A stretch of 41,356 bases of DNA. It comes from a virus. The translations under genes and the position numbers were made by a program. Positions 1-41,356 of this stretch are shown here, one piece after another (position 1 is the stretch's first letter; each line of letters starts with the position of its first letter). Location: IMG/VR virus record IMGVR_UViG_3300020159_000958, positions 1-41,356 of that record. One strand, written 5' to 3'. Below the pieces are notes generated by a model that had not been told where the DNA came from, did no database searches, and worked only from the letters and a program-made list of their open reading frames with translations.

Positions 1-86
1 AGCCAGTCATCAAGCAACTGGTTTGCTTTTTGTTCAAATGCAGTGTCTTTGTCCTTCTCAGACAATGTGTAAAAGTATTCCATCAT
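1..86 (-). CDS. Hypothetical protein, 3' end outside window
   Basis: An open frame begins MMEYFYTLSE and runs off the left edge after 28 codons. The ATG at 84-86 overlaps the TGA of the preceding gene (ATGA) and has GAGGA six bases upstream; the next codon is also ATG. The visible part is acidic and hydrophilic. No family is recognised. Confidence 0.6.
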   Translation of the reverse strand, partial: MMEYFYTLSEKDKDTAFEQKANQLLDDW

Positions 87-340
87 GATGCTTCCTCTTC
101 ATCACTAATTTCATTCCATGCTTGAACAATATGTGTAACTATGTCTAAGCATTCGCCGTCGGTGTAAATCTCACCATCTGCAAAGCACGCACCGATCACC
201 ATGTCAAGTGCAGTTCCGTCTTTACCATCACCGTCAGCGATTGCTTTTTCTAATGTCTTCTTTACTTCTTGTTTCAGTTCTTGCGAACCTGAAAAACCCA
301 TCGTGTTAAAAAACGGTGAGTATTTGTTTGGTTGTTCCAT
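83..340 (-). CDS. Small acidic hypothetical protein (85 aa)
   Basis: The ATG has a strong AAGGAGG site, part of an AGGAGGAAACA leader also found before 2755, 3133 and 3569. The protein is acidic, with a hydrophobic patch near residues 44-54 (TALDMVIGACF) and a DEEEAS end. It is the first gene after the terminator at 411-462, so it probably has its own promoter in 341-421. It is translationally coupled to the next gene by ATGA. No domain recognised; typical early small phage protein. Confidence 0.65.
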   Translation of the reverse strand: MEQPNKYSPFFNTMGFSGSQELKQEVKKTLEKAIADGDGKDGTALDMVIGACFADGEIYTDGECLDIVTHIVQAWNEISDEEEAS

Positions 341-392
341 TGTTTCCTCCTTGACAACAGATTAGTGGGTGAGTGTTGCATGACACAACCTG

Positions 393-421
393 ACATTACA
401 AAAGTTTTTCAATAAAAAAAG
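393..421 (-). promoter_or_regulatory. Weak copy of the TAATGT promoter motif
   Basis: The minus strand carries TTGTAATGTCA, matching the -10 region of the promoters at 2776, 3590 and 5243. The -35 position at 17 bp is only CTTTTT because it falls in the terminator T-tract. An alternative is TTGTGT-18-TAATCT slightly downstream. It lies before the gene at 83-340. Confidence 0.35.
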
Positions 422-462
422 CCTGTTTGCTACTAGCCCTGCACGGCGTTCACAAACAGGCT
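411..462 (-). terminator. Rho-independent terminator
   Basis: A perfect 10-bp stem, AGCCTGTTTG (420-429) with CAAACAGGCT (453-462), has a 23-nt loop and is followed on the minus strand by TTTTTTTATT. It lies shortly after the stop of the gene at 507-740 and separates it from the gene at 83-340. Confidence 0.75.
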
Positions 463-470
463 CTCTTTCG

Positions 471-500
471 GGCAACCTTGAAGGAGGGTAAAAGGTTGCC
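471..500 (-). other. Second hairpin stacked before the terminator
   Basis: A perfect 9-bp stem, GGCAACCTT (471-479) with AAGGTTGCC (492-500), has a 12-nt loop. It sits 8 nt upstream of the terminator stem on the minus-strand transcript and has no T-run of its own. It may protect the 3' end or be part of a small structured RNA. Confidence 0.5.
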
Positions 501-506
501 TCGGTC

Positions 507-740
507 TTACCACTTAGATGCTAAGTAGTTGTAGGTCTCTTTGCTTACTGTGTCGTGGTGAAACGGGTCATGCATTGTGCCTCTAATCATCTCTGTTAAA
601 TCAGGTCGGACACTTGCAAGCACATTAAAAAACACTTGACCGTATTTCCAACCAGTGTCGGTGTTAGCACCTAACTGACTGTTGTACTTCGTCACCATCT
701 CAATAAACTCGTCGTAAGTTTTAGCAGTTTTAGTCTTCAT
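507..740 (-). CDS. Hypothetical protein (77 aa)
   Basis: I prefer the ATG at 738-740 (MKTKTAKTYD) because GGAAG lies six bases before it. The ATG at 744-746 directly abuts that site. The protein is soluble, with a basic N-terminus and aromatic residues towards the end (YNYLASKW). It overlaps the end of the upstream gene and is the last gene before the terminator. No family recognised. Confidence 0.6.
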   Translation of the reverse strand: MKTKTAKTYDEFIEMVTKYNSQLGANTDTGWKYGQVFFNVLASVRPDLTEMIRGTMHDPFHHDTVSKETYNYLASKW

Positions 741-1020
741 ACTCATCTTCCATCATAAAACCTTCCAAATGAAATGCTTCAATTACAGTCCATGCATCAA
801 CCAAAGTTTGGTCACCTTTGTAAAACATCCCGTCAGGCAACTGCAGCATAATTCTTTCGTTTTCGTCTGTTTGCATTTTGCAAGCACGAATTGCTTCAAC
901 ACACATCGGAACATATTCTTCAGGCAATGGTGGGTAGCAATTTGCAGATAAATGCCAACGAACAACTGGTTCAATATCTTCAGTTGCATCCAACATTCCA
1001 AGTAATGACATCAGTCCCAT
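730..1020 (-). CDS. Acidic hypothetical protein (96 aa)
   Basis: The open frame reaches 1152, but the ATG at 1018-1020 (MGLMSLLGML) is preferred: GAAGGA lies five bases before it, and it forms a TAATG junction with the 27-codon gene upstream. The product is acidic, ends EDEYED, has several Cys (NCYPP, PMCVE, ACKM) and contains a hydrophobic stretch at the start. Function unknown. Confidence 0.6.
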   Translation of the reverse strand: MGLMSLLGMLDATEDIEPVVRWHLSANCYPPLPEEYVPMCVEAIRACKMQTDENERIMLQLPDGMFYKGDQTLVDAWTVIEAFHLEGFMMEDEYED

Positions 1021-1103
1021 TAGTTTCCTTCTTTCTTTTTGAGTAAGTAAGCCAATCCCCAGTACATGAGGATGAGCCAAAACAACAATGACCGAACAAT
1101 CAT
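1020..1103 (-). CDS. Putative single-pass membrane micropeptide (27 aa)
   Basis: The frame reads MIVRSLLFWLILMYWGLAYL followed by LKKKEGN, giving one strongly hydrophobic helix (about residues 2-21) and a basic tail, which predicts an outside-to-inside membrane orientation. The start overlaps the upstream TGA (ATGA) and the stop overlaps the next ATG (TAATG), so it exactly fills the gap between two genes. There is no good Shine-Dalgarno; translation would depend on coupling. A role in membrane interference or superinfection exclusion is only a guess. Confidence 0.5.
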   Translation of the reverse strand: MIVRSLLFWLILMYWGLAYLLKKKEGN

Positions 1104-1312
1104 TGTTGGGTTGGGCAATCGTCGTACTGGCGTTTACCGTCTTCGCATCCACACCAGTTGAATATCTCTACTTGTGTGAAATGCGTTAATTGTGCAAACA
1201 CGCCCATTGGGTAACTCAACTGTGATGGGTCATTGGCACAATCTGCACACAAGTCGTTATAGGGAATATGTGGACAAACCCCTTGAGCAATTATTTCTTC
1301 TGCAGTAATCAT
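1100..1312 (-). CDS. Cys-rich small protein (70 aa)
   Basis: The ATG overlaps the upstream stop (ATGA) and follows GAGGAGGAAGA, a very strong ribosome site. Cysteines and histidines form candidate metal-binding pairs: CPHIP, CADC near residues 22-25, CGCED near 53-55, and a final Cys. It may be a small zinc-binding protein. No named family recognised. Confidence 0.65.
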   Translation of the reverse strand: MITAEEIIAQGVCPHIPYNDLCADCANDPSQLSYPMGVFAQLTHFTQVEIFNWCGCEDGKRQYDDCPTQQ

Positions 1313-1557
1313 TCTTCCTCCTCATTCATTTGTATGAGCGTTTCCATTACTTCCCAACCAAGTTCTACTGAACGGTTATGCAATCCTTTTGCAATCATGT
1401 CCAGCATTACAAGACTTTCTTCTTTGGATAGTTGAGGGCGAAGAGTTTGAACATCTTCCCACGACCACTTGATTACAACCTTGTCGTAATCTTCGTGAAG
1501 AACAATCGGTGAGTTAATCATTTGAATGTGTGTGTCACCTGTTTTTTTGCCTCTCAT
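1309..1557 (-). CDS. Hypothetical protein (82 aa)
   Basis: The start shares ATGA with the preceding stop; GAGGTGG is about ten bases upstream, so coupling probably matters. The middle (KWSWEDVQTLRPQLSKEESLVML) looks helical, followed by an amphipathic helix and a poly-Glu end. Methionine codon 13 is an alternative start. Function unknown. Confidence 0.6.
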   Translation of the reverse strand: MRGKKTGDTHIQMINSPIVLHEDYDKVVIKWSWEDVQTLRPQLSKEESLVMLDMIAKGLHNRSVELGWEVMETLIQMNEEEE

Positions 1558-1841
1558 GAGATGTCACCACCTCGTGCTTCGTACGCATCAACTGCATCGG
1601 TCAATGTTTTTCGGTAGTCACCACGCTCTGCATGAAAGCCTTCAGGTCGTGCGATGACATTCCAAACCACATATGGATGCATCGGGTTAGACCCATCAAA
1701 ACAGATTGCAAGCCAACTGGCGAAACAATCGCCAACTACTCTGTCAAACCTTTTTTGGCATTTGATGACAACAGCAGTTGTATTGACGACAGTTCCCTCT
1801 GTCACCTCATTCATTGCTTTGTCTATGTTAATAACTTGCAT
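1554..1841 (-). CDS. Hypothetical protein (95 aa)
   Basis: A strong AAGGAGGAAG site precedes ATG by a few bases. The N-terminal half is rich in beta-type residues (GTVVNTTAVVIK), and the C-terminal half is helical (LTDAVDAYEAR). Two Cys lie around residues 39-47. It overlaps the upstream gene by 14 bases. No family recognised. Confidence 0.65.
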   Translation of the reverse strand: MQVINIDKAMNEVTEGTVVNTTAVVIKCQKRFDRVVGDCFASWLAICFDGSNPMHPYVVWNVIARPEGFHAERGDYRKTLTDAVDAYEARGGDIS

Positions 1842-2145
1842 TTTCTTCCTCCTTATTTCTTTGTGTGCTCCATTGTGTTTTACTGTAAGCGTTGTTTAGT
1901 TTAGCAATCACATTTGTCTGAACAAACATGAACTGACCAGTTTTTAACTTGCGTAAATGCCCGTAACGAATAAGTGAAACAACTGCTCGCTTTACATCTG
2001 ATGGCGTGTACATATTTAAACAAAAGTTAAGGTAATCGTTCACCGAAAATGTACCGTCACCAATTCGTGATTTAAACAAAGCGTAATTTAATACTTTGTA
2101 GCCCACGCCACCGTGCCTTACATGATCTCGGATAATTATCTTCAC
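1828..2145 (-). CDS. Possible winged-helix protein (105 aa)
   Basis: A GTG start overlaps the upstream TGA (GTGA). The central part (FSVNDYLNFC, then TPSDVKRAVVSLIRYGHLRKL followed by a beta hairpin QFMFVQ) has the helix-helix-wing order of a winged helix-turn-helix, and the protein is basic. A DNA-binding regulatory role is inferred; the fold is not proven by a diagnostic motif. Confidence 0.55.
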   Translation of the reverse strand: MKIIIRDHVRHGGVGYKVLNYALFKSRIGDGTFSVNDYLNFCLNMYTPSDVKRAVVSLIRYGHLRKLKTGQFMFVQTNVIAKLNNAYSKTQWSTQRNKEEENASY

Positions 2146-2375
2146 AATATGTTGTTCCAGTGCATGAGTGTTTCATCTGAAACAGGTTTAACTGGTGCTT
2201 CGGCTTCTGAAACATCCCAAGGATAATCCCAATCCAAAACTTGAACGTCAATTACCCTGCTACGGTCATAGCATTCGTTGCCTAAGTCTCGTGCTTCTTC
2301 CAGCGTTTCTGCTTCAATAACATAACTCATTGCGATTTCTATTGACTGCTGAACTATAAATTGTTTCATTGGCAT
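2142..2375 (-). CDS. Small protein resembling DpnD/PcfM-type phage proteins (77 aa)
   Basis: The first 35 residues (KQFIVQQSIEIAMSYVIEAETLEEA) have the beta-strand, 'EAeTLEEA' helix pattern common in small phage proteins of the DpnD/PcfM kind. The C-terminal half is acidic and Pro-rich. The ATG at 2373-2375 has GGTG five bases upstream; the ATG two codons on gives an ATGA overlap and is an alternative. Role unknown. Confidence 0.6.
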   Translation of the reverse strand: MPMKQFIVQQSIEIAMSYVIEAETLEEARDLGNECYDRSRVIDVQVLDWDYPWDVSEAEAPVKPVSDETLMHWNNIL

Positions 2376-2755
2376 AGCGACACCAAATCTAAAAACGCAA
2401 CTGCCATGTCTTTGGCTGACGATGTATGTTTCTCATCAGGGTAAGCAAGGCTGGTTGCTTTCTCAAACTCTTTTTCAAACGGGCTGTGAAACTCGTCTTT
2501 CTTTATTCCATAATAACGATTGCATCCACCGTTACCTTCATTCTCAACAAACATGACTGGTTTGCCATCTTTGTACAGTTTGGCTTCCCAATGGTTGCCT
2601 CTGCGATGATTGCGGGAATGGATGACTACGAGTGCGTAAGGTTTTAGTGGTGCTAAATTTGTTGGAACGCACCAGTTTGACCACACATCGTTGTTCAACC
2701 GTGTTTGTATTTCTTCTGTTGGTGTTACTACTTGCTTCTTTGTTTTTGTTGTCAT
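2366..2755 (-). CDS. Hypothetical protein (129 aa)
   Basis: The open frame extends to 2779, but the ATG at 2753-2755 (MTTKTKKQVV) is chosen because GAGGAGG lies eight bases before it and the promoter at 2776-2804 is just upstream. Visible features are His/Arg-rich HSRNHRRGNHW and GNGGCNRYY segments. No recognised domain. It heads a run of coupled genes. Confidence 0.65.
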   Translation of the reverse strand: MTTKTKKQVVTPTEEIQTRLNNDVWSNWCVPTNLAPLKPYALVVIHSRNHRRGNHWEAKLYKDGKPVMFVENEGNGGCNRYYGIKKDEFHSPFEKEFEKATSLAYPDEKHTSSAKDMAVAFLDLVSLCQ

Positions 2756-2775
2756 TTTGTTTCCTCCTCGTAATG

Positions 2776-2804
2776 ACATTACACAACTATTTCTTCTTTA
2801 ACAA
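2776..2804 (-). promoter_or_regulatory. Promoter TTGTTA-17-TAATGT
   Basis: The -35 is TTGTTA (2799-2804), the spacer is 17 bp, and the -10 is TAATGT (2776-2781). It lies in the 54-bp gap before the gene at 2366-2755. From ATAGTT through the start codon it is nearly identical to the promoter at 3590-3618, including the AGGAGGAAACAAAATG leader. Confidence 0.65.
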
Positions 2805-2809
2805 CTTGA

Positions 2810-3133
2810 CTATTGAATAAAGTCCAAATCAATAGAATAAAGGTGGACAAGTTCGCCATCTTTGGTTTTCATGGCGTAATACGAACCATCATCGTCTTGT
2901 TCACCAAGTTCATTGACACAATGAACAAACTCCATGTCTGCAACTTCTTCTGCATCATAAAAGTTGTCATTGTTGTTGGCTGGAATCTTCAAACCTTCTG
3001 CCACTAAATCACAACGCATTCTGACCAACATCTTTTCCTTCTTCCTGAGAACACGACCCTGTTCTAAAGTTTCTTTGTTTAATAGTTTAGACACATCTAG
3101 TGACCCCATTAATGAATCTGCACCAACGCTCAT
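2810..3133 (-). CDS. Hypothetical protein (107 aa)
   Basis: GGAGG lies seven bases before the ATG, which also overlaps the upstream stop. A Lys/Arg-rich helical middle (GRVLRKKEKMLVRMR) is followed by an acidic beta-rich end (GSYYAMKTKDGELVHLY). No family recognised. It is the last gene before the promoter at 2776-2804. Confidence 0.65.
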   Translation of the reverse strand: MSVGADSLMGSLDVSKLLNKETLEQGRVLRKKEKMLVRMRCDLVAEGLKIPANNNDNFYDAEEVADMEFVHCVNELGEQDDDGSYYAMKTKDGELVHLYSIDLDFIQ

Positions 3134-3384
3134 ATTGTTTCCTCCACTAATTCGTAAGACACGATAACAAAATCTGCAACAGCAGAAGCACTGTAGAGTT
3201 CTTCTAATTCTTCCATGTCTTTGCAGTAAAAGAACACACCTTCGTCAATGCGACGCTCTTCTTCCGTAAGGTTGTCATCATCTACCCATTCGCCAAACTT
3301 AATAAAAACATTGAATGCTTTATCAAGTGACTCATCAGCGTAGTAAACGCAACAGTTTGCACCAACGTATTTTGTTTCGCTCAT
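3130..3384 (-). CDS. Acidic hypothetical protein (84 aa)
   Basis: The ATGA overlap with the upstream gene and GAGG seven bases before ATG support the start. The protein is strongly acidic (LTEEERR, KDMEELEEL) with a short Cys pair (NCCVYY) near the start. Such small acidic proteins are typical of early phage host-takeover regions; the actual function is unknown. Confidence 0.6.
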   Translation of the reverse strand: MSETKYVGANCCVYYADESLDKAFNVFIKFGEWVDDDNLTEEERRIDEGVFFYCKDMEELEELYSASAVADFVIVSYELVEETI

Positions 3385-3569
3385 AGTGCTACCTCATAAC
3401 TGCTTATTTCGTTTGAAATATCTTCCATGTCAAACCCGTAGTGTTTTTTTAACAAGTCTGTTGCAAACTCTACTGCTTGCTCTTCATCGTTTGCTATGAC
3501 TGTTGATATAAGTTGAAAGTAGTCACCTACAAACTCAACATTCCACACGCTCTCATTTACTTTTCCCAT
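3381..3569 (-). CDS. Small hypothetical protein (62 aa)
   Basis: The reading frame is open to 3704, but the ATG at 3567-3569 (MGKVNESVWN) has the AAGGAGGAAACAAA leader and sits directly downstream of the promoter at 3590-3618; the upstream extension overlaps the WhiB gene. The strand/helix pattern QLISTVIANDEEQAVEFA resembles that in the gene at 2142-2375. Function unknown. Confidence 0.65.
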   Translation of the reverse strand: MGKVNESVWNVEFVGDYFQLISTVIANDEEQAVEFATDLLKKHYGFDMEDISNEISSYEVAL

Positions 3570-3589
3570 TTTGTTTCCTCCTTGTATTG

Positions 3590-3618
3590 ACATTACAGAA
3601 CTATTCTGCGTTTGACAA
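3590..3618 (-). promoter_or_regulatory. Promoter TTGTCA-17-TAATGT
   Basis: The -35 is TTGTCA (3613-3618) and the -10 is TAATGT (3590-3595), 17 bp apart. The -35 lies inside the last codons of the WhiB gene at 3601-3882. The leader to the next gene, AAGGAGGAAACAAAATG, matches that of the 2776-2804 promoter. Confidence 0.65.
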
Positions 3619-3882
3619 CCTCTGCTGTCGTTTAATTTTTGCTCGTTGTTTTTGGGTTGTTCCTCCCCATATACCAACGCAGTTGTTATCCAATGCGTAC
3701 TCAAGGCAAGCCTTTCTGACTACGCAGGTTTCGCAGAACCATAACGCTCGTTCAGTGGATTGACCTTGTTTGATTACAAACACATCTTTAGGCACATCTT
3801 TGCAATTTGCCCATTGCCTCCACACTGGTTTTTGTTTTTCAATCACTGGGTTCAAGAACCAATCAATACTTGTAGTAGTCAT
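3601..3882 (-). CDS. WhiB-family iron-sulfur transcription regulator
   Basis: WhiB-like proteins bind a 4Fe-4S cluster through four Cys and partner with the primary sigma factor in Actinobacteria. Here C27, C50, C53 and C59 give the C-x22-C-x2-C-x5-C arrangement, followed by the GIWGG turn (70-74) and a basic tail (KQRAKIKRQQR) for DNA contact; there is an extra Cys at 68. At 93 residues it is of normal size. GAGGA precedes the ATG by four bases, directly after the upstream TAA. It probably redirects or restrains host transcription, as reported for mycobacteriophage WhiB proteins. The family call is strong; the targets are unknown. Confidence 0.9.
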   Translation of the reverse strand: MTTTSIDWFLNPVIEKQKPVWRQWANCKDVPKDVFVIKQGQSTERALWFCETCVVRKACLEYALDNNCVGIWGGTTQKQRAKIKRQQRLSNAE

Positions 3883-4206
3883 TTAATCCTCTTCAACTTG
3901 ATTGATAAAACCAAAGCACGCACCGTCATCATCTGTTGATTCAAATGAATAACCAACTGGTGCAATGGTGTCTAATGCGTCAAAAAGTTCTGTAAGCATT
4001 TGATTTACATCATCAGGGTCGGCATTGTCCCAGTCTTCTGTAAAGATGTCTTCCCATGTGTTATAGAAATCTTGGGCAAAGTTTGTATTTGTTTTGTGTA
4101 AAACCTTAAACAAATTATTTATCAAGTCTCGTGGTCGCAAAGTTCCTTCAGAAACTATTACGCCTTTCCACTCGTCACCAAGTTGGTTTAGTTGAAAAAG
4201 GGTCAT
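3883..4206 (-). CDS. Acidic hypothetical protein (107 aa)
   Basis: The ATG at 4204-4206 (MTLFQLNQLG) is preferred over the frame's first codon at 4248: it overlaps the upstream TGA and GAGGC lies six bases before it. The protein is acidic with aromatic helices (FAQDFYNTWEDIF) and resembles DNA-mimic-like small phage proteins only in charge. Function unknown. Confidence 0.6.
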   Translation of the reverse strand: MTLFQLNQLGDEWKGVIVSEGTLRPRDLINNLFKVLHKTNTNFAQDFYNTWEDIFTEDWDNADPDDVNQMLTELFDALDTIAPVGYSFESTDDDGACFGFINQVEED

Positions 4207-4766
4207 GTCAGTGCCTCGTGCAATGCTGTGAAGTCTGAGCCTAACCACTCTTTAAAGAAAGCAACATCTTCTGTTTTAACGGCAACGGTTACGGCTGTGC
4301 TGAACACATTACTGGTCAAATCAAAAATTAATGCCACCGGACACGGAACTTCTAATTTTAATTCCAGTAAGTCTTGACACCATAGATTAAACCTTTCTTT
4401 GCGTCGTGCAACCTCGTCACCCCAACCACCAGTTGCCCAACCATCAAGAACGGTGTCCCATCCTTTTATTTTTGTTTCGGTATAGCCTCGCCAAGCATCC
4501 GACGAAACCCAACCGTGTGAGATGTCTTCGTTTTTCATGGCAATGTCCCAAGACAATTCGTCACCAAACTCGGTCATGCGAATGTGCTTGCCGACATAGT
4601 ACAAGCGAACTTCTGACAGGGTGACGATGCGAATAGTGGATGCGTGTTGCATATCTGATTCTTCACACAAGCGACACAATGGTGCTTCTTGTGTATGACT
4701 CCAGCCGATGTCATCTGACGGATACTTCTCGTTGCAATCGCAACAAGTTTCTAAGTTGTCTTCCAT
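4203..4766 (-). CDS. Protein with N-terminal zinc-knuckle (187 aa)
   Basis: AAGGAGGG precedes the ATG by three bases. The first 35 residues hold two CxxC pairs (CCDC at 8-11 and CRLC at 31-34) that could bind one zinc. The remainder has Trp-rich segments (GWVSSDAWRGY, DGWATGGWGDE) and a beta-rich C-terminus. No family is recognised beyond the probable zinc ribbon. Confidence 0.65.
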   Translation of the reverse strand: MEDNLETCCDCNEKYPSDDIGWSHTQEAPLCRLCEESDMQHASTIRIVTLSEVRLYYVGKHIRMTEFGDELSWDIAMKNEDISHGWVSSDAWRGYTETKIKGWDTVLDGWATGGWGDEVARRKERFNLWCQDLLELKLEVPCPVALIFDLTSNVFSTAVTVAVKTEDVAFFKEWLGSDFTALHEALT

Positions 4767-4775
4767 GAACCCTCC

Positions 4776-5213
4776 TTAACTCTTTAGGTTTTTAATCAGG
4801 ACTTTTAATTGAGATTCATCAACCAATGTAGATAAAACTCCAATCAATGCTTCTACGGCGTTATCACCAAAACGATTACGGACAACCGTGTTTAATTCGT
4901 TGAGCAAGTTGTCCCCATCAAAAGATACTTCTGCTTCGTACTTTTCAAAAGGAACAACCATATGTGCATCAGACCATGGTTCTTCAGTTATGTAGTAAGC
5001 AATGCGATTGACAAGATGCCAACCAGCCAATATGTATGTGCCATCATCGCCATCAACCCAAGTCCATATTTTGGTGTGATCGTAATTGGTTACGAAATCG
5101 TAATCAGAACCATAAGTTTCAAACAAGGTTGTTTCTTCGTCAGGGCGTAGTGGGTTGGTTATTGGTTTGTACCATTCTTCCCACACTTCAACTTCATCAC
5201 AAATTGTTGTCAT
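4776..5213 (-). CDS. Hypothetical protein (145 aa)
   Basis: This is the first gene after the promoter at 5243-5271, with AAGGAGG six bases before the ATG. It is acidic and Trp/Tyr-rich (EVWEEWYKP, KIWTWVDGDDGTYILAGWHLV) and ends in a helical repeat-like region (LIGVLSTLVDES). No domain recognised. Confidence 0.65.
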   Translation of the reverse strand: MTTICDEVEVWEEWYKPITNPLRPDEETTLFETYGSDYDFVTNYDHTKIWTWVDGDDGTYILAGWHLVNRIAYYITEEPWSDAHMVVPFEKYEAEVSFDGDNLLNELNTVVRNRFGDNAVEALIGVLSTLVDESQLKVLIKNLKS

Positions 5214-5242
5214 TGTGTACCTCCTTCTAATAGGTAGTTATG

Positions 5243-5271
5243 ACATTACAGGTCGGTAACCTTTTTTGCAA
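5243..5271 (-). promoter_or_regulatory. Promoter TTGCAA-17-TAATGT
   Basis: The -35 is TTGCAA (5266-5271) and the -10 is TAATGT (5243-5248), 17 bp apart. It shares the TGTAATGTCA core with three other sites. The stop codon of the 56-residue zinc protein forms the first bases of the -10 box. Confidence 0.6.
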
Positions 5272-5416
5272 CTTTCTTTTTTGAGATTTCTGTTAAAGGT
5301 TTCCAGTTGGATTGATGACTGCTGTTACCGCACCTATGCATTGGTAGTTCGGACAGTTTTACAAAAACGGTTAAGGTTTCGTCACAATCGGGACAATTAT
5401 AATTAATTGTTGGCAT
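5246..5416 (-). CDS. Zinc-ribbon microprotein (56 aa)
   Basis: The frame starts MPTINYNCPDCDETLTVF with AGGAG four bases before the ATG. CPDC at 8-11 and a later HRC (27-29) plus His34 supply four candidate zinc ligands; the tail is Lys-rich (SKKKVAKKV). It lies between the lysin-like gene and the gene at 4776-5213 and fills an otherwise unexplained 215-nt gap. A nucleic-acid-binding role is plausible but not shown. Confidence 0.65.
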   Translation of the reverse strand: MPTINYNCPDCDETLTVFVKLSELPMHRCGNSSHQSNWKPLTEISKKKVAKKVTDL

Positions 5417-5428
5417 TTCACTCCTGAG

Positions 5429-5980
5429 TTATTTGCAGGATGTTGCCCATGCGTACCAGCCACATCCATGTCTATCTTGTCCATACTTCCACACTTCTAG
5501 GGCAGAAAGCAAGTTTAGGTATGGGTCATATAAATCGCGGATGTTATTTACCGCGTTTTGGGTCTGTAGGTAGCCTTTGGGGTAAGAGGTCGTGGATTGA
5601 ACCCAAAAAGCGTTTAACTGCACAAGACCTAATGAGCCTTTAATGCCATCAACCGTGTTGGGGTCTTGGCTGTTTAGGGCTTTTGGCAAACACCGACTTT
5701 CTCGGAACATAATCATATCTAGCGTTGGCAACTCTTTTTTAGCCCAACCAGCGTCCACGGCTGTTTGCCACCATTGTGGGCATTTTGCGTCGGAGGGTAT
5801 TACTAACTTTTTCTTAGCGGGTAATGTAACCAGTGAAGCCATGGGTGGCTCAACCATTACAGAACTTTGTGTTTCGGGTGCTTCTTGTGTACTGATTTCT
5901 TTTGGGGTCGTTATGGCTAAGACAGTTGCTGTAAGCAAGTTTGAAACAGCCATAAAGACTACGAAAGGAACTTTGAACAT
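5429..5980 (-). CDS. Membrane-anchored or secreted lytic transglycosylase-like lysin
   Basis: Residues 1-23 form a hydrophobic N-terminal helix (KVPFVVFMAVSNLL), a signal peptide or signal-anchor. After a Thr/Pro-rich linker, residues 65-183 resemble the lysozyme/SLT fold: the putative catalytic Glu is in FRESRC (about residue 92), followed by GSLGLVQLN, LYDPYLNLLSALEVW and a W-rich end (GCGWYAW). The family cleaves the glycan backbone of peptidoglycan. AAGGA lies six bases before the ATG. It is preceded by a terminator and may need its own promoter. It could be the endolysin (signal-arrest-release type) or a virion/secreted muralytic enzyme. Confidence 0.75.
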   Translation of the reverse strand: MFKVPFVVFMAVSNLLTATVLAITTPKEISTQEAPETQSSVMVEPPMASLVTLPAKKKLVIPSDAKCPQWWQTAVDAGWAKKELPTLDMIMFRESRCLPKALNSQDPNTVDGIKGSLGLVQLNAFWVQSTTSYPKGYLQTQNAVNNIRDLYDPYLNLLSALEVWKYGQDRHGCGWYAWATSCK

Positions 5981-6002
5981 TCATCATCCTTTGGTCGGTT
6001 AA

Positions 6003-6032
6003 TAAAAAAGACCCTACAAATTACATAGGGTC
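6003..6032 (-). terminator. Rho-independent terminator before the lysin gene
   Basis: A 7-bp stem, GACCCTA (6010-6016) with TAGGGTC (6026-6032), has a 9-nt loop and is followed on the minus strand by TTTTTTATT. It lies just after the stop of the second WhiB gene and 23 nt before the lysin start. Confidence 0.75.
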
Positions 6033-6053
6033 GTGCCTGTTAAAGGCTTACTA

Positions 6054-6476
6054 CTATTTTACCTCATCAGAGGGGTTTAACAACCTTGTATGCACAGTTT
6101 CAATGTCTGTCAAAGCCTTACCCACAAAGGGATACCTAGATCTCTTAAAACTTTTTTCAAATTGTTTTGTTTGATCTGCTACACAATCAGAGCAGTTGCA
6201 CCCTTGTCTGAACCGTTGCAATGTTCCGTGACGGGCTAAATGCTTGTCTGTTTTATTAATGTATGAGGAACGTTCTTGTGGTGTGAGTCCACCCCACATT
6301 CCATAAGTTTCTTTTGCGCCAGTCTTCAAACATTCTTTCCACACTGGACAAGATGCACAAACGGTTACGGCAATGTCGTAATAAAGTTGGTGGTTGTCGT
6401 GTTCAACTGGAGGAAACCACAAATCACCGTGGATGCCTCTGCATTGGGCTTTAGTTATCCAATTAGGTGTTTCCAT
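6054..6476 (-). CDS. WhiB-like protein with Cys-rich C-terminal extension (140 aa)
   Basis: The WhiB core spans residues 1-75: C12, C40, C43 and C49 as cluster ligands, then GMWGG (59-63) and a basic LTPQERSSYINK helix. A C-terminal part adds ARHGTLQRFRQGCNCSDC, a motif seen at the ends of many actinobacterial and actinophage proteins, with Cys at 93, 95 and 98. The ATG at 6474-6476 (METPNWIT) is chosen with GAGG nine bases upstream; an ATG two codons earlier is possible. It follows the MazG-like gene and ends at the terminator. A second WhiB gene lies at 3601-3882. Confidence 0.85.
   Translation of the reverse strand: METPNWITKAQCRGIHGDLWFPPVEHDNHQLYYDIAVTVCASCPVWKECLKTGAKETYGMWGGLTPQERSSYINKTDKHLARHGTLQRFRQGCNCSDCVADQTKQFEKSFKRSRYPFVGKALTDIETVHTRLLNPSDEVK
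6056..6083 (-). promoter_or_regulatory. Candidate promoter TTGTTA-16-TAAAAT
   Basis: The -35 is TTGTTA (6078-6083) and the -10 is TAAAAT (6056-6061), separated by 16 bp, inside the last codons of the WhiB gene. A transcript from here would meet the terminator at 6003-6032 after about 45 nt, before reaching the lysin gene. Confidence 0.4.
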
Positions 6477-6789
6477 TAGCATTAGCCTCTCGGTAAAGAA
6501 CAAGGGCGATAACTGCGTATGCCGCCAAATCCATTAAAGAATCTTCTATACCTTCATTGACTAATGCACTGCCCTTTGCAGCGTTTTGTAATCTGACAAC
6601 TTTGTCATTTGCCCGAACAAGAGTTCCAATCCATGCCGGAATCCCCCACTGTTCTGATGACCGTACATTGCCAAGAGTATCTATACCAATTCCGTAGTCC
6701 CTTCCTTTTTTGTCGTGCAACAATGCCATCTCTTCAAGCACTTCAAAGAACATCGGATGTCCGTGTAAGTTTTCAAATCGTTTGCTCAT
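6463..6789 (-). CDS. MazG-like/DUF1599-type nucleotide-metabolism protein
   Basis: The pattern HDKKGRDYG...LGNVRSSEQWG...WIGTLVRANDKVVRLQN, then NEGIEDSLMDLAAYAVIALVLYRE, matches the all-alpha phage family related to DUF1599 and the MazG NTP pyrophosphohydrolase superfamily, in which acidic residues on the helices bind a metal and a nucleotide. The length (108 aa) fits. ATGA links it to the upstream deoxyribosyltransferase-like gene, so both probably tune the nucleotide pool. Enzyme activity is an inference. Confidence 0.65.
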   Translation of the reverse strand: MSKRFENLHGHPMFFEVLEEMALLHDKKGRDYGIGIDTLGNVRSSEQWGIPAWIGTLVRANDKVVRLQNAAKGSALVNEGIEDSLMDLAAYAVIALVLYREANANGNT

Positions 6790-7232
6790 ACGTCTGGTCC
6801 CGATTCAAGCCATTCTGACAAGTCATCTAACTGGTAAAAAATTGGAATACCTACTTTTTTAGCCTCAGCAATCTCTCTATCTGCACCTTGAGATATACCG
6901 TCAATACGCAAAAGGGCGTCACAGCGTCTCATCATTAGCAAGCAGTACTCTGACCAAAAAGATGGTTCGTGAGGGATTACCGTATTCCACAGCAATGTTA
7001 GATGAGGCAAAATGGGCATACACACACCTGCGGTGTACAACTCATCTGCAATGTGGATTGCCTTGTTAGTGTTTTCTATTGGGTCAGGAAAAGCATAGGG
7101 AGCGGAAATATAGACATGGGGCAACAACAGGTGTGCCAGCATTCTTAGCCCACTTCTCTCGTCTTCGCTTAGATCAGGGTCGCTAATATCTTCAGAGTAA
7201 TTACGAATTGTGTAACCAGATTTTTCTATCAT
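6786..7232 (-). CDS. Nucleoside 2-deoxyribosyltransferase-like protein (DUF4406-type)
   Basis: The core (residues 39-140) begins with VYISAPYAF, continues with a helix and PILPHLTLLW, and includes CDALLRIDGISQGADREIAEAKKVGIPIFY, the Rossmann-like pattern of nucleoside deoxyribosyltransferase/DUF4406 proteins (acidic residues and the GAD.E segment line the site). AAGGA lies four bases before ATG. The pairing with the MazG-like gene suggests nucleotide salvage or DNA-base metabolism. A purely binding role is possible. Confidence 0.7.
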   Translation of the reverse strand: MIEKSGYTIRNYSEDISDPDLSEDERSGLRMLAHLLLPHVYISAPYAFPDPIENTNKAIHIADELYTAGVCMPILPHLTLLWNTVIPHEPSFWSEYCLLMMRRCDALLRIDGISQGADREIAEAKKVGIPIFYQLDDLSEWLESGPDV

Positions 7233-7254
7233 TGTGTCCTTGTTGTAATACGAA

Positions 7255-7506
7255 TTATTTAACGGCTTTAGTATTCCAGTCTGAAATTGCCCGAATTAAA
7301 GACACCAGATGACCAGTGAGGTCTTCGCCGTCTTCCAATGCCTTGCAATATTTATTAGTTTGCAAAATGACAGGCTGTGCATACGCTAGTTTTTGTAAAA
7401 GAACATCAACCAATTCTCGTAGTTCAGCTTTGTCTTCGTTTGCCCGTTCTAAGGAAGTTTGTAAATCTTGAATAACAGCATATTCGTACATAGTGTCTAT
7501 TGTCAT
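7255..7506 (-). CDS. Small coiled-coil-like protein (83 aa)
   Basis: The frame opens at 7533 inside the palindrome, but the ATG at 7504-7506 (MTIDTMYEYA) has GAGGA four bases upstream and leaves the palindrome in the leader. Residues 15-45 (LERANEDKAELRELVDVLLQKL) form a probable amphipathic or coiled-coil helix. It is the first gene after the inverted repeat at 7522-7550, so it may be the regulated gene. Function unknown. Confidence 0.6.
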   Translation of the reverse strand: MTIDTMYEYAVIQDLQTSLERANEDKAELRELVDVLLQKLAYAQPVILQTNKYCKALEDGEDLTGHLVSLIRAISDWNTKAVK

Positions 7507-7521
7507 GATTTCCTCGCTTTC

Positions 7522-7550
7522 TATAGGGTACATATCAAATGTACCCTATA
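7522..7550. promoter_or_regulatory. 12-bp perfect inverted repeat, operator-like
   Basis: TATAGGGTACAT (7522-7533) and ATGTACCCTATA (7539-7550) are perfect arms around a 5-nt centre (ATCAA). The site lies in the 57-bp gap between two genes and overlaps the candidate -10 of the promoter at 7538-7567. The arm length and spacing suit a dimeric repressor; there is no following T-run on the minus strand, so a terminator is less likely. Confidence 0.6.
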
Positions 7551-7567
7551 TTTACGGGGTTTGTCAA
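7538..7567 (-). promoter_or_regulatory. Candidate promoter TTGACA-18-TACATT
   Basis: A perfect consensus -35 TTGACA (7562-7567) is followed 18 bp later by TACATT (7538-7543), within the inverted repeat. It would drive the gene at 7255-7506 and those beyond it. The -35 overlaps the end of the upstream gene. Confidence 0.5.
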
Positions 7568-9000
7568 TTATCCTCACTTAAGTCTAGTATTTCCGAGTAC
7601 ATTGCATCACTTTGTTGGGCGTTAAAACCCCCATTTGTCAAACGTTTTGTTGAGTCACCGACGTTTGTACCAAACAATCTGCTCAGCACCCCACTACTGC
7701 CTCTTGCCTCAACTTCCAACCTAACCATGTCTCTTGTGTCAGATATGTCTCTAAACTTTTCAACAAAAGAAAACAACCTATCAATCTCATCGGATAGTGC
7801 TGGGTCAAGACCTTGACCTTCTAATTCTTCAGCAAATCGGGCAAACAAAACACGACTTACTTGCATCTCTAACATTGCCCTCAAAGCAGCTTGTAGTTGG
7901 TCTTTTGTTTTGATCTCAATCGGCAATTTAAAACCACACTCCGCATTCTCACGAAACGCAGGACAACGTGACGAGAGATAGCAATTATTACACTGCCTTA
8001 AAAGGTTAGAATTATATCTAATTGTAGATACTGTTTCTATGCTAATTTCACCATCTTCCCCATGTTCTGCAAGGGTTTCGGCTAATGGGCTTGCGTATTG
8101 TTCAACTCCCATTATTGGTAAAACAACTTTTTCGTTTTCGTGCCGCTTTTCTACCCCCCTGATAGTAATATTGTCACCCCCTCGTGCCACATTTTGCAAA
8201 CTTTGATTTTGCGTGAAATTATTACTATCAGGGTCATTTTCAGATAGACCTAATTCTTGCTCGTCATCGTCTTTTGGAGGGTCATAGACCCCAAAAGTTT
8301 GACTTTCCCATGCCTTCCAAGACTTAATTGCGAGTTTGGCTACCTCGTTATTATCGTCTTGAATAATGGCGTCCATGTCAATACCTAACCGCATGATGTC
8401 AGCACGGTGTTTTTTGCGGGAAGATTCTTTTTGTTGTGCTGGATACCTTCTCAGACCATGTCCATCCCATACTTGGGTTTCGCCGTACCGGACAGCACTA
8501 GTCCATGAACCCACTACAGCCGAATCCCAAGCAAGGGTTTCTAAAATGTCGGGCTTTGAGGAAACTGCAATAAGTTTGGCATCCCATCTTGTCATGGCAT
8601 TCCTGATTTTGGAAATAGTTTTACCGTTTACGGCTTTATCACTAATTGCCGCTTTTCCGTATTTTTGGCATAACCATGACAGTCGTTCCATGTCTTCAGG
8701 ATCATTCCATAAAGGAATGTAGCGTTCACCCATCCAAGAACCGTCGTAGTCGGGGCGACCAATTACATGGGTCAAAGTCTCGTAATGTTCTCGGACAAAA
8801 GCATCGTAACGATTCACATCCTCGTCGTTTTCAGATGTGTACAAAATTACTTCCCCGCCGTTAAACATAGTGGGTATGTCTAATTGTTTCTTTTTAGGGA
8901 TAGCAAGGTGAGTTAAATTAACAGCAAATCTTGTAACACCAGCAGCGATAAGCAAAGACCTAAAAGATGATTTTTCTGAGTTTGCAAAATAAATCTTCAT
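7564..9000 (-). CDS. Possible TGT/DpdA-like protein with Cys-rich domain (478 aa)
   Basis: Residues 1-240 include YFANSEKSSFRSLLIAAG, GRPDYDG, YGKAAISDKAV, LIAVSSKPDIL, DSAVVGSWTSAVRYGETQVWDG, then RRYPAQQKE, KKHRADIMRLGID and AIKSWKAWE. This order resembles the TIM-barrel TGT/DpdA family, which swaps guanine for a 7-deazaguanine in tRNA or DNA. I read it by eye only. After an acidic linker (240-270) a CNNCYLSSRCPAF...ECGF segment (about 335-358) could bind zinc or iron-sulfur, followed by helices. ATGA couples it to the HAD-like gene. If the DpdA reading is wrong it is simply a conserved actinophage protein. Confidence 0.5.
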   Translation of the reverse strand: MKIYFANSEKSSFRSLLIAAGVTRFAVNLTHLAIPKKKQLDIPTMFNGGEVILYTSENDEDVNRYDAFVREHYETLTHVIGRPDYDGSWMGERYIPLWNDPEDMERLSWLCQKYGKAAISDKAVNGKTISKIRNAMTRWDAKLIAVSSKPDILETLAWDSAVVGSWTSAVRYGETQVWDGHGLRRYPAQQKESSRKKHRADIMRLGIDMDAIIQDDNNEVAKLAIKSWKAWESQTFGVYDPPKDDDEQELGLSENDPDSNNFTQNQSLQNVARGGDNITIRGVEKRHENEKVVLPIMGVEQYASPLAETLAEHGEDGEISIETVSTIRYNSNLLRQCNNCYLSSRCPAFRENAECGFKLPIEIKTKDQLQAALRAMLEMQVSRVLFARFAEELEGQGLDPALSDEIDRLFSFVEKFRDISDTRDMVRLEVEARGSSGVLSRLFGTNVGDSTKRLTNGGFNAQQSDAMYSEILDLSEDN

Positions 9001-9482
9001 TTTTGTTCTTTTTCTGCTCTATATAGTGTTTGTACTTCTATTTCTTTAACCAAGTCAGCCCATAACTGATGTTCTTTTTGTGTGTTTTCTCGCCATTCTG
9101 GACGTACAAAAGCTGGCAACCCAACAAGTAATGATGGAATTGCGTCTTCCATTACAAGTTTAACAGTGCGTGGGTCGGAGTCTACAAACCAATGAATCTT
9201 TCCGTAGATCGCATTAAACTCTCTTACACGGTCACGGATGTCTTCGGGTTTTTTAGACTCAACAGCGTCAATATGAGCATATTTGTATCCCTCTAGTTTT
9301 GCCCAACCTTCAATCAAGTCTGCTCTAGATGTACCTGTAGCCATAATGATTAAGTTGCCGTGATACTGGTTGTATAGGGCATGCCAAAGCTTTCTAGCTT
9401 CGTGTGATGGTTGTCGTGCTCCAATGGACATGACCTTATCTGCTGTTGGGTAAGCCAGTACATCAAATGTGACAATGAGCAT
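8997..9482 (-). CDS. HAD-like hypothetical protein (161 aa)
   Basis: The ATG at 9480-9482 (MLIVTFDVLA) overlaps the upstream TAA (TAATG) and is preferred to the long frame starting at 9569. The N-terminal strand ending in Asp (IVTFD), LIIMATGTSRADLIEGW, and IHWFVDSDPRTVKL follow the order of HAD motifs I, II and IV, but motif I lacks the usual second Asp (DxD), so catalysis is doubtful. It is the middle gene of a three-gene set (7564-10003). Confidence 0.55.
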   Translation of the reverse strand: MLIVTFDVLAYPTADKVMSIGARQPSHEARKLWHALYNQYHGNLIIMATGTSRADLIEGWAKLEGYKYAHIDAVESKKPEDIRDRVREFNAIYGKIHWFVDSDPRTVKLVMEDAIPSLLVGLPAFVRPEWRENTQKEHQLWADLVKEIEVQTLYRAEKEQK

Positions 9483-10003
9483 TAGTTTTTGCCGACATCT
9501 ATGTCGTACACGCCCAGTTCTTTTCTTTCTTTGTGAGCAACGTAAGATGCGCAAGGGCAATACATGCACAAGTATTGGCGTTTGTTTAAAGGTACGCCAG
9601 TTTTGCGACCAATGGTTTTAGATTCGTCGCACCAGTCAATACAAGAATCTTTTGGTCGGTCATGTTTGTTGAAACAACGTAAAGCGTCTACTTTCAACTC
9701 ATCACGAAAATCGCTAATGTATAAATCGTGCGATTTTAATTCGTTTTTGATGGCAGTTTCAGCGTCAAGTTTGCTTGCTGTGTCTTTGTCAGTTCTAAAG
9801 ATAAGACCACGCCAATTTTCGTGATCGGGATTCTTTGCTTTGTGTCGTTCCAAAATGTCAATTAGTTCCATGTCGTATTCCGGTACGCCTGTGTACGGGC
9901 GCATTTTATACATGACAGCTCCACTCTTTTTGCCTGACGGTTCTTCTCGCCAGCATACAAGTAGGCGGTGTTCTTGTTCTTTAGTAAACTCTTTGGGTTC
10001 CAT
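9482..10003 (-). CDS. Conserved Cys-rich actinophage-type protein (173 aa)
   Basis: The C-terminal 70 residues hold CFNKHDRP...CIDWCDESKTIG...YLCMYCPCASYV, a cluster of seven Cys plus a His that probably binds zinc. Similar segments are familiar from actinophage hypothetical proteins. The N-terminal part is charged with an acidic helix. No good Shine-Dalgarno is visible. Its fixed position ahead of the HAD-like and TGT/DpdA-like genes suggests a common pathway. Confidence 0.6.
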   Translation of the reverse strand: MEPKEFTKEQEHRLLVCWREEPSGKKSGAVMYKMRPYTGVPEYDMELIDILERHKAKNPDHENWRGLIFRTDKDTASKLDAETAIKNELKSHDLYISDFRDELKVDALRCFNKHDRPKDSCIDWCDESKTIGRKTGVPLNKRQYLCMYCPCASYVAHKERKELGVYDIDVGKN

Positions 10004-10025
10004 TTAGTACTACTTTCGTGTTTAA

Positions 10026-10370
10026 TTACAGGTGTGGTCTTGTGTCCTCAGAGTTAATCGTACCACTTTGGTGTAGTTCTTCTTGCACATTTGGATGTAA
10101 GACTAGCAGTTTTCTGAGGGTGTGGGCATCATCTGGTGAAATGTTGTCAGGGTTTACAGATTCATGCAGTAGCCCTAAAGATTGAGAATAGTGACCTATT
10201 GTGACGTCAGTAAGAGATGTTAGATGTTCAAACGCTGCATCTGTATTTGGATGTATTTTCTGCAATTTAGATGGATGTGTTGCTACAGACAATTGTTGGG
10301 ACAAGTGTGAACCTAAGTCGCTATTTACCTTGTTCTGTTTATAGTCGTTTAGATTAACGATTTTGCCCAT
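10026..10370 (-). CDS. Hypothetical protein (114 aa)
   Basis: It begins MGKIVNLNDYKQNK, is His/Ser-rich and moderately helical (FEHLTSLTDV, SPDDAHTLRKLLVLHP) with no recognised domain. It closes the cluster of small hydrophilic proteins that starts at 16930. No strong ribosome site is visible. Confidence 0.55.
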   Translation of the reverse strand: MGKIVNLNDYKQNKVNSDLGSHLSQQLSVATHPSKLQKIHPNTDAAFEHLTSLTDVTIGHYSQSLGLLHESVNPDNISPDDAHTLRKLLVLHPNVQEELHQSGTINSEDTRPHL

Positions 10371-10376
10371 AGCGGA

Positions 10377-10646
10377 TTACCAACCGTCAGTGTTTTTGTC
10401 AAACTTCCTTGGGGCTTCAACTCCGTCATTATCTTTTGCCACTTGGTTTGACTCATAAGCATCGTCGTCCATCATGTCTTGGGCTACAGACTCAATCAAA
10501 TCGTAGTTTTTGTGGTCATCCAAAGGTGTGTCATAGGATGGAATGCGCCCACTGCCCTCTAACTTTTGGCGAGCCTTCTCTAAGTACATAGAGTTAAAAT
10601 CAACTTTGCGATTTGTGTTATGTCGCTCGTCTTTACCTTTAGCCAT
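10377..10646 (-). CDS. Tagged acidic protein, tag copy 1 (89 aa)
   Basis: The protein starts MAKGKDERHNTNRKV, a 15-residue tag also found at the start of the genes at 10861-11064 and 11064-11327. After the tag it is acidic and probably disordered (DMMDDDAYESNQVAKDNDG). The start overlaps the upstream stop (TAATG). Function unknown; the shared tag suggests binding to one common partner. Confidence 0.65.
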   Translation of the reverse strand: MAKGKDERHNTNRKVDFNSMYLEKARQKLEGSGRIPSYDTPLDDHKNYDLIESVAQDMMDDDAYESNQVAKDNDGVEAPRKFDKNTDGW

Positions 10647-10654
10647 TAGTACTC
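10603..10654. repeat. 52-bp repeat, copy 1 (tag-coding)
   Basis: The sequence covers the first 14-15 codons of the tagged gene and the preceding GAGTACTAATGG junction. It matches 11021-11072 with few differences, and 11284-11328 over the coding part only. Confidence 0.75.
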
Positions 10655-10861
10655 ATCCTCGTCTTCATAATCGTGACCATCGTATGGTCCAATATCATCG
10701 TTTGGTTCATAACGTAATTCTGGATTATTAGGAACACTGTCGTCATCATAAAGATTTTCGTTAGTCATCGGGTCAATACCCGTTCTGTCCATGTATTTGT
10801 TTTCTGCTTGTTCTTCAGGAGACAAAGCTAGAAATTGAGAGGACAAATAGTGTTTAGGCAT
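10646..10861 (-). CDS. Acidic hypothetical protein (71 aa)
   Basis: The ATG at 10859-10861 (MPKHYLSSQF) makes a TAATG junction with the upstream gene and is preferred to the longer frame at 10885. Residues 12-25 (LALSPEEQAENKY) are helical; the rest is Asp/Glu/Tyr-rich and disordered, ending DYEDEDEY. It sits between two tagged genes but lacks the tag. Confidence 0.6.
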   Translation of the reverse strand: MPKHYLSSQFLALSPEEQAENKYMDRTGIDPMTNENLYDDDSVPNNPELRYEPNDDIGPYDGHDYEDEDEY

Positions 10862-11064
10862 TATTGACTTGCGCAGTCTTGACACATTTTAATGCCATTT
10901 AAATCTCCGACACCACCACCCGTAACACCACAACTCTCGCAACGGTGAGCATTGTCGTAGTCCTGTGTGTCAAAGCCAACGGGTATTTCAGCGTACCTAT
11001 TACCCAGTGCTTCTTTAGTAACCTTGCGATTAGGGTTATGTCGCTCGTCTTTACCTTTAGCCAT
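10861..11064 (-). CDS. Tagged zinc-ribbon protein, tag copy 2 (67 aa)
   Basis: The tag MAKGKDERHNPNRKV is followed by a short linker and then CESC (42-45) and CQDC (61-64), a four-Cys zinc ribbon. The start is in a TAATGG junction with the upstream gene. A small nucleic-acid or protein adaptor is plausible; function unknown. Confidence 0.65.
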   Translation of the reverse strand: MAKGKDERHNPNRKVTKEALGNRYAEIPVGFDTQDYDNAHRCESCGVTGGGVGDLNGIKMCQDCASQ

Positions 11065-11072
11065 TAGTACTC
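11021..11072. repeat. 52-bp repeat, copy 2 (tag-coding)
   Basis: It is nearly identical to 10603-10654, including GAGTACTAATGGC before the start. It indicates duplication of a gene-start cassette. Confidence 0.75.
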
Positions 11073-11327
11073 GTACCTGTTGCCTGTTTGTTGCGAAGGC
11101 AACAGCGCACTATGGTCCTCTCGGTCAGATATCAAAGGCACATCTTCTTCCTGATGCCGTGCCGATAATTCGTCACTACGAGTATCTCCTTCTGGACCTA
11201 ATCCGTCGTCGTCTTGCAGGGCTAACTCTTCGTCGGTCATGAATGCTCGTGCGATTTCGTCTTCTACTGACAATGGTCTACTAACCTTGCGATTAGGATT
11301 ATGCCGTTCGTCTTTACCTTTAGCCAT
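11064..11327 (-). CDS. Tagged acidic protein, tag copy 3 (87 aa)
   Basis: The ATG at 11325-11327 gives the tag MAKGKDERHNPNRKV and has AAGGAG upstream (CAAGGAGATAGCA); the frame is open further to 11450 but that extension overlaps another gene. A helix (VEDEIARAFMTDEELAL) is followed by a disordered acidic region and a YEY end like that of the neighbour at 10646. Function unknown. Confidence 0.65.
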   Translation of the reverse strand: MAKGKDERHNPNRKVSRPLSVEDEIARAFMTDEELALQDDDGLGPEGDTRSDELSARHQEEDVPLISDREDHSALLPSQQTGNRYEY

Positions 11328-11328
11328 T
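11284..11328. repeat. 45-bp repeat, copy 3 (tag-coding)
   Basis: It matches the coding part of the repeats at 10603 and 11021 but has a different leader upstream of the ATG. Confidence 0.7.
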
Positions 11329-11667
11329 GCTATCTCCTTGTTCGTAATTAATATCTGTCGGTGATTCATATTGAGTATCGTACGCATAATCTGCTGCATC
11401 ATTATCGTCAGCAGAAAACGTGTTTTGCGAACCCGTGTGGTAACCTTCAATCAAGTCGTAGCCATGTCGGTCTGCCTCAGCACGCCGAAATTCCAAATTG
11501 TTTGCTCCTAAAGCATACATGGTTGCGGCAATAGGTTTTCCTGTTGAGCGACTGCGCCAATGAAACGGAACCATGTTTAGTCCCTGAGATACACCCTGTG
11601 AGTCAATGTGGGTGACTTTTCCGTCTGCACCAATGTCAATAATGTCAGGTTTGTTTTCGTTAGCCAT
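11320..11667 (-). CDS. Hypothetical protein (115 aa)
   Basis: A short beta-type N-terminal part (IDIGADGKVTHIDS) precedes WRSRSTGKPIAATMYAL and a disordered, Asp/Tyr-rich tail ending EQGDSNG. The ribosome site is weak; a TACAAT box lies close upstream. No family recognised. Confidence 0.6.
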   Translation of the reverse strand: MANENKPDIIDIGADGKVTHIDSQGVSQGLNMVPFHWRSRSTGKPIAATMYALGANNLEFRRAEADRHGYDLIEGYHTGSQNTFSADDNDAADYAYDTQYESPTDINYEQGDSNG

Positions 11668-11694
11668 ACCTACATTGTACCAAGGATTTCTTGG

Positions 11695-12018
11695 TTAGCT
11701 CCACTTCTTAACTTCGCCGTGTTGAATCATTTGTTCGTTTAACATAGTGGCGTGGGCAAATGCTTCATGGTGACGTTCATAAGGCAAAGTTACGTTTGAA
11801 GGTATCTCTGGTTTGATGCCTTCACCCAAAATAGTCTTGCGATGTATGCGATATTCACCGTTAGTTTCGGGCACAACAAAGAAATGACCTTGAGGAACAT
11901 TAGTACCAAACTTTTGAACAGTTTTTGGGTCAGGCGTAGTGTCTACGTATTCTCTTACGCGGAATTTGTTACGCGATTTAGCCCAATTAGGGCGTCTATC
12001 TCGGTTTGAGTAAGCCAT
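11695..12018 (-). CDS. Basic hypothetical protein (107 aa)
   Basis: The basic N-terminus (AYSNRDRRPNWAKSRNKFR) is followed by a compact segment (GHFFVVPETNGEYRIHRKTILGEG) and a His-rich helix (YERHHEAFAHATML). It may be a small virion or nucleic-acid-binding protein; no family recognised. It starts a few bases after the stop of the upstream gene. Confidence 0.6.
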   Translation of the reverse strand: MAYSNRDRRPNWAKSRNKFRVREYVDTTPDPKTVQKFGTNVPQGHFFVVPETNGEYRIHRKTILGEGIKPEIPSNVTLPYERHHEAFAHATMLNEQMIQHGEVKKWS

Positions 12019-12023
12019 GAGGC

Positions 12024-12224
12024 TTACGAGTTTAGAACTGGATCGTTTTCAGCCAATGGTGAGCGTGGAACAAAATTGTATTGATCGTTAAGCACCATTG
12101 TCAGTTTAGTGGGGCAATGCATATCAAGCTCACCACCACGGTCTGGAGTTATGTTTTTAAAAGTGCCATCAGTAGCACCTAACCGAAGATCGGCATTTTG
12201 GGAACGAGATGTGTTTACAGCCAT
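12024..12224 (-). CDS. Small hypothetical protein (66 aa)
   Basis: It starts MAVNTSRSQNADLRLG. There is no clear Shine-Dalgarno; the leader GGTAAACTAATACT is similar to that of the gene at 12248-12934 (GGTAAACTATAGTC). The protein is hydrophilic with one Cys. Function unknown. Confidence 0.55.
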   Translation of the reverse strand: MAVNTSRSQNADLRLGATDGTFKNITPDRGGELDMHCPTKLTMVLNDQYNFVPRSPLAENDPVLNS

Positions 12225-12247
12225 AGTATTAGTTTACCACTTTCTTT

Positions 12248-12934
12248 TTAGAGCATTCCGCCAATAGTTGATTTTTGCCTTACATTACCTATACTCTGTT
12301 CACTTGTAACAGTTCTAGGTGCGGAGGGTGCGGAGGGTGCAGATCTTCGTCGTGCTATAGGAGATTCAGCTTTTGCTGGACGGTTTGGGTTTTTTTTACC
12401 ATAAGCAGGATTTGCTTCTTTCTTTTCTGCTCTTTTAGCAGCAGTTGCTGTTTTTTGTTCTTCAGTCATTTTTACCCCTTTGCGAGGATTTGATGGTTGT
12501 GTACCTGTTGATGTGCCGGGTGTTGTTTCTAGGTTTTGTTTAATGTCTTTATAGTTGTCACCGCTTTCAGAATATTGACTATCCTGAACTACGTTTCCTC
12601 CAGCTTGTGGGGCAAAATTAACTGTTCCTGGAGTTTGAGCTTTGGCAATTCTCTCCATAGCATCAACGTCGGCTTCGCCTCCACCTCCACCTCCTCCAGA
12701 CCCACGTCTGCCATACAGCATGTTGTAGGTATTAAACGGAGAAAACATACTAGCCCCAAGGTCTGCACTTTTAGCTGGTTGATTTGGTATACCAAAATCT
12801 TTTCCGCCAGCACCGCTACTACCTACACTACCCAGTGCTTTTCCGGGAGTTCCCATTTCCACGTCCCTTGGGTTGCGACCTGTGGCGTTATACAACGGTG
12901 CAACTGGGTTGCTACCAAATTTGTCAGAAGCCAT
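12248..12934 (-). CDS. Low-complexity protein with shared FAPQAGGNVVQ segment (228 aa)
   Basis: Gly/Ser/Pro/Ala-rich throughout, with a Gly run near residue 78-85, a Lys/Ala-rich helix (MTEEQKTATAAKRAEKKE) and APSAPSAP. Residues about 103-131 carry VNFAPQAGGNVVQDSQY...GDNYKDIKQ, almost the same as a segment in the gene at 13835-15154. Largely disordered. A virion-associated role is likely from context but unproven. Confidence 0.6.
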   Translation of the reverse strand: MASDKFGSNPVAPLYNATGRNPRDVEMGTPGKALGSVGSSGAGGKDFGIPNQPAKSADLGASMFSPFNTYNMLYGRRGSGGGGGGGEADVDAMERIAKAQTPGTVNFAPQAGGNVVQDSQYSESGDNYKDIKQNLETTPGTSTGTQPSNPRKGVKMTEEQKTATAAKRAEKKEANPAYGKKNPNRPAKAESPIARRRSAPSAPSAPRTVTSEQSIGNVRQKSTIGGML

Positions 12935-12951
12935 GACTATAGTTTACCTTA

Positions 12952-13266
12952 TTACCAAAGGTTGTTCATAGAGTAACGTCCCGAACCAGTAAAGGCATCG
13001 TCATTCATTTGTGCCCTAGTGAGCATGTTTACTGCTCCAGACACCCATGAACGATAAGTTGGGGCGTTTCTATCAACAGTTAAAATATCCATAATCCCAA
13101 GTTCTTGTTTAGTAAAGCCTCTACGTTCTGGCATTAGTTGTTGAGGAACTGTCGGACGAGTTTGGCGAATAGTGTCTGGGTCTGAAACTGCGGATTGCAA
13201 AGCCATATCTACAAGCATTTCTTCACGGGATTGCCATGGTCTTGTACGAGCAACGTTTTGAGACAC
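12952..13266 (-). CDS. Hypothetical protein (104 aa)
   Basis: A GTG start (13264-13266) has AAAGG six bases upstream. The protein is helical and soluble: SREEMLVDMALQSAV, RRGFTKQELGIMDILTVDRN, then SWVSGAVNMLTRAQM. No family recognised. Confidence 0.6.
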   Translation of the reverse strand: MSQNVARTRPWQSREEMLVDMALQSAVSDPDTIRQTRPTVPQQLMPERRGFTKQELGIMDILTVDRNAPTYRSWVSGAVNMLTRAQMNDDAFTGSGRYSMNNLW

Positions 13267-13275
13267 TATTGACCT

Positions 13276-13533
13276 TTATTCTTCTTCTGTGCGGCGTTTA
13301 TATTTAGGTCCAGTTTGGAGACCGTCCATACTTGGGCTAGCCCCGTGACGTTCTTTAAAATAAAGTCCAATTTCTCGGCGGTTTTGTTTTTCTGTTTCAG
13401 GATTGGCGTAAGCATCATCAACAGATTTACCTACACCTACAGCAGATTCTGGCCTTACACGACCTTCTATAAGTCGTTTAATACGATTGAGATGTGGTTC
13501 ACCCACTGGATTCATTCTATGATCGTGTGCCAT
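13276..13533 (-). CDS. Basic hypothetical protein (85 aa)
   Basis: GGGAAG lies six bases before the ATG. Charged and mostly disordered (HLNRIKRLIEGRVRPES, EKQNRREIGLYFKERHGASPS). Function unknown. Confidence 0.6.
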   Translation of the reverse strand: MAHDHRMNPVGEPHLNRIKRLIEGRVRPESAVGVGKSVDDAYANPETEKQNRREIGLYFKERHGASPSMDGLQTGPKYKRRTEEE

Positions 13534-13535
13534 AA

Positions 13536-13832
13536 TTAACTTCCCATTGGAGAATGGAATTCATCGCCAGGATGCTGACGGTACCAAACTCCTCCATGTT
13601 GCACATCTTTCCATTGTTCATGTCCAGATCTAGTTACATCCATATTATTGGCAGTTAAACGTCGTTTATTTGCTAAATCCATTGCATGGCGATTTGCATC
13701 CATTTCAGCAGTTTCACCTCTAAATTCTTTATGGTGCTTCCCATCTACCGTAACAACTGAACGCATACCACTTACATGATGCTGTTGAGAAACACCCCAA
13801 CCGTGATATTGACCCAATTCAAAATCGCTCAT
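13536..13832 (-). CDS. His-rich hypothetical protein (98 aa)
   Basis: Rich in His, Gly and Met (YHGWGVSQQHHVSGMRSVV, GKHHKEFRGETAEMDANRHAMDLANKRR). It has one likely beta hairpin followed by a helix. The leader is A-rich without a clear ribosome site. No family recognised. Confidence 0.55.
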   Translation of the reverse strand: MSDFELGQYHGWGVSQQHHVSGMRSVVTVDGKHHKEFRGETAEMDANRHAMDLANKRRLTANNMDVTRSGHEQWKDVQHGGVWYRQHPGDEFHSPMGS

Positions 13833-13834
13833 AA

Positions 13835-15154
13835 TTATTTCTTTTTAGAAGTTGGGCGACCACCACGACTTGCGTTTTGGGCACGTGGATGAGATGTTGC
13901 GGTTCCTGAAGTGCTGGCTGTGATACCACGACCACCACTACTGGTTGCTTTACCTGATGTTGTTGCAGTTATCGGTTGCCCATTACCAGTAATGGTTTGG
14001 GTGACATCTTTATTATTGTCACCTTTTTCAGTGTATTGACTATTTTGAACTACGTTTCCTCCAGCTTGTGGGGCAAACGTAATTCCTGAAGACGTTGCAG
14101 GTGCTGATTGTGTTTGCTTTGTACCGTCTTTGGTTTCTTGTGTTTGTGATACTGCTGGGCCTTTTGGACCTGATGGACCTGATGGACCTGATGGACCTGC
14201 CCCACCGCCACTACCAGATGAAGGCGCTGCAGGCGCACCGGGTCGTGATGTAAAAGACTTCATTCGTCCACGCATACGGTCCATAAAACCAGGTTTGTTA
14301 GGGTCTGGCATTTCGCCTTTGTCATTTGGTGTAATCAAAACTGTTGGTTTTGAACGTGGTTTTGGGTCGTCCGGCATTTCGCCTTTGTCATTTGGATCTT
14401 TGCTAACACCAGAAGTTGCTAATTCTTTAATGCGATCTGCACGCTCAGCATCTTTGTCTTTTGTAGTTGCTGGCATTTCTGTTGTAGTGTCGTTTGCACC
14501 CACCCTAGTACCTTTTGATTTTCCACTTGTACCTTCTGCACCTGCACGAAGTTTTGAAGGCTCTACAGGACCAGCTTTTGCTCGTTGTTCTGCAACAGAA
14601 CCAAACGAGTAACCAGCATTTCCTGGTGGTGGATTCTTTTCTCGCTGCTCTTTGACAGAACCAAAGTTTGGATATTCGCTTTTTGGTGGTGGATTCTTTT
14701 CTCTTTGTTCCGACACTGAACCAAAGTTTGGACGTGCTGGTTCTTTGTCTTTTGTTGGTTTATCTTTGCTAGATGCCTTAGGAGTACGTTGTGTGGATTT
14801 TCCACTTCCAGTGTTATCTGCAGAACCTGCTGGACTTGGTGGACCAGAAACTGGATTACGTTCCACGGCTGCGCTTACAGCATCTTTTGCTTTTGCACCT
14901 GCCGCTTCTACGGCGTCTGCACCTTTACCTTTTGATTTTGTTTTTTTAGATGCCATTTTTCTCTCCTTAGCCGCTTGGGTATCTTCCTCAAACGCTTTTT
15001 GGTTGTCTTTCGTCATGCTTTTAGCAGCGGCTTGTCGCGTGCGAAGAGCCATTTCTGTATTCCCAGATTTTTCTTGACGCCTAGCTTCAGATTCATATGC
15101 TGCTCCAATTTTTTCAAAAGGAGTTTTAGGTGTTTTTTTCTTTTTTTCAGCCAT
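13835..15154 (-). CDS. Lys-rich repeat protein with collagen-like segment (439 aa)
   Basis: Residues 1-70 are a charged, probably coiled helix (KKKKTPKTPFEKIG, ALRTRQAAAKSM). Around 130-190 a 20-residue unit (PNFGSVSEQREKNPPP) repeats three times. Two NDKGEMPD copies follow near 255-280. A collagen-like GPSGPSGPSGPKGP lies near 325-338, and then ITFAPQAGGNVVQNSQY...GDNNKDVTQ, shared with the gene at 12248-12934. The end is Thr/Ser/Gly-rich. It is intrinsically disordered and likely virion-surface or scaffold material; function unknown. Confidence 0.65.
   Translation of the reverse strand: MAEKKKKTPKTPFEKIGAAYESEARRQEKSGNTEMALRTRQAAAKSMTKDNQKAFEEDTQAAKERKMASKKTKSKGKGADAVEAAGAKAKDAVSAAVERNPVSGPPSPAGSADNTGSGKSTQRTPKASSKDKPTKDKEPARPNFGSVSEQREKNPPPKSEYPNFGSVKEQREKNPPPGNAGYSFGSVAEQRAKAGPVEPSKLRAGAEGTSGKSKGTRVGANDTTTEMPATTKDKDAERADRIKELATSGVSKDPNDKGEMPDDPKPRSKPTVLITPNDKGEMPDPNKPGFMDRMRGRMKSFTSRPGAPAAPSSGSGGGAGPSGPSGPSGPKGPAVSQTQETKDGTKQTQSAPATSSGITFAPQAGGNVVQNSQYTEKGDNNKDVTQTITGNGQPITATTSGKATSSGGRGITASTSGTATSHPRAQNASRGGRPTSKKK
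14166..14199. repeat. 9-bp tandem repeat coding Gly-Pro-Ser
   Basis: GGACCTGAT on the plus strand (GPS codons on the minus) occurs three times in tandem plus a partial fourth. It encodes the collagen-like segment. Confidence 0.8.
14581..14745. repeat. 60-bp tandem repeat, about three copies
   Basis: Units of exactly 60 bp (the GGTGGTGGATTCTTTTCTC block recurs at 14625 and 14685) encode the FGSVxEQREKNPPP repeats. Confidence 0.75.
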
Positions 15155-15175
15155 GATTACTTAAAGTTTATCAGG

Positions 15176-15664
15176 TTAACGCCAAGATGGTTTTAGGCTT
15201 TTCAGCCCTGCACGACGCTCTAGATCAATATATTCTTGATTTTCAGCATAAAGAGTTCGTGGGATACCACGAGGTCCAACCTTGCCGTCATTGGTAAGAA
15301 CTACAGGCATGGCTCCGGGTGGGGCAAACTTTACTCCTGCGTCTTGGTAAGCAATACCTGTCCACAAGTTGAACTCTTCAGGCCAAACGTAATCTCCTGG
15401 ATTTACCCTCTCACCTTTGTGTACTCCACGGGAGTATTGTCGGGCGTTTTTACGACTTAGCGTTCCTAAAGTTTTGTCCTGTCGTCGGTTAGACGACATT
15501 GTGCCAAGGTATCCGTCTGGATATGTGGTGTCTTGCATCGTTCGGTAGCCAGCAAGTTGATAATCTTTATTGTTTCTAAATACAGGTTCTGCACCAAACA
15601 CAGGTAACGACGAAGATTCACTAACTGAGTTAGGGCTTTGCCAATCAGAAAATGATTGCTTCAT
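15176..15664 (-). CDS. Hypothetical, possibly virion protein (162 aa)
   Basis: Start codon ATG overlaps the stop of the 43-residue basic peptide (ATGA). The most structured part is RGVHKGERVNPGDYVWPEEFNLWTG followed by FAPPGAMPVVLTNDGKVGPRGIPRTLYA, which looks like a folded domain, in contrast to the disordered neighbours. No named family. Confidence 0.6.
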   Translation of the reverse strand: MKQSFSDWQSPNSVSESSSLPVFGAEPVFRNNKDYQLAGYRTMQDTTYPDGYLGTMSSNRRQDKTLGTLSRKNARQYSRGVHKGERVNPGDYVWPEEFNLWTGIAYQDAGVKFAPPGAMPVVLTNDGKVGPRGIPRTLYAENQEYIDLERRAGLKSLKPSWR

Positions 15665-15792
15665 TTGTTGCCTGCATTACTGTGGTCAAATGAAGTCATG
15701 AAACCGCCTGCAGCACCGGAAACTGATGTAATTGGGCGTGGCTTTACTTTACTAACAACTTTTTTAGTAGTTTTCTTTTTTTTAGTAGCCAT
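15661..15792 (-). CDS. Small Lys-rich peptide (43 aa)
   Basis: It starts MATKKKKTTKKVVSKVKPRP with AAGGA eight bases upstream. The first twenty residues contain ten lysines or arginines, like a histone-tail or nucleic-acid-condensing peptide; the rest is Gly/Ser-rich. It overlaps both neighbours (11 bases upstream, ATGA downstream). DNA compaction is a guess from charge. Confidence 0.6.
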   Translation of the reverse strand: MATKKKKTTKKVVSKVKPRPITSVSGAAGGFMTSFDHSNAGNK

Positions 15793-15997
15793 TGCCTGTT
15801 TCCTTTTTCCAATCTTCTGGAGTCATATATCGTTTGGGCAAATCGTTGTTGTAACTATCTTTCCAATGTTTTTTAGGATCTTCAGGCAACCCACCAGTTT
15901 TAGTCGGTGGCTTTTGTGGGGGCTTCTTGCCTCCACCACCAGTTTGCAAGTTAGCCCTAGGTCCTTCAATAATTACACCCCTGTGATTAGTGGGCAT
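15782..15997 (-). CDS. Pro/Lys-rich small protein (71 aa)
   Basis: It contains GGGGKKPPQKPPTKTGG and a short helical end (RYMTPEDWKKETGNGY). Disordered and basic; no family recognised. It starts right after the upstream stop. Confidence 0.55.
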   Translation of the reverse strand: MPTNHRGVIIEGPRANLQTGGGGKKPPQKPPTKTGGLPEDPKKHWKDSYNNDLPKRYMTPEDWKKETGNGY

Positions 15998-15999
15998 TA

Positions 16000-16200
16000 T
16001 TACTCAGTCCAGACGTTGATCTTTCCAGCACCTGTTGGTCGTGGAATACCGTGCGGAGGAGCGTCGTCTCCTTCAGCATCAGTCATTGTTACTTTACGTG
16101 AAGGGTTATGTGACTGATCAATTTGACGACGGGCTTTTCTACCTTTGTATTCTGCCATGTCATAGACATTCTTTTTCATGCTTGGTTGAATGTATCCCAT
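16000..16200 (-). CDS. Small basic protein with tag-like HNPSRKV (66 aa)
   Basis: The ATG at 16198-16200 (MGYIQPSMKK) has AGAGG six bases upstream and is preferred to the frame start at 16236. The middle reads RRQIDQSHNPSRKVTM, similar to the RHNPNRKV part of the N-terminal tag at 10377-11327, but internal here. Function unknown. Confidence 0.6.
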   Translation of the reverse strand: MGYIQPSMKKNVYDMAEYKGRKARRQIDQSHNPSRKVTMTDAEGDDAPPHGIPRPTGAGKINVWTE

Positions 16201-16220
16201 GTTAAACCTCTGGTGTCTTT

Positions 16221-16637
16221 CTATTTCCAAGCCCATGAGTTGGACTTGTTGTATTCGTCTACTTGATCTGAACCACCTGAAAGATATGCTTTTTCAATGC
16301 CTGTTGGTTTATCGTCTTTTTTGTTTCTTTGGTTCATGTCAAGTCTTGAGGTTTCTTGGTCTTTTGCCGCGTCATAGTTTTTACCACGTTTTGCAGATTC
16401 CGCCATGTTCGCAGGTTCGTTGATTCCAGAATCTTTAATGGCCTTCTGGCTTTTCTTTGCGGCTTTAGTTGATTTTTTTGTTGCAGCAGGTGGCTCACTA
16501 GAAATCTTAATTCGTGGTGTTGATTTAGGTGGACCATCGGCATATTCACCTTTTGCGTTTGATTTTGGTACACCAGATGGGCCAGCAGGAACTAATTTTG
16601 ATGTTGAACTGCGGGGTGTTCCTCTGTGAAAAATCAT
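16221..16637 (-). CDS. Lys/Ser-rich disordered protein (138 aa)
   Basis: GAGG lies five bases before the ATG. Low-complexity: SSTSKLVPAGPSGVPKS, then KKSTKAAKKSQKAIKDSG, then a charged tail. Resembles histone-tail-like basic phage proteins in composition only. No family recognised. Confidence 0.6.
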   Translation of the reverse strand: MIFHRGTPRSSTSKLVPAGPSGVPKSNAKGEYADGPPKSTPRIKISSEPPAATKKSTKAAKKSQKAIKDSGINEPANMAESAKRGKNYDAAKDQETSRLDMNQRNKKDDKPTGIEKAYLSGGSDQVDEYNKSNSWAWK

Positions 16638-16639
16638 AG

Positions 16640-16930
16640 TTACCTCAGCACTGGTTTAAAGGAGATTGCCGAAATGCTTTCTCCGTTCTCTCCAATAATA
16701 TCATCAAACCCAATAATGAAATAAAGATCAATACCTCGTGGGGCAACAAAACCACGAGCAATTGCAGCCGCTTTTGCTGCTTGGTTTACAGCACTTGCGC
16801 CAATAGCGCGAATCTTTGGAAGATGCCCAGCAATAACTGAGCGGGCAAGAATAGAGCCAACACTTTGAGGGTTGCTACTACCTGACACTTTTAAAACATC
16901 TTCAACCTTTTGGTTAAGTTCTTGTGACAT
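16640..16930 (-). CDS. SpoVS (Alba-like) family protein
   Basis: The whole chain follows SpoVS: VLKVSGSSNPQSVGSILA, then LPKIRAIGASAVNQAAKAAAIARGFVAPRGIDL, then a final strand AISFKP. SpoVS of Bacillus is a small Alba-like protein linked to stage V sporulation; relatives also occur in non-spore-formers and phages. The 96 residues are about the family size. AGGAG lies five bases before ATG. In a phage it may bind nucleic acid or affect host development. The family call is confident; the role here is unknown. Confidence 0.85.
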   Translation of the reverse strand: MSQELNQKVEDVLKVSGSSNPQSVGSILARSVIAGHLPKIRAIGASAVNQAAKAAAIARGFVAPRGIDLYFIIGFDDIIGENGESISAISFKPVLR

Positions 16931-16975
16931 ATAGACTCCTGTTTGTAAATCATACGGAAAGCCTATATTACCACG

Positions 16976-17338
16976 TTATGTGAATTTGGCAGATTTTAGC
17001 AATGTAACCATGTCCTCTAGACGCATGACAGCATAAGATTCGCCTAAAGCTGATGCCCCTTTTCCAGGGCGCTTTACAACCAATAAAGGTAAGCCTTTTG
17101 GCAATTTAGACGCTTGAAGTACAGTGTCGTTTAGCCATTCGCTTAACTTAAACGATTTTTGATTCTTGCATTGAATTGCTACCTCGGTAGCATCAGGGTG
17201 CTTAACACCATGAATATCCCCAGAATCGTTTTCCCCAGCCAAAGCAGTCCTTCTGGCGTTAGAGAAATCTTGTTCTTTTAGGTAACCAACAATCGCTGTT
17301 TCAAACGATGTTCCCTTTGCTTTATGCTTGTTGCCCAT
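16976..17338 (-). CDS. PD-(D/E)XK Holliday-junction-resolvase-like nuclease (120 aa)
   Basis: The pattern KGTSFETAIVGYLKEQ (helix with Glu), ARRTALAGENDSGDIHG (catalytic Asp), EVAIQCKNQ (QxK) and a following helix fits the archaeal-Hjc/VRR-like PD-(D/E)XK fold used to cut branched DNA. The length fits. It overlaps the upstream winged-helix gene by 17 bases. In phages such enzymes resolve recombination junctions before packaging. Confidence 0.7.
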   Translation of the reverse strand: MGNKHKAKGTSFETAIVGYLKEQDFSNARRTALAGENDSGDIHGVKHPDATEVAIQCKNQKSFKLSEWLNDTVLQASKLPKGLPLLVVKRPGKGASALGESYAVMRLEDMVTLLKSAKFT

Positions 17339-17597
17339 AACCCAACTCGTCCATTAATCGTTTGCCTTTATTTGTAATTTTGTAGACACGAACTTTAACA
17401 CCAGCACGGCTTAATCGTTTTTGACCAGTTCGTTCTAGGTAGCCAGCAGTGTTTAACTGACCGACAAGGCACCACCAACCATTGTGTCCTTGATCCAACT
17501 TTGTATACTCACCCATCTCGTCAGTGGTCATATCCTCATGCTCATAGAAAGCACTTAAGACCAAATAAGAGCGGCTGTTAATTGTTATTGTTTTCAT
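17322..17597 (-). CDS. Winged-helix DNA-binding protein (91 aa)
   Basis: GGAGGAG lies six bases before the ATG. Residues 12-75 show a helix, MTTDEMGEYTKLD, a second helix with LVGQLNTAGYLERTG and a wing (VKVRVYKITNKGKRLM), as in MarR/PadR-type winged helices. Probable transcription or junction-associated DNA-binding protein; target unknown. Confidence 0.65.
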   Translation of the reverse strand: MKTITINSRSYLVLSAFYEHEDMTTDEMGEYTKLDQGHNGWWCLVGQLNTAGYLERTGQKRLSRAGVKVRVYKITNKGKRLMDELGYGQQA

Positions 17598-17600
17598 AAA

Positions 17601-17762
17601 CTACTCCTCCAAAATGTCGTAGTTGGCATAGCTCATTAGTATTAACCTTTTATCAGGTGATACACCAATCCATGTTGGGGAATCACTGTCGCACAAACAC
17701 CCTACAGTCCTTCTTTCGTCATTAAAGAAAGTATGATTGCAAGAGTTACAACGAATCTTCAT
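17601..17762 (-). CDS. Zinc-ribbon microprotein (53 aa)
   Basis: The frame begins MKIRCNSCNHTFFNDE; CNSC (5-8) and CLC (22-24) supply four Cys for a small zinc ribbon. It starts shortly after the stop of the upstream gene, with no strong ribosome site, and its end provides the GGAGGAG site for the next gene. It fills a 167-nt gap. No named family. Confidence 0.6.
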   Translation of the reverse strand: MKIRCNSCNHTFFNDERRTVGCLCDSDSPTWIGVSPDKRLILMSYANYDILEE

Positions 17763-17764
17763 GA

Positions 17765-18247
17765 CTAAGCAATAAACCTTGCAGCTCTGTTTTCTTTTGG
17801 AGCAAGACTAATGCGACGACTCAACTCTCTTGACAAAACTTGTGCACCTCGCTCGCACCGATCAAAAACTGTATCCACTAGTTTGCGATATGCACGTGCT
17901 TGTGTGTACGTTTCTTGTTGCCTTTGCACCTTATCTTCCACGTCACGTTTTGCTTTGGCAATAGTGACCAACTCTCCTTTAACTTTGTTTCCCCATTGCT
18001 CAATCAACGTACAGGCTTTTACATATTCAAACGTGTTTAGTTCGCGTTCTTCAACAATTTCAGCAGTGACTAGTTGTGCTTTTGCGTAGTTTACCCACGA
18101 CATAAACTCAGAGTACAAAGACATCAACTCAACTTCTGAAATGTCTGCAAGGTTTCGCGGAACCACAGGAAGCAAACTATGTGGTTTTTCGGGCAATGCA
18201 AAGTTTCTCAAGAACCTGTCCATCTCTGGTGTTTCTTCTACAATCAT
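17765..18247 (-). CDS. Helical hypothetical protein (160 aa)
   Basis: The ATG at 18245-18247 (MIVEETPEMD) overlaps the upstream TGA and has GGAG six bases before it. Long charged helices (LVTIAKAKRDVEDKVQRQQETYTQARAYRKLVD) suggest a coiled coil. It lies between two nuclease-type genes and may be an accessory protein in recombination. No family recognised. Confidence 0.6.
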   Translation of the reverse strand: MIVEETPEMDRFLRNFALPEKPHSLLPVVPRNLADISEVELMSLYSEFMSWVNYAKAQLVTAEIVEERELNTFEYVKACTLIEQWGNKVKGELVTIAKAKRDVEDKVQRQQETYTQARAYRKLVDTVFDRCERGAQVLSRELSRRISLAPKENRAARFIA

Positions 18248-19113
18248 TCTTTGCTCCAACATGTGTTTTTATAAGGACAGTACTTGCAACCACTGCAAGT
18301 CGCTGTTTCTGCCCACGCTGGTCGCATGGGTGGAATCTTTTGTTGTAATGCTACTAGCAAAACACGACAACTATCAAGTATGGGTTGAACCAAATGCGGC
18401 AGGTATTTGATTGAAAACTCTTTGACTTCTTGAGAAGGTTTCCATTCATAAATAAAAGTTAAGTCATGTATACCAGTGCAATGCATATACAGCATGCCTT
18501 GGCGAACGTGGCTTGGAAATGGTTGGCGAATCTTTTTCCATAAGCCGTCAATCCCCATATTAGGATTTTCTTCATATTGTTTGTACAAATCAAAATCTTC
18601 AAAGCGAACTGTACCTATTCCAACAGATTTTATTTCAATTAAAGTTCTTCCTTTTTTATCTGAAACAATGCCATCAGCACTTCCTCTGATGCCATACTCT
18701 TCGTCCTTGACCGGAACTTCGGCATAACTTAAAGCAATGGTTGACCCACATTCTGGACAATGATTTGGAGACAAATCCCACCACAAGTGTTTGCAAGACC
18801 CGCACCTAAAGGTTCCCTCTAGTACTCCTGCTTCCCAAAGCCAAGTTTGCCATTTGTGGTGAATTGCATGACCTTCTTCAAAAACATTTAAACGTTGAAA
18901 AGAAAAGTTTTCATCAGCTTTAACTTCGTTCTTGATGGTATACCAAGATGCTCTTGGACACCAATCCCTTTTTGCTAACTCGCTGGGATGAAAAAAAGAA
19001 GTATCTCTTTTCTTATCTTTTTGTTTTTTGCTCTTTAACAATTGAATCGCAACAGTCGGCAAAACTCTACCGTTCATCTTGAGTAGGTTTTTGTAATTAT
19101 GCATGTCAGACAT
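18244..19113 (-). CDS. Cas4/RecB-like PD-(D/E)XK exonuclease (289 aa)
   Basis: Residues 45-55 have a Cys in DWCPRASW; a zinc ribbon follows (CGSC near 104, CPEC near 119); the nuclease core shows GIRGSADGIV (about 142) and LIEIKS (about 160); the end has CSGCKYCPYKNTC (about 273-285). The first Cys with the last three matches the four-Cys iron-sulfur cluster of Cas4/AddB-type nucleases. It probably trims DNA ends for recombination with the adjacent RecA-like protein. No other CRISPR gene or array is present, so a replication/recombination role is favoured. Confidence 0.75.
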   Translation of the reverse strand: MSDMHNYKNLLKMNGRVLPTVAIQLLKSKKQKDKKRDTSFFHPSELAKRDWCPRASWYTIKNEVKADENFSFQRLNVFEEGHAIHHKWQTWLWEAGVLEGTFRCGSCKHLWWDLSPNHCPECGSTIALSYAEVPVKDEEYGIRGSADGIVSDKKGRTLIEIKSVGIGTVRFEDFDLYKQYEENPNMGIDGLWKKIRQPFPSHVRQGMLYMHCTGIHDLTFIYEWKPSQEVKEFSIKYLPHLVQPILDSCRVLLVALQQKIPPMRPAWAETATCSGCKYCPYKNTCWSKE

Positions 19114-19444
19114 CGGTTGTTATCTCCAAAAAATCATCCTCACCAATGACCACGTAACGACGACCAGCGAGGTCAAACTGCAACACAGGTACACGATCTT
19201 CAAGTAACGCACGATCCCTCAACTCTCTTAAATCAAGTTCTTTAAGGGTAATCGTTTTTTTGTTCTCAGTCAACTTGTTTTCAATAAGATATTCGTGGCT
19301 ACGTACATCGTTTTTCCTAAGCCAACCAGCACCCGAACGGGCGTTTCTAGAACCTTTGTACCTATCCGCAGTCCTTTTTTCTTGTTTCTTGGAGGACTTC
19401 ATGATCCGTGTATGTCTGTCGGGATCTCTTCCTAATATGGTCAT
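19106..19444 (-). CDS. Small PD-(D/E)XK-like nuclease (112 aa)
   Basis: KRTADRYKGSRNARSGAGWLRKNDVRSHEYLIENKLTEN has the Asp ... ExK order of PD-(D/E)XK resolvase-like nucleases; a beta/alpha end (LQFDLAGRRYVVIGED) follows. ATGA couples it to the recA-like gene. Second small nuclease of this kind in the window (the other is at 16976-17338). Substrate unknown. Confidence 0.6.
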   Translation of the reverse strand: MTILGRDPDRHTRIMKSSKKQEKRTADRYKGSRNARSGAGWLRKNDVRSHEYLIENKLTENKKTITLKELDLRELRDRALLEDRVPVLQFDLAGRRYVVIGEDDFLEITTDV

Positions 19445-20463
19445 CTAACCACTTTGTAATACTCTTCAATATCGTGCTTTAATTCTTTTTGCATAAACAA
19501 ATCTTCTCTAAAAGCTTCAAGCATCTTGTCCTTGCCTTGCCACTTTTGACTTCCATAGGCGTAATACGCGCCTGAACGTGTAATCACCTCAATAACTGTT
19601 GCAATGTTAATCATGTCTTTCAAAGTGTCAAACGAACCTTTGGTAAACCCAAGTGCGTCCGTAAAATAAAAGTCAACAACGGCTTGTTGTGATGGTTTGT
19701 ACGTTTTGTTTTTAAGGGTTCGGGCTTTAATAGTTTGTCCTACAATTTCATCTTTTTCTTTAAGCCACTCATCTCGTCTGACCTCAACACGAACAAAGTA
19801 ACTAAAGTTCTTAGCAAGACCTCCGGGTGTTGTTCTATTGTCTCCCCACATGACGCCAATCTTCTGACGCCATTGGTTAATCATGAGACCTGTGCATGAA
19901 CGTTCTTTCTCTGTCATTGAACGTTTCTGCGCCTCTGATGCTTTGCGAAAAAACTTAGAAGTAATACGAGCACCCAAACCAACGGTGAACTCGTCCATCA
20001 TGCGTTCTGACTCATCGGTTGGCACTAAGGCTGGCAACGAATCAATGACGATGCAATCTGCAGCACGATTCTTCATCAACTCAATGACCAAATTGTAAGC
20101 TTGCTCCATGCTGTTGGTTTCAATAACCCATAAACGAGCAAGGTCAACCCCAACTGATTTTGCGTAGTCGGGCACAAACTCTTCTGCTGCAACCCAAACT
20201 GCTGTCCAATCTGGGTCAAGCGCTTGGTTAGCCGCAATGGTTTTAAACGCAAGTGCTGTCTTCCCAGAAGATTCATCACCAATAATCTCTGACCATTGAT
20301 TTGCGGGCCAACCACCACCAAGCATCAAATCGTAAGCAAGGATTCCTGTAGTTGTGCGCTCTAGTTGCTGGTGCATTGCATCAGCCCTTAAAATTGAAAC
20401 GTCGTTTTGTTTTTTGTTTATCTTGTTGATTATTGCCGAGATTGACTCGTAATCAGTTTCCAT
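19441..20463 (-). CDS. RecA-like recombinase (340 aa)
   Basis: Strand-exchange ATPase. Walker A GDESSGKTA (about 60-68), Walker B CIVIDSLPAL (about 133-142), and the conserved MINQWRQKIG and TPGGLAKNF segments (L2-type loop, nucleotide switch) are present. The ATG at 20461-20463 (METDYESISA) has GAGGAA upstream and is preferred to the frame start at 20772. The size is that of bacterial RecA (about 350). It works with the nearby polymerase, SSB-type protein and nucleases in phage recombination. Confidence 0.9.
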   Translation of the reverse strand: METDYESISAIINKINKKQNDVSILRADAMHQQLERTTTGILAYDLMLGGGWPANQWSEIIGDESSGKTALAFKTIAANQALDPDWTAVWVAAEEFVPDYAKSVGVDLARLWVIETNSMEQAYNLVIELMKNRAADCIVIDSLPALVPTDESERMMDEFTVGLGARITSKFFRKASEAQKRSMTEKERSCTGLMINQWRQKIGVMWGDNRTTPGGLAKNFSYFVRVEVRRDEWLKEKDEIVGQTIKARTLKNKTYKPSQQAVVDFYFTDALGFTKGSFDTLKDMINIATVIEVITRSGAYYAYGSQKWQGKDKMLEAFREDLFMQKELKHDIEEYYKVVR

Positions 20464-20473
20464 TTTATGTTCC

Positions 20474-20848
20474 TCATACTGACCATGATGTTTGGTCTGC
20501 TTGTTCGTATAAACCGTTCCACCCACACTCAAAACATCTTGGCGCTGGTGAATGCCCCAGACTACCACCGTTAGATCTACTAAATACATTTTTGCTACCG
20601 CATCTTGGGCAAGAAAGAGAACCTTCTCGTCGGTGAGCTTCCCCACCTTTCCACGTACGTATTGCTGTGCCCATGTCTGTTTGCCCAGTGGGGTCATGTT
20701 GTTCTTGAACTGTTGGAGGTTTTTGTGCAGCAACTGTTGATGCTTGCTGACGCAACGCAGGTAGAACGACATTCCTGGTTACAGGAGGAAGCGATGTGTT
20801 TTCTTGTTGATCTTTGTTAGTTAATTTTTTATCCCACCACGATGACAT
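20474..20848 (-). CDS. Zinc-ribbon protein (124 aa)
   Basis: After a disordered Gln/Thr/Pro-rich first half, CPRC near 79 and CFEC near 104 form a zinc ribbon within SLSCPRCGSKNVFSRSN...PAPRCFECGWNGLYEQ. GAGG precedes the ATG at a workable distance. It lies between the recombinase and polymerase genes, so a role at the fork is possible. No named family. Confidence 0.6.
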   Translation of the reverse strand: MSSWWDKKLTNKDQQENTSLPPVTRNVVLPALRQQASTVAAQKPPTVQEQHDPTGQTDMGTAIRTWKGGEAHRREGSLSCPRCGSKNVFSRSNGGSLGHSPAPRCFECGWNGLYEQADQTSWSV

Positions 20849-20870
20849 GTTGTGTAAACCTCAATTTGTA

Positions 20871-21263
20871 TTAGTCGTCTTCGCAACTATCGTACTCTTC
20901 ATCATACTCAATACTTCCAAGCAGGGCAACCTTTTGATTTGACAGCAATTTTTGAACTAATGCCATGCTGTATGACAAAATAACCGTTTTGGTGCTTTCC
21001 ACCATTGCAGCATTAGAACCTTGAAGTTCGGGTTGTGTTGTTGACAGTACTTGAGTAAACCACTCAACAGATTCTACAATCTCATCAAAGACCCCAAAAT
21101 CATGTAATGTTTCCCATTGTTCTTCAACAAGTTTATGTTCAAGTTCTTCAACATCTTGAGAAACAGGCGCAAACCCCAGTTGGTTCGCAACGCTTTGTCC
21201 GGTAATGGACGAAAGCATTAAACAAAAATTTCGTTTATCAAGAGTGTTTGTCATCTCTGTCAT
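20871..21263 (-). CDS. Hypothetical helical protein (130 aa)
   Basis: GGAGG lies seven bases before the ATG, which overlaps the polymerase stop. Helical throughout (VEELEHKLVEEQWETLH, VILSYSMALVQKLLSNQ) with an acidic end (EYDEEYDSCEDD). Directly downstream of and coupled to the polymerase gene, so an accessory function is possible. No family recognised. Confidence 0.6.
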   Translation of the reverse strand: MTEMTNTLDKRNFCLMLSSITGQSVANQLGFAPVSQDVEELEHKLVEEQWETLHDFGVFDEIVESVEWFTQVLSTTQPELQGSNAAMVESTKTVILSYSMALVQKLLSNQKVALLGSIEYDEEYDSCEDD

Positions 21264-23308
21264 TGCTTTGCCTCCGCCCAGCTTCGTGCCGAGTGGCAGG
21301 AAACTTTTAATGTGACTCCCATGATATCTCTATTATGACCCATGGCGGTGATCAGCGTGTTTATTGAGTTTTCTTCTTGGTCTTCTGGAGTAACAGCAAC
21401 AAGTTCGTCATGAACCTGCACAAGCATTTTTGTTTTTGTGTCTTTAAAGGCGTTGTCTACATCAATCATTGCTTGTTTACAAATGTCAGCAGCACTACCT
21501 TGAATGATTGCGTTAATGGCTTGTCGTTGTGCTCTTGAAATTAATTCAGAAGAACGAGAAGACAAATCGGGTAATCGTCTACGCCTTCCACTAAGTGTTG
21601 TAACGTAACCTTTTTTAGTCGCTGTAGCTATGGCTGTTTGCTTCCACTTAGTTAAACCGTTAAAGCTCTTGTAATAAGAAGCCAATAGTTCTTCGGCATG
21701 CTCTGGTGTTACCCCCGTAACCCTAGCAAGCTTGTTTGAGCCACCGCCGTATGCTGTTAGAAAGTTTACGCCTTTACCGATCTGTCGTTCCTCCGAAGTA
21801 ACTTCATCAACGCTTTTTTTGAAGACAGCAGCAGCCGTTGCTGAGTGAATGTCCTCATTGTGTTTAAAAATTTCAAGCAAACGAGCGTCTTGGCTAAACA
21901 TAGCCATAACACGTAACTCAATTTGGTCGTAGTCAGCAACCAACATTGTGTACCCATCTGGTGGTACAAAAAGTTTTCTGATGCTGGAGTCACGAGGAAT
22001 GTTCTGAAGGTTTGGAGATGATGAAGACAAACGCCCAGTGGCTGTCCTATGTAGGTTAAATGAAGGATGTAATTTGTTGTTGTTTAGTTTGGGCAACAAA
22101 CCATCTACATAAGTGTTCTTTAGTTTTTGTGTTTCTGACCACTCAAGAAGAAGTGGAATAACTGGATGCTTACCCCGAAGACTTTCCAGAGACTCTGTGT
22201 CTACTGATGGTGCGCCTTTTGGTGTTTTCTTGGTGGGCTTTAAACCTAACCCACCATCTCGCTTTTTGTTAAATAAAAACAACTGCTTGTCCTTATTTGA
22301 ATCTGGATTGAATCCAGGGTAAGCAAACTCTGATAAAAGTAATAAAGTGTCGTTTAACTTTGTGTCTAACTCTTTTCGCAAGTTCTTTAGGTTGTAACCG
22401 TCTACGGTTATGCCTTCTTGCTCCATGTTCATCAACACCTGAAGTACATCCATGTCTTGTTCCATTACTGGCAACAATGAAGATTCTGCTTTTAGTTTAG
22501 CCATCAACTTGATGTACAACATCCAAGTCCAGCGAGCGTCTAAGTGAACGTAGCGAGATGCAGCGCCGTAAGAAACTGAATCAATGGTTTTTCCAAGCTT
22601 GCCTTCTTTGGCGTAAGGAGCATGGTTACCGAAGTTGTGCAAAATTAAGTTAACCAAAGAAAAACTAGGAATGTTTTCATCACAAATATGTTGTAGCACC
22701 ATCGTATCCCTGTAAGGACCAGGCGATAGTTCTCCGTAATACTTTTGAATAGACAAAGCGTCAAACTTTACGTTGTGTCCTACTTTGGTTGCGGTCCCAA
22801 AAAATAATGGGCGCAAAGTCTCAAAAACGTCATACCTAGATAACTGCGTAGGTGGTTCGGAATACACCGCAGGAATGTAGTACTTGGTTTTAGCAGTGGA
22901 CACCGCGCCGTTCTTGAGAACCTTACGGTGCTCTAACGGTGGCAAGGTTGCTCCGTCGCCACGCTGTTCGGGAACAAGAATTTCGCCTAATTTGTGCCCC
23001 ATAGGAATAGCCCATGAGTGTCCGTGTGTTGCAATCCCCAACCAAAACACTTCGTTGCGAAGTGGGTTAAGTGCAAGATCTTTTAAGTAACGTTGGCGAA
23101 TAGCTTCAGTAGACCTTTCAACAACATCCTCACTGGGGTTCTTAAGCGTCGCAATGTGCTGTTTACACTCTTTTTGAAAAAGTGTATTTACATCATCATG
23201 ACGCTCAAGAACACCCCGTGATTCAATGTCAAAAGCAAACGAACCAAACTCTGTAACTAAGTCTACTATCTGCTTTAATTCTTCAACGGTGTTTACCGTT
23301 TTGTACAT
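21260..23308 (-). CDS. Family A DNA polymerase with 3'-5' exonuclease (682 aa)
   Basis: The exonuclease domain shows FAFDIES (about 24-27, Exo I), VGHNVKFD (about 178, Exo II) and RYVHLD (YxxxD, about 255, Exo III), so proofreading should be active. Polymerase motifs: A, VADYDQIELR (about 455); B, RQIGKGVNFLTAYGG (about 510); C, QVHDELV (about 632). Motif B keeps the Phe that disfavours dideoxynucleotides. There is no 5'-3' exonuclease domain, and the length fits phage PolA-type replicative polymerases. The ribosome site is weak. Confidence 0.95.
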   Translation of the reverse strand: MYKTVNTVEELKQIVDLVTEFGSFAFDIESRGVLERHDDVNTLFQKECKQHIATLKNPSEDVVERSTEAIRQRYLKDLALNPLRNEVFWLGIATHGHSWAIPMGHKLGEILVPEQRGDGATLPPLEHRKVLKNGAVSTAKTKYYIPAVYSEPPTQLSRYDVFETLRPLFFGTATKVGHNVKFDALSIQKYYGELSPGPYRDTMVLQHICDENIPSFSLVNLILHNFGNHAPYAKEGKLGKTIDSVSYGAASRYVHLDARWTWMLYIKLMAKLKAESSLLPVMEQDMDVLQVLMNMEQEGITVDGYNLKNLRKELDTKLNDTLLLLSEFAYPGFNPDSNKDKQLFLFNKKRDGGLGLKPTKKTPKGAPSVDTESLESLRGKHPVIPLLLEWSETQKLKNTYVDGLLPKLNNNKLHPSFNLHRTATGRLSSSSPNLQNIPRDSSIRKLFVPPDGYTMLVADYDQIELRVMAMFSQDARLLEIFKHNEDIHSATAAAVFKKSVDEVTSEERQIGKGVNFLTAYGGGSNKLARVTGVTPEHAEELLASYYKSFNGLTKWKQTAIATATKKGYVTTLSGRRRRLPDLSSRSSELISRAQRQAINAIIQGSAADICKQAMIDVDNAFKDTKTKMLVQVHDELVAVTPEDQEENSINTLITAMGHNRDIMGVTLKVSCHSARSWAEAKQ

Positions 23309-23311
23309 TGA

Positions 23312-24031
23312 TTACCGTGCGTCGTTAATCTCGGATGAAATGTCCAAAAGTTCTGAACGTGTTGGTATTGAGATAATTTCAGGTGTGTAACAATTGCGCT
23401 TAAGCACAACCATGTCTTCATCTGTGTAACCGACCATTGACCACTCTGACAAGTCACGCTCACGAACCATTTGAAGAATAGTTTGTGTTTGTGCACCCTT
23501 GCCAGTCTTGGATACTGCCCAATAGTTCTTGGACAATGGACCTTGACGTGGGTCTGTGTGGAAGTTTTTAAGTTGGTCAATCAAACGAACGCCAACCTCA
23601 AATGACTTAACTGATAGGTCTCCGTCTTCTCCAAGTACTGCAATGTTGAACGCAAACTTAGTTGATGGGCGATTACCAGCGTCACAGAGTGGGCAACCTT
23701 CAGGATGATCCGCCAAGCAAACAAAAGACTTTTGACCAGCACGGCCATCAATCCAGTGTGTGCGAAACGATGCATAAGGTTCGTCCTCTAAGAACTTAAT
23801 AATTTGTGGGTCTTCTGTAACTTTAAAACGTTGAGCAAACGCTGAGGTTGATTCTTGCACTTTTTGTGCTGCACCCCAACCACGATTGATTACGCTTTTC
23901 TTTCCAGGATTAGCCACTGGTGTTTCTACTCGCTCTTTTTGAGTAAGTGATTCTTTCTTTGTATCAACTTTGACAGGCGAATCAAACTCTACTTCGTCTG
24001 TGTCAAAGTCATCGTCGTATTTATTTGGCAT
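23312..24031 (-). CDS. Single-stranded-DNA-binding-type protein (239 aa)
   Basis: Disordered acidic N-terminus (1-60), then GWGAAQKVQ...FAQRFKVTEDPQIIKFLEDEPYASF, then a zinc-site-like HPEGCPLCDAG (about 117) and FAFNIAVL. This order is that of the gp32-like/actinophage ssDNA-binding proteins that coat single strands at the fork. Located directly upstream of the polymerase gene. AAAGGA lies nine bases before the ATG. Identification from pattern and context. Confidence 0.65.
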   Translation of the reverse strand: MPNKYDDDFDTDEVEFDSPVKVDTKKESLTQKERVETPVANPGKKSVINRGWGAAQKVQESTSAFAQRFKVTEDPQIIKFLEDEPYASFRTHWIDGRAGQKSFVCLADHPEGCPLCDAGNRPSTKFAFNIAVLGEDGDLSVKSFEVGVRLIDQLKNFHTDPRQGPLSKNYWAVSKTGKGAQTQTILQMVRERDLSEWSMVGYTDEDMVVLKRNCYTPEIISIPTRSELLDISSEINDAR

Positions 24032-24044
24032 TTGTTTTTTTCCT

Positions 24045-24064
24045 TTGTGTGTGTATGTGTGTGT
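24045..24064. repeat. Short CA/GT repeat in the leader
   Basis: The minus strand reads (CA)4 T A (CA)4-like sequence in the 36-bp gap before the SSB-type gene, followed by AAAGGAAAAAAACAAATG. It is an unstructured, A/C-rich leader. Confidence 0.7.
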
Positions 24065-24067
24065 TTT

Positions 24068-24493
24068 TTATTTTTTCCAGTTGTCTGTTATGTATTGCTT
24101 TAATTTATTCCAATTCTCAGCTGTCACGACTCTTGGGTCTGTATCTCCAATTATCGTATTAACTGCGAACACTATCAAGTCTACCTGCTTACGAGTATAA
24201 ATCCTCCTTCCTTTTGCCTCTACTCCAGGAAGTTGTCCTCGGTCTGGAGGTGCTGTCCGGTAGATGGGTTTTGGGATTATTCCCTTTGTTTCCCATGACC
24301 TTACAGTTCCTGTTTTTTTTCCTAAAACTTTGGCTAACTGCCCAATAGTAAACACTTCAAGGCGTTCGCCTTTAATCACATAGTGAGAAGACTTGACCCC
24401 AAAAAAAGGGTCGTCAATCTTCTTTGGCTTACGCTTTGTCCTGTTCTTTGGAGGGCGTTTTCCTGGGTAATCTTCTATATCTTTAAAGCCCAC
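24068..24493 (-). CDS. MerR-type helix-turn-helix DNA-binding protein (141 aa)
   Basis: A GTG start (24491-24493) has AAGGA just upstream. A basic N-terminal arm (KRPPKNRTKRKPKK) leads into FTIGQLAKVLGKKTGTVRSWETKGIIP (about 48-74), a MerR-like HTH with wing (RRIYTRKQVDLIVF). There is no long effector coiled coil, so it is a small DNA binder, possibly regulating replication genes. It overlaps the upstream gene by 19 bases. Confidence 0.75.
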   Translation of the reverse strand: MGFKDIEDYPGKRPPKNRTKRKPKKIDDPFFGVKSSHYVIKGERLEVFTIGQLAKVLGKKTGTVRSWETKGIIPKPIYRTAPPDRGQLPGVEAKGRRIYTRKQVDLIVFAVNTIIGDTDPRVVTAENWNKLKQYITDNWKK

Positions 24494-24894
24494 GTTTCCT
24501 TCTCCACATAAAATGATTTAACTTTTTCTTGTAGATCATCATCATCCCAGGCTAGACCAAGCAAGCGGTCTTCGCTGATGGTTTCAATGACTTCTTTAAC
24601 CGTATCCCAAAATCCATTTTCTTTTGCCCATGCTTCTGCCGCAGACGCATTGAAGGTTTTAGAGATGCGTCGTTCTCTTTTGATTTCGCATGATGGAAGA
24701 TTGATCCACAAATTTCCTTTGTCATCGGGCTTGCCATGTGCGTCAAGAACTTCAGTCAATTCTTTTTTGTAACTATCTAAACGTTTTTGTGTTGTCTCCA
24801 ACATTGCCTTATGGTTTTGAAACTCGCTAACAAGTTTACTAACGTATGCTTCATCAAAAGTTGTTTCAGGTTGTTGTCTAATAATTTTGTTCAT
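24475..24894 (-). CDS. Coiled-coil hypothetical protein (139 aa)
   Basis: GAGGT lies five bases before the ATG. Residues 15-52 form a charged coiled coil (VSEFQNHKAMLETTQKRLDSYKKELTEVL), followed by a compact domain with IKRERRISKTFNAS and AWAKENGFWDTV. The arrangement recalls Gam-like nuclease-protection proteins, but I cannot support that name. It sits between helicase and MerR-type genes. Confidence 0.6.
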   Translation of the reverse strand: MNKIIRQQPETTFDEAYVSKLVSEFQNHKAMLETTQKRLDSYKKELTEVLDAHGKPDDKGNLWINLPSCEIKRERRISKTFNASAAEAWAKENGFWDTVKEVIETISEDRLLGLAWDDDDLQEKVKSFYVEKETWALKI

Positions 24895-24895
24895 G

Positions 24896-26440
24896 TCATA
24901 CCTCGCTATGTGCTATGAAATCGGATAGTGCTCCCAAAGTAAGTTTATAGTCGCCTTTGGTGTCATAGCCACCATCTATAAACGCTTTGTTGATATTTCT
25001 TTTCTCTTGTAACATCTCGTACTGCCGTTCTTCAATGCTACCTTTCATGACAAACGAAACGACATTGACATGAGGAAACTCTGAGGAAAGTCTGATAATG
25101 CGGGCTTCTCTTTGGTCAAGCTTACCTGCTGACCAAGGCAAGTCGTAAGAGATTAGATAATTAGCAATAGGTAGGTCAACGCCGTAGCCTCCGGCATCTG
25201 AGGACAAAAACAAACGTGTGTTGGGGTCTTGCGTAAATTGTTGTTTGGATGAATCCCTATCCAGCATTGTCATTCCGCCCATAAACAAAACGCTGTTAGT
25301 TAGTTGCTTAGTTGCTTTTTGAATTAATCTAAGGTTCTCTTTAAAAAATGAGAATAAAACAACTTTGTTGTTTGGAGATTGTTCCAAAACATCTGTAATG
25401 TACTGCACTACGGCTTCTAGTTTTGGTGTGCCAGAAGTTGGTGGCATGATTCCTTGATTGACTAGTTTGTTTGCATATTCGCTGCCTTGATCGTTAGAAG
25501 CATCGGCATACATCTTTGCTGACCAATGGACTAATTCTGGATTATCGCAAAACATACGCAGCACAATTAATTTTGACATAATGTCACCTTGTGCTTCTTT
25601 GTTTCCTGAAGAACCGTAGTAATGACTCCAGATATCAAAGCCTCTTCCTGTTTGCGAAATGGCTTTTTGAATTGATTGCAACAAGTCGTGTGCAATCTTT
25701 CTATAAACAACAGCACCAGCCGTGTCAAATGGAACAGGTATAACTTGTTGTATAACTTGTGGAAGTTGGTCGGCAATGTCTTCTCTGGTTTTACGAATCA
25801 TTACCCCTTCCATACTGGTATGAAGTTGTTTTAAATTGCGGTAGCGACTTGGTTTACCAAACCTGTCTCGTACGATAAAAGTTCTATCAAAAATGTCAAC
25901 CTTGCCCAAGACTTTTGGGTCTACAAACTCCATAATGGAAAACAATTCCTCTGGACGGTTTTCTATCGGTTGCCCAGTTAGTGCAAAACGGTAGTGGTAT
26001 CTCTTGCCTATGCGTTTAATCAAACGAGAACGCCTGGCTTTAGCCGATTTAATAATGGTGGCTTCGTCAACAACCATCGCATCAAACGTATGCTTTTCAA
26101 AGTCAGCCAAATCATTCTTTAATGATTCTGAGTTGATGATGACATAGGTGGCGCTAAGGGATGCTCTCCACTGTTTTTTTCTAGTGCTTATTGTGCCATC
26201 TATAACGATGCAAACAGAGTCGGTAAACTTTTTGATTTCTCGTTCCCATTGGTACTTAAGTGACGAGGGTACAACAATCAAAGCTTTTTTTATTTCTCCT
26301 TGATTTTTTAAAGTCTCTAATGCTGAAAGTGTTGTAATGGTTTTACCAGCACCCATGACTAACGCTAAAAGCATTTGACCACGATCTACCATTGCGTCAG
26401 AAGCTTCTTGTTGAAATGGGTAAAGGTTTCCTTTAAACAT
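24896..26440 (-). CDS. SNF2/SF2-type DNA helicase or translocase (514 aa)
   Basis: Motif Q-like LYPFQQEASDAM, Walker A MGAGKT (about 28-33), motif Ia LIVVPSSLKYQW, DEAT box VVDEATIIK (about 121), LTGQPIENRPEEL (motif III) and the second lobe with FSFFKENLR, SSDAGGYGVDLPIA and QREARIIRLS (motif VI, about 440). This is the core of SNF2-like DNA translocases, here with no extra domain. ATP-driven DNA unwinding or remodelling at the fork is likely. It overlaps the primase gene. Confidence 0.85.
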   Translation of the reverse strand: MFKGNLYPFQQEASDAMVDRGQMLLALVMGAGKTITTLSALETLKNQGEIKKALIVVPSSLKYQWEREIKKFTDSVCIVIDGTISTRKKQWRASLSATYVIINSESLKNDLADFEKHTFDAMVVDEATIIKSAKARRSRLIKRIGKRYHYRFALTGQPIENRPEELFSIMEFVDPKVLGKVDIFDRTFIVRDRFGKPSRYRNLKQLHTSMEGVMIRKTREDIADQLPQVIQQVIPVPFDTAGAVVYRKIAHDLLQSIQKAISQTGRGFDIWSHYYGSSGNKEAQGDIMSKLIVLRMFCDNPELVHWSAKMYADASNDQGSEYANKLVNQGIMPPTSGTPKLEAVVQYITDVLEQSPNNKVVLFSFFKENLRLIQKATKQLTNSVLFMGGMTMLDRDSSKQQFTQDPNTRLFLSSDAGGYGVDLPIANYLISYDLPWSAGKLDQREARIIRLSSEFPHVNVVSFVMKGSIEERQYEMLQEKRNINKAFIDGGYDTKGDYKLTLGALSDFIAHSEV

Positions 26441-27362
26441 GTAACCACCATGGGAACACCGATGCTTTAGATATTGATTCGTAAATCTCTGCGTCTGTCA
26501 TGTCACCAATGTCTTTTGCATCTGTATGAGAGTACCTTGCCCAAAGAACCGGAGTTCTGAATGCAGGCAATTTTTCTTTTAACTTGTTCGCCGCTGCTAT
26601 ACCTGCTGAGTCGTTGTCTAATGCGATGATTAACTTGTTTACATGATTAGCAAGCAACGAAATTTGTGTTTTGCTTATGTGTGCCCCAAATGAAGCTAAA
26701 CCACAACAACCACCCATTGCAGTGTGCAAACGAACAACATCAAGTGGAGACTCAACCAAAACGCAGGTATCGCAATCTGCTTTGTCAAGACCAAATAAGG
26801 TGCTTGATTTAGAAACGCCCACTGGATAATTTAAAACTTTGGTTTTAGATTTAGATTGCCAACCTAACAGTTCTCCAAATGGGGACACGATAGGTATAAC
26901 CCATGCTTTGGTAACTGTATCCCATCGGATACCATACCTGCGTACAGCTTCTCTGTCTAAATTCCTAGTTGTTAAAAGTTCGTCAGAAGGTACAGAAAAT
27001 TTACTAAACGCCATCCAATCCACAACTGGTTGTTGGGGTTCTACCTCTACTGGATTGGTTAATCTAGTAAGACCGTTGTGAATCAAAAACTCGTGGACAG
27101 CAACAATAGAATCGGCTTCTCCTGTTAACTCAGAAACTAAGTGGGACAGTGTCCCTTTAGCACCGCATGAGTAACAAATCCATAAACCGTTAGAAGCATT
27201 CATAGACCATGACGGCGATCTGTCAGCCTTACCAGTTCTATTTAAGTGGACTGGACACCTAGCGGAAATTTCAGTGTCGCCAACACGCACGACATCAACA
27301 CCCAAACTTTTTAAAACATCTGCAACGTCAGTAGTACCATGAATCGCTGTCATCATCGCCAT
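26433..27362 (-). CDS. DnaG-type primase: CHC2 zinc finger plus Toprim (309 aa)
   Basis: The zinc domain has CPVH near 35 and CYSC near 61 (CHC2). The Toprim part has CVLVESPLDVVRL (about 201, Glu) and LIIALDNDSAG (about 245, DxD). The C-terminal helicase-binding domain of bacterial DnaG is absent, so it is a short phage primase that makes RNA primers next to DnaB-like helicase. The start with GGAG six bases upstream is chosen; two more ATGs lie just inside. Confidence 0.85.
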   Translation of the reverse strand: MAMMTAIHGTTDVADVLKSLGVDVVRVGDTEISARCPVHLNRTGKADRSPSWSMNASNGLWICYSCGAKGTLSHLVSELTGEADSIVAVHEFLIHNGLTRLTNPVEVEPQQPVVDWMAFSKFSVPSDELLTTRNLDREAVRRYGIRWDTVTKAWVIPIVSPFGELLGWQSKSKTKVLNYPVGVSKSSTLFGLDKADCDTCVLVESPLDVVRLHTAMGGCCGLASFGAHISKTQISLLANHVNKLIIALDNDSAGIAAANKLKEKLPAFRTPVLWARYSHTDAKDIGDMTDAEIYESISKASVFPWWLHV

Positions 27363-28587
27363 CGTCCTCTCCTACTTCTGTAAAGTCCATGTTCTTCCAA
27401 TCCCAGTTAATACGAATCTCGCCTAGAGGTGCTGAGCGAGCGAGCACTACACGAATGATTGATTGGTTGTCAATGTCAGGGTCTGACTCTACGCCTACGA
27501 TGAGGTCTGAGTCTTGGGCAAAAGAAGATGTGTAACCAATAGAGTCGGCAGTAATCTTGCGAGACTTCTTGTTACCAAGTTTCCATGACAGAACCTGAGT
27601 GGTGCCAATAACCGGAATGTCTGCGTTTTGTGCCAAACGTTTTAAAGACCTAGTGATGTTTGTAAGTGCTTGTGGAGAACCCTTTGGTTCCCCGTTCTCG
27701 TCGTCCATGAGATACACACCGTCAACAAACAAGATGTCGGGTTTAAATTCTTTTACCTTTGCGGCAAGCGCACTCACAGTTGTTAGTGATGATGTATCTT
27801 CTGTAACCACAAACGGGTGCATGTTCTTGCGCATGCGCAAAGTGTTTGCAATCTTTTCTAATTCATTATTAGTCAATGAACCACGCAAGATGTTTGTGTA
27901 AGCAACTTTAGAAACAATGGCGTCGTACCGTGCCGCTTGTTCTTCTGCAGACATTTCAAAAGAAACAAACAAAGGAGATTTACCGTGAAGGTGGGCAGCG
28001 TTAGCCATGATGAGAGTCATCAAAGATTTACCCTTCTTAGCTTCGCCTACAAACGTAATGAGTTGTTGTGGTCTAAACCCAGACGTAATTCTGTCCAGCC
28101 CAAGCAATCCAGTTGGAATTCCACGCAATGCATTTGGCGTGCTCTGTAGTTCTTTGTATTTGTCAACTCGTGCTTCCCATGTCTCAATTAAGTTGATGTC
28201 ACGCAACCGTGCTGTCTCTGCAGATGCTTTTTGCAAACCGTTAGCAAGGTCTAGTAATGCTTTAGCTGTATCGCCAGCCTCCAAAGAAGGCATCGCAAGA
28301 GCCATAGCCTCAAGTAAATTACGATGACGATACGAGTCGTAAACTTCATCAATGAGTGCCGTAAACGGTTCATCTTCGGCAGTGATTAAACGAATGTCGC
28401 CAAACTCTTGGCTGAGTGCTCGCTTGGATGGAACTTCGCCGTGTTCTCGCCAAAAAATAATTAACCATGACCAAACTTTGGACCACTCTGCGGTGAAGTG
28501 GTCTTCTTTGATACCAGCCTTTAATGCAACAGTTAAATCTTTAGTCTGAATTACTTTGCTAATTAAGAGATGTTCTGCACTAGCCAT
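27328..28587 (-). CDS. DnaB-like replicative helicase (419 aa)
   Basis: Residues 1-100 resemble the DnaB N-terminal domain. The RecA-like core has GIPTGLLGLDRITSGF, Walker A GEAKKGKSL (about 180), SFEMSAEEQ, Walker B ILFVDGVYLM (about 283) and GTTQVL. The ATG at 28585-28587 (MASAEHLLIS) makes a TAATG junction with the upstream gene. An acidic tail (EDDGDDDSDSW) ends it. Works with the loader at 29014 and the primase that overlaps it. Confidence 0.9.
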   Translation of the reverse strand: MASAEHLLISKVIQTKDLTVALKAGIKEDHFTAEWSKVWSWLIIFWREHGEVPSKRALSQEFGDIRLITAEDEPFTALIDEVYDSYRHRNLLEAMALAMPSLEAGDTAKALLDLANGLQKASAETARLRDINLIETWEARVDKYKELQSTPNALRGIPTGLLGLDRITSGFRPQQLITFVGEAKKGKSLMTLIMANAAHLHGKSPLFVSFEMSAEEQAARYDAIVSKVAYTNILRGSLTNNELEKIANTLRMRKNMHPFVVTEDTSSLTTVSALAAKVKEFKPDILFVDGVYLMDDENGEPKGSPQALTNITRSLKRLAQNADIPVIGTTQVLSWKLGNKKSRKITADSIGYTSSFAQDSDLIVGVESDPDIDNQSIIRVVLARSAPLGEIRINWDWKNMDFTEVGEDDGDDDSDSWYY

Positions 28588-29027
28588 TACGCAGACCACG
28601 CAGTCTTAGGTGTAACCACCGTGGATCTAAATCCAATAATCTTTGCGTGCTCTTCATTTGCTGTGTACACCTTCTGTATTGACGGAAAAAATCTGAGGTC
28701 ATATGCTAATTCCTCAATTGACTTGTACGCCGTTACTGTCGTTGATATCCCTTTTCTGATTAACCACTTTTCAATGCTGTCAACAAGATAGTCGGGCAAC
28801 AGCGTATAAACAACTATCCCCACGTTATATCTGCTAACTAAATCAATTGCATGTTTGATTGGTATCTCGTTTACTTTCCAAAAAGATATGTACTGTTCCC
28901 AATTTTTAGCAGTTAAGGCAACACGCGACCTAATCTTGGCTAACCCTTCGGGTTCTGATGCCAGAATACCTTCAAACATGGTTGCTTGAGATATCGGAGA
29001 AAAAGAAGCTAAATCATTCCCCTGCAT
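28587..29027 (-). CDS. Hypothetical protein in the replication operon (146 aa)
   Basis: Overlaps both the loader gene and the helicase gene. Its C-terminal half (VGIVVYTLLPDYLVDSIEKWLIRKGIS...YDLRFFPSIQKVYTANEEHAKIIGFRSTVV) has alternating strands and helices, like a HAD/Rossmann half-domain without catalytic Asp motifs. Conserved position between loader and helicase suggests a replisome accessory; no named family. Confidence 0.55.
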   Translation of the reverse strand: MQGNDLASFSPISQATMFEGILASEPEGLAKIRSRVALTAKNWEQYISFWKVNEIPIKHAIDLVSRYNVGIVVYTLLPDYLVDSIEKWLIRKGISTTVTAYKSIEELAYDLRFFPSIQKVYTANEEHAKIIGFRSTVVTPKTAWSA

Positions 29028-29664
29028 AATGTGGGTCCAACAAACGATAGTCCTTCCCTAAGAAAGGCAACACGCAACAACACTCACTAAGAATGGAAGC
29101 AACACGTGGTCCATAAATATCGCTTAAACGCGATAATGGAATTTCACTAGTGATGATTGTAATTAGCTGTTGCTCATAGCGACTGTTCAACATAGAAGTA
29201 ATTGTTTTTTTTGTAAAGTCAGTCATGCGTTCTGAGCCAAGGTTGTCCAACACCAAAACGTCGTACACGGCGTTGATGTACTTCAGCATGTATTCGTCGG
29301 AGTACATGTCAGATAAAACATTGTCAGGATTCATCTCGTCATATGATGCTTCAACAAACTTTTCAGCCGTTATAAAGAACCCGCTTAGTTGGTGATTTAA
29401 AACAATCTCACGAAGTAGCCCACATGCAACATGTGTCTTTCCACTTCCAGAACCGCCGAAGAAGTAAAGACCTTCTCCGCACTCTCTGTTGTGTTCAATG
29501 TTGGCTAACCACTGATGAACATACGTAACAACATCAGGACTTCCCAAGTCTGTGTCGTAATCATCTAAAGTTTTTTTAGTAAAACGTTTAGGTATGTGCG
29601 CATTCTTTAAGCGCTCTATAGGTTGTCTGTTGCGCCAATATTTTGCGGAGCGCCATTCACTCAT
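29014..29664 (-). CDS. DnaC-like AAA+ helicase loader (216 aa)
   Basis: Walker A FFGGSGSGKTH (about 68-78), Walker B VLVLDNLGSE (about 138-147; the second acidic residue of Walker B is Asn), sensor 1 TIITSEIP and arginine-rich C-terminus. The N-terminal 40 residues are the helicase-binding arm. DnaC-type proteins load DnaB helicase on melted origin DNA. AAAGG lies five bases before the ATG. Confidence 0.85.
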   Translation of the reverse strand: MSEWRSAKYWRNRQPIERLKNAHIPKRFTKKTLDDYDTDLGSPDVVTYVHQWLANIEHNRECGEGLYFFGGSGSGKTHVACGLLREIVLNHQLSGFFITAEKFVEASYDEMNPDNVLSDMYSDEYMLKYINAVYDVLVLDNLGSERMTDFTKKTITSMLNSRYEQQLITIITSEIPLSRLSDIYGPRVASILSECCCVLPFLGKDYRLLDPHYAGE

Positions 29665-30055
29665 GGTTACCTTTCATCAATCTCTTGTCAACAGTGTATT
29701 CGGAATAATCGTATTTTGACAACGGTGTATCTACTTTCTTCTTTAGAGCATCCAATCGTGATGCAAACCCTTTCCACGTTGGTACGTCTGCTGGCAATGG
29801 TGTTTGCTTAATCTCATGTGCAAACACATCAATCATCTTATAAATTTGATCTATAGTCACGCCTTTTTCTTGTAAGTTTTTAAATACCTTCATCAATGCC
29901 ATACCGTTAACCGGAGCATTCAATGTCATATTCTTATTGATCGTTGCATCTCTAAAATAAGCTAACAATCCAGTTGTTGAACTTTTCTTTTTAGCAAGCG
30001 GTTTGTTGACAGGTTCGTCAGCGCCTAATGTTTTTCCGCCCCAATCATCAATCAT
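29657..30055 (-). CDS. Hypothetical protein in the replication operon (132 aa)
   Basis: The ATG at 30053-30055 (MIDDWGGKTL) is chosen because the longer frame runs through the small gene upstream. Helical: LLAYFRDATINKN, ALMKVFKNLQEKGVTIDQIYKMID. It could be a replication-initiation adaptor, judging from its place between initiator and loader. No family recognised. Confidence 0.6.
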   Translation of the reverse strand: MIDDWGGKTLGADEPVNKPLAKKKSSTTGLLAYFRDATINKNMTLNAPVNGMALMKVFKNLQEKGVTIDQIYKMIDVFAHEIKQTPLPADVPTWKGFASRLDALKKKVDTPLSKYDYSEYTVDKRLMKGNHE

Positions 30056-30215
30056 TGTCCAAACTCTTTTTACCTTTGTCAACAATGTATTTCACTCTAA
30101 TCTTTTTGCCGTTCTCAACTGGTGTCATAGACAATCTAGGCATCAACACTTCTTTGCCTTTATCATTTATTTCTTTCTCGTTGTACTCCCACATCCATCT
30201 CATTCCGTTACCCAT
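30048..30215 (-). CDS. Small basic protein (55 aa)
   Basis: The frame MGNGMRWMWEYNEKEINDKG... ends IVDKGKKSLDND. GGGAG lies eight bases before the ATG, and it overlaps both the initiator-like gene (8 bases) and the next gene (8 bases). It is a compact beta-type sequence with basic residues. It explains an otherwise empty 150-nt gap. No family. Confidence 0.6.
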   Translation of the reverse strand: MGNGMRWMWEYNEKEINDKGKEVLMPRLSMTPVENGKKIRVKYIVDKGKKSLDND

Positions 30216-30783
30216 TGCCGTTGCTCCCGTCCGTAAGTTTTAACTGTCGGTTCCACCGACTGTCCGTTGAGTATAGGTCCAAGCTCTTAGTCCCTTTTGT
30301 TTTCTTTTGGTTTTCCTTCTTATAATTATTTTTCTTTCTTATTTGGGTGTCCCTGGAGTCACTCAATATGAGTGTCTCTGGAGTCACCCCAGTAGTGTCT
30401 CTGGAGTCACTACTAAATACCCCAGTGTCTCTGGAGTCACCCCCATTAATTAAGGCTTCTGCGGCGGCTGTGTTGTAAGTAATCACATACAAATTTGGCA
30501 TGTTCTTTCCATACCTGCCCATTTTTACAATCTTGCGAATAACACCAATCTCAACCAAACGATGCATAGCCCTGATCACGGTCCTGCGGTTATACCCAGT
30601 ATCCCGTGCCAAAACGTCGTAGGTCGTAGACAAAGTTTGGTCATGTGTATTCATGTAGCCAATTGCACAAGTCAATACGTGCAAAGCAATAGAATCACCT
30701 TTCATGTACTTCACAACCCAAGTAGGTATAGAAATCCAAGGACCTCCTAACTTGGTATTCTCTGCTGCATTTTTTGGTTTCAT
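30208..30783 (-). CDS. Helix-turn-helix replication-initiator-like protein with internal iterons (191 aa)
   Basis: Residues 15-100 form a winged-helix domain (TYDVLARDTGYNRRTVIRAMHRLVEIGVIRKI at about 54-85), as in phage replication initiators. Residues 115-146 hold three DSRDT repeats from the iterons, then a Lys-rich stretch (149-166) from the purine-rich tract. Followed in order by a loader, helicase and primase. The layout equals lambda O with its origin inside the gene. No other initiator is visible in the window. Named by role because the homology is only by pattern. Confidence 0.7.
   Translation of the reverse strand: MKPKNAAENTKLGGPWISIPTWVVKYMKGDSIALHVLTCAIGYMNTHDQTLSTTYDVLARDTGYNRRTVIRAMHRLVEIGVIRKIVKMGRYGKNMPNLYVITYNTAAAEALINGGDSRDTGVFSSDSRDTTGVTPETLILSDSRDTQIRKKNNYKKENQKKTKGTKSLDLYSTDSRWNRQLKLTDGSNGNG
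30347..30362. repeat. Iteron 1 of the candidate origin
   Basis: GTGTCCCTGGAGTCAC, one mismatch to the other three copies. Confidence 0.8.
30372..30387. repeat. Iteron 2 of the candidate origin
   Basis: GTGTCTCTGGAGTCAC, identical to copies 3 and 4, but in a different reading frame, coding VTPET rather than DSRDT. Confidence 0.85.
30395..30410. repeat. Iteron 3 of the candidate origin
   Basis: GTGTCTCTGGAGTCAC, in frame to give DSRDT. Confidence 0.85.
30425..30440. repeat. Iteron 4 of the candidate origin
   Basis: GTGTCTCTGGAGTCAC, in frame to give DSRDT. Confidence 0.85.
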
Positions 30784-30819
30784 ATAGTTGCATCCTCTCT
30801 GATGACCGTGTTATGCTCT

Positions 30820-30920
30820 TGGTAAGTAAACGGTTCCCTTCTCCCGTTTACTATTGCGAGTTATCTAATAACTGCGCAAGGCCTACTTAATAGTGGGGGC
30901 GTTGGTTTCCCTTCTTACCA
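30820..30920. other. Structured intergenic region
   Basis: The 143-bp gap (30784-30926) holds no gene. A 9-bp stem AGTAAACGG (30825-30833) with CCGTTTACT (30844-30852), an 11/12-bp bulged stem (30854-30864 with 30868-30879, loop CTA), and an outer TGGTAAG (30820-30826) with CTTACCA (30914-30920) together could fold into a branched structure. No T-run follows, and I see no strong promoter (weak TTGCGC-18-AATAGT). Confidence 0.5.
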
Positions 30921-30926
30921 GCGTCC

Positions 30927-31553
30927 TCACTGTAGGTTAAGAAACTCTAATATTTTGTCTTTGTAGCCGCTGACAGACGCCAAGTTTCCATCCTTAACAT
31001 AGCTAAGTGTGTAGAGCGCATTAGGCGCTTTAAAAGCTAAATCCTGTGTAGGGGGAAGGGTATCCTTTTCTAACGCATCCTGGGGCTTCCTAGAGGCCTC
31101 TACGGGCTTGTCTTCAACTGGTTCCCCAACTGTTAGAGGTACTAAACCATTACAAAGGTCTAGGGTCTCCATACCCTTTTGATTAGCCATAAGCACAATG
31201 TCTTCCACAAACTGTGTGGGTTGACCAAGGGTAGTAATCTCATCCCACAAAACAAGCACTGTAGCGTCGGGATAACTGTCCAAACTATCTTCAATAAGGT
31301 TGTCTACTTTTACGACTCGGTTTGCTGCACCCTCAACAAGGTGATGAACTTTGTTGTCGGAGTGAACTACGGTAAATGACGCTGAATGTTCTATGAGCCA
31401 ATCGTAAACCCTGCTTTGACCATCGGTTGGTTTACCTGTCCAAAGAATTATGAACTCTTTTGTGGTCAATGCCACGTCACTTAAACCAGTTTCAATTACA
31501 TTTGCACTTGCGTTACCCGTACCTGCTACTAGGTAGTACCTAGACTTCTGCAT
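30927..31553 (-). CDS. Hypothetical Rossmann-like protein (208 aa)
   Basis: GTAGGAGGAC precedes the ATG. Residues 1-140 alternate strands and helices (YYLVAGTG, FIILWTGKP, SFTVVHSD, TVLVLWDE, ETLDLCNGLVPLTVG), like a Rossmann or NYN-type fold, then a disordered Pro/Glu linker and a short C-terminal beta/alpha segment. Lies between the tail-operon end and the replication region. No named family. Confidence 0.6.
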   Translation of the reverse strand: MQKSRYYLVAGTGNASANVIETGLSDVALTTKEFIILWTGKPTDGQSRVYDWLIEHSASFTVVHSDNKVHHLVEGAANRVVKVDNLIEDSLDSYPDATVLVLWDEITTLGQPTQFVEDIVLMANQKGMETLDLCNGLVPLTVGEPVEDKPVEASRKPQDALEKDTLPPTQDLAFKAPNALYTLSYVKDGNLASVSGYKDKILEFLNLQ

Positions 31554-31562
31554 GTTGTCCTC

Positions 31563-31817
31563 CTACTTTAAAGACTTGTTATGTGCCATATCTCCTAGAT
31601 AAGTTAAACATCGTAGCACCGTGTGACAGACACCAGCAAGTGTTGCAATAACTAAACCGCCCAACCAAATGTTGTCTACACCAATGATGAAAGAAGCGCC
31701 GTAAGAAACCACGACTCCCGCTAAAACTTTTACCCAAGGCATTGCTTCTTTAGGCAAAAGCAAATCAATTACTTGCAACAGTTTGTAAACGGCTAATGCA
31801 CAAATTATATAGTTCAT
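31563..31817 (-). CDS. Small multi-span membrane protein, possible holin (84 aa)
   Basis: The ATG at 31815-31817 (MNYIICALAV) is in ATGA overlap with the baseplate gene and has AGGA just upstream. Two or three hydrophobic helices are visible (about 2-20, 30-48, 54-74), with a charged tail (MAHNKSLK). Size, topology and position at the end of the tail operon fit a holin, but the lysin-like gene is 25 kb away, so another membrane role is possible. Confidence 0.6.
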   Translation of the reverse strand: MNYIICALAVYKLLQVIDLLLPKEAMPWVKVLAGVVVSYGASFIIGVDNIWLGGLVIATLAGVCHTVLRCLTYLGDMAHNKSLK

Positions 31818-33454
31818 GTTTTTCCTGGTATCCAATCGTAGTTAATGGTTTTGTCTATGGACGGATCCAAGATCATAGTGACTGGGAATAATTTTGGCAA
31901 CAATTCTGTAATTGTTTTTTGTGTTTTTTCTCTGTTTGTAGAATACGTGGAGTATGACGCATACTGGCTACCACTCCATAGATGATCACCAAAGTTGTTT
32001 TGATAAACAAAACCGCCAAAATCTGAATCTCCATTAAAGAAGGGGCCGTAAGAGTTAGGCTCAACCATCCACTTAGTTATTGTGGTTGACGCTCCTGCTG
32101 CCAAACCAAAAATAAGAACTGGGTACAACATAGATGTAGTGCTTTGTGTTGGTTTTAGAATTATTTTTCTACCAGTTGGGCTTAAATTTGTAGGAATGAT
32201 TTGGTTGCTTTGGTTACTGGTTGACCAATCAGCCCACGATGCCGATGCAGATGCCCACTGTGCACCCCAAATACTTCCGGCAGAAGCTGTTGTAATTTCA
32301 ATAGATGACCAATAATCAGTGTTGTCTTTTACAGGAACGGCAACGGTGGACATTAAAGCAAATTGTGCTGACGAGCTTCCTGAGTTAGTAACAGTAATGT
32401 ACTCACCCGATTTAGTGTAAGCAACAGATGCAGTTTCTGTTGTTAGTTCCCATTTTTTGGTTCCAGATTCAATTACAAATAATGAGTCTGCTACTAAGTT
32501 TGCTTTTTCGGCGTGGATGTTAAACGTATAGCGAGGACTGCTTGTTGCTTCAATGACATCTACTTCAGAACCTGTTACGGCAATCAAATATTGTTTTGTT
32601 GCTTCAAGCGTTCCTTTTCGTTGGCGGTAATAAGCAATGTCTTTTAAGATTTGCCTAATCTTTGATGTTCCTAAATCTTGAATGTTTACCTCAAGCCCAA
32701 ACATTTTAGACAATTGATCTATGGATTCAGTTTCTGTTTTTTCAGGATCATATTGTTGTACTACCGAATTAAGTAAAGTCCTAATTCGGTCAAATTCAAA
32801 TCCAAAAACATCTAAATACCGATATAAGTATCCTCGTGATAAGCCCTCTGGATCTGTAGCAGTCCCGTTGGTATCAGCAATGCGGTGGTGAGATGGTATA
32901 CGGTTCCATAAAGCATCAGTGGTGTTGTGGTCAAATGGTACTAACTCTTGTAATGTGGCAACTCTTTCATACCAATTAACACCCGCTGGACCTGTTCCGT
33001 TTTGGTTCCAATGTAGGAATAGAGAATAATATGCCCACGCTCCAGATGGAACATTATTGTGGGTTACTGCATACGTTGTATCTGTATAAGTTTGTCGTTT
33101 AATAATTACACCGTCGGCAACCGTTTCTGGAGCGCCTGTTCTAGAATAAACAACAACAACACTTTTAATACAAGTATCTCCTCCTACTTTTGTTGCAGGA
33201 TCTTCAATTAAAAACGAAGACCACGATAGGTCTACCGAGGTATGGGTTGTTGCCGTTGCTTCAAATGTTGCATCAACATCCAAGACACCAACCGGCGCAA
33301 TAAATCCATCTGCTCGTAAAGCACTGTCGGAGTCCAGTCTTGTTTGCCCAACTGGAGCGTCTGTGTCTGTACCACGAACATATGAACCAAAAGGGTTAGC
33401 ATCAGGACTTGCAATTAAGTCAGCGCGACGAATTCTAAAAGATTTATATGCCAT
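31814..33454 (-). CDS. gpI-like baseplate/tail protein with added domains (546 aa)
   Basis: Residues about 65-165 look like a fibronectin-III-type domain (THTSVDLSWSSFLIED). The centre (about 185-300: RYLDVFGFEFDRIRTLLNSVV, then DQLSKMFGLEV and YRQRKGTLEATKQYLIAVTG) matches the P2 gpI-like tail protein of contractile baseplates. The C-terminal 250 residues are beta-rich, like carbohydrate-binding or fibre-attachment domains. TAATG overlap with the gpJ-like gene. Probably the last baseplate component and a site for host contact. Confidence 0.75.
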   Translation of the reverse strand: MAYKSFRIRRADLIASPDANPFGSYVRGTDTDAPVGQTRLDSDSALRADGFIAPVGVLDVDATFEATATTHTSVDLSWSSFLIEDPATKVGGDTCIKSVVVVYSRTGAPETVADGVIIKRQTYTDTTYAVTHNNVPSGAWAYYSLFLHWNQNGTGPAGVNWYERVATLQELVPFDHNTTDALWNRIPSHHRIADTNGTATDPEGLSRGYLYRYLDVFGFEFDRIRTLLNSVVQQYDPEKTETESIDQLSKMFGLEVNIQDLGTSKIRQILKDIAYYRQRKGTLEATKQYLIAVTGSEVDVIEATSSPRYTFNIHAEKANLVADSLFVIESGTKKWELTTETASVAYTKSGEYITVTNSGSSSAQFALMSTVAVPVKDNTDYWSSIEITTASAGSIWGAQWASASASWADWSTSNQSNQIIPTNLSPTGRKIILKPTQSTTSMLYPVLIFGLAAGASTTITKWMVEPNSYGPFFNGDSDFGGFVYQNNFGDHLWSGSQYASYSTYSTNREKTQKTITELLPKLFPVTMILDPSIDKTINYDWIPGKT

Positions 33455-35259
33455 TAGACAGAGGCAACTCCACCACTTGCAGTGACGCTTAGTTGTGACA
33501 ACAACAACAGTCTGTCCGTTGCGGCTTGAACTCCTTCAACCGCAGGAATTAATGATGCAGTATCAATTACGTTAGATGAGCCAGTAGTAAAACGAGAGAC
33601 GCTGACGTAGTCAACTCCATCTACATCTAAAATAGCACGGTATAAAGTTCCAAGCGTAACTGTTTGCCCAAACGACACATCGTCAAATTCAAACAATGCT
33701 TTAATTGCAATTTCTACATCTTCTTTTACTGCGTCTTGAATATAGCTTGGCAACACAGATACATTGCATGTAACTTTTACCAAATCTAATGTAACGCTTG
33801 GGAGCACCAATGAATTAACACCGACTATTTCTCTAGGAGAAATATAATCATAAATAAAATCTCTGTAGTTTGCATCTAGCATAAGAGGACTTGTTGTAGG
33901 ACTAACTACCAACGTTCCATCATAAGCATCTTGTGGGGTTAATGCGTAGATTTTAACTTGGGCATTTTTGTATGTTGCAGTTGACGCAACACTTGCCGAC
34001 GCAACACTTGCTGAAACAAGAGAATAGGTAAAGCTTGTAGAGCTGGGTGTACTTGCAACTACATAAGTACCATCAAATGTGTCATCAACATCAAATACCC
34101 CAACGTATTCACCGACGGTCAACCCGTGTGCTGAACTTGTTGTCAAGGTAGCCACAGTTGCTGATTTAGCTTTGAGTGTTACTACACCTTGTTTTGCAGT
34201 TGCTCCAGAAACCACTTCGGCTTTTGTTTTAATAATTCCTGGAACACGCAAAACTAAATCTTCGTAGTCTTGTAAAGACACTGCTCTATCTTGAGACCTA
34301 AACGATGTTGGAATATTTGATTTAAGGGATATGATGCTTTCTGAATTTGAACCACCAAACGCACGAGTTGTGTTTGGAGTGATTACAATTCCGTCGTATG
34401 CTGGTCCAAAAGCATTGGACAACGAGTAAAAAGCAGTTACAGAATTTGCCTCAACGTTGCCAGCCGACCCACGACTCCTGCGATAAGCAATAGATACAGC
34501 GGCATTGGTTGCTGGAATCTTTCCGTGAGTTCCGTTTCCAAATTGAAGAACGACACTATCGTCGGCCTCAATATTTGCTACATAAACTTTGGCAGAATTG
34601 GTGTTTTCAATTAAACGTGTAACTTGCGAATAGGGAACATCTGCGCCTAATACACCTTCTGCAACGCTTACCACAATTGATTCAGTTACAACACCAGTTT
34701 TAGCCAACGTGTACCTTTGACTGATCTGTCCGTTGCTTGTAAAAGTTTCTGTAAAAAACTCCCCTTCAGTCAAACTTAGTATTGCAGGAACTGTTTTAGC
34801 ATAAGTAGTGTACCCAGCAATAGGCGCTCCAGTATCGTTAAAAGCAATTGCTCGGTTAGATGTAAACAATACAGAGTCGGCAGTTTCTACTAACGGATTG
34901 GCTGTGAACTTAGTATTTGCTGGAATTAAGATTGGGGATACATCAGTAGCTAAAGAATTTGTTGCATTCAAAGTTATTGAAGTTTGTGCAGATGTTCTTC
35001 CATGAGGAATATAATCTAATAAACTTGCAATTGCTAACAAAGACGAACGCCTTGTTGCTGTTTCCAAAAACGATTCTCCAGCGGCTTGGTCTACGTAATA
35101 ATGCAAAATGTCTCCCATGTAAGAAACAAGGTCAACAAATAACATGCCAAAATCTGAACTATCGCGTGATGTCCATTCAGGCAAAACAACAGACGCACGA
35201 TTTAAGAGGTCGTTACGAATAGACGTGTAATCTCGGTTAGTGTAGTCAAACGTGCTCAT
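33454..35259 (-). CDS. Baseplate J-like wedge protein (601 aa)
   Basis: The start (FDYTNRDYTSIRNDLLNR...DFGMLFVDLVSYMGDILHYYVDQAAGESFLETATRRSSLLAIASLL) and the central GRKL-type segments (FGNGTHGKIP, YRRSRGSAGNV, DRAVSLQDYEDLVLRVPG) are characteristic of the P2 gpJ/T4 gp6 family that builds baseplate wedges. A beta insert (about 370-430) adds an extra domain. Same operon and order as in other contractile phages. Confidence 0.9.
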   Translation of the reverse strand: MSTFDYTNRDYTSIRNDLLNRASVVLPEWTSRDSSDFGMLFVDLVSYMGDILHYYVDQAAGESFLETATRRSSLLAIASLLDYIPHGRTSAQTSITLNATNSLATDVSPILIPANTKFTANPLVETADSVLFTSNRAIAFNDTGAPIAGYTTYAKTVPAILSLTEGEFFTETFTSNGQISQRYTLAKTGVVTESIVVSVAEGVLGADVPYSQVTRLIENTNSAKVYVANIEADDSVVLQFGNGTHGKIPATNAAVSIAYRRSRGSAGNVEANSVTAFYSLSNAFGPAYDGIVITPNTTRAFGGSNSESIISLKSNIPTSFRSQDRAVSLQDYEDLVLRVPGIIKTKAEVVSGATAKQGVVTLKAKSATVATLTTSSAHGLTVGEYVGVFDVDDTFDGTYVVASTPSSTSFTYSLVSASVASASVASTATYKNAQVKIYALTPQDAYDGTLVVSPTTSPLMLDANYRDFIYDYISPREIVGVNSLVLPSVTLDLVKVTCNVSVLPSYIQDAVKEDVEIAIKALFEFDDVSFGQTVTLGTLYRAILDVDGVDYVSVSRFTTGSSNVIDTASLIPAVEGVQAATDRLLLLSQLSVTASGGVASV

Positions 35260-35654
35260 AAATTAGAATCCTCGGTAAGGTCGGATGGCAGCACTACGGC
35301 AACAGTTGCCTGTTTTCTACCAACAGTGGGTATTTGGTATTCTACTGTCATTCTGATTGTGGAGTCATACAAATCACTAGGTCCTTCTATGTTCAAATTA
35401 AGAACTTGAACTCCAGAAATGTGTCTTTGCATTCCTTGAAGTGCTTCCAATTTGTATTCTTCAAAAACCAAAGGATCAAAATTTTCGTACAACAACACGT
35501 TCGTGTTTGCTCCGTACATAGGAAGCATTGGATGCTGAAATACTGATGTAGACAGATAATCTACAAACTTTTGTTTTACTATTCCTTCAATATCTTGAAC
35601 TGCTGCAATTTTACCTGAAGGGCTGATGTTCATTGGCATTTTCATAATTGTCAT
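35256..35654 (-). CDS. gp25-like/gpW baseplate protein (132 aa)
   Basis: The chain NTNVLLYENFDPLVFEEYKLEALQG...VQVLNLNIEG...TIRMTVEYQIP fits the T4 gp25/P2 gpW family that joins wedges to the sheath start. AGGA lies close before the ATG. ATGA coupled to the gpJ-like gene downstream, the usual order. Confidence 0.75.
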   Translation of the reverse strand: MTIMKMPMNISPSGKIAAVQDIEGIVKQKFVDYLSTSVFQHPMLPMYGANTNVLLYENFDPLVFEEYKLEALQGMQRHISGVQVLNLNIEGPSDLYDSTIRMTVEYQIPTVGRKQATVAVVLPSDLTEDSNL

Positions 35655-35665
35655 AAGTTTCCTAA

Positions 35666-35965
35666 CTAATATACTTGTCCAGCAATAACGGACTGGTCAT
35701 TATCTACATCTACATTAACTGTAGGATTAACATTAAGGATAAAAACATTCGTATAGTCAGAGTTATCAGTAGTAACCACGACTTGATCTCCAATTGCTGG
35801 TACAGGCCAAACGCCGTCTACTTTTTTTCTACCTATAAATGATATATCTAATGTCAACTCCGGGCCGAACTTAGAGGGTATCCGCACCTTTATTTCACCC
35901 GTGGATGCGTTAGACGCAGAGACAATAGCCCTGTTTACGTAGGGTTGAAAGACCTCAGTATACAT
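35666..35965 (-). CDS. Spike OB-fold-like baseplate protein (99 aa)
   Basis: The beta-rich chain RAIVSASNASTGEIKVRIPSKFG...DGVWPVPAIGDQVVVTTDNSDYTNVFIL matches the OB-fold part of gpV/gp5-type spike proteins. It is too short to include a beta-helix needle, so it may be a spike hub only, or the needle is on another protein. Ten-base overlap with the gpD-like gene. Confidence 0.7.
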   Translation of the reverse strand: MYTEVFQPYVNRAIVSASNASTGEIKVRIPSKFGPELTLDISFIGRKKVDGVWPVPAIGDQVVVTTDNSDYTNVFILNVNPTVNVDVDNDQSVIAGQVY

Positions 35966-37118
35966 ATGCTTCTTCAGTCGTGGCTTTCCATAGATTATTA
36001 GAAAGTTTAGTAGGGGGTGGGGGTTTGAAAGGAGATTCTTTAGTAACCGTTAAAGGGGTTCTATTGATGGAGTCAGTTTTTAGCTTAAGTGTTGTAATGT
36101 AGTGTTTTTCATTTAAATGGTGGGTAGCTTCCTCAATCAACCAATAGCCGTCAAATTCTGAATTGTAAGAGTCTATTAAAACAAGTCGTCCGGGCATTGC
36201 TGTAGAGATACCTACAACTTTAACAACCGCAGTCATTCCATAAGAGTTTCTGCTGTACTGCTTAACATATTGTTCTAGCGTTGCTTTTGACGTTGTATTA
36301 ATACCTAATTCGTGGGTAAATCTTGTTGGTAGTTTAGTGCCTAACCCACTTGGTGTATTTTGCGTAGATGAAACTCTTATTTCTTTACCTTTAATATCTA
36401 ACGATTTTAATGTCCAATCTACTGTGTCTCCTTGAGGAGTAATGTCTCCAAAAAAACCATTAAACTCGTAGATATTTCCCGGCGCTTTCTCAACACCTTC
36501 ATCTGATGCTAAGGTGCGAATAATTGTAATTGGAGAACTTTTTACGTAATACGAAAATGGATCGTAAACACTTAAGTGAGTAGTGTTAGCCGTTACTGCA
36601 TACCCAATTTGTTTTGCTGTATTTACCAAAAGTTCCCAATCGCTAATTGCTTGTTGTGATATTAAAGGAAATACATAATTGTTATTAGGGACTGAATACG
36701 AAAAATTGTATTTAGCAGCAATTACCTCAGTTAATTGTTTTATATTTTTATTAGCGTAAGTTGTGCTTCTTAAAGGTTTCATTTGGTAACTGCTTCCAAA
36801 ACAAACAACCTTAGCCATTTGTATCAATGAATCGTTTACGGTTCCCATCCTAGTTAAGGATTCAACTTCAACGTAGGCTACGTACCCAGTAAACTCAATT
36901 AAGTTTGCTTCGTTATTCCCTACTGTTATACGAACGGGTAATCCTTTGTAAGCCACTACCGCCATTCCTGGGAACCCTCCATAAGTAACAGTAGCAATGT
37001 CGTGTTTGTTTTCTGAAAAGGTTAACTCAACGTTACCTATCTGATTAGTAGGTACAGTACCGCCCTCTATATCAACAGTGATGATAGCGGAATCGCTAGT
37101 AGTATTAGTAAAAATCAT
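35955..37118 (-). CDS. gpD/gp27-like tail hub protein (387 aa)
   Basis: Beta-strand-rich N-terminus, FGSSYQMKPLRSTTYANKNIKQLTEVIAAKYNFS (about 105-140), DWELLVNTAKQIGYAV, then a second beta domain and TTLKLKTDSI at the end. This is the layout of the P2 gpD/T4 gp27-like hub at the tip of contractile tails. ATGA coupled to the LysM gene upstream. Confidence 0.75.
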   Translation of the reverse strand: MIFTNTTSDSAIITVDIEGGTVPTNQIGNVELTFSENKHDIATVTYGGFPGMAVVAYKGLPVRITVGNNEANLIEFTGYVAYVEVESLTRMGTVNDSLIQMAKVVCFGSSYQMKPLRSTTYANKNIKQLTEVIAAKYNFSYSVPNNNYVFPLISQQAISDWELLVNTAKQIGYAVTANTTHLSVYDPFSYYVKSSPITIIRTLASDEGVEKAPGNIYEFNGFFGDITPQGDTVDWTLKSLDIKGKEIRVSSTQNTPSGLGTKLPTRFTHELGINTTSKATLEQYVKQYSRNSYGMTAVVKVVGISTAMPGRLVLIDSYNSEFDGYWLIEEATHHLNEKHYITTLKLKTDSINRTPLTVTKESPFKPPPPTKLSNNLWKATTEEAYVY

Positions 37119-37363
37119 GTAGGAATGCGAATGCGATCACTTGCTTGTAGATCAAATGAAAAATCTATTTGTGGATTTAAATCTAGTAATCTCCAATGTT
37201 GTGCGCTATCACCATAAAGTTTAGCTGCAAGGTTTTCAAAAGTATCTCCTGGCTGAACAATGTAAATTTGAACAGGTATTTCTGTGTAGTTTTTTCGTTC
37301 AGCCACCACTGTGCCATCTGCGGCTACAGCAAGGCGATAACGAGATAAAGAGTTAATTGTCAT
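37115..37363 (-). CDS. LysM-domain tail protein (82 aa)
   Basis: Residues 34-80 are a LysM-type fold: IVQPGDTFENLAAKLYGDSAQHWRLLDLNPQIDF. In contractile phages a small LysM protein (gpX/gp53-like) joins tail tube and baseplate. ATGA coupled on both sides. Confidence 0.8.
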   Translation of the reverse strand: MTINSLSRYRLAVAADGTVVAERKNYTEIPVQIYIVQPGDTFENLAAKLYGDSAQHWRLLDLNPQIDFSFDLQASDRIRIPT

Positions 37364-39111
37364 GTTTGGTCTGCCTTAGCCAATCCTAAGTTTTTAAATA
37401 AAATATCGCTGCCACAGGGTGCAACTTCATCGTAAACTATCTTTTGTCCAACTGGGAATAAAACGCCAAAACGTTCAAGAGTAATCGTAATTTCTAGTTT
37501 TACTCTAAATTTGTCTTCTTCAAATGGTCGTGGACTAATTGCAGCAGGAAGGTTCATGTCCCAGTTTGATTGTTCCATCGCAGAGATGCCAAAAATATCA
37601 GTGTCATTATCGCCAATAATATGGTCTATATTAGCTGTACTATCAAGTTTAGCTACTGGTGGAATGCCTTCGTATATTTTACCTGAGCCTGTAGCAATAG
37701 TTAACGGGGCGTCAGCGGTTCCCCATTGCTCAAACCCAACAGGGTATCCTTTAGTTAAGGTTCCCCCAGAAGCAGAAGTTCTAGTTGGTTGTCTTGAGTT
37801 ACTTGCTCCGGCTACATAAGAATCCCAATATATTGAAATTGTTCCTGTCCAACTAAAAGATGGTTCACCTCCGCCATTTTTTCCCAAGGTATCTATTCTG
37901 TATTTAGAACCTGCTTTACTTAAGCGTAACGTAAAGTTAAAATTTTGTTGAGGATCTGGTTTTAGTATGTAATTCAACAAATCTTTCCCACCTTTGTGGT
38001 GAGACACGGATGAGTACAAAGATTTAACACCATCCAACGTTGCTTTTTCTACGGCTATCTCATCTGATGTTCGTGTTCTTTCATCTGGACCATTTTCATT
38101 TTCATCAGATGGCAAAGGAGCAGTAAGTATTGTTGTTTTTTTTGCAAAACCAATGTACAGAGCTTGGACACTTAATTCTACAGTTGCTTGAGTAGGGATA
38201 AAGTCTTTAGAAAATTTGTGAAAGTTCACAGCGCTTTGTAACACAAAACCTTCAACCATCATATTATTTGAAAGAACAATACGAACTGGAGTTGGAACTA
38301 AGAACGCTTGGTTTCCTAAATTAGGATTATCTCCACCTTTTCCTGTCCAAAAATCAACAGCGGCTTGATCAAATTCTCTTTTGTCTTGAGCATCCAATTG
38401 TCTATCGGTTAGAGTTGCTCCAGGAACAGCAGCGCCTTCTTTATCTGCTTCTGCTTTTGCTGCTTTTGCCGCATCCTCAGCAATTCTCTTAATAATATTT
38501 ACGGTTTCGCTATTAATACCTTGTCCTATTACTGCATCCAAAACCATAATATCAACAAGAACTCCAATTTTAGTTACCCAACTTGGGTTAAACGCTTCTG
38601 TACCATACAAAGAATCTTTGTTATCATCAATTGTTGGGGACGGTCTTGGGCTAATAACTGAACGTAAATTTCCGTTACCCGTTAAATATTTACCGCCAGC
38701 AACCTCTGCTTCCCGGTTAAACAAAAGTTTAATGCTAAAAGTTGATTGTCCAGGAATAGGTATAGTTAATTGTCCAGGATCTTGATTAAAAAAGTATTGG
38801 GTGTCATAGCTATTACCGGAAACATTGCGCACCACAGTTTCGGGTTGAAATTGAAAACTACATTTTCTGTTACTAATGCTTGAAGCATCTAAACCCATGT
38901 TTTTATAAAACTCAGTTAATCTACGAATATACCCACGCAGTGGTTTGTACTTTCCATTTAACGTTCCCAAATCGTGGGTTGTTACCCCCGGCCAAATAAA
39001 GGGGGGATTATCCCCGTTAGTAGTTAAGTTAGGTCTAGATAAGTTGTCAGGTGTTATTTTTATTTTTGAGTTATATGTATCTTTAGAATCGCTAAATAGA
39101 TTTTGTGGCAT
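37360..39111 (-). CDS. Large tail/baseplate structural protein (583 aa)
   Basis: Starts at a TAATG junction. Residues about 75-130 (RKCSFQFQPETVVRNVSGN...QSTFSIKLLFNREAEV) resemble the CIS-tube-type/LysM-associated tail domains, as in contractile injection systems; a helical insert (about 200-260, KRIAEDAAKAAKAEADKEGA) and a second beta domain follow. Lies between the cell-wall-hydrolase protein and the LysM protein. Exact role not recognised. Confidence 0.65.
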   Translation of the reverse strand: MPQNLFSDSKDTYNSKIKITPDNLSRPNLTTNGDNPPFIWPGVTTHDLGTLNGKYKPLRGYIRRLTEFYKNMGLDASSISNRKCSFQFQPETVVRNVSGNSYDTQYFFNQDPGQLTIPIPGQSTFSIKLLFNREAEVAGGKYLTGNGNLRSVISPRPSPTIDDNKDSLYGTEAFNPSWVTKIGVLVDIMVLDAVIGQGINSETVNIIKRIAEDAAKAAKAEADKEGAAVPGATLTDRQLDAQDKREFDQAAVDFWTGKGGDNPNLGNQAFLVPTPVRIVLSNNMMVEGFVLQSAVNFHKFSKDFIPTQATVELSVQALYIGFAKKTTILTAPLPSDENENGPDERTRTSDEIAVEKATLDGVKSLYSSVSHHKGGKDLLNYILKPDPQQNFNFTLRLSKAGSKYRIDTLGKNGGGEPSFSWTGTISIYWDSYVAGASNSRQPTRTSASGGTLTKGYPVGFEQWGTADAPLTIATGSGKIYEGIPPVAKLDSTANIDHIIGDNDTDIFGISAMEQSNWDMNLPAAISPRPFEEDKFRVKLEITITLERFGVLFPVGQKIVYDEVAPCGSDILFKNLGLAKADQT

Positions 39112-41356
39112 TAGTTTGTCCTCAACAATTCTCGTTTAAGATCATTATCCAGTAATCGGGCTATTTCTTCAGCCATACGTCTTGCGTCTGCCGGGTTGTT
39201 TCCAGTGGAGGTTACATATATGTTCGGAGCAATTGTAACACTAGTACTTCCTGCAACTTGTACGTTTGTAGAACCCCGCGTTGGTTCGTTAGAGACAGGG
39301 TCACCAGTAGCAGCAAACATTCCTGGAAGTTCTCCACCAAAATTCCAAGTGTTTCTTTCTGGAAATATTCCAACACCTTCTTTTGTTCCTTTTGCTTCCA
39401 TCGTTGTTCCATCGCCAAGGCTGATGGCAACGTGGTGTGCTGGGGCATCTCCGTCTTTTCTAAACAACAACGCTCCCTTTTTCTTTTTAGCATCTTCTGG
39501 AGATAGCGCTCCGCCAGTCTTTTCGGTGTAACTTAAAAGACCGTCAGCGTTTGTGTTTCCAAATCCAGGAGCTTCATAACCAGATTGTTTAGCTGCCCAA
39601 ACAACAAGACCGCTGCAATCAAATCTATCAGGATCTGGATTTGATAAATCCCTAGCTGTGCCGTACTCGTAAGTATCTCCTTGCGCTTTTAGTGCTTGAT
39701 TTACAAACGCTTCCGCTTTGTTTGTTGCGACAGTTTCTAGTTTTGATATACCTGGAGTAGTTCCACTGCTGGGAGTTGGTGAGTTGGTTGCACCCAACGT
39801 TGATTGGGTTCCGGCAACTCCTGCTCCGCCTGCAACGCCATCATCAAGTAACGACTTTAAATTAGTTGTTTTAATTTGTTCTGCAACACTTGTAGTGCCA
39901 GCGCTTTGAACACTGTTTAACCCTGCTTGGTATTCCGCTCTAGTTCTTGGAAGTTCAGCGGGCTGTACGTGCCATGGTTCTCCGTGCGAACCACCAAAAG
40001 ATTTTAACCCATATTTTGCTGCGTTCTTTTCTACCCAATCCAAATCACCACTTAGGTCAGCGGCAAGACCCAATTCGTGCATTGATGTTCCCGGAGGAGC
40101 AACTGGTGCTCCGCTAACGTGTCGGTACCGTTTTCCGTTCCAAGATACATCTCCGTCTTCTGATTCTGTATAACGAGAAAGGAATAAAGATTTTTGGTCT
40201 GCTTCTGAACGATAGCCATCTGCCAATCCAACCTTTGGATTGTCCTCAAACATTTTTAACAATCTGTTTTTAAACGATGCATTTAACGGAGAAAACTCTG
40301 GTGAATTAACAAGGTCAGCTAAAGGTATTTGACCGTTCTTAAGTGGAATAGTTGCACCTTTTGTTTTGCCTCCAGTAACTGGGTCACCCAACAGTGAGGC
40401 GCCAAGCGCAGCCAATGGGATACCGCCAAAACCAAAAAAAGGAGAAGCAGCTATGAGTGCTGCCCCTCCAAGTTTTCGTCCAATACTTCCTCGTGAGGAA
40501 ATGTTTGCTCCTACAAGTCCTTTTAATTTTTCTTCTAAAGCCCCTAAAGCCTTAGTAACATTTTGTGTATTTTTTTCAAATTGAGCCATATTGTCTGCTT
40601 GTGATTTGTAAAAATTCTCATCACGATTTTCTTTAACACGCGCTGTTTCTTCGGCCTGCGTTGCAACGTTCTTTTCAATACCCATGATTTGACGATCTGA
40701 TTTTTTAGATGGATCGTACATTGTTGTTTTGCCAGTTTTCTTTTGGTACTGAACATTGGAATTTGCGTAATCCAATACCTGGTCAATCATGTCTTCTGGT
40801 ACACCAGATGCCATTAACATAGCCCTAGTGTTAGACCCTGCTTGACGAGCACCAGCGAGTCTTCCCTCGTTCGTTAACCCAGTTCTTTGGACAATTTGTT
40901 GCATGACTTTATCCATGGATTTTTGTTTACCACCAAGGCCATACATACCAGTGCCCAACATCATTGTCAATCTGTTGTTAGCGGCAGGTCCTGCAAGAGT
41001 AGCGGCTTGTTGTGCAAATTGTTCTGTTGAAATAGAATAACCAGAAAGCGCACGCATACCGGCAATACCAGCAGCATTTCCTTGAGCACTTAAACCTGTT
41101 TGTGCTTGCATAGAAAGTAAAGTACTAATGCCACCATAACCAAGGCGTTGTCCAGTCATGTCTTGGCGCATACCCATGTATTGCATTTGTGATATGCCTT
41201 GCTGTTGCTGGTAGTAAACGCCTAACTTGTCAGCCGATATAGAACGGTCATAATTGTTGTCCATTCTTTGATTCATTGCATTAATGGTCATTGCCACATA
41301 CTGTGCCCCTTGTGCTGCAATAGCGCCACCTCTTCCGCCTCCACCTCCACTCTTAG
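39111..41356 (-). CDS. Tail tip/tape-measure C-terminus with M15 peptidase and NlpC/P60 domains (5' end outside window)
   Basis: The frame is open to the window edge (a Gly-rich stretch precedes codon 41297), so at least 748 residues are seen, the C-terminal part. Counting from the GTG at 41297, an M15 (VanY-type) peptidase has GYRSEADQ (about 360), HELGLAADL (about 405) and EPWH (about 440); an NlpC/P60 Cys peptidase has DCSGL (about 557) and HHVAI (about 620). The first 300 residues are Met/Gln-rich and helical. Both cut peptide cross-links, so it is likely a tail-borne lysin used for entry, fused to or following the tape measure. Confidence 0.8.
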   Translation of the reverse strand, partial: KSGGGGGRGGAIAAQGAQYVAMTINAMNQRMDNNYDRSISADKLGVYYQQQQGISQMQYMGMRQDMTGQRLGYGGISTLLSMQAQTGLSAQGNAAGIAGMRALSGYSISTEQFAQQAATLAGPAANNRLTMMLGTGMYGLGGKQKSMDKVMQQIVQRTGLTNEGRLAGARQAGSNTRAMLMASGVPEDMIDQVLDYANSNVQYQKKTGKTTMYDPSKKSDRQIMGIEKNVATQAEETARVKENRDENFYKSQADNMAQFEKNTQNVTKALGALEEKLKGLVGANISSRGSIGRKLGGAALIAASPFFGFGGIPLAALGASLLGDPVTGGKTKGATIPLKNGQIPLADLVNSPEFSPLNASFKNRLLKMFEDNPKVGLADGYRSEADQKSLFLSRYTESEDGDVSWNGKRYRHVSGAPVAPPGTSMHELGLAADLSGDLDWVEKNAAKYGLKSFGGSHGEPWHVQPAELPRTRAEYQAGLNSVQSAGTTSVAEQIKTTNLKSLLDDGVAGGAGVAGTQSTLGATNSPTPSSGTTPGISKLETVATNKAEAFVNQALKAQGDTYEYGTARDLSNPDPDRFDCSGLVVWAAKQSGYEAPGFGNTNADGLLSYTEKTGGALSPEDAKKKKGALLFRKDGDAPAHHVAISLGDGTTMEAKGTKEGVGIFPERNTWNFGGELPGMFAATGDPVSNEPTRGSTNVQVAGSTSVTIAPNIYVTSTGNNPADARRMAEEIARLLDNDLKRELLRTN

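Follow-up and report, generated by a model that had tools for sequence, protein, structure and literature searches.

A conserved N-terminal peptide on unrelated small proteins in a hypervariable island of phages that probably infect actinobacteria

RESULTS

Three tagged genes in one phage island

The window analyzed here is an entire IMG/VR virus record of 41,356 bases, itself a fragment, in which every called gene lies on the minus strand. Gene calls were made in Python and are approximate, with small overlapping genes (e.g., around 11320-11667) sometimes mis-chosen. The original prediction described three consecutive genes for otherwise different proteins that begin with the same tag, one residue being changed in one copy. 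We find exactly these tags: MAKGKDERHNPNRKV twice and MAKGKDERHNTNRKV (P11T) once. The genes are not strictly consecutive, however, because the untagged gene C lies between genes B and D, so that the tag is borne by three out of four neighboring genes (Table 1). The tag pattern has three matches in the window and none in 100 dinucleotide-preserving shuffles.

The DNA had also been described as near-identical across the gene starts, including the TAATG junction for two copies. This is confirmed by a repeat of 53 nt, with an identity of 94% between B and D and 79% between A and D. The upstream junction GAGTACTAATG is common to B and D, and the tags of A and B differ only by synonymous changes. 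A tag-like segment, SHNPSRKV, is present inside a further protein, as reported, and proteins of the same family in other phages bear a true N-terminal tag. The C-terminal part of the untagged gene C product (EPNDDIGPYDGHDY...) is similar to that of tagged proteins in relatives, e.g., one in the related record G029.

Table 1. Coordinates of the tag copies, the tagged genes, and the surrounding island genes in the window.
Feature	Coordinates	Strand	Description
SpoVS-like protein	16640..16930	-	Marks one end of the island
Untagged gene with internal tag-like segment	16000..16200	-	SHNPSRKV; DDAPPHGIPRP motif
C3	15176..15664	-	Conserved backbone gene; homologue of BRock gp48 (41% identity)
Lys/Pro/Gly-rich protein	13835..15154	-	439 aa; disordered-looking; collagen-like repeats
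C1	12952..13266	-	Conserved backbone gene; counterpart of BRock gp47 (motif and position, by eye)
C18	12248..12934	-	Gly/Asn-rich, disordered-looking protein between C1 and C0
C0	12024..12224	-	Conserved backbone gene; counterpart of BRock gp45 (motif and position, by eye)
Tag copy A	11283..11327	-	MAKGKDERHNPNRKV
Gene A	11064..11327	-	Tagged; 87 aa; body acidic and unique; no pfam or phrogs family
Tag copy B	11020..11064	-	MAKGKDERHNPNRKV; TAATG overlap with stop of gene A
Gene B	10861..11064	-	Tagged; 67 aa; body opens with shared module TKEALGNRYAEIPVGF, then CxxC...CxxC zinc-ribbon-like segment
Gene C	10646..10861	-	Untagged; 71 aa; starts MPKHYLSS...
Tag copy D	10602..10646	-	MAKGKDERHNTNRKV (P11T); TAATG overlap with stop of gene C
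Gene D	10377..10646	-	Tagged; 89 aa; only tagged gene common to the window and its nearest relatives (93-94% body identity)
DpdA-like tRNA-guanine transglycosylase	7564..9000	-	7-deazaguanine DNA modification type; marks the opposite end of the island

A conserved backbone surrounds the tagged genes

The tagged genes sit in one hypervariable island between the SpoVS and DpdA-like genes, and all strong tag hits in whole or large records fall inside this island. Across 21 phages, the gene order runs from a resolvase and SpoVS, through an intervening stretch, to C3 and then to a large Lys/Pro/Gly protein that looks disordered, tagged genes, and C1. There follow a second, Gly/Asn-rich protein (C18 or its counterpart), C0, tagged genes, C8, C7, and the DpdA-like gene. 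Tagged genes thus occupy up to three slots, and some of the 21 phages miss some elements. The DpdA-like gene is found in 20 of the 21 phages and suggests, by its predicted function, that the phage DNA is 7-deazaguanine-modified. The SpoVS-like sporulation protein is kept in 19 of the 21 and is also found in BRock (see below).

AlphaFold predictions for C1 and C3 were uninformative (mean pLDDT of 50 and 48), profile searches of the PDB with the same two proteins gave no match, and no structural annotation was found for any island protein. T4-like late promoters (TATAAATA), sought as a marker of late expression, are few, scattered, and uninformative.

Short segments are also shared among the larger island proteins. 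An 87-nt segment (12535-12621 and 13996-14082, minus strand; 83% identical) occurs in two different disordered-looking proteins, where it encodes FAPQAGGNVVQ[DN]SQY[ST]E[SK]GDN[YN]KD; it is the second short segment found to be common to unrelated island proteins. The Lys/Pro/Gly-rich protein at 13835-15154, or one of its counterparts, has collagen-like GPSGPSGPSGPKGP repeats. This protein and the relatives' c103, c125, and c163 have a conserved terminal tail, HPRA[KQ]NA..-GR-T, which is faintly like the tag core NHP.R.

The closest isolated relatives lack the tag

Terminase, portal, capsid protein, and an HslV-type peptidase were identified by PHROGs. The scaffold resembles annotated scaffolds, and we recognized the sheath, tube, and baseplate genes by eye. 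The closest isolated relatives found are the Streptomyces phage BRock group (Borockvirus brock, GiJojo, LuckySocke, Alone3, and pSt2308), of which BRock is a virulent myovirus (PMC7453282). The BRock group has a capsid protein that is about 59% identical, has scaffold, SpoVS, and DpdA-like genes in common with the tagged phages, and carries counterparts of C3, C1, and C0 that are ordered as in those phages, although tblastn gave no BRock match for C1. The tag sets the two groups apart: scanning BRock, GiJojo, LuckySocke, and pSt2308 with the tag profile yielded no tagged protein, and tblastn with gene A found no isolated phage that carries one. Given that the BRock group is tag-less despite the similarity of the capsid protein, any receptor for the tag would have to be a feature of the sister lineage alone.

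The window contains two WhiB-like genes (3601-3882 and 6054-6482, minus strand), which were recognized by eye and fall in one cluster. Together with the relation to BRock, these genes suggest that the phage of the window infects Actinobacteria. The tagged lineage as a whole consists of uncultured viruses, with actinobacteria as the probable host group.

The tag recurs across the lineage on unrelated bodies

Using gene A as the query, we found three further records, while a search with 14 aligned tag sequences returned 16; two degenerate DNA patterns widened the record set further. The first pattern used, RHNPNRKV, pulled in loci L004, L007, and L008, which we rejected as tagged loci since the matches appear fortuitous and fall in frames that lack a tagged start. 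The tag is present in all 31 records searched, 29 of them recognized with the tag profiles and two (G019 and G027) with a broader profile. From 25 records, 70 tagged open reading frames were extracted, of which 64 are distinct. Tags were accepted at a threshold of 12 bits. The lowest row of the profile scores 28.3, and the best score in 915 kb of reversed control sequence is 7.1 bits.

To avoid the bias of tag-based searching, we gathered 80 loci via the conserved neighbor gene C3. Where at least 5 kb of downstream sequence was available, 51 of 57 loci carry tagged genes, with one to five in each locus, and the remaining six have no tag detectable with the profile. In total, there are 149 distinct tagged proteins, whose bodies fall into 45 groups when any local similarity is allowed or 70 when mutual coverage is required. 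The tag of the relatives' proteins is located at the start codon, as in the window.

A profile search among phages had been proposed as the check on the tag, and its recurrence across the whole lineage of related IMG/VR phages is the outcome. The opposite case, in which the tag would be a recent duplication with no conservation in relatives, does not hold, and recent local duplication is ruled out as its sole origin. The tag is a more general phenomenon than the window showed, and the system is large, clean, and testable. Outside the phages, when 85k genomes of bacteria and archaea were scanned with a degenerate peptide, seven stretches were returned, none of which is a relative, and we thus rejected a cellular origin or mimicry of the tag. 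No PDB chain is similar to it.

Selection acts on the peptide

The tag consensus extends over ~17 residues: M-[A/P/S]-[R/K/N]-G-x-D-[T/E]-[R/S]-[H/N]-[H/N]-P-x-R-x-[V/P]-x-[R/K]. All 132 distinct tags of 17 residues have Gly4 and Arg13. At position 2, the same set has only A, P, S, or T, the residues after which Met removal is expected, so that the mature tags should lack their Met. The core proteins of these phages differ substantially: the median pairwise identity is 60% for the DpdA-like protein, 68% for both DNA polymerase and C3, and 70% for C1. Thus, the tag has been conserved over real divergence.

Three different codons are used at Gly4 and six at Arg13. Among pairs with unrelated bodies, the proportion of identical codons at shared residues is 0.44 for tags versus 0.41 for bodies between genomes, and 0.52 versus 0.42 within a genome. 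Tags are somewhat more similar within genomes than between them (0.58 versus 0.49; permutation test, P = 0.0005). Since two residues never vary and the agreement of synonymous codons is close to the baseline, the peptide is what selection acts upon. As read from these sequences, what is conserved is the peptide, with some local copying, of which the B/D pair of the window is an example. The suggestion of a docking or sorting signal at the protein level is thus well supported, by unrelated bodies throughout the lineage, invariant residues, and near-baseline synonymous sites. That the 15- to 17-residue segment is a functional peptide tag is, in our judgment, very probable.

The bodies are small, diverse, and rapidly replaced

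Small and hydrophilic, the bodies are in most cases acidic, whereas the tag is basic. When 53 tagged members were searched against pfam, phrogs, and padloc, they gave one marginal match each to zf-C2H2 (E = 0.0075) and phrog_9188 (E = 0.0049), and none in padloc. No internal-protein family in pfam or phrogs was matched by tagged proteins, and in the searches made no known family for the tag or the bodies was convincing. Some bodies have short modules in common, and modules are also shuffled, as between gene C of the window and the tagged protein of G029.

Bodies turn over between phages whose proteomes are 89-94% identical. Between the window and its relatives G004 and G012 (median protein identity of 91% and 89%), gene D alone is common, and the other tagged bodies are not. 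A finer case is provided by G021 and G029, which are about 99% identical over 2.7 kb except that a block of ~170 nt has been replaced in one tagged gene. The replacement spares the tag together with some 20 residues after it, and the downstream gene C1 is unchanged. High turnover of cargo between close relatives is also characteristic of T4-type internal proteins.

One body, ..SAESTGGG.TDSH.., follows a full tag in several phages, e.g., at L113:13153-13392 (G025). The same body occurs at L248:9652-9927 with a degenerate start, MDSQARHPERKTDR, in a locus that is distant and tag-less.

DISCUSSION

A candidate address label for head packaging

A constant N-terminal peptide on exchangeable bodies implies a common partner that reads the peptide. 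One such partner would recognize the tag on a hypervariable set of small accessory proteins, while recombination replaces the bodies behind the kept tag. In T-even phages, the N-terminal packaging signal is the only shared part of the internal proteins, which are diverse anti-restriction proteins (PMC12373910; PMC3012670). By analogy, the most likely partner of the tag would be part of the assembling phage head, and the tag would load its cargo into the capsid for injection with the DNA, as the T4 capsid targeting sequence does. Taken as a whole, this combination of N-terminal recognition tag, variable accessory bodies, and packaging into the phage head is our preferred reading, and we advance it tentatively. 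Cargo diversity would then reflect an arms race with host defenses, such as enzymes attacking 7-deazaguanine-modified DNA. The DpdA-like gene that borders the island would account for such cargo. The most specific version, a previously undescribed cargo-address system, widespread in actinobacteria-type myoviruses, that loads swapped small injected proteins into heads to match defenses against 7-deazaguanine-modified DNA, is an extension of the same analogy that we regard as doubtful.

Two aspects of gene position favor packaging: the BRock counterparts gp45-48 adjoin the lysis genes gp40-44, and the island lies next to the DpdA-like gene. Against it, an [LI]xE cleavage motif is hardly more frequent in residues 10-32 of tagged proteins (a fraction of 0.11) than in shuffles (0.07), and the S78 prohead protease is absent from nine tagged genomes, in a search whose control worked. 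In addition, the island is distant from the head genes, and the tag is missing from some C3-collected loci and from the BRock-group genomes scanned. The S77, gp21-type prohead protease (PF03420) gave no match, and its control likewise matched nowhere. At the position expected for a prohead protease, flanked by terminase and portal, lies an HslV/proteasome-type peptidase gene (L126:17036-17668 in G012).

The system resembles the T4 internal proteins IPI, IPII, and IPIII in having a short N-terminal signal on otherwise unrelated small proteins and a cargo content that varies between close relatives at a hotspot. Both also belong to virulent myovirus lineages with modified DNA, in our case predicted from the DpdA-like gene. 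It differs in that the end of the tag has no T4-type cleavage motif, the head module has an HslV-type peptidase and no detected prohead protease of known type, and the candidate cargo genes are far from the head genes. Because the defining cleavage motif is not found, we do not assign the tag to the T4-type capsid targeting sequences, although by analogy it may work like one. Encapsulin cargo-loading peptides are another case of a short terminal peptide that sends unrelated cargo into an HK97-fold shell. Those peptides, compared here by description only, are usually C-terminal and hydrophobic, whereas the present tag is N-terminal, basic, and polar.

Other roles for the tag

The tag might instead dock its proteins on a non-virion target in the infected cell, such as host RNA polymerase, the ribosome, a defense complex, or a phage-made hub, where the bodies would act. 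The invariant residues and codon data speak for a protein-level docking motif here just as they do for packaging. The lack of a cellular tag bearer in the 85k genomes and of a similar PDB chain is also compatible with it, as are small, hydrophilic, mostly acidic bodies behind a basic tag. Counterparts of C0, C1, and C3 beside the BRock lysis genes fit late expression somewhat better than early takeover, and we consider such docking rather unlikely.

Attachment to the outside of the virion, with the tagged proteins as decoration or fiber partners by the Gly/Asn-rich and collagen-like island proteins, is less probable again. These proteins and the conserved small backbone proteins are indeed neighbors of the tagged genes, and AlphaFold does not fold the backbone proteins alone, as might be expected if they were parts of a larger assembly. 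No island protein has a structural annotation, however, and strain-level replacement of bodies is commoner for anti-defense cargo than for decoration.

We also consider it very improbable that a single ancient protein family, disordered and fast-evolving, left the tag behind as an N-terminal remnant without a special role in targeting. Short modules common to some bodies, and families with tagged and untagged members, would fit such a history, but two invariant residues that persist on dozens of unrelated bodies and through replacement would need a function of their own.

Least credible is a DNA or translation-start cassette spread by recombination as a junction or ribosome-loading element: the B/D repeat with its TAATG junction, a TAATG-type overlap at 35 of 64 tagged genes, and retention of the tag through body replacement are in its favor, but the overlap is absent from the other 29, and near-baseline codon identity between genomes with unchanging Gly4 and Arg13 largely refutes it. 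We therefore rejected a DNA-level cassette on the codon data. From the mobile gene-start cassette of the original prediction, the replacement of bodies behind a kept tag survives; as the main cause it fails, since tag DNA is not conserved across phages beyond the peptide.

Implications

The tag provides a sequence handle for whole families of unknown phage accessory proteins that are absent from the databases searched. Should the tag prove to be an address for packaging, it would predict the small proteins that reach the host and supply a list of candidate anti-defense proteins. The lineage would then be an independent case of T4 internal-protein logic, in which one could test directly which of the unknown small phage proteins are carried in virions.

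A different N-terminus is found in a similar arrangement at L128:16629-17894 (G012 54629-55894), where two adjacent genes have ~34 residues (MAKRKPNPIKPASL.NPNPDYVFPIPEANK) in common and their bodies differ. From its sequence, this locus may represent the same strategy with another tag.
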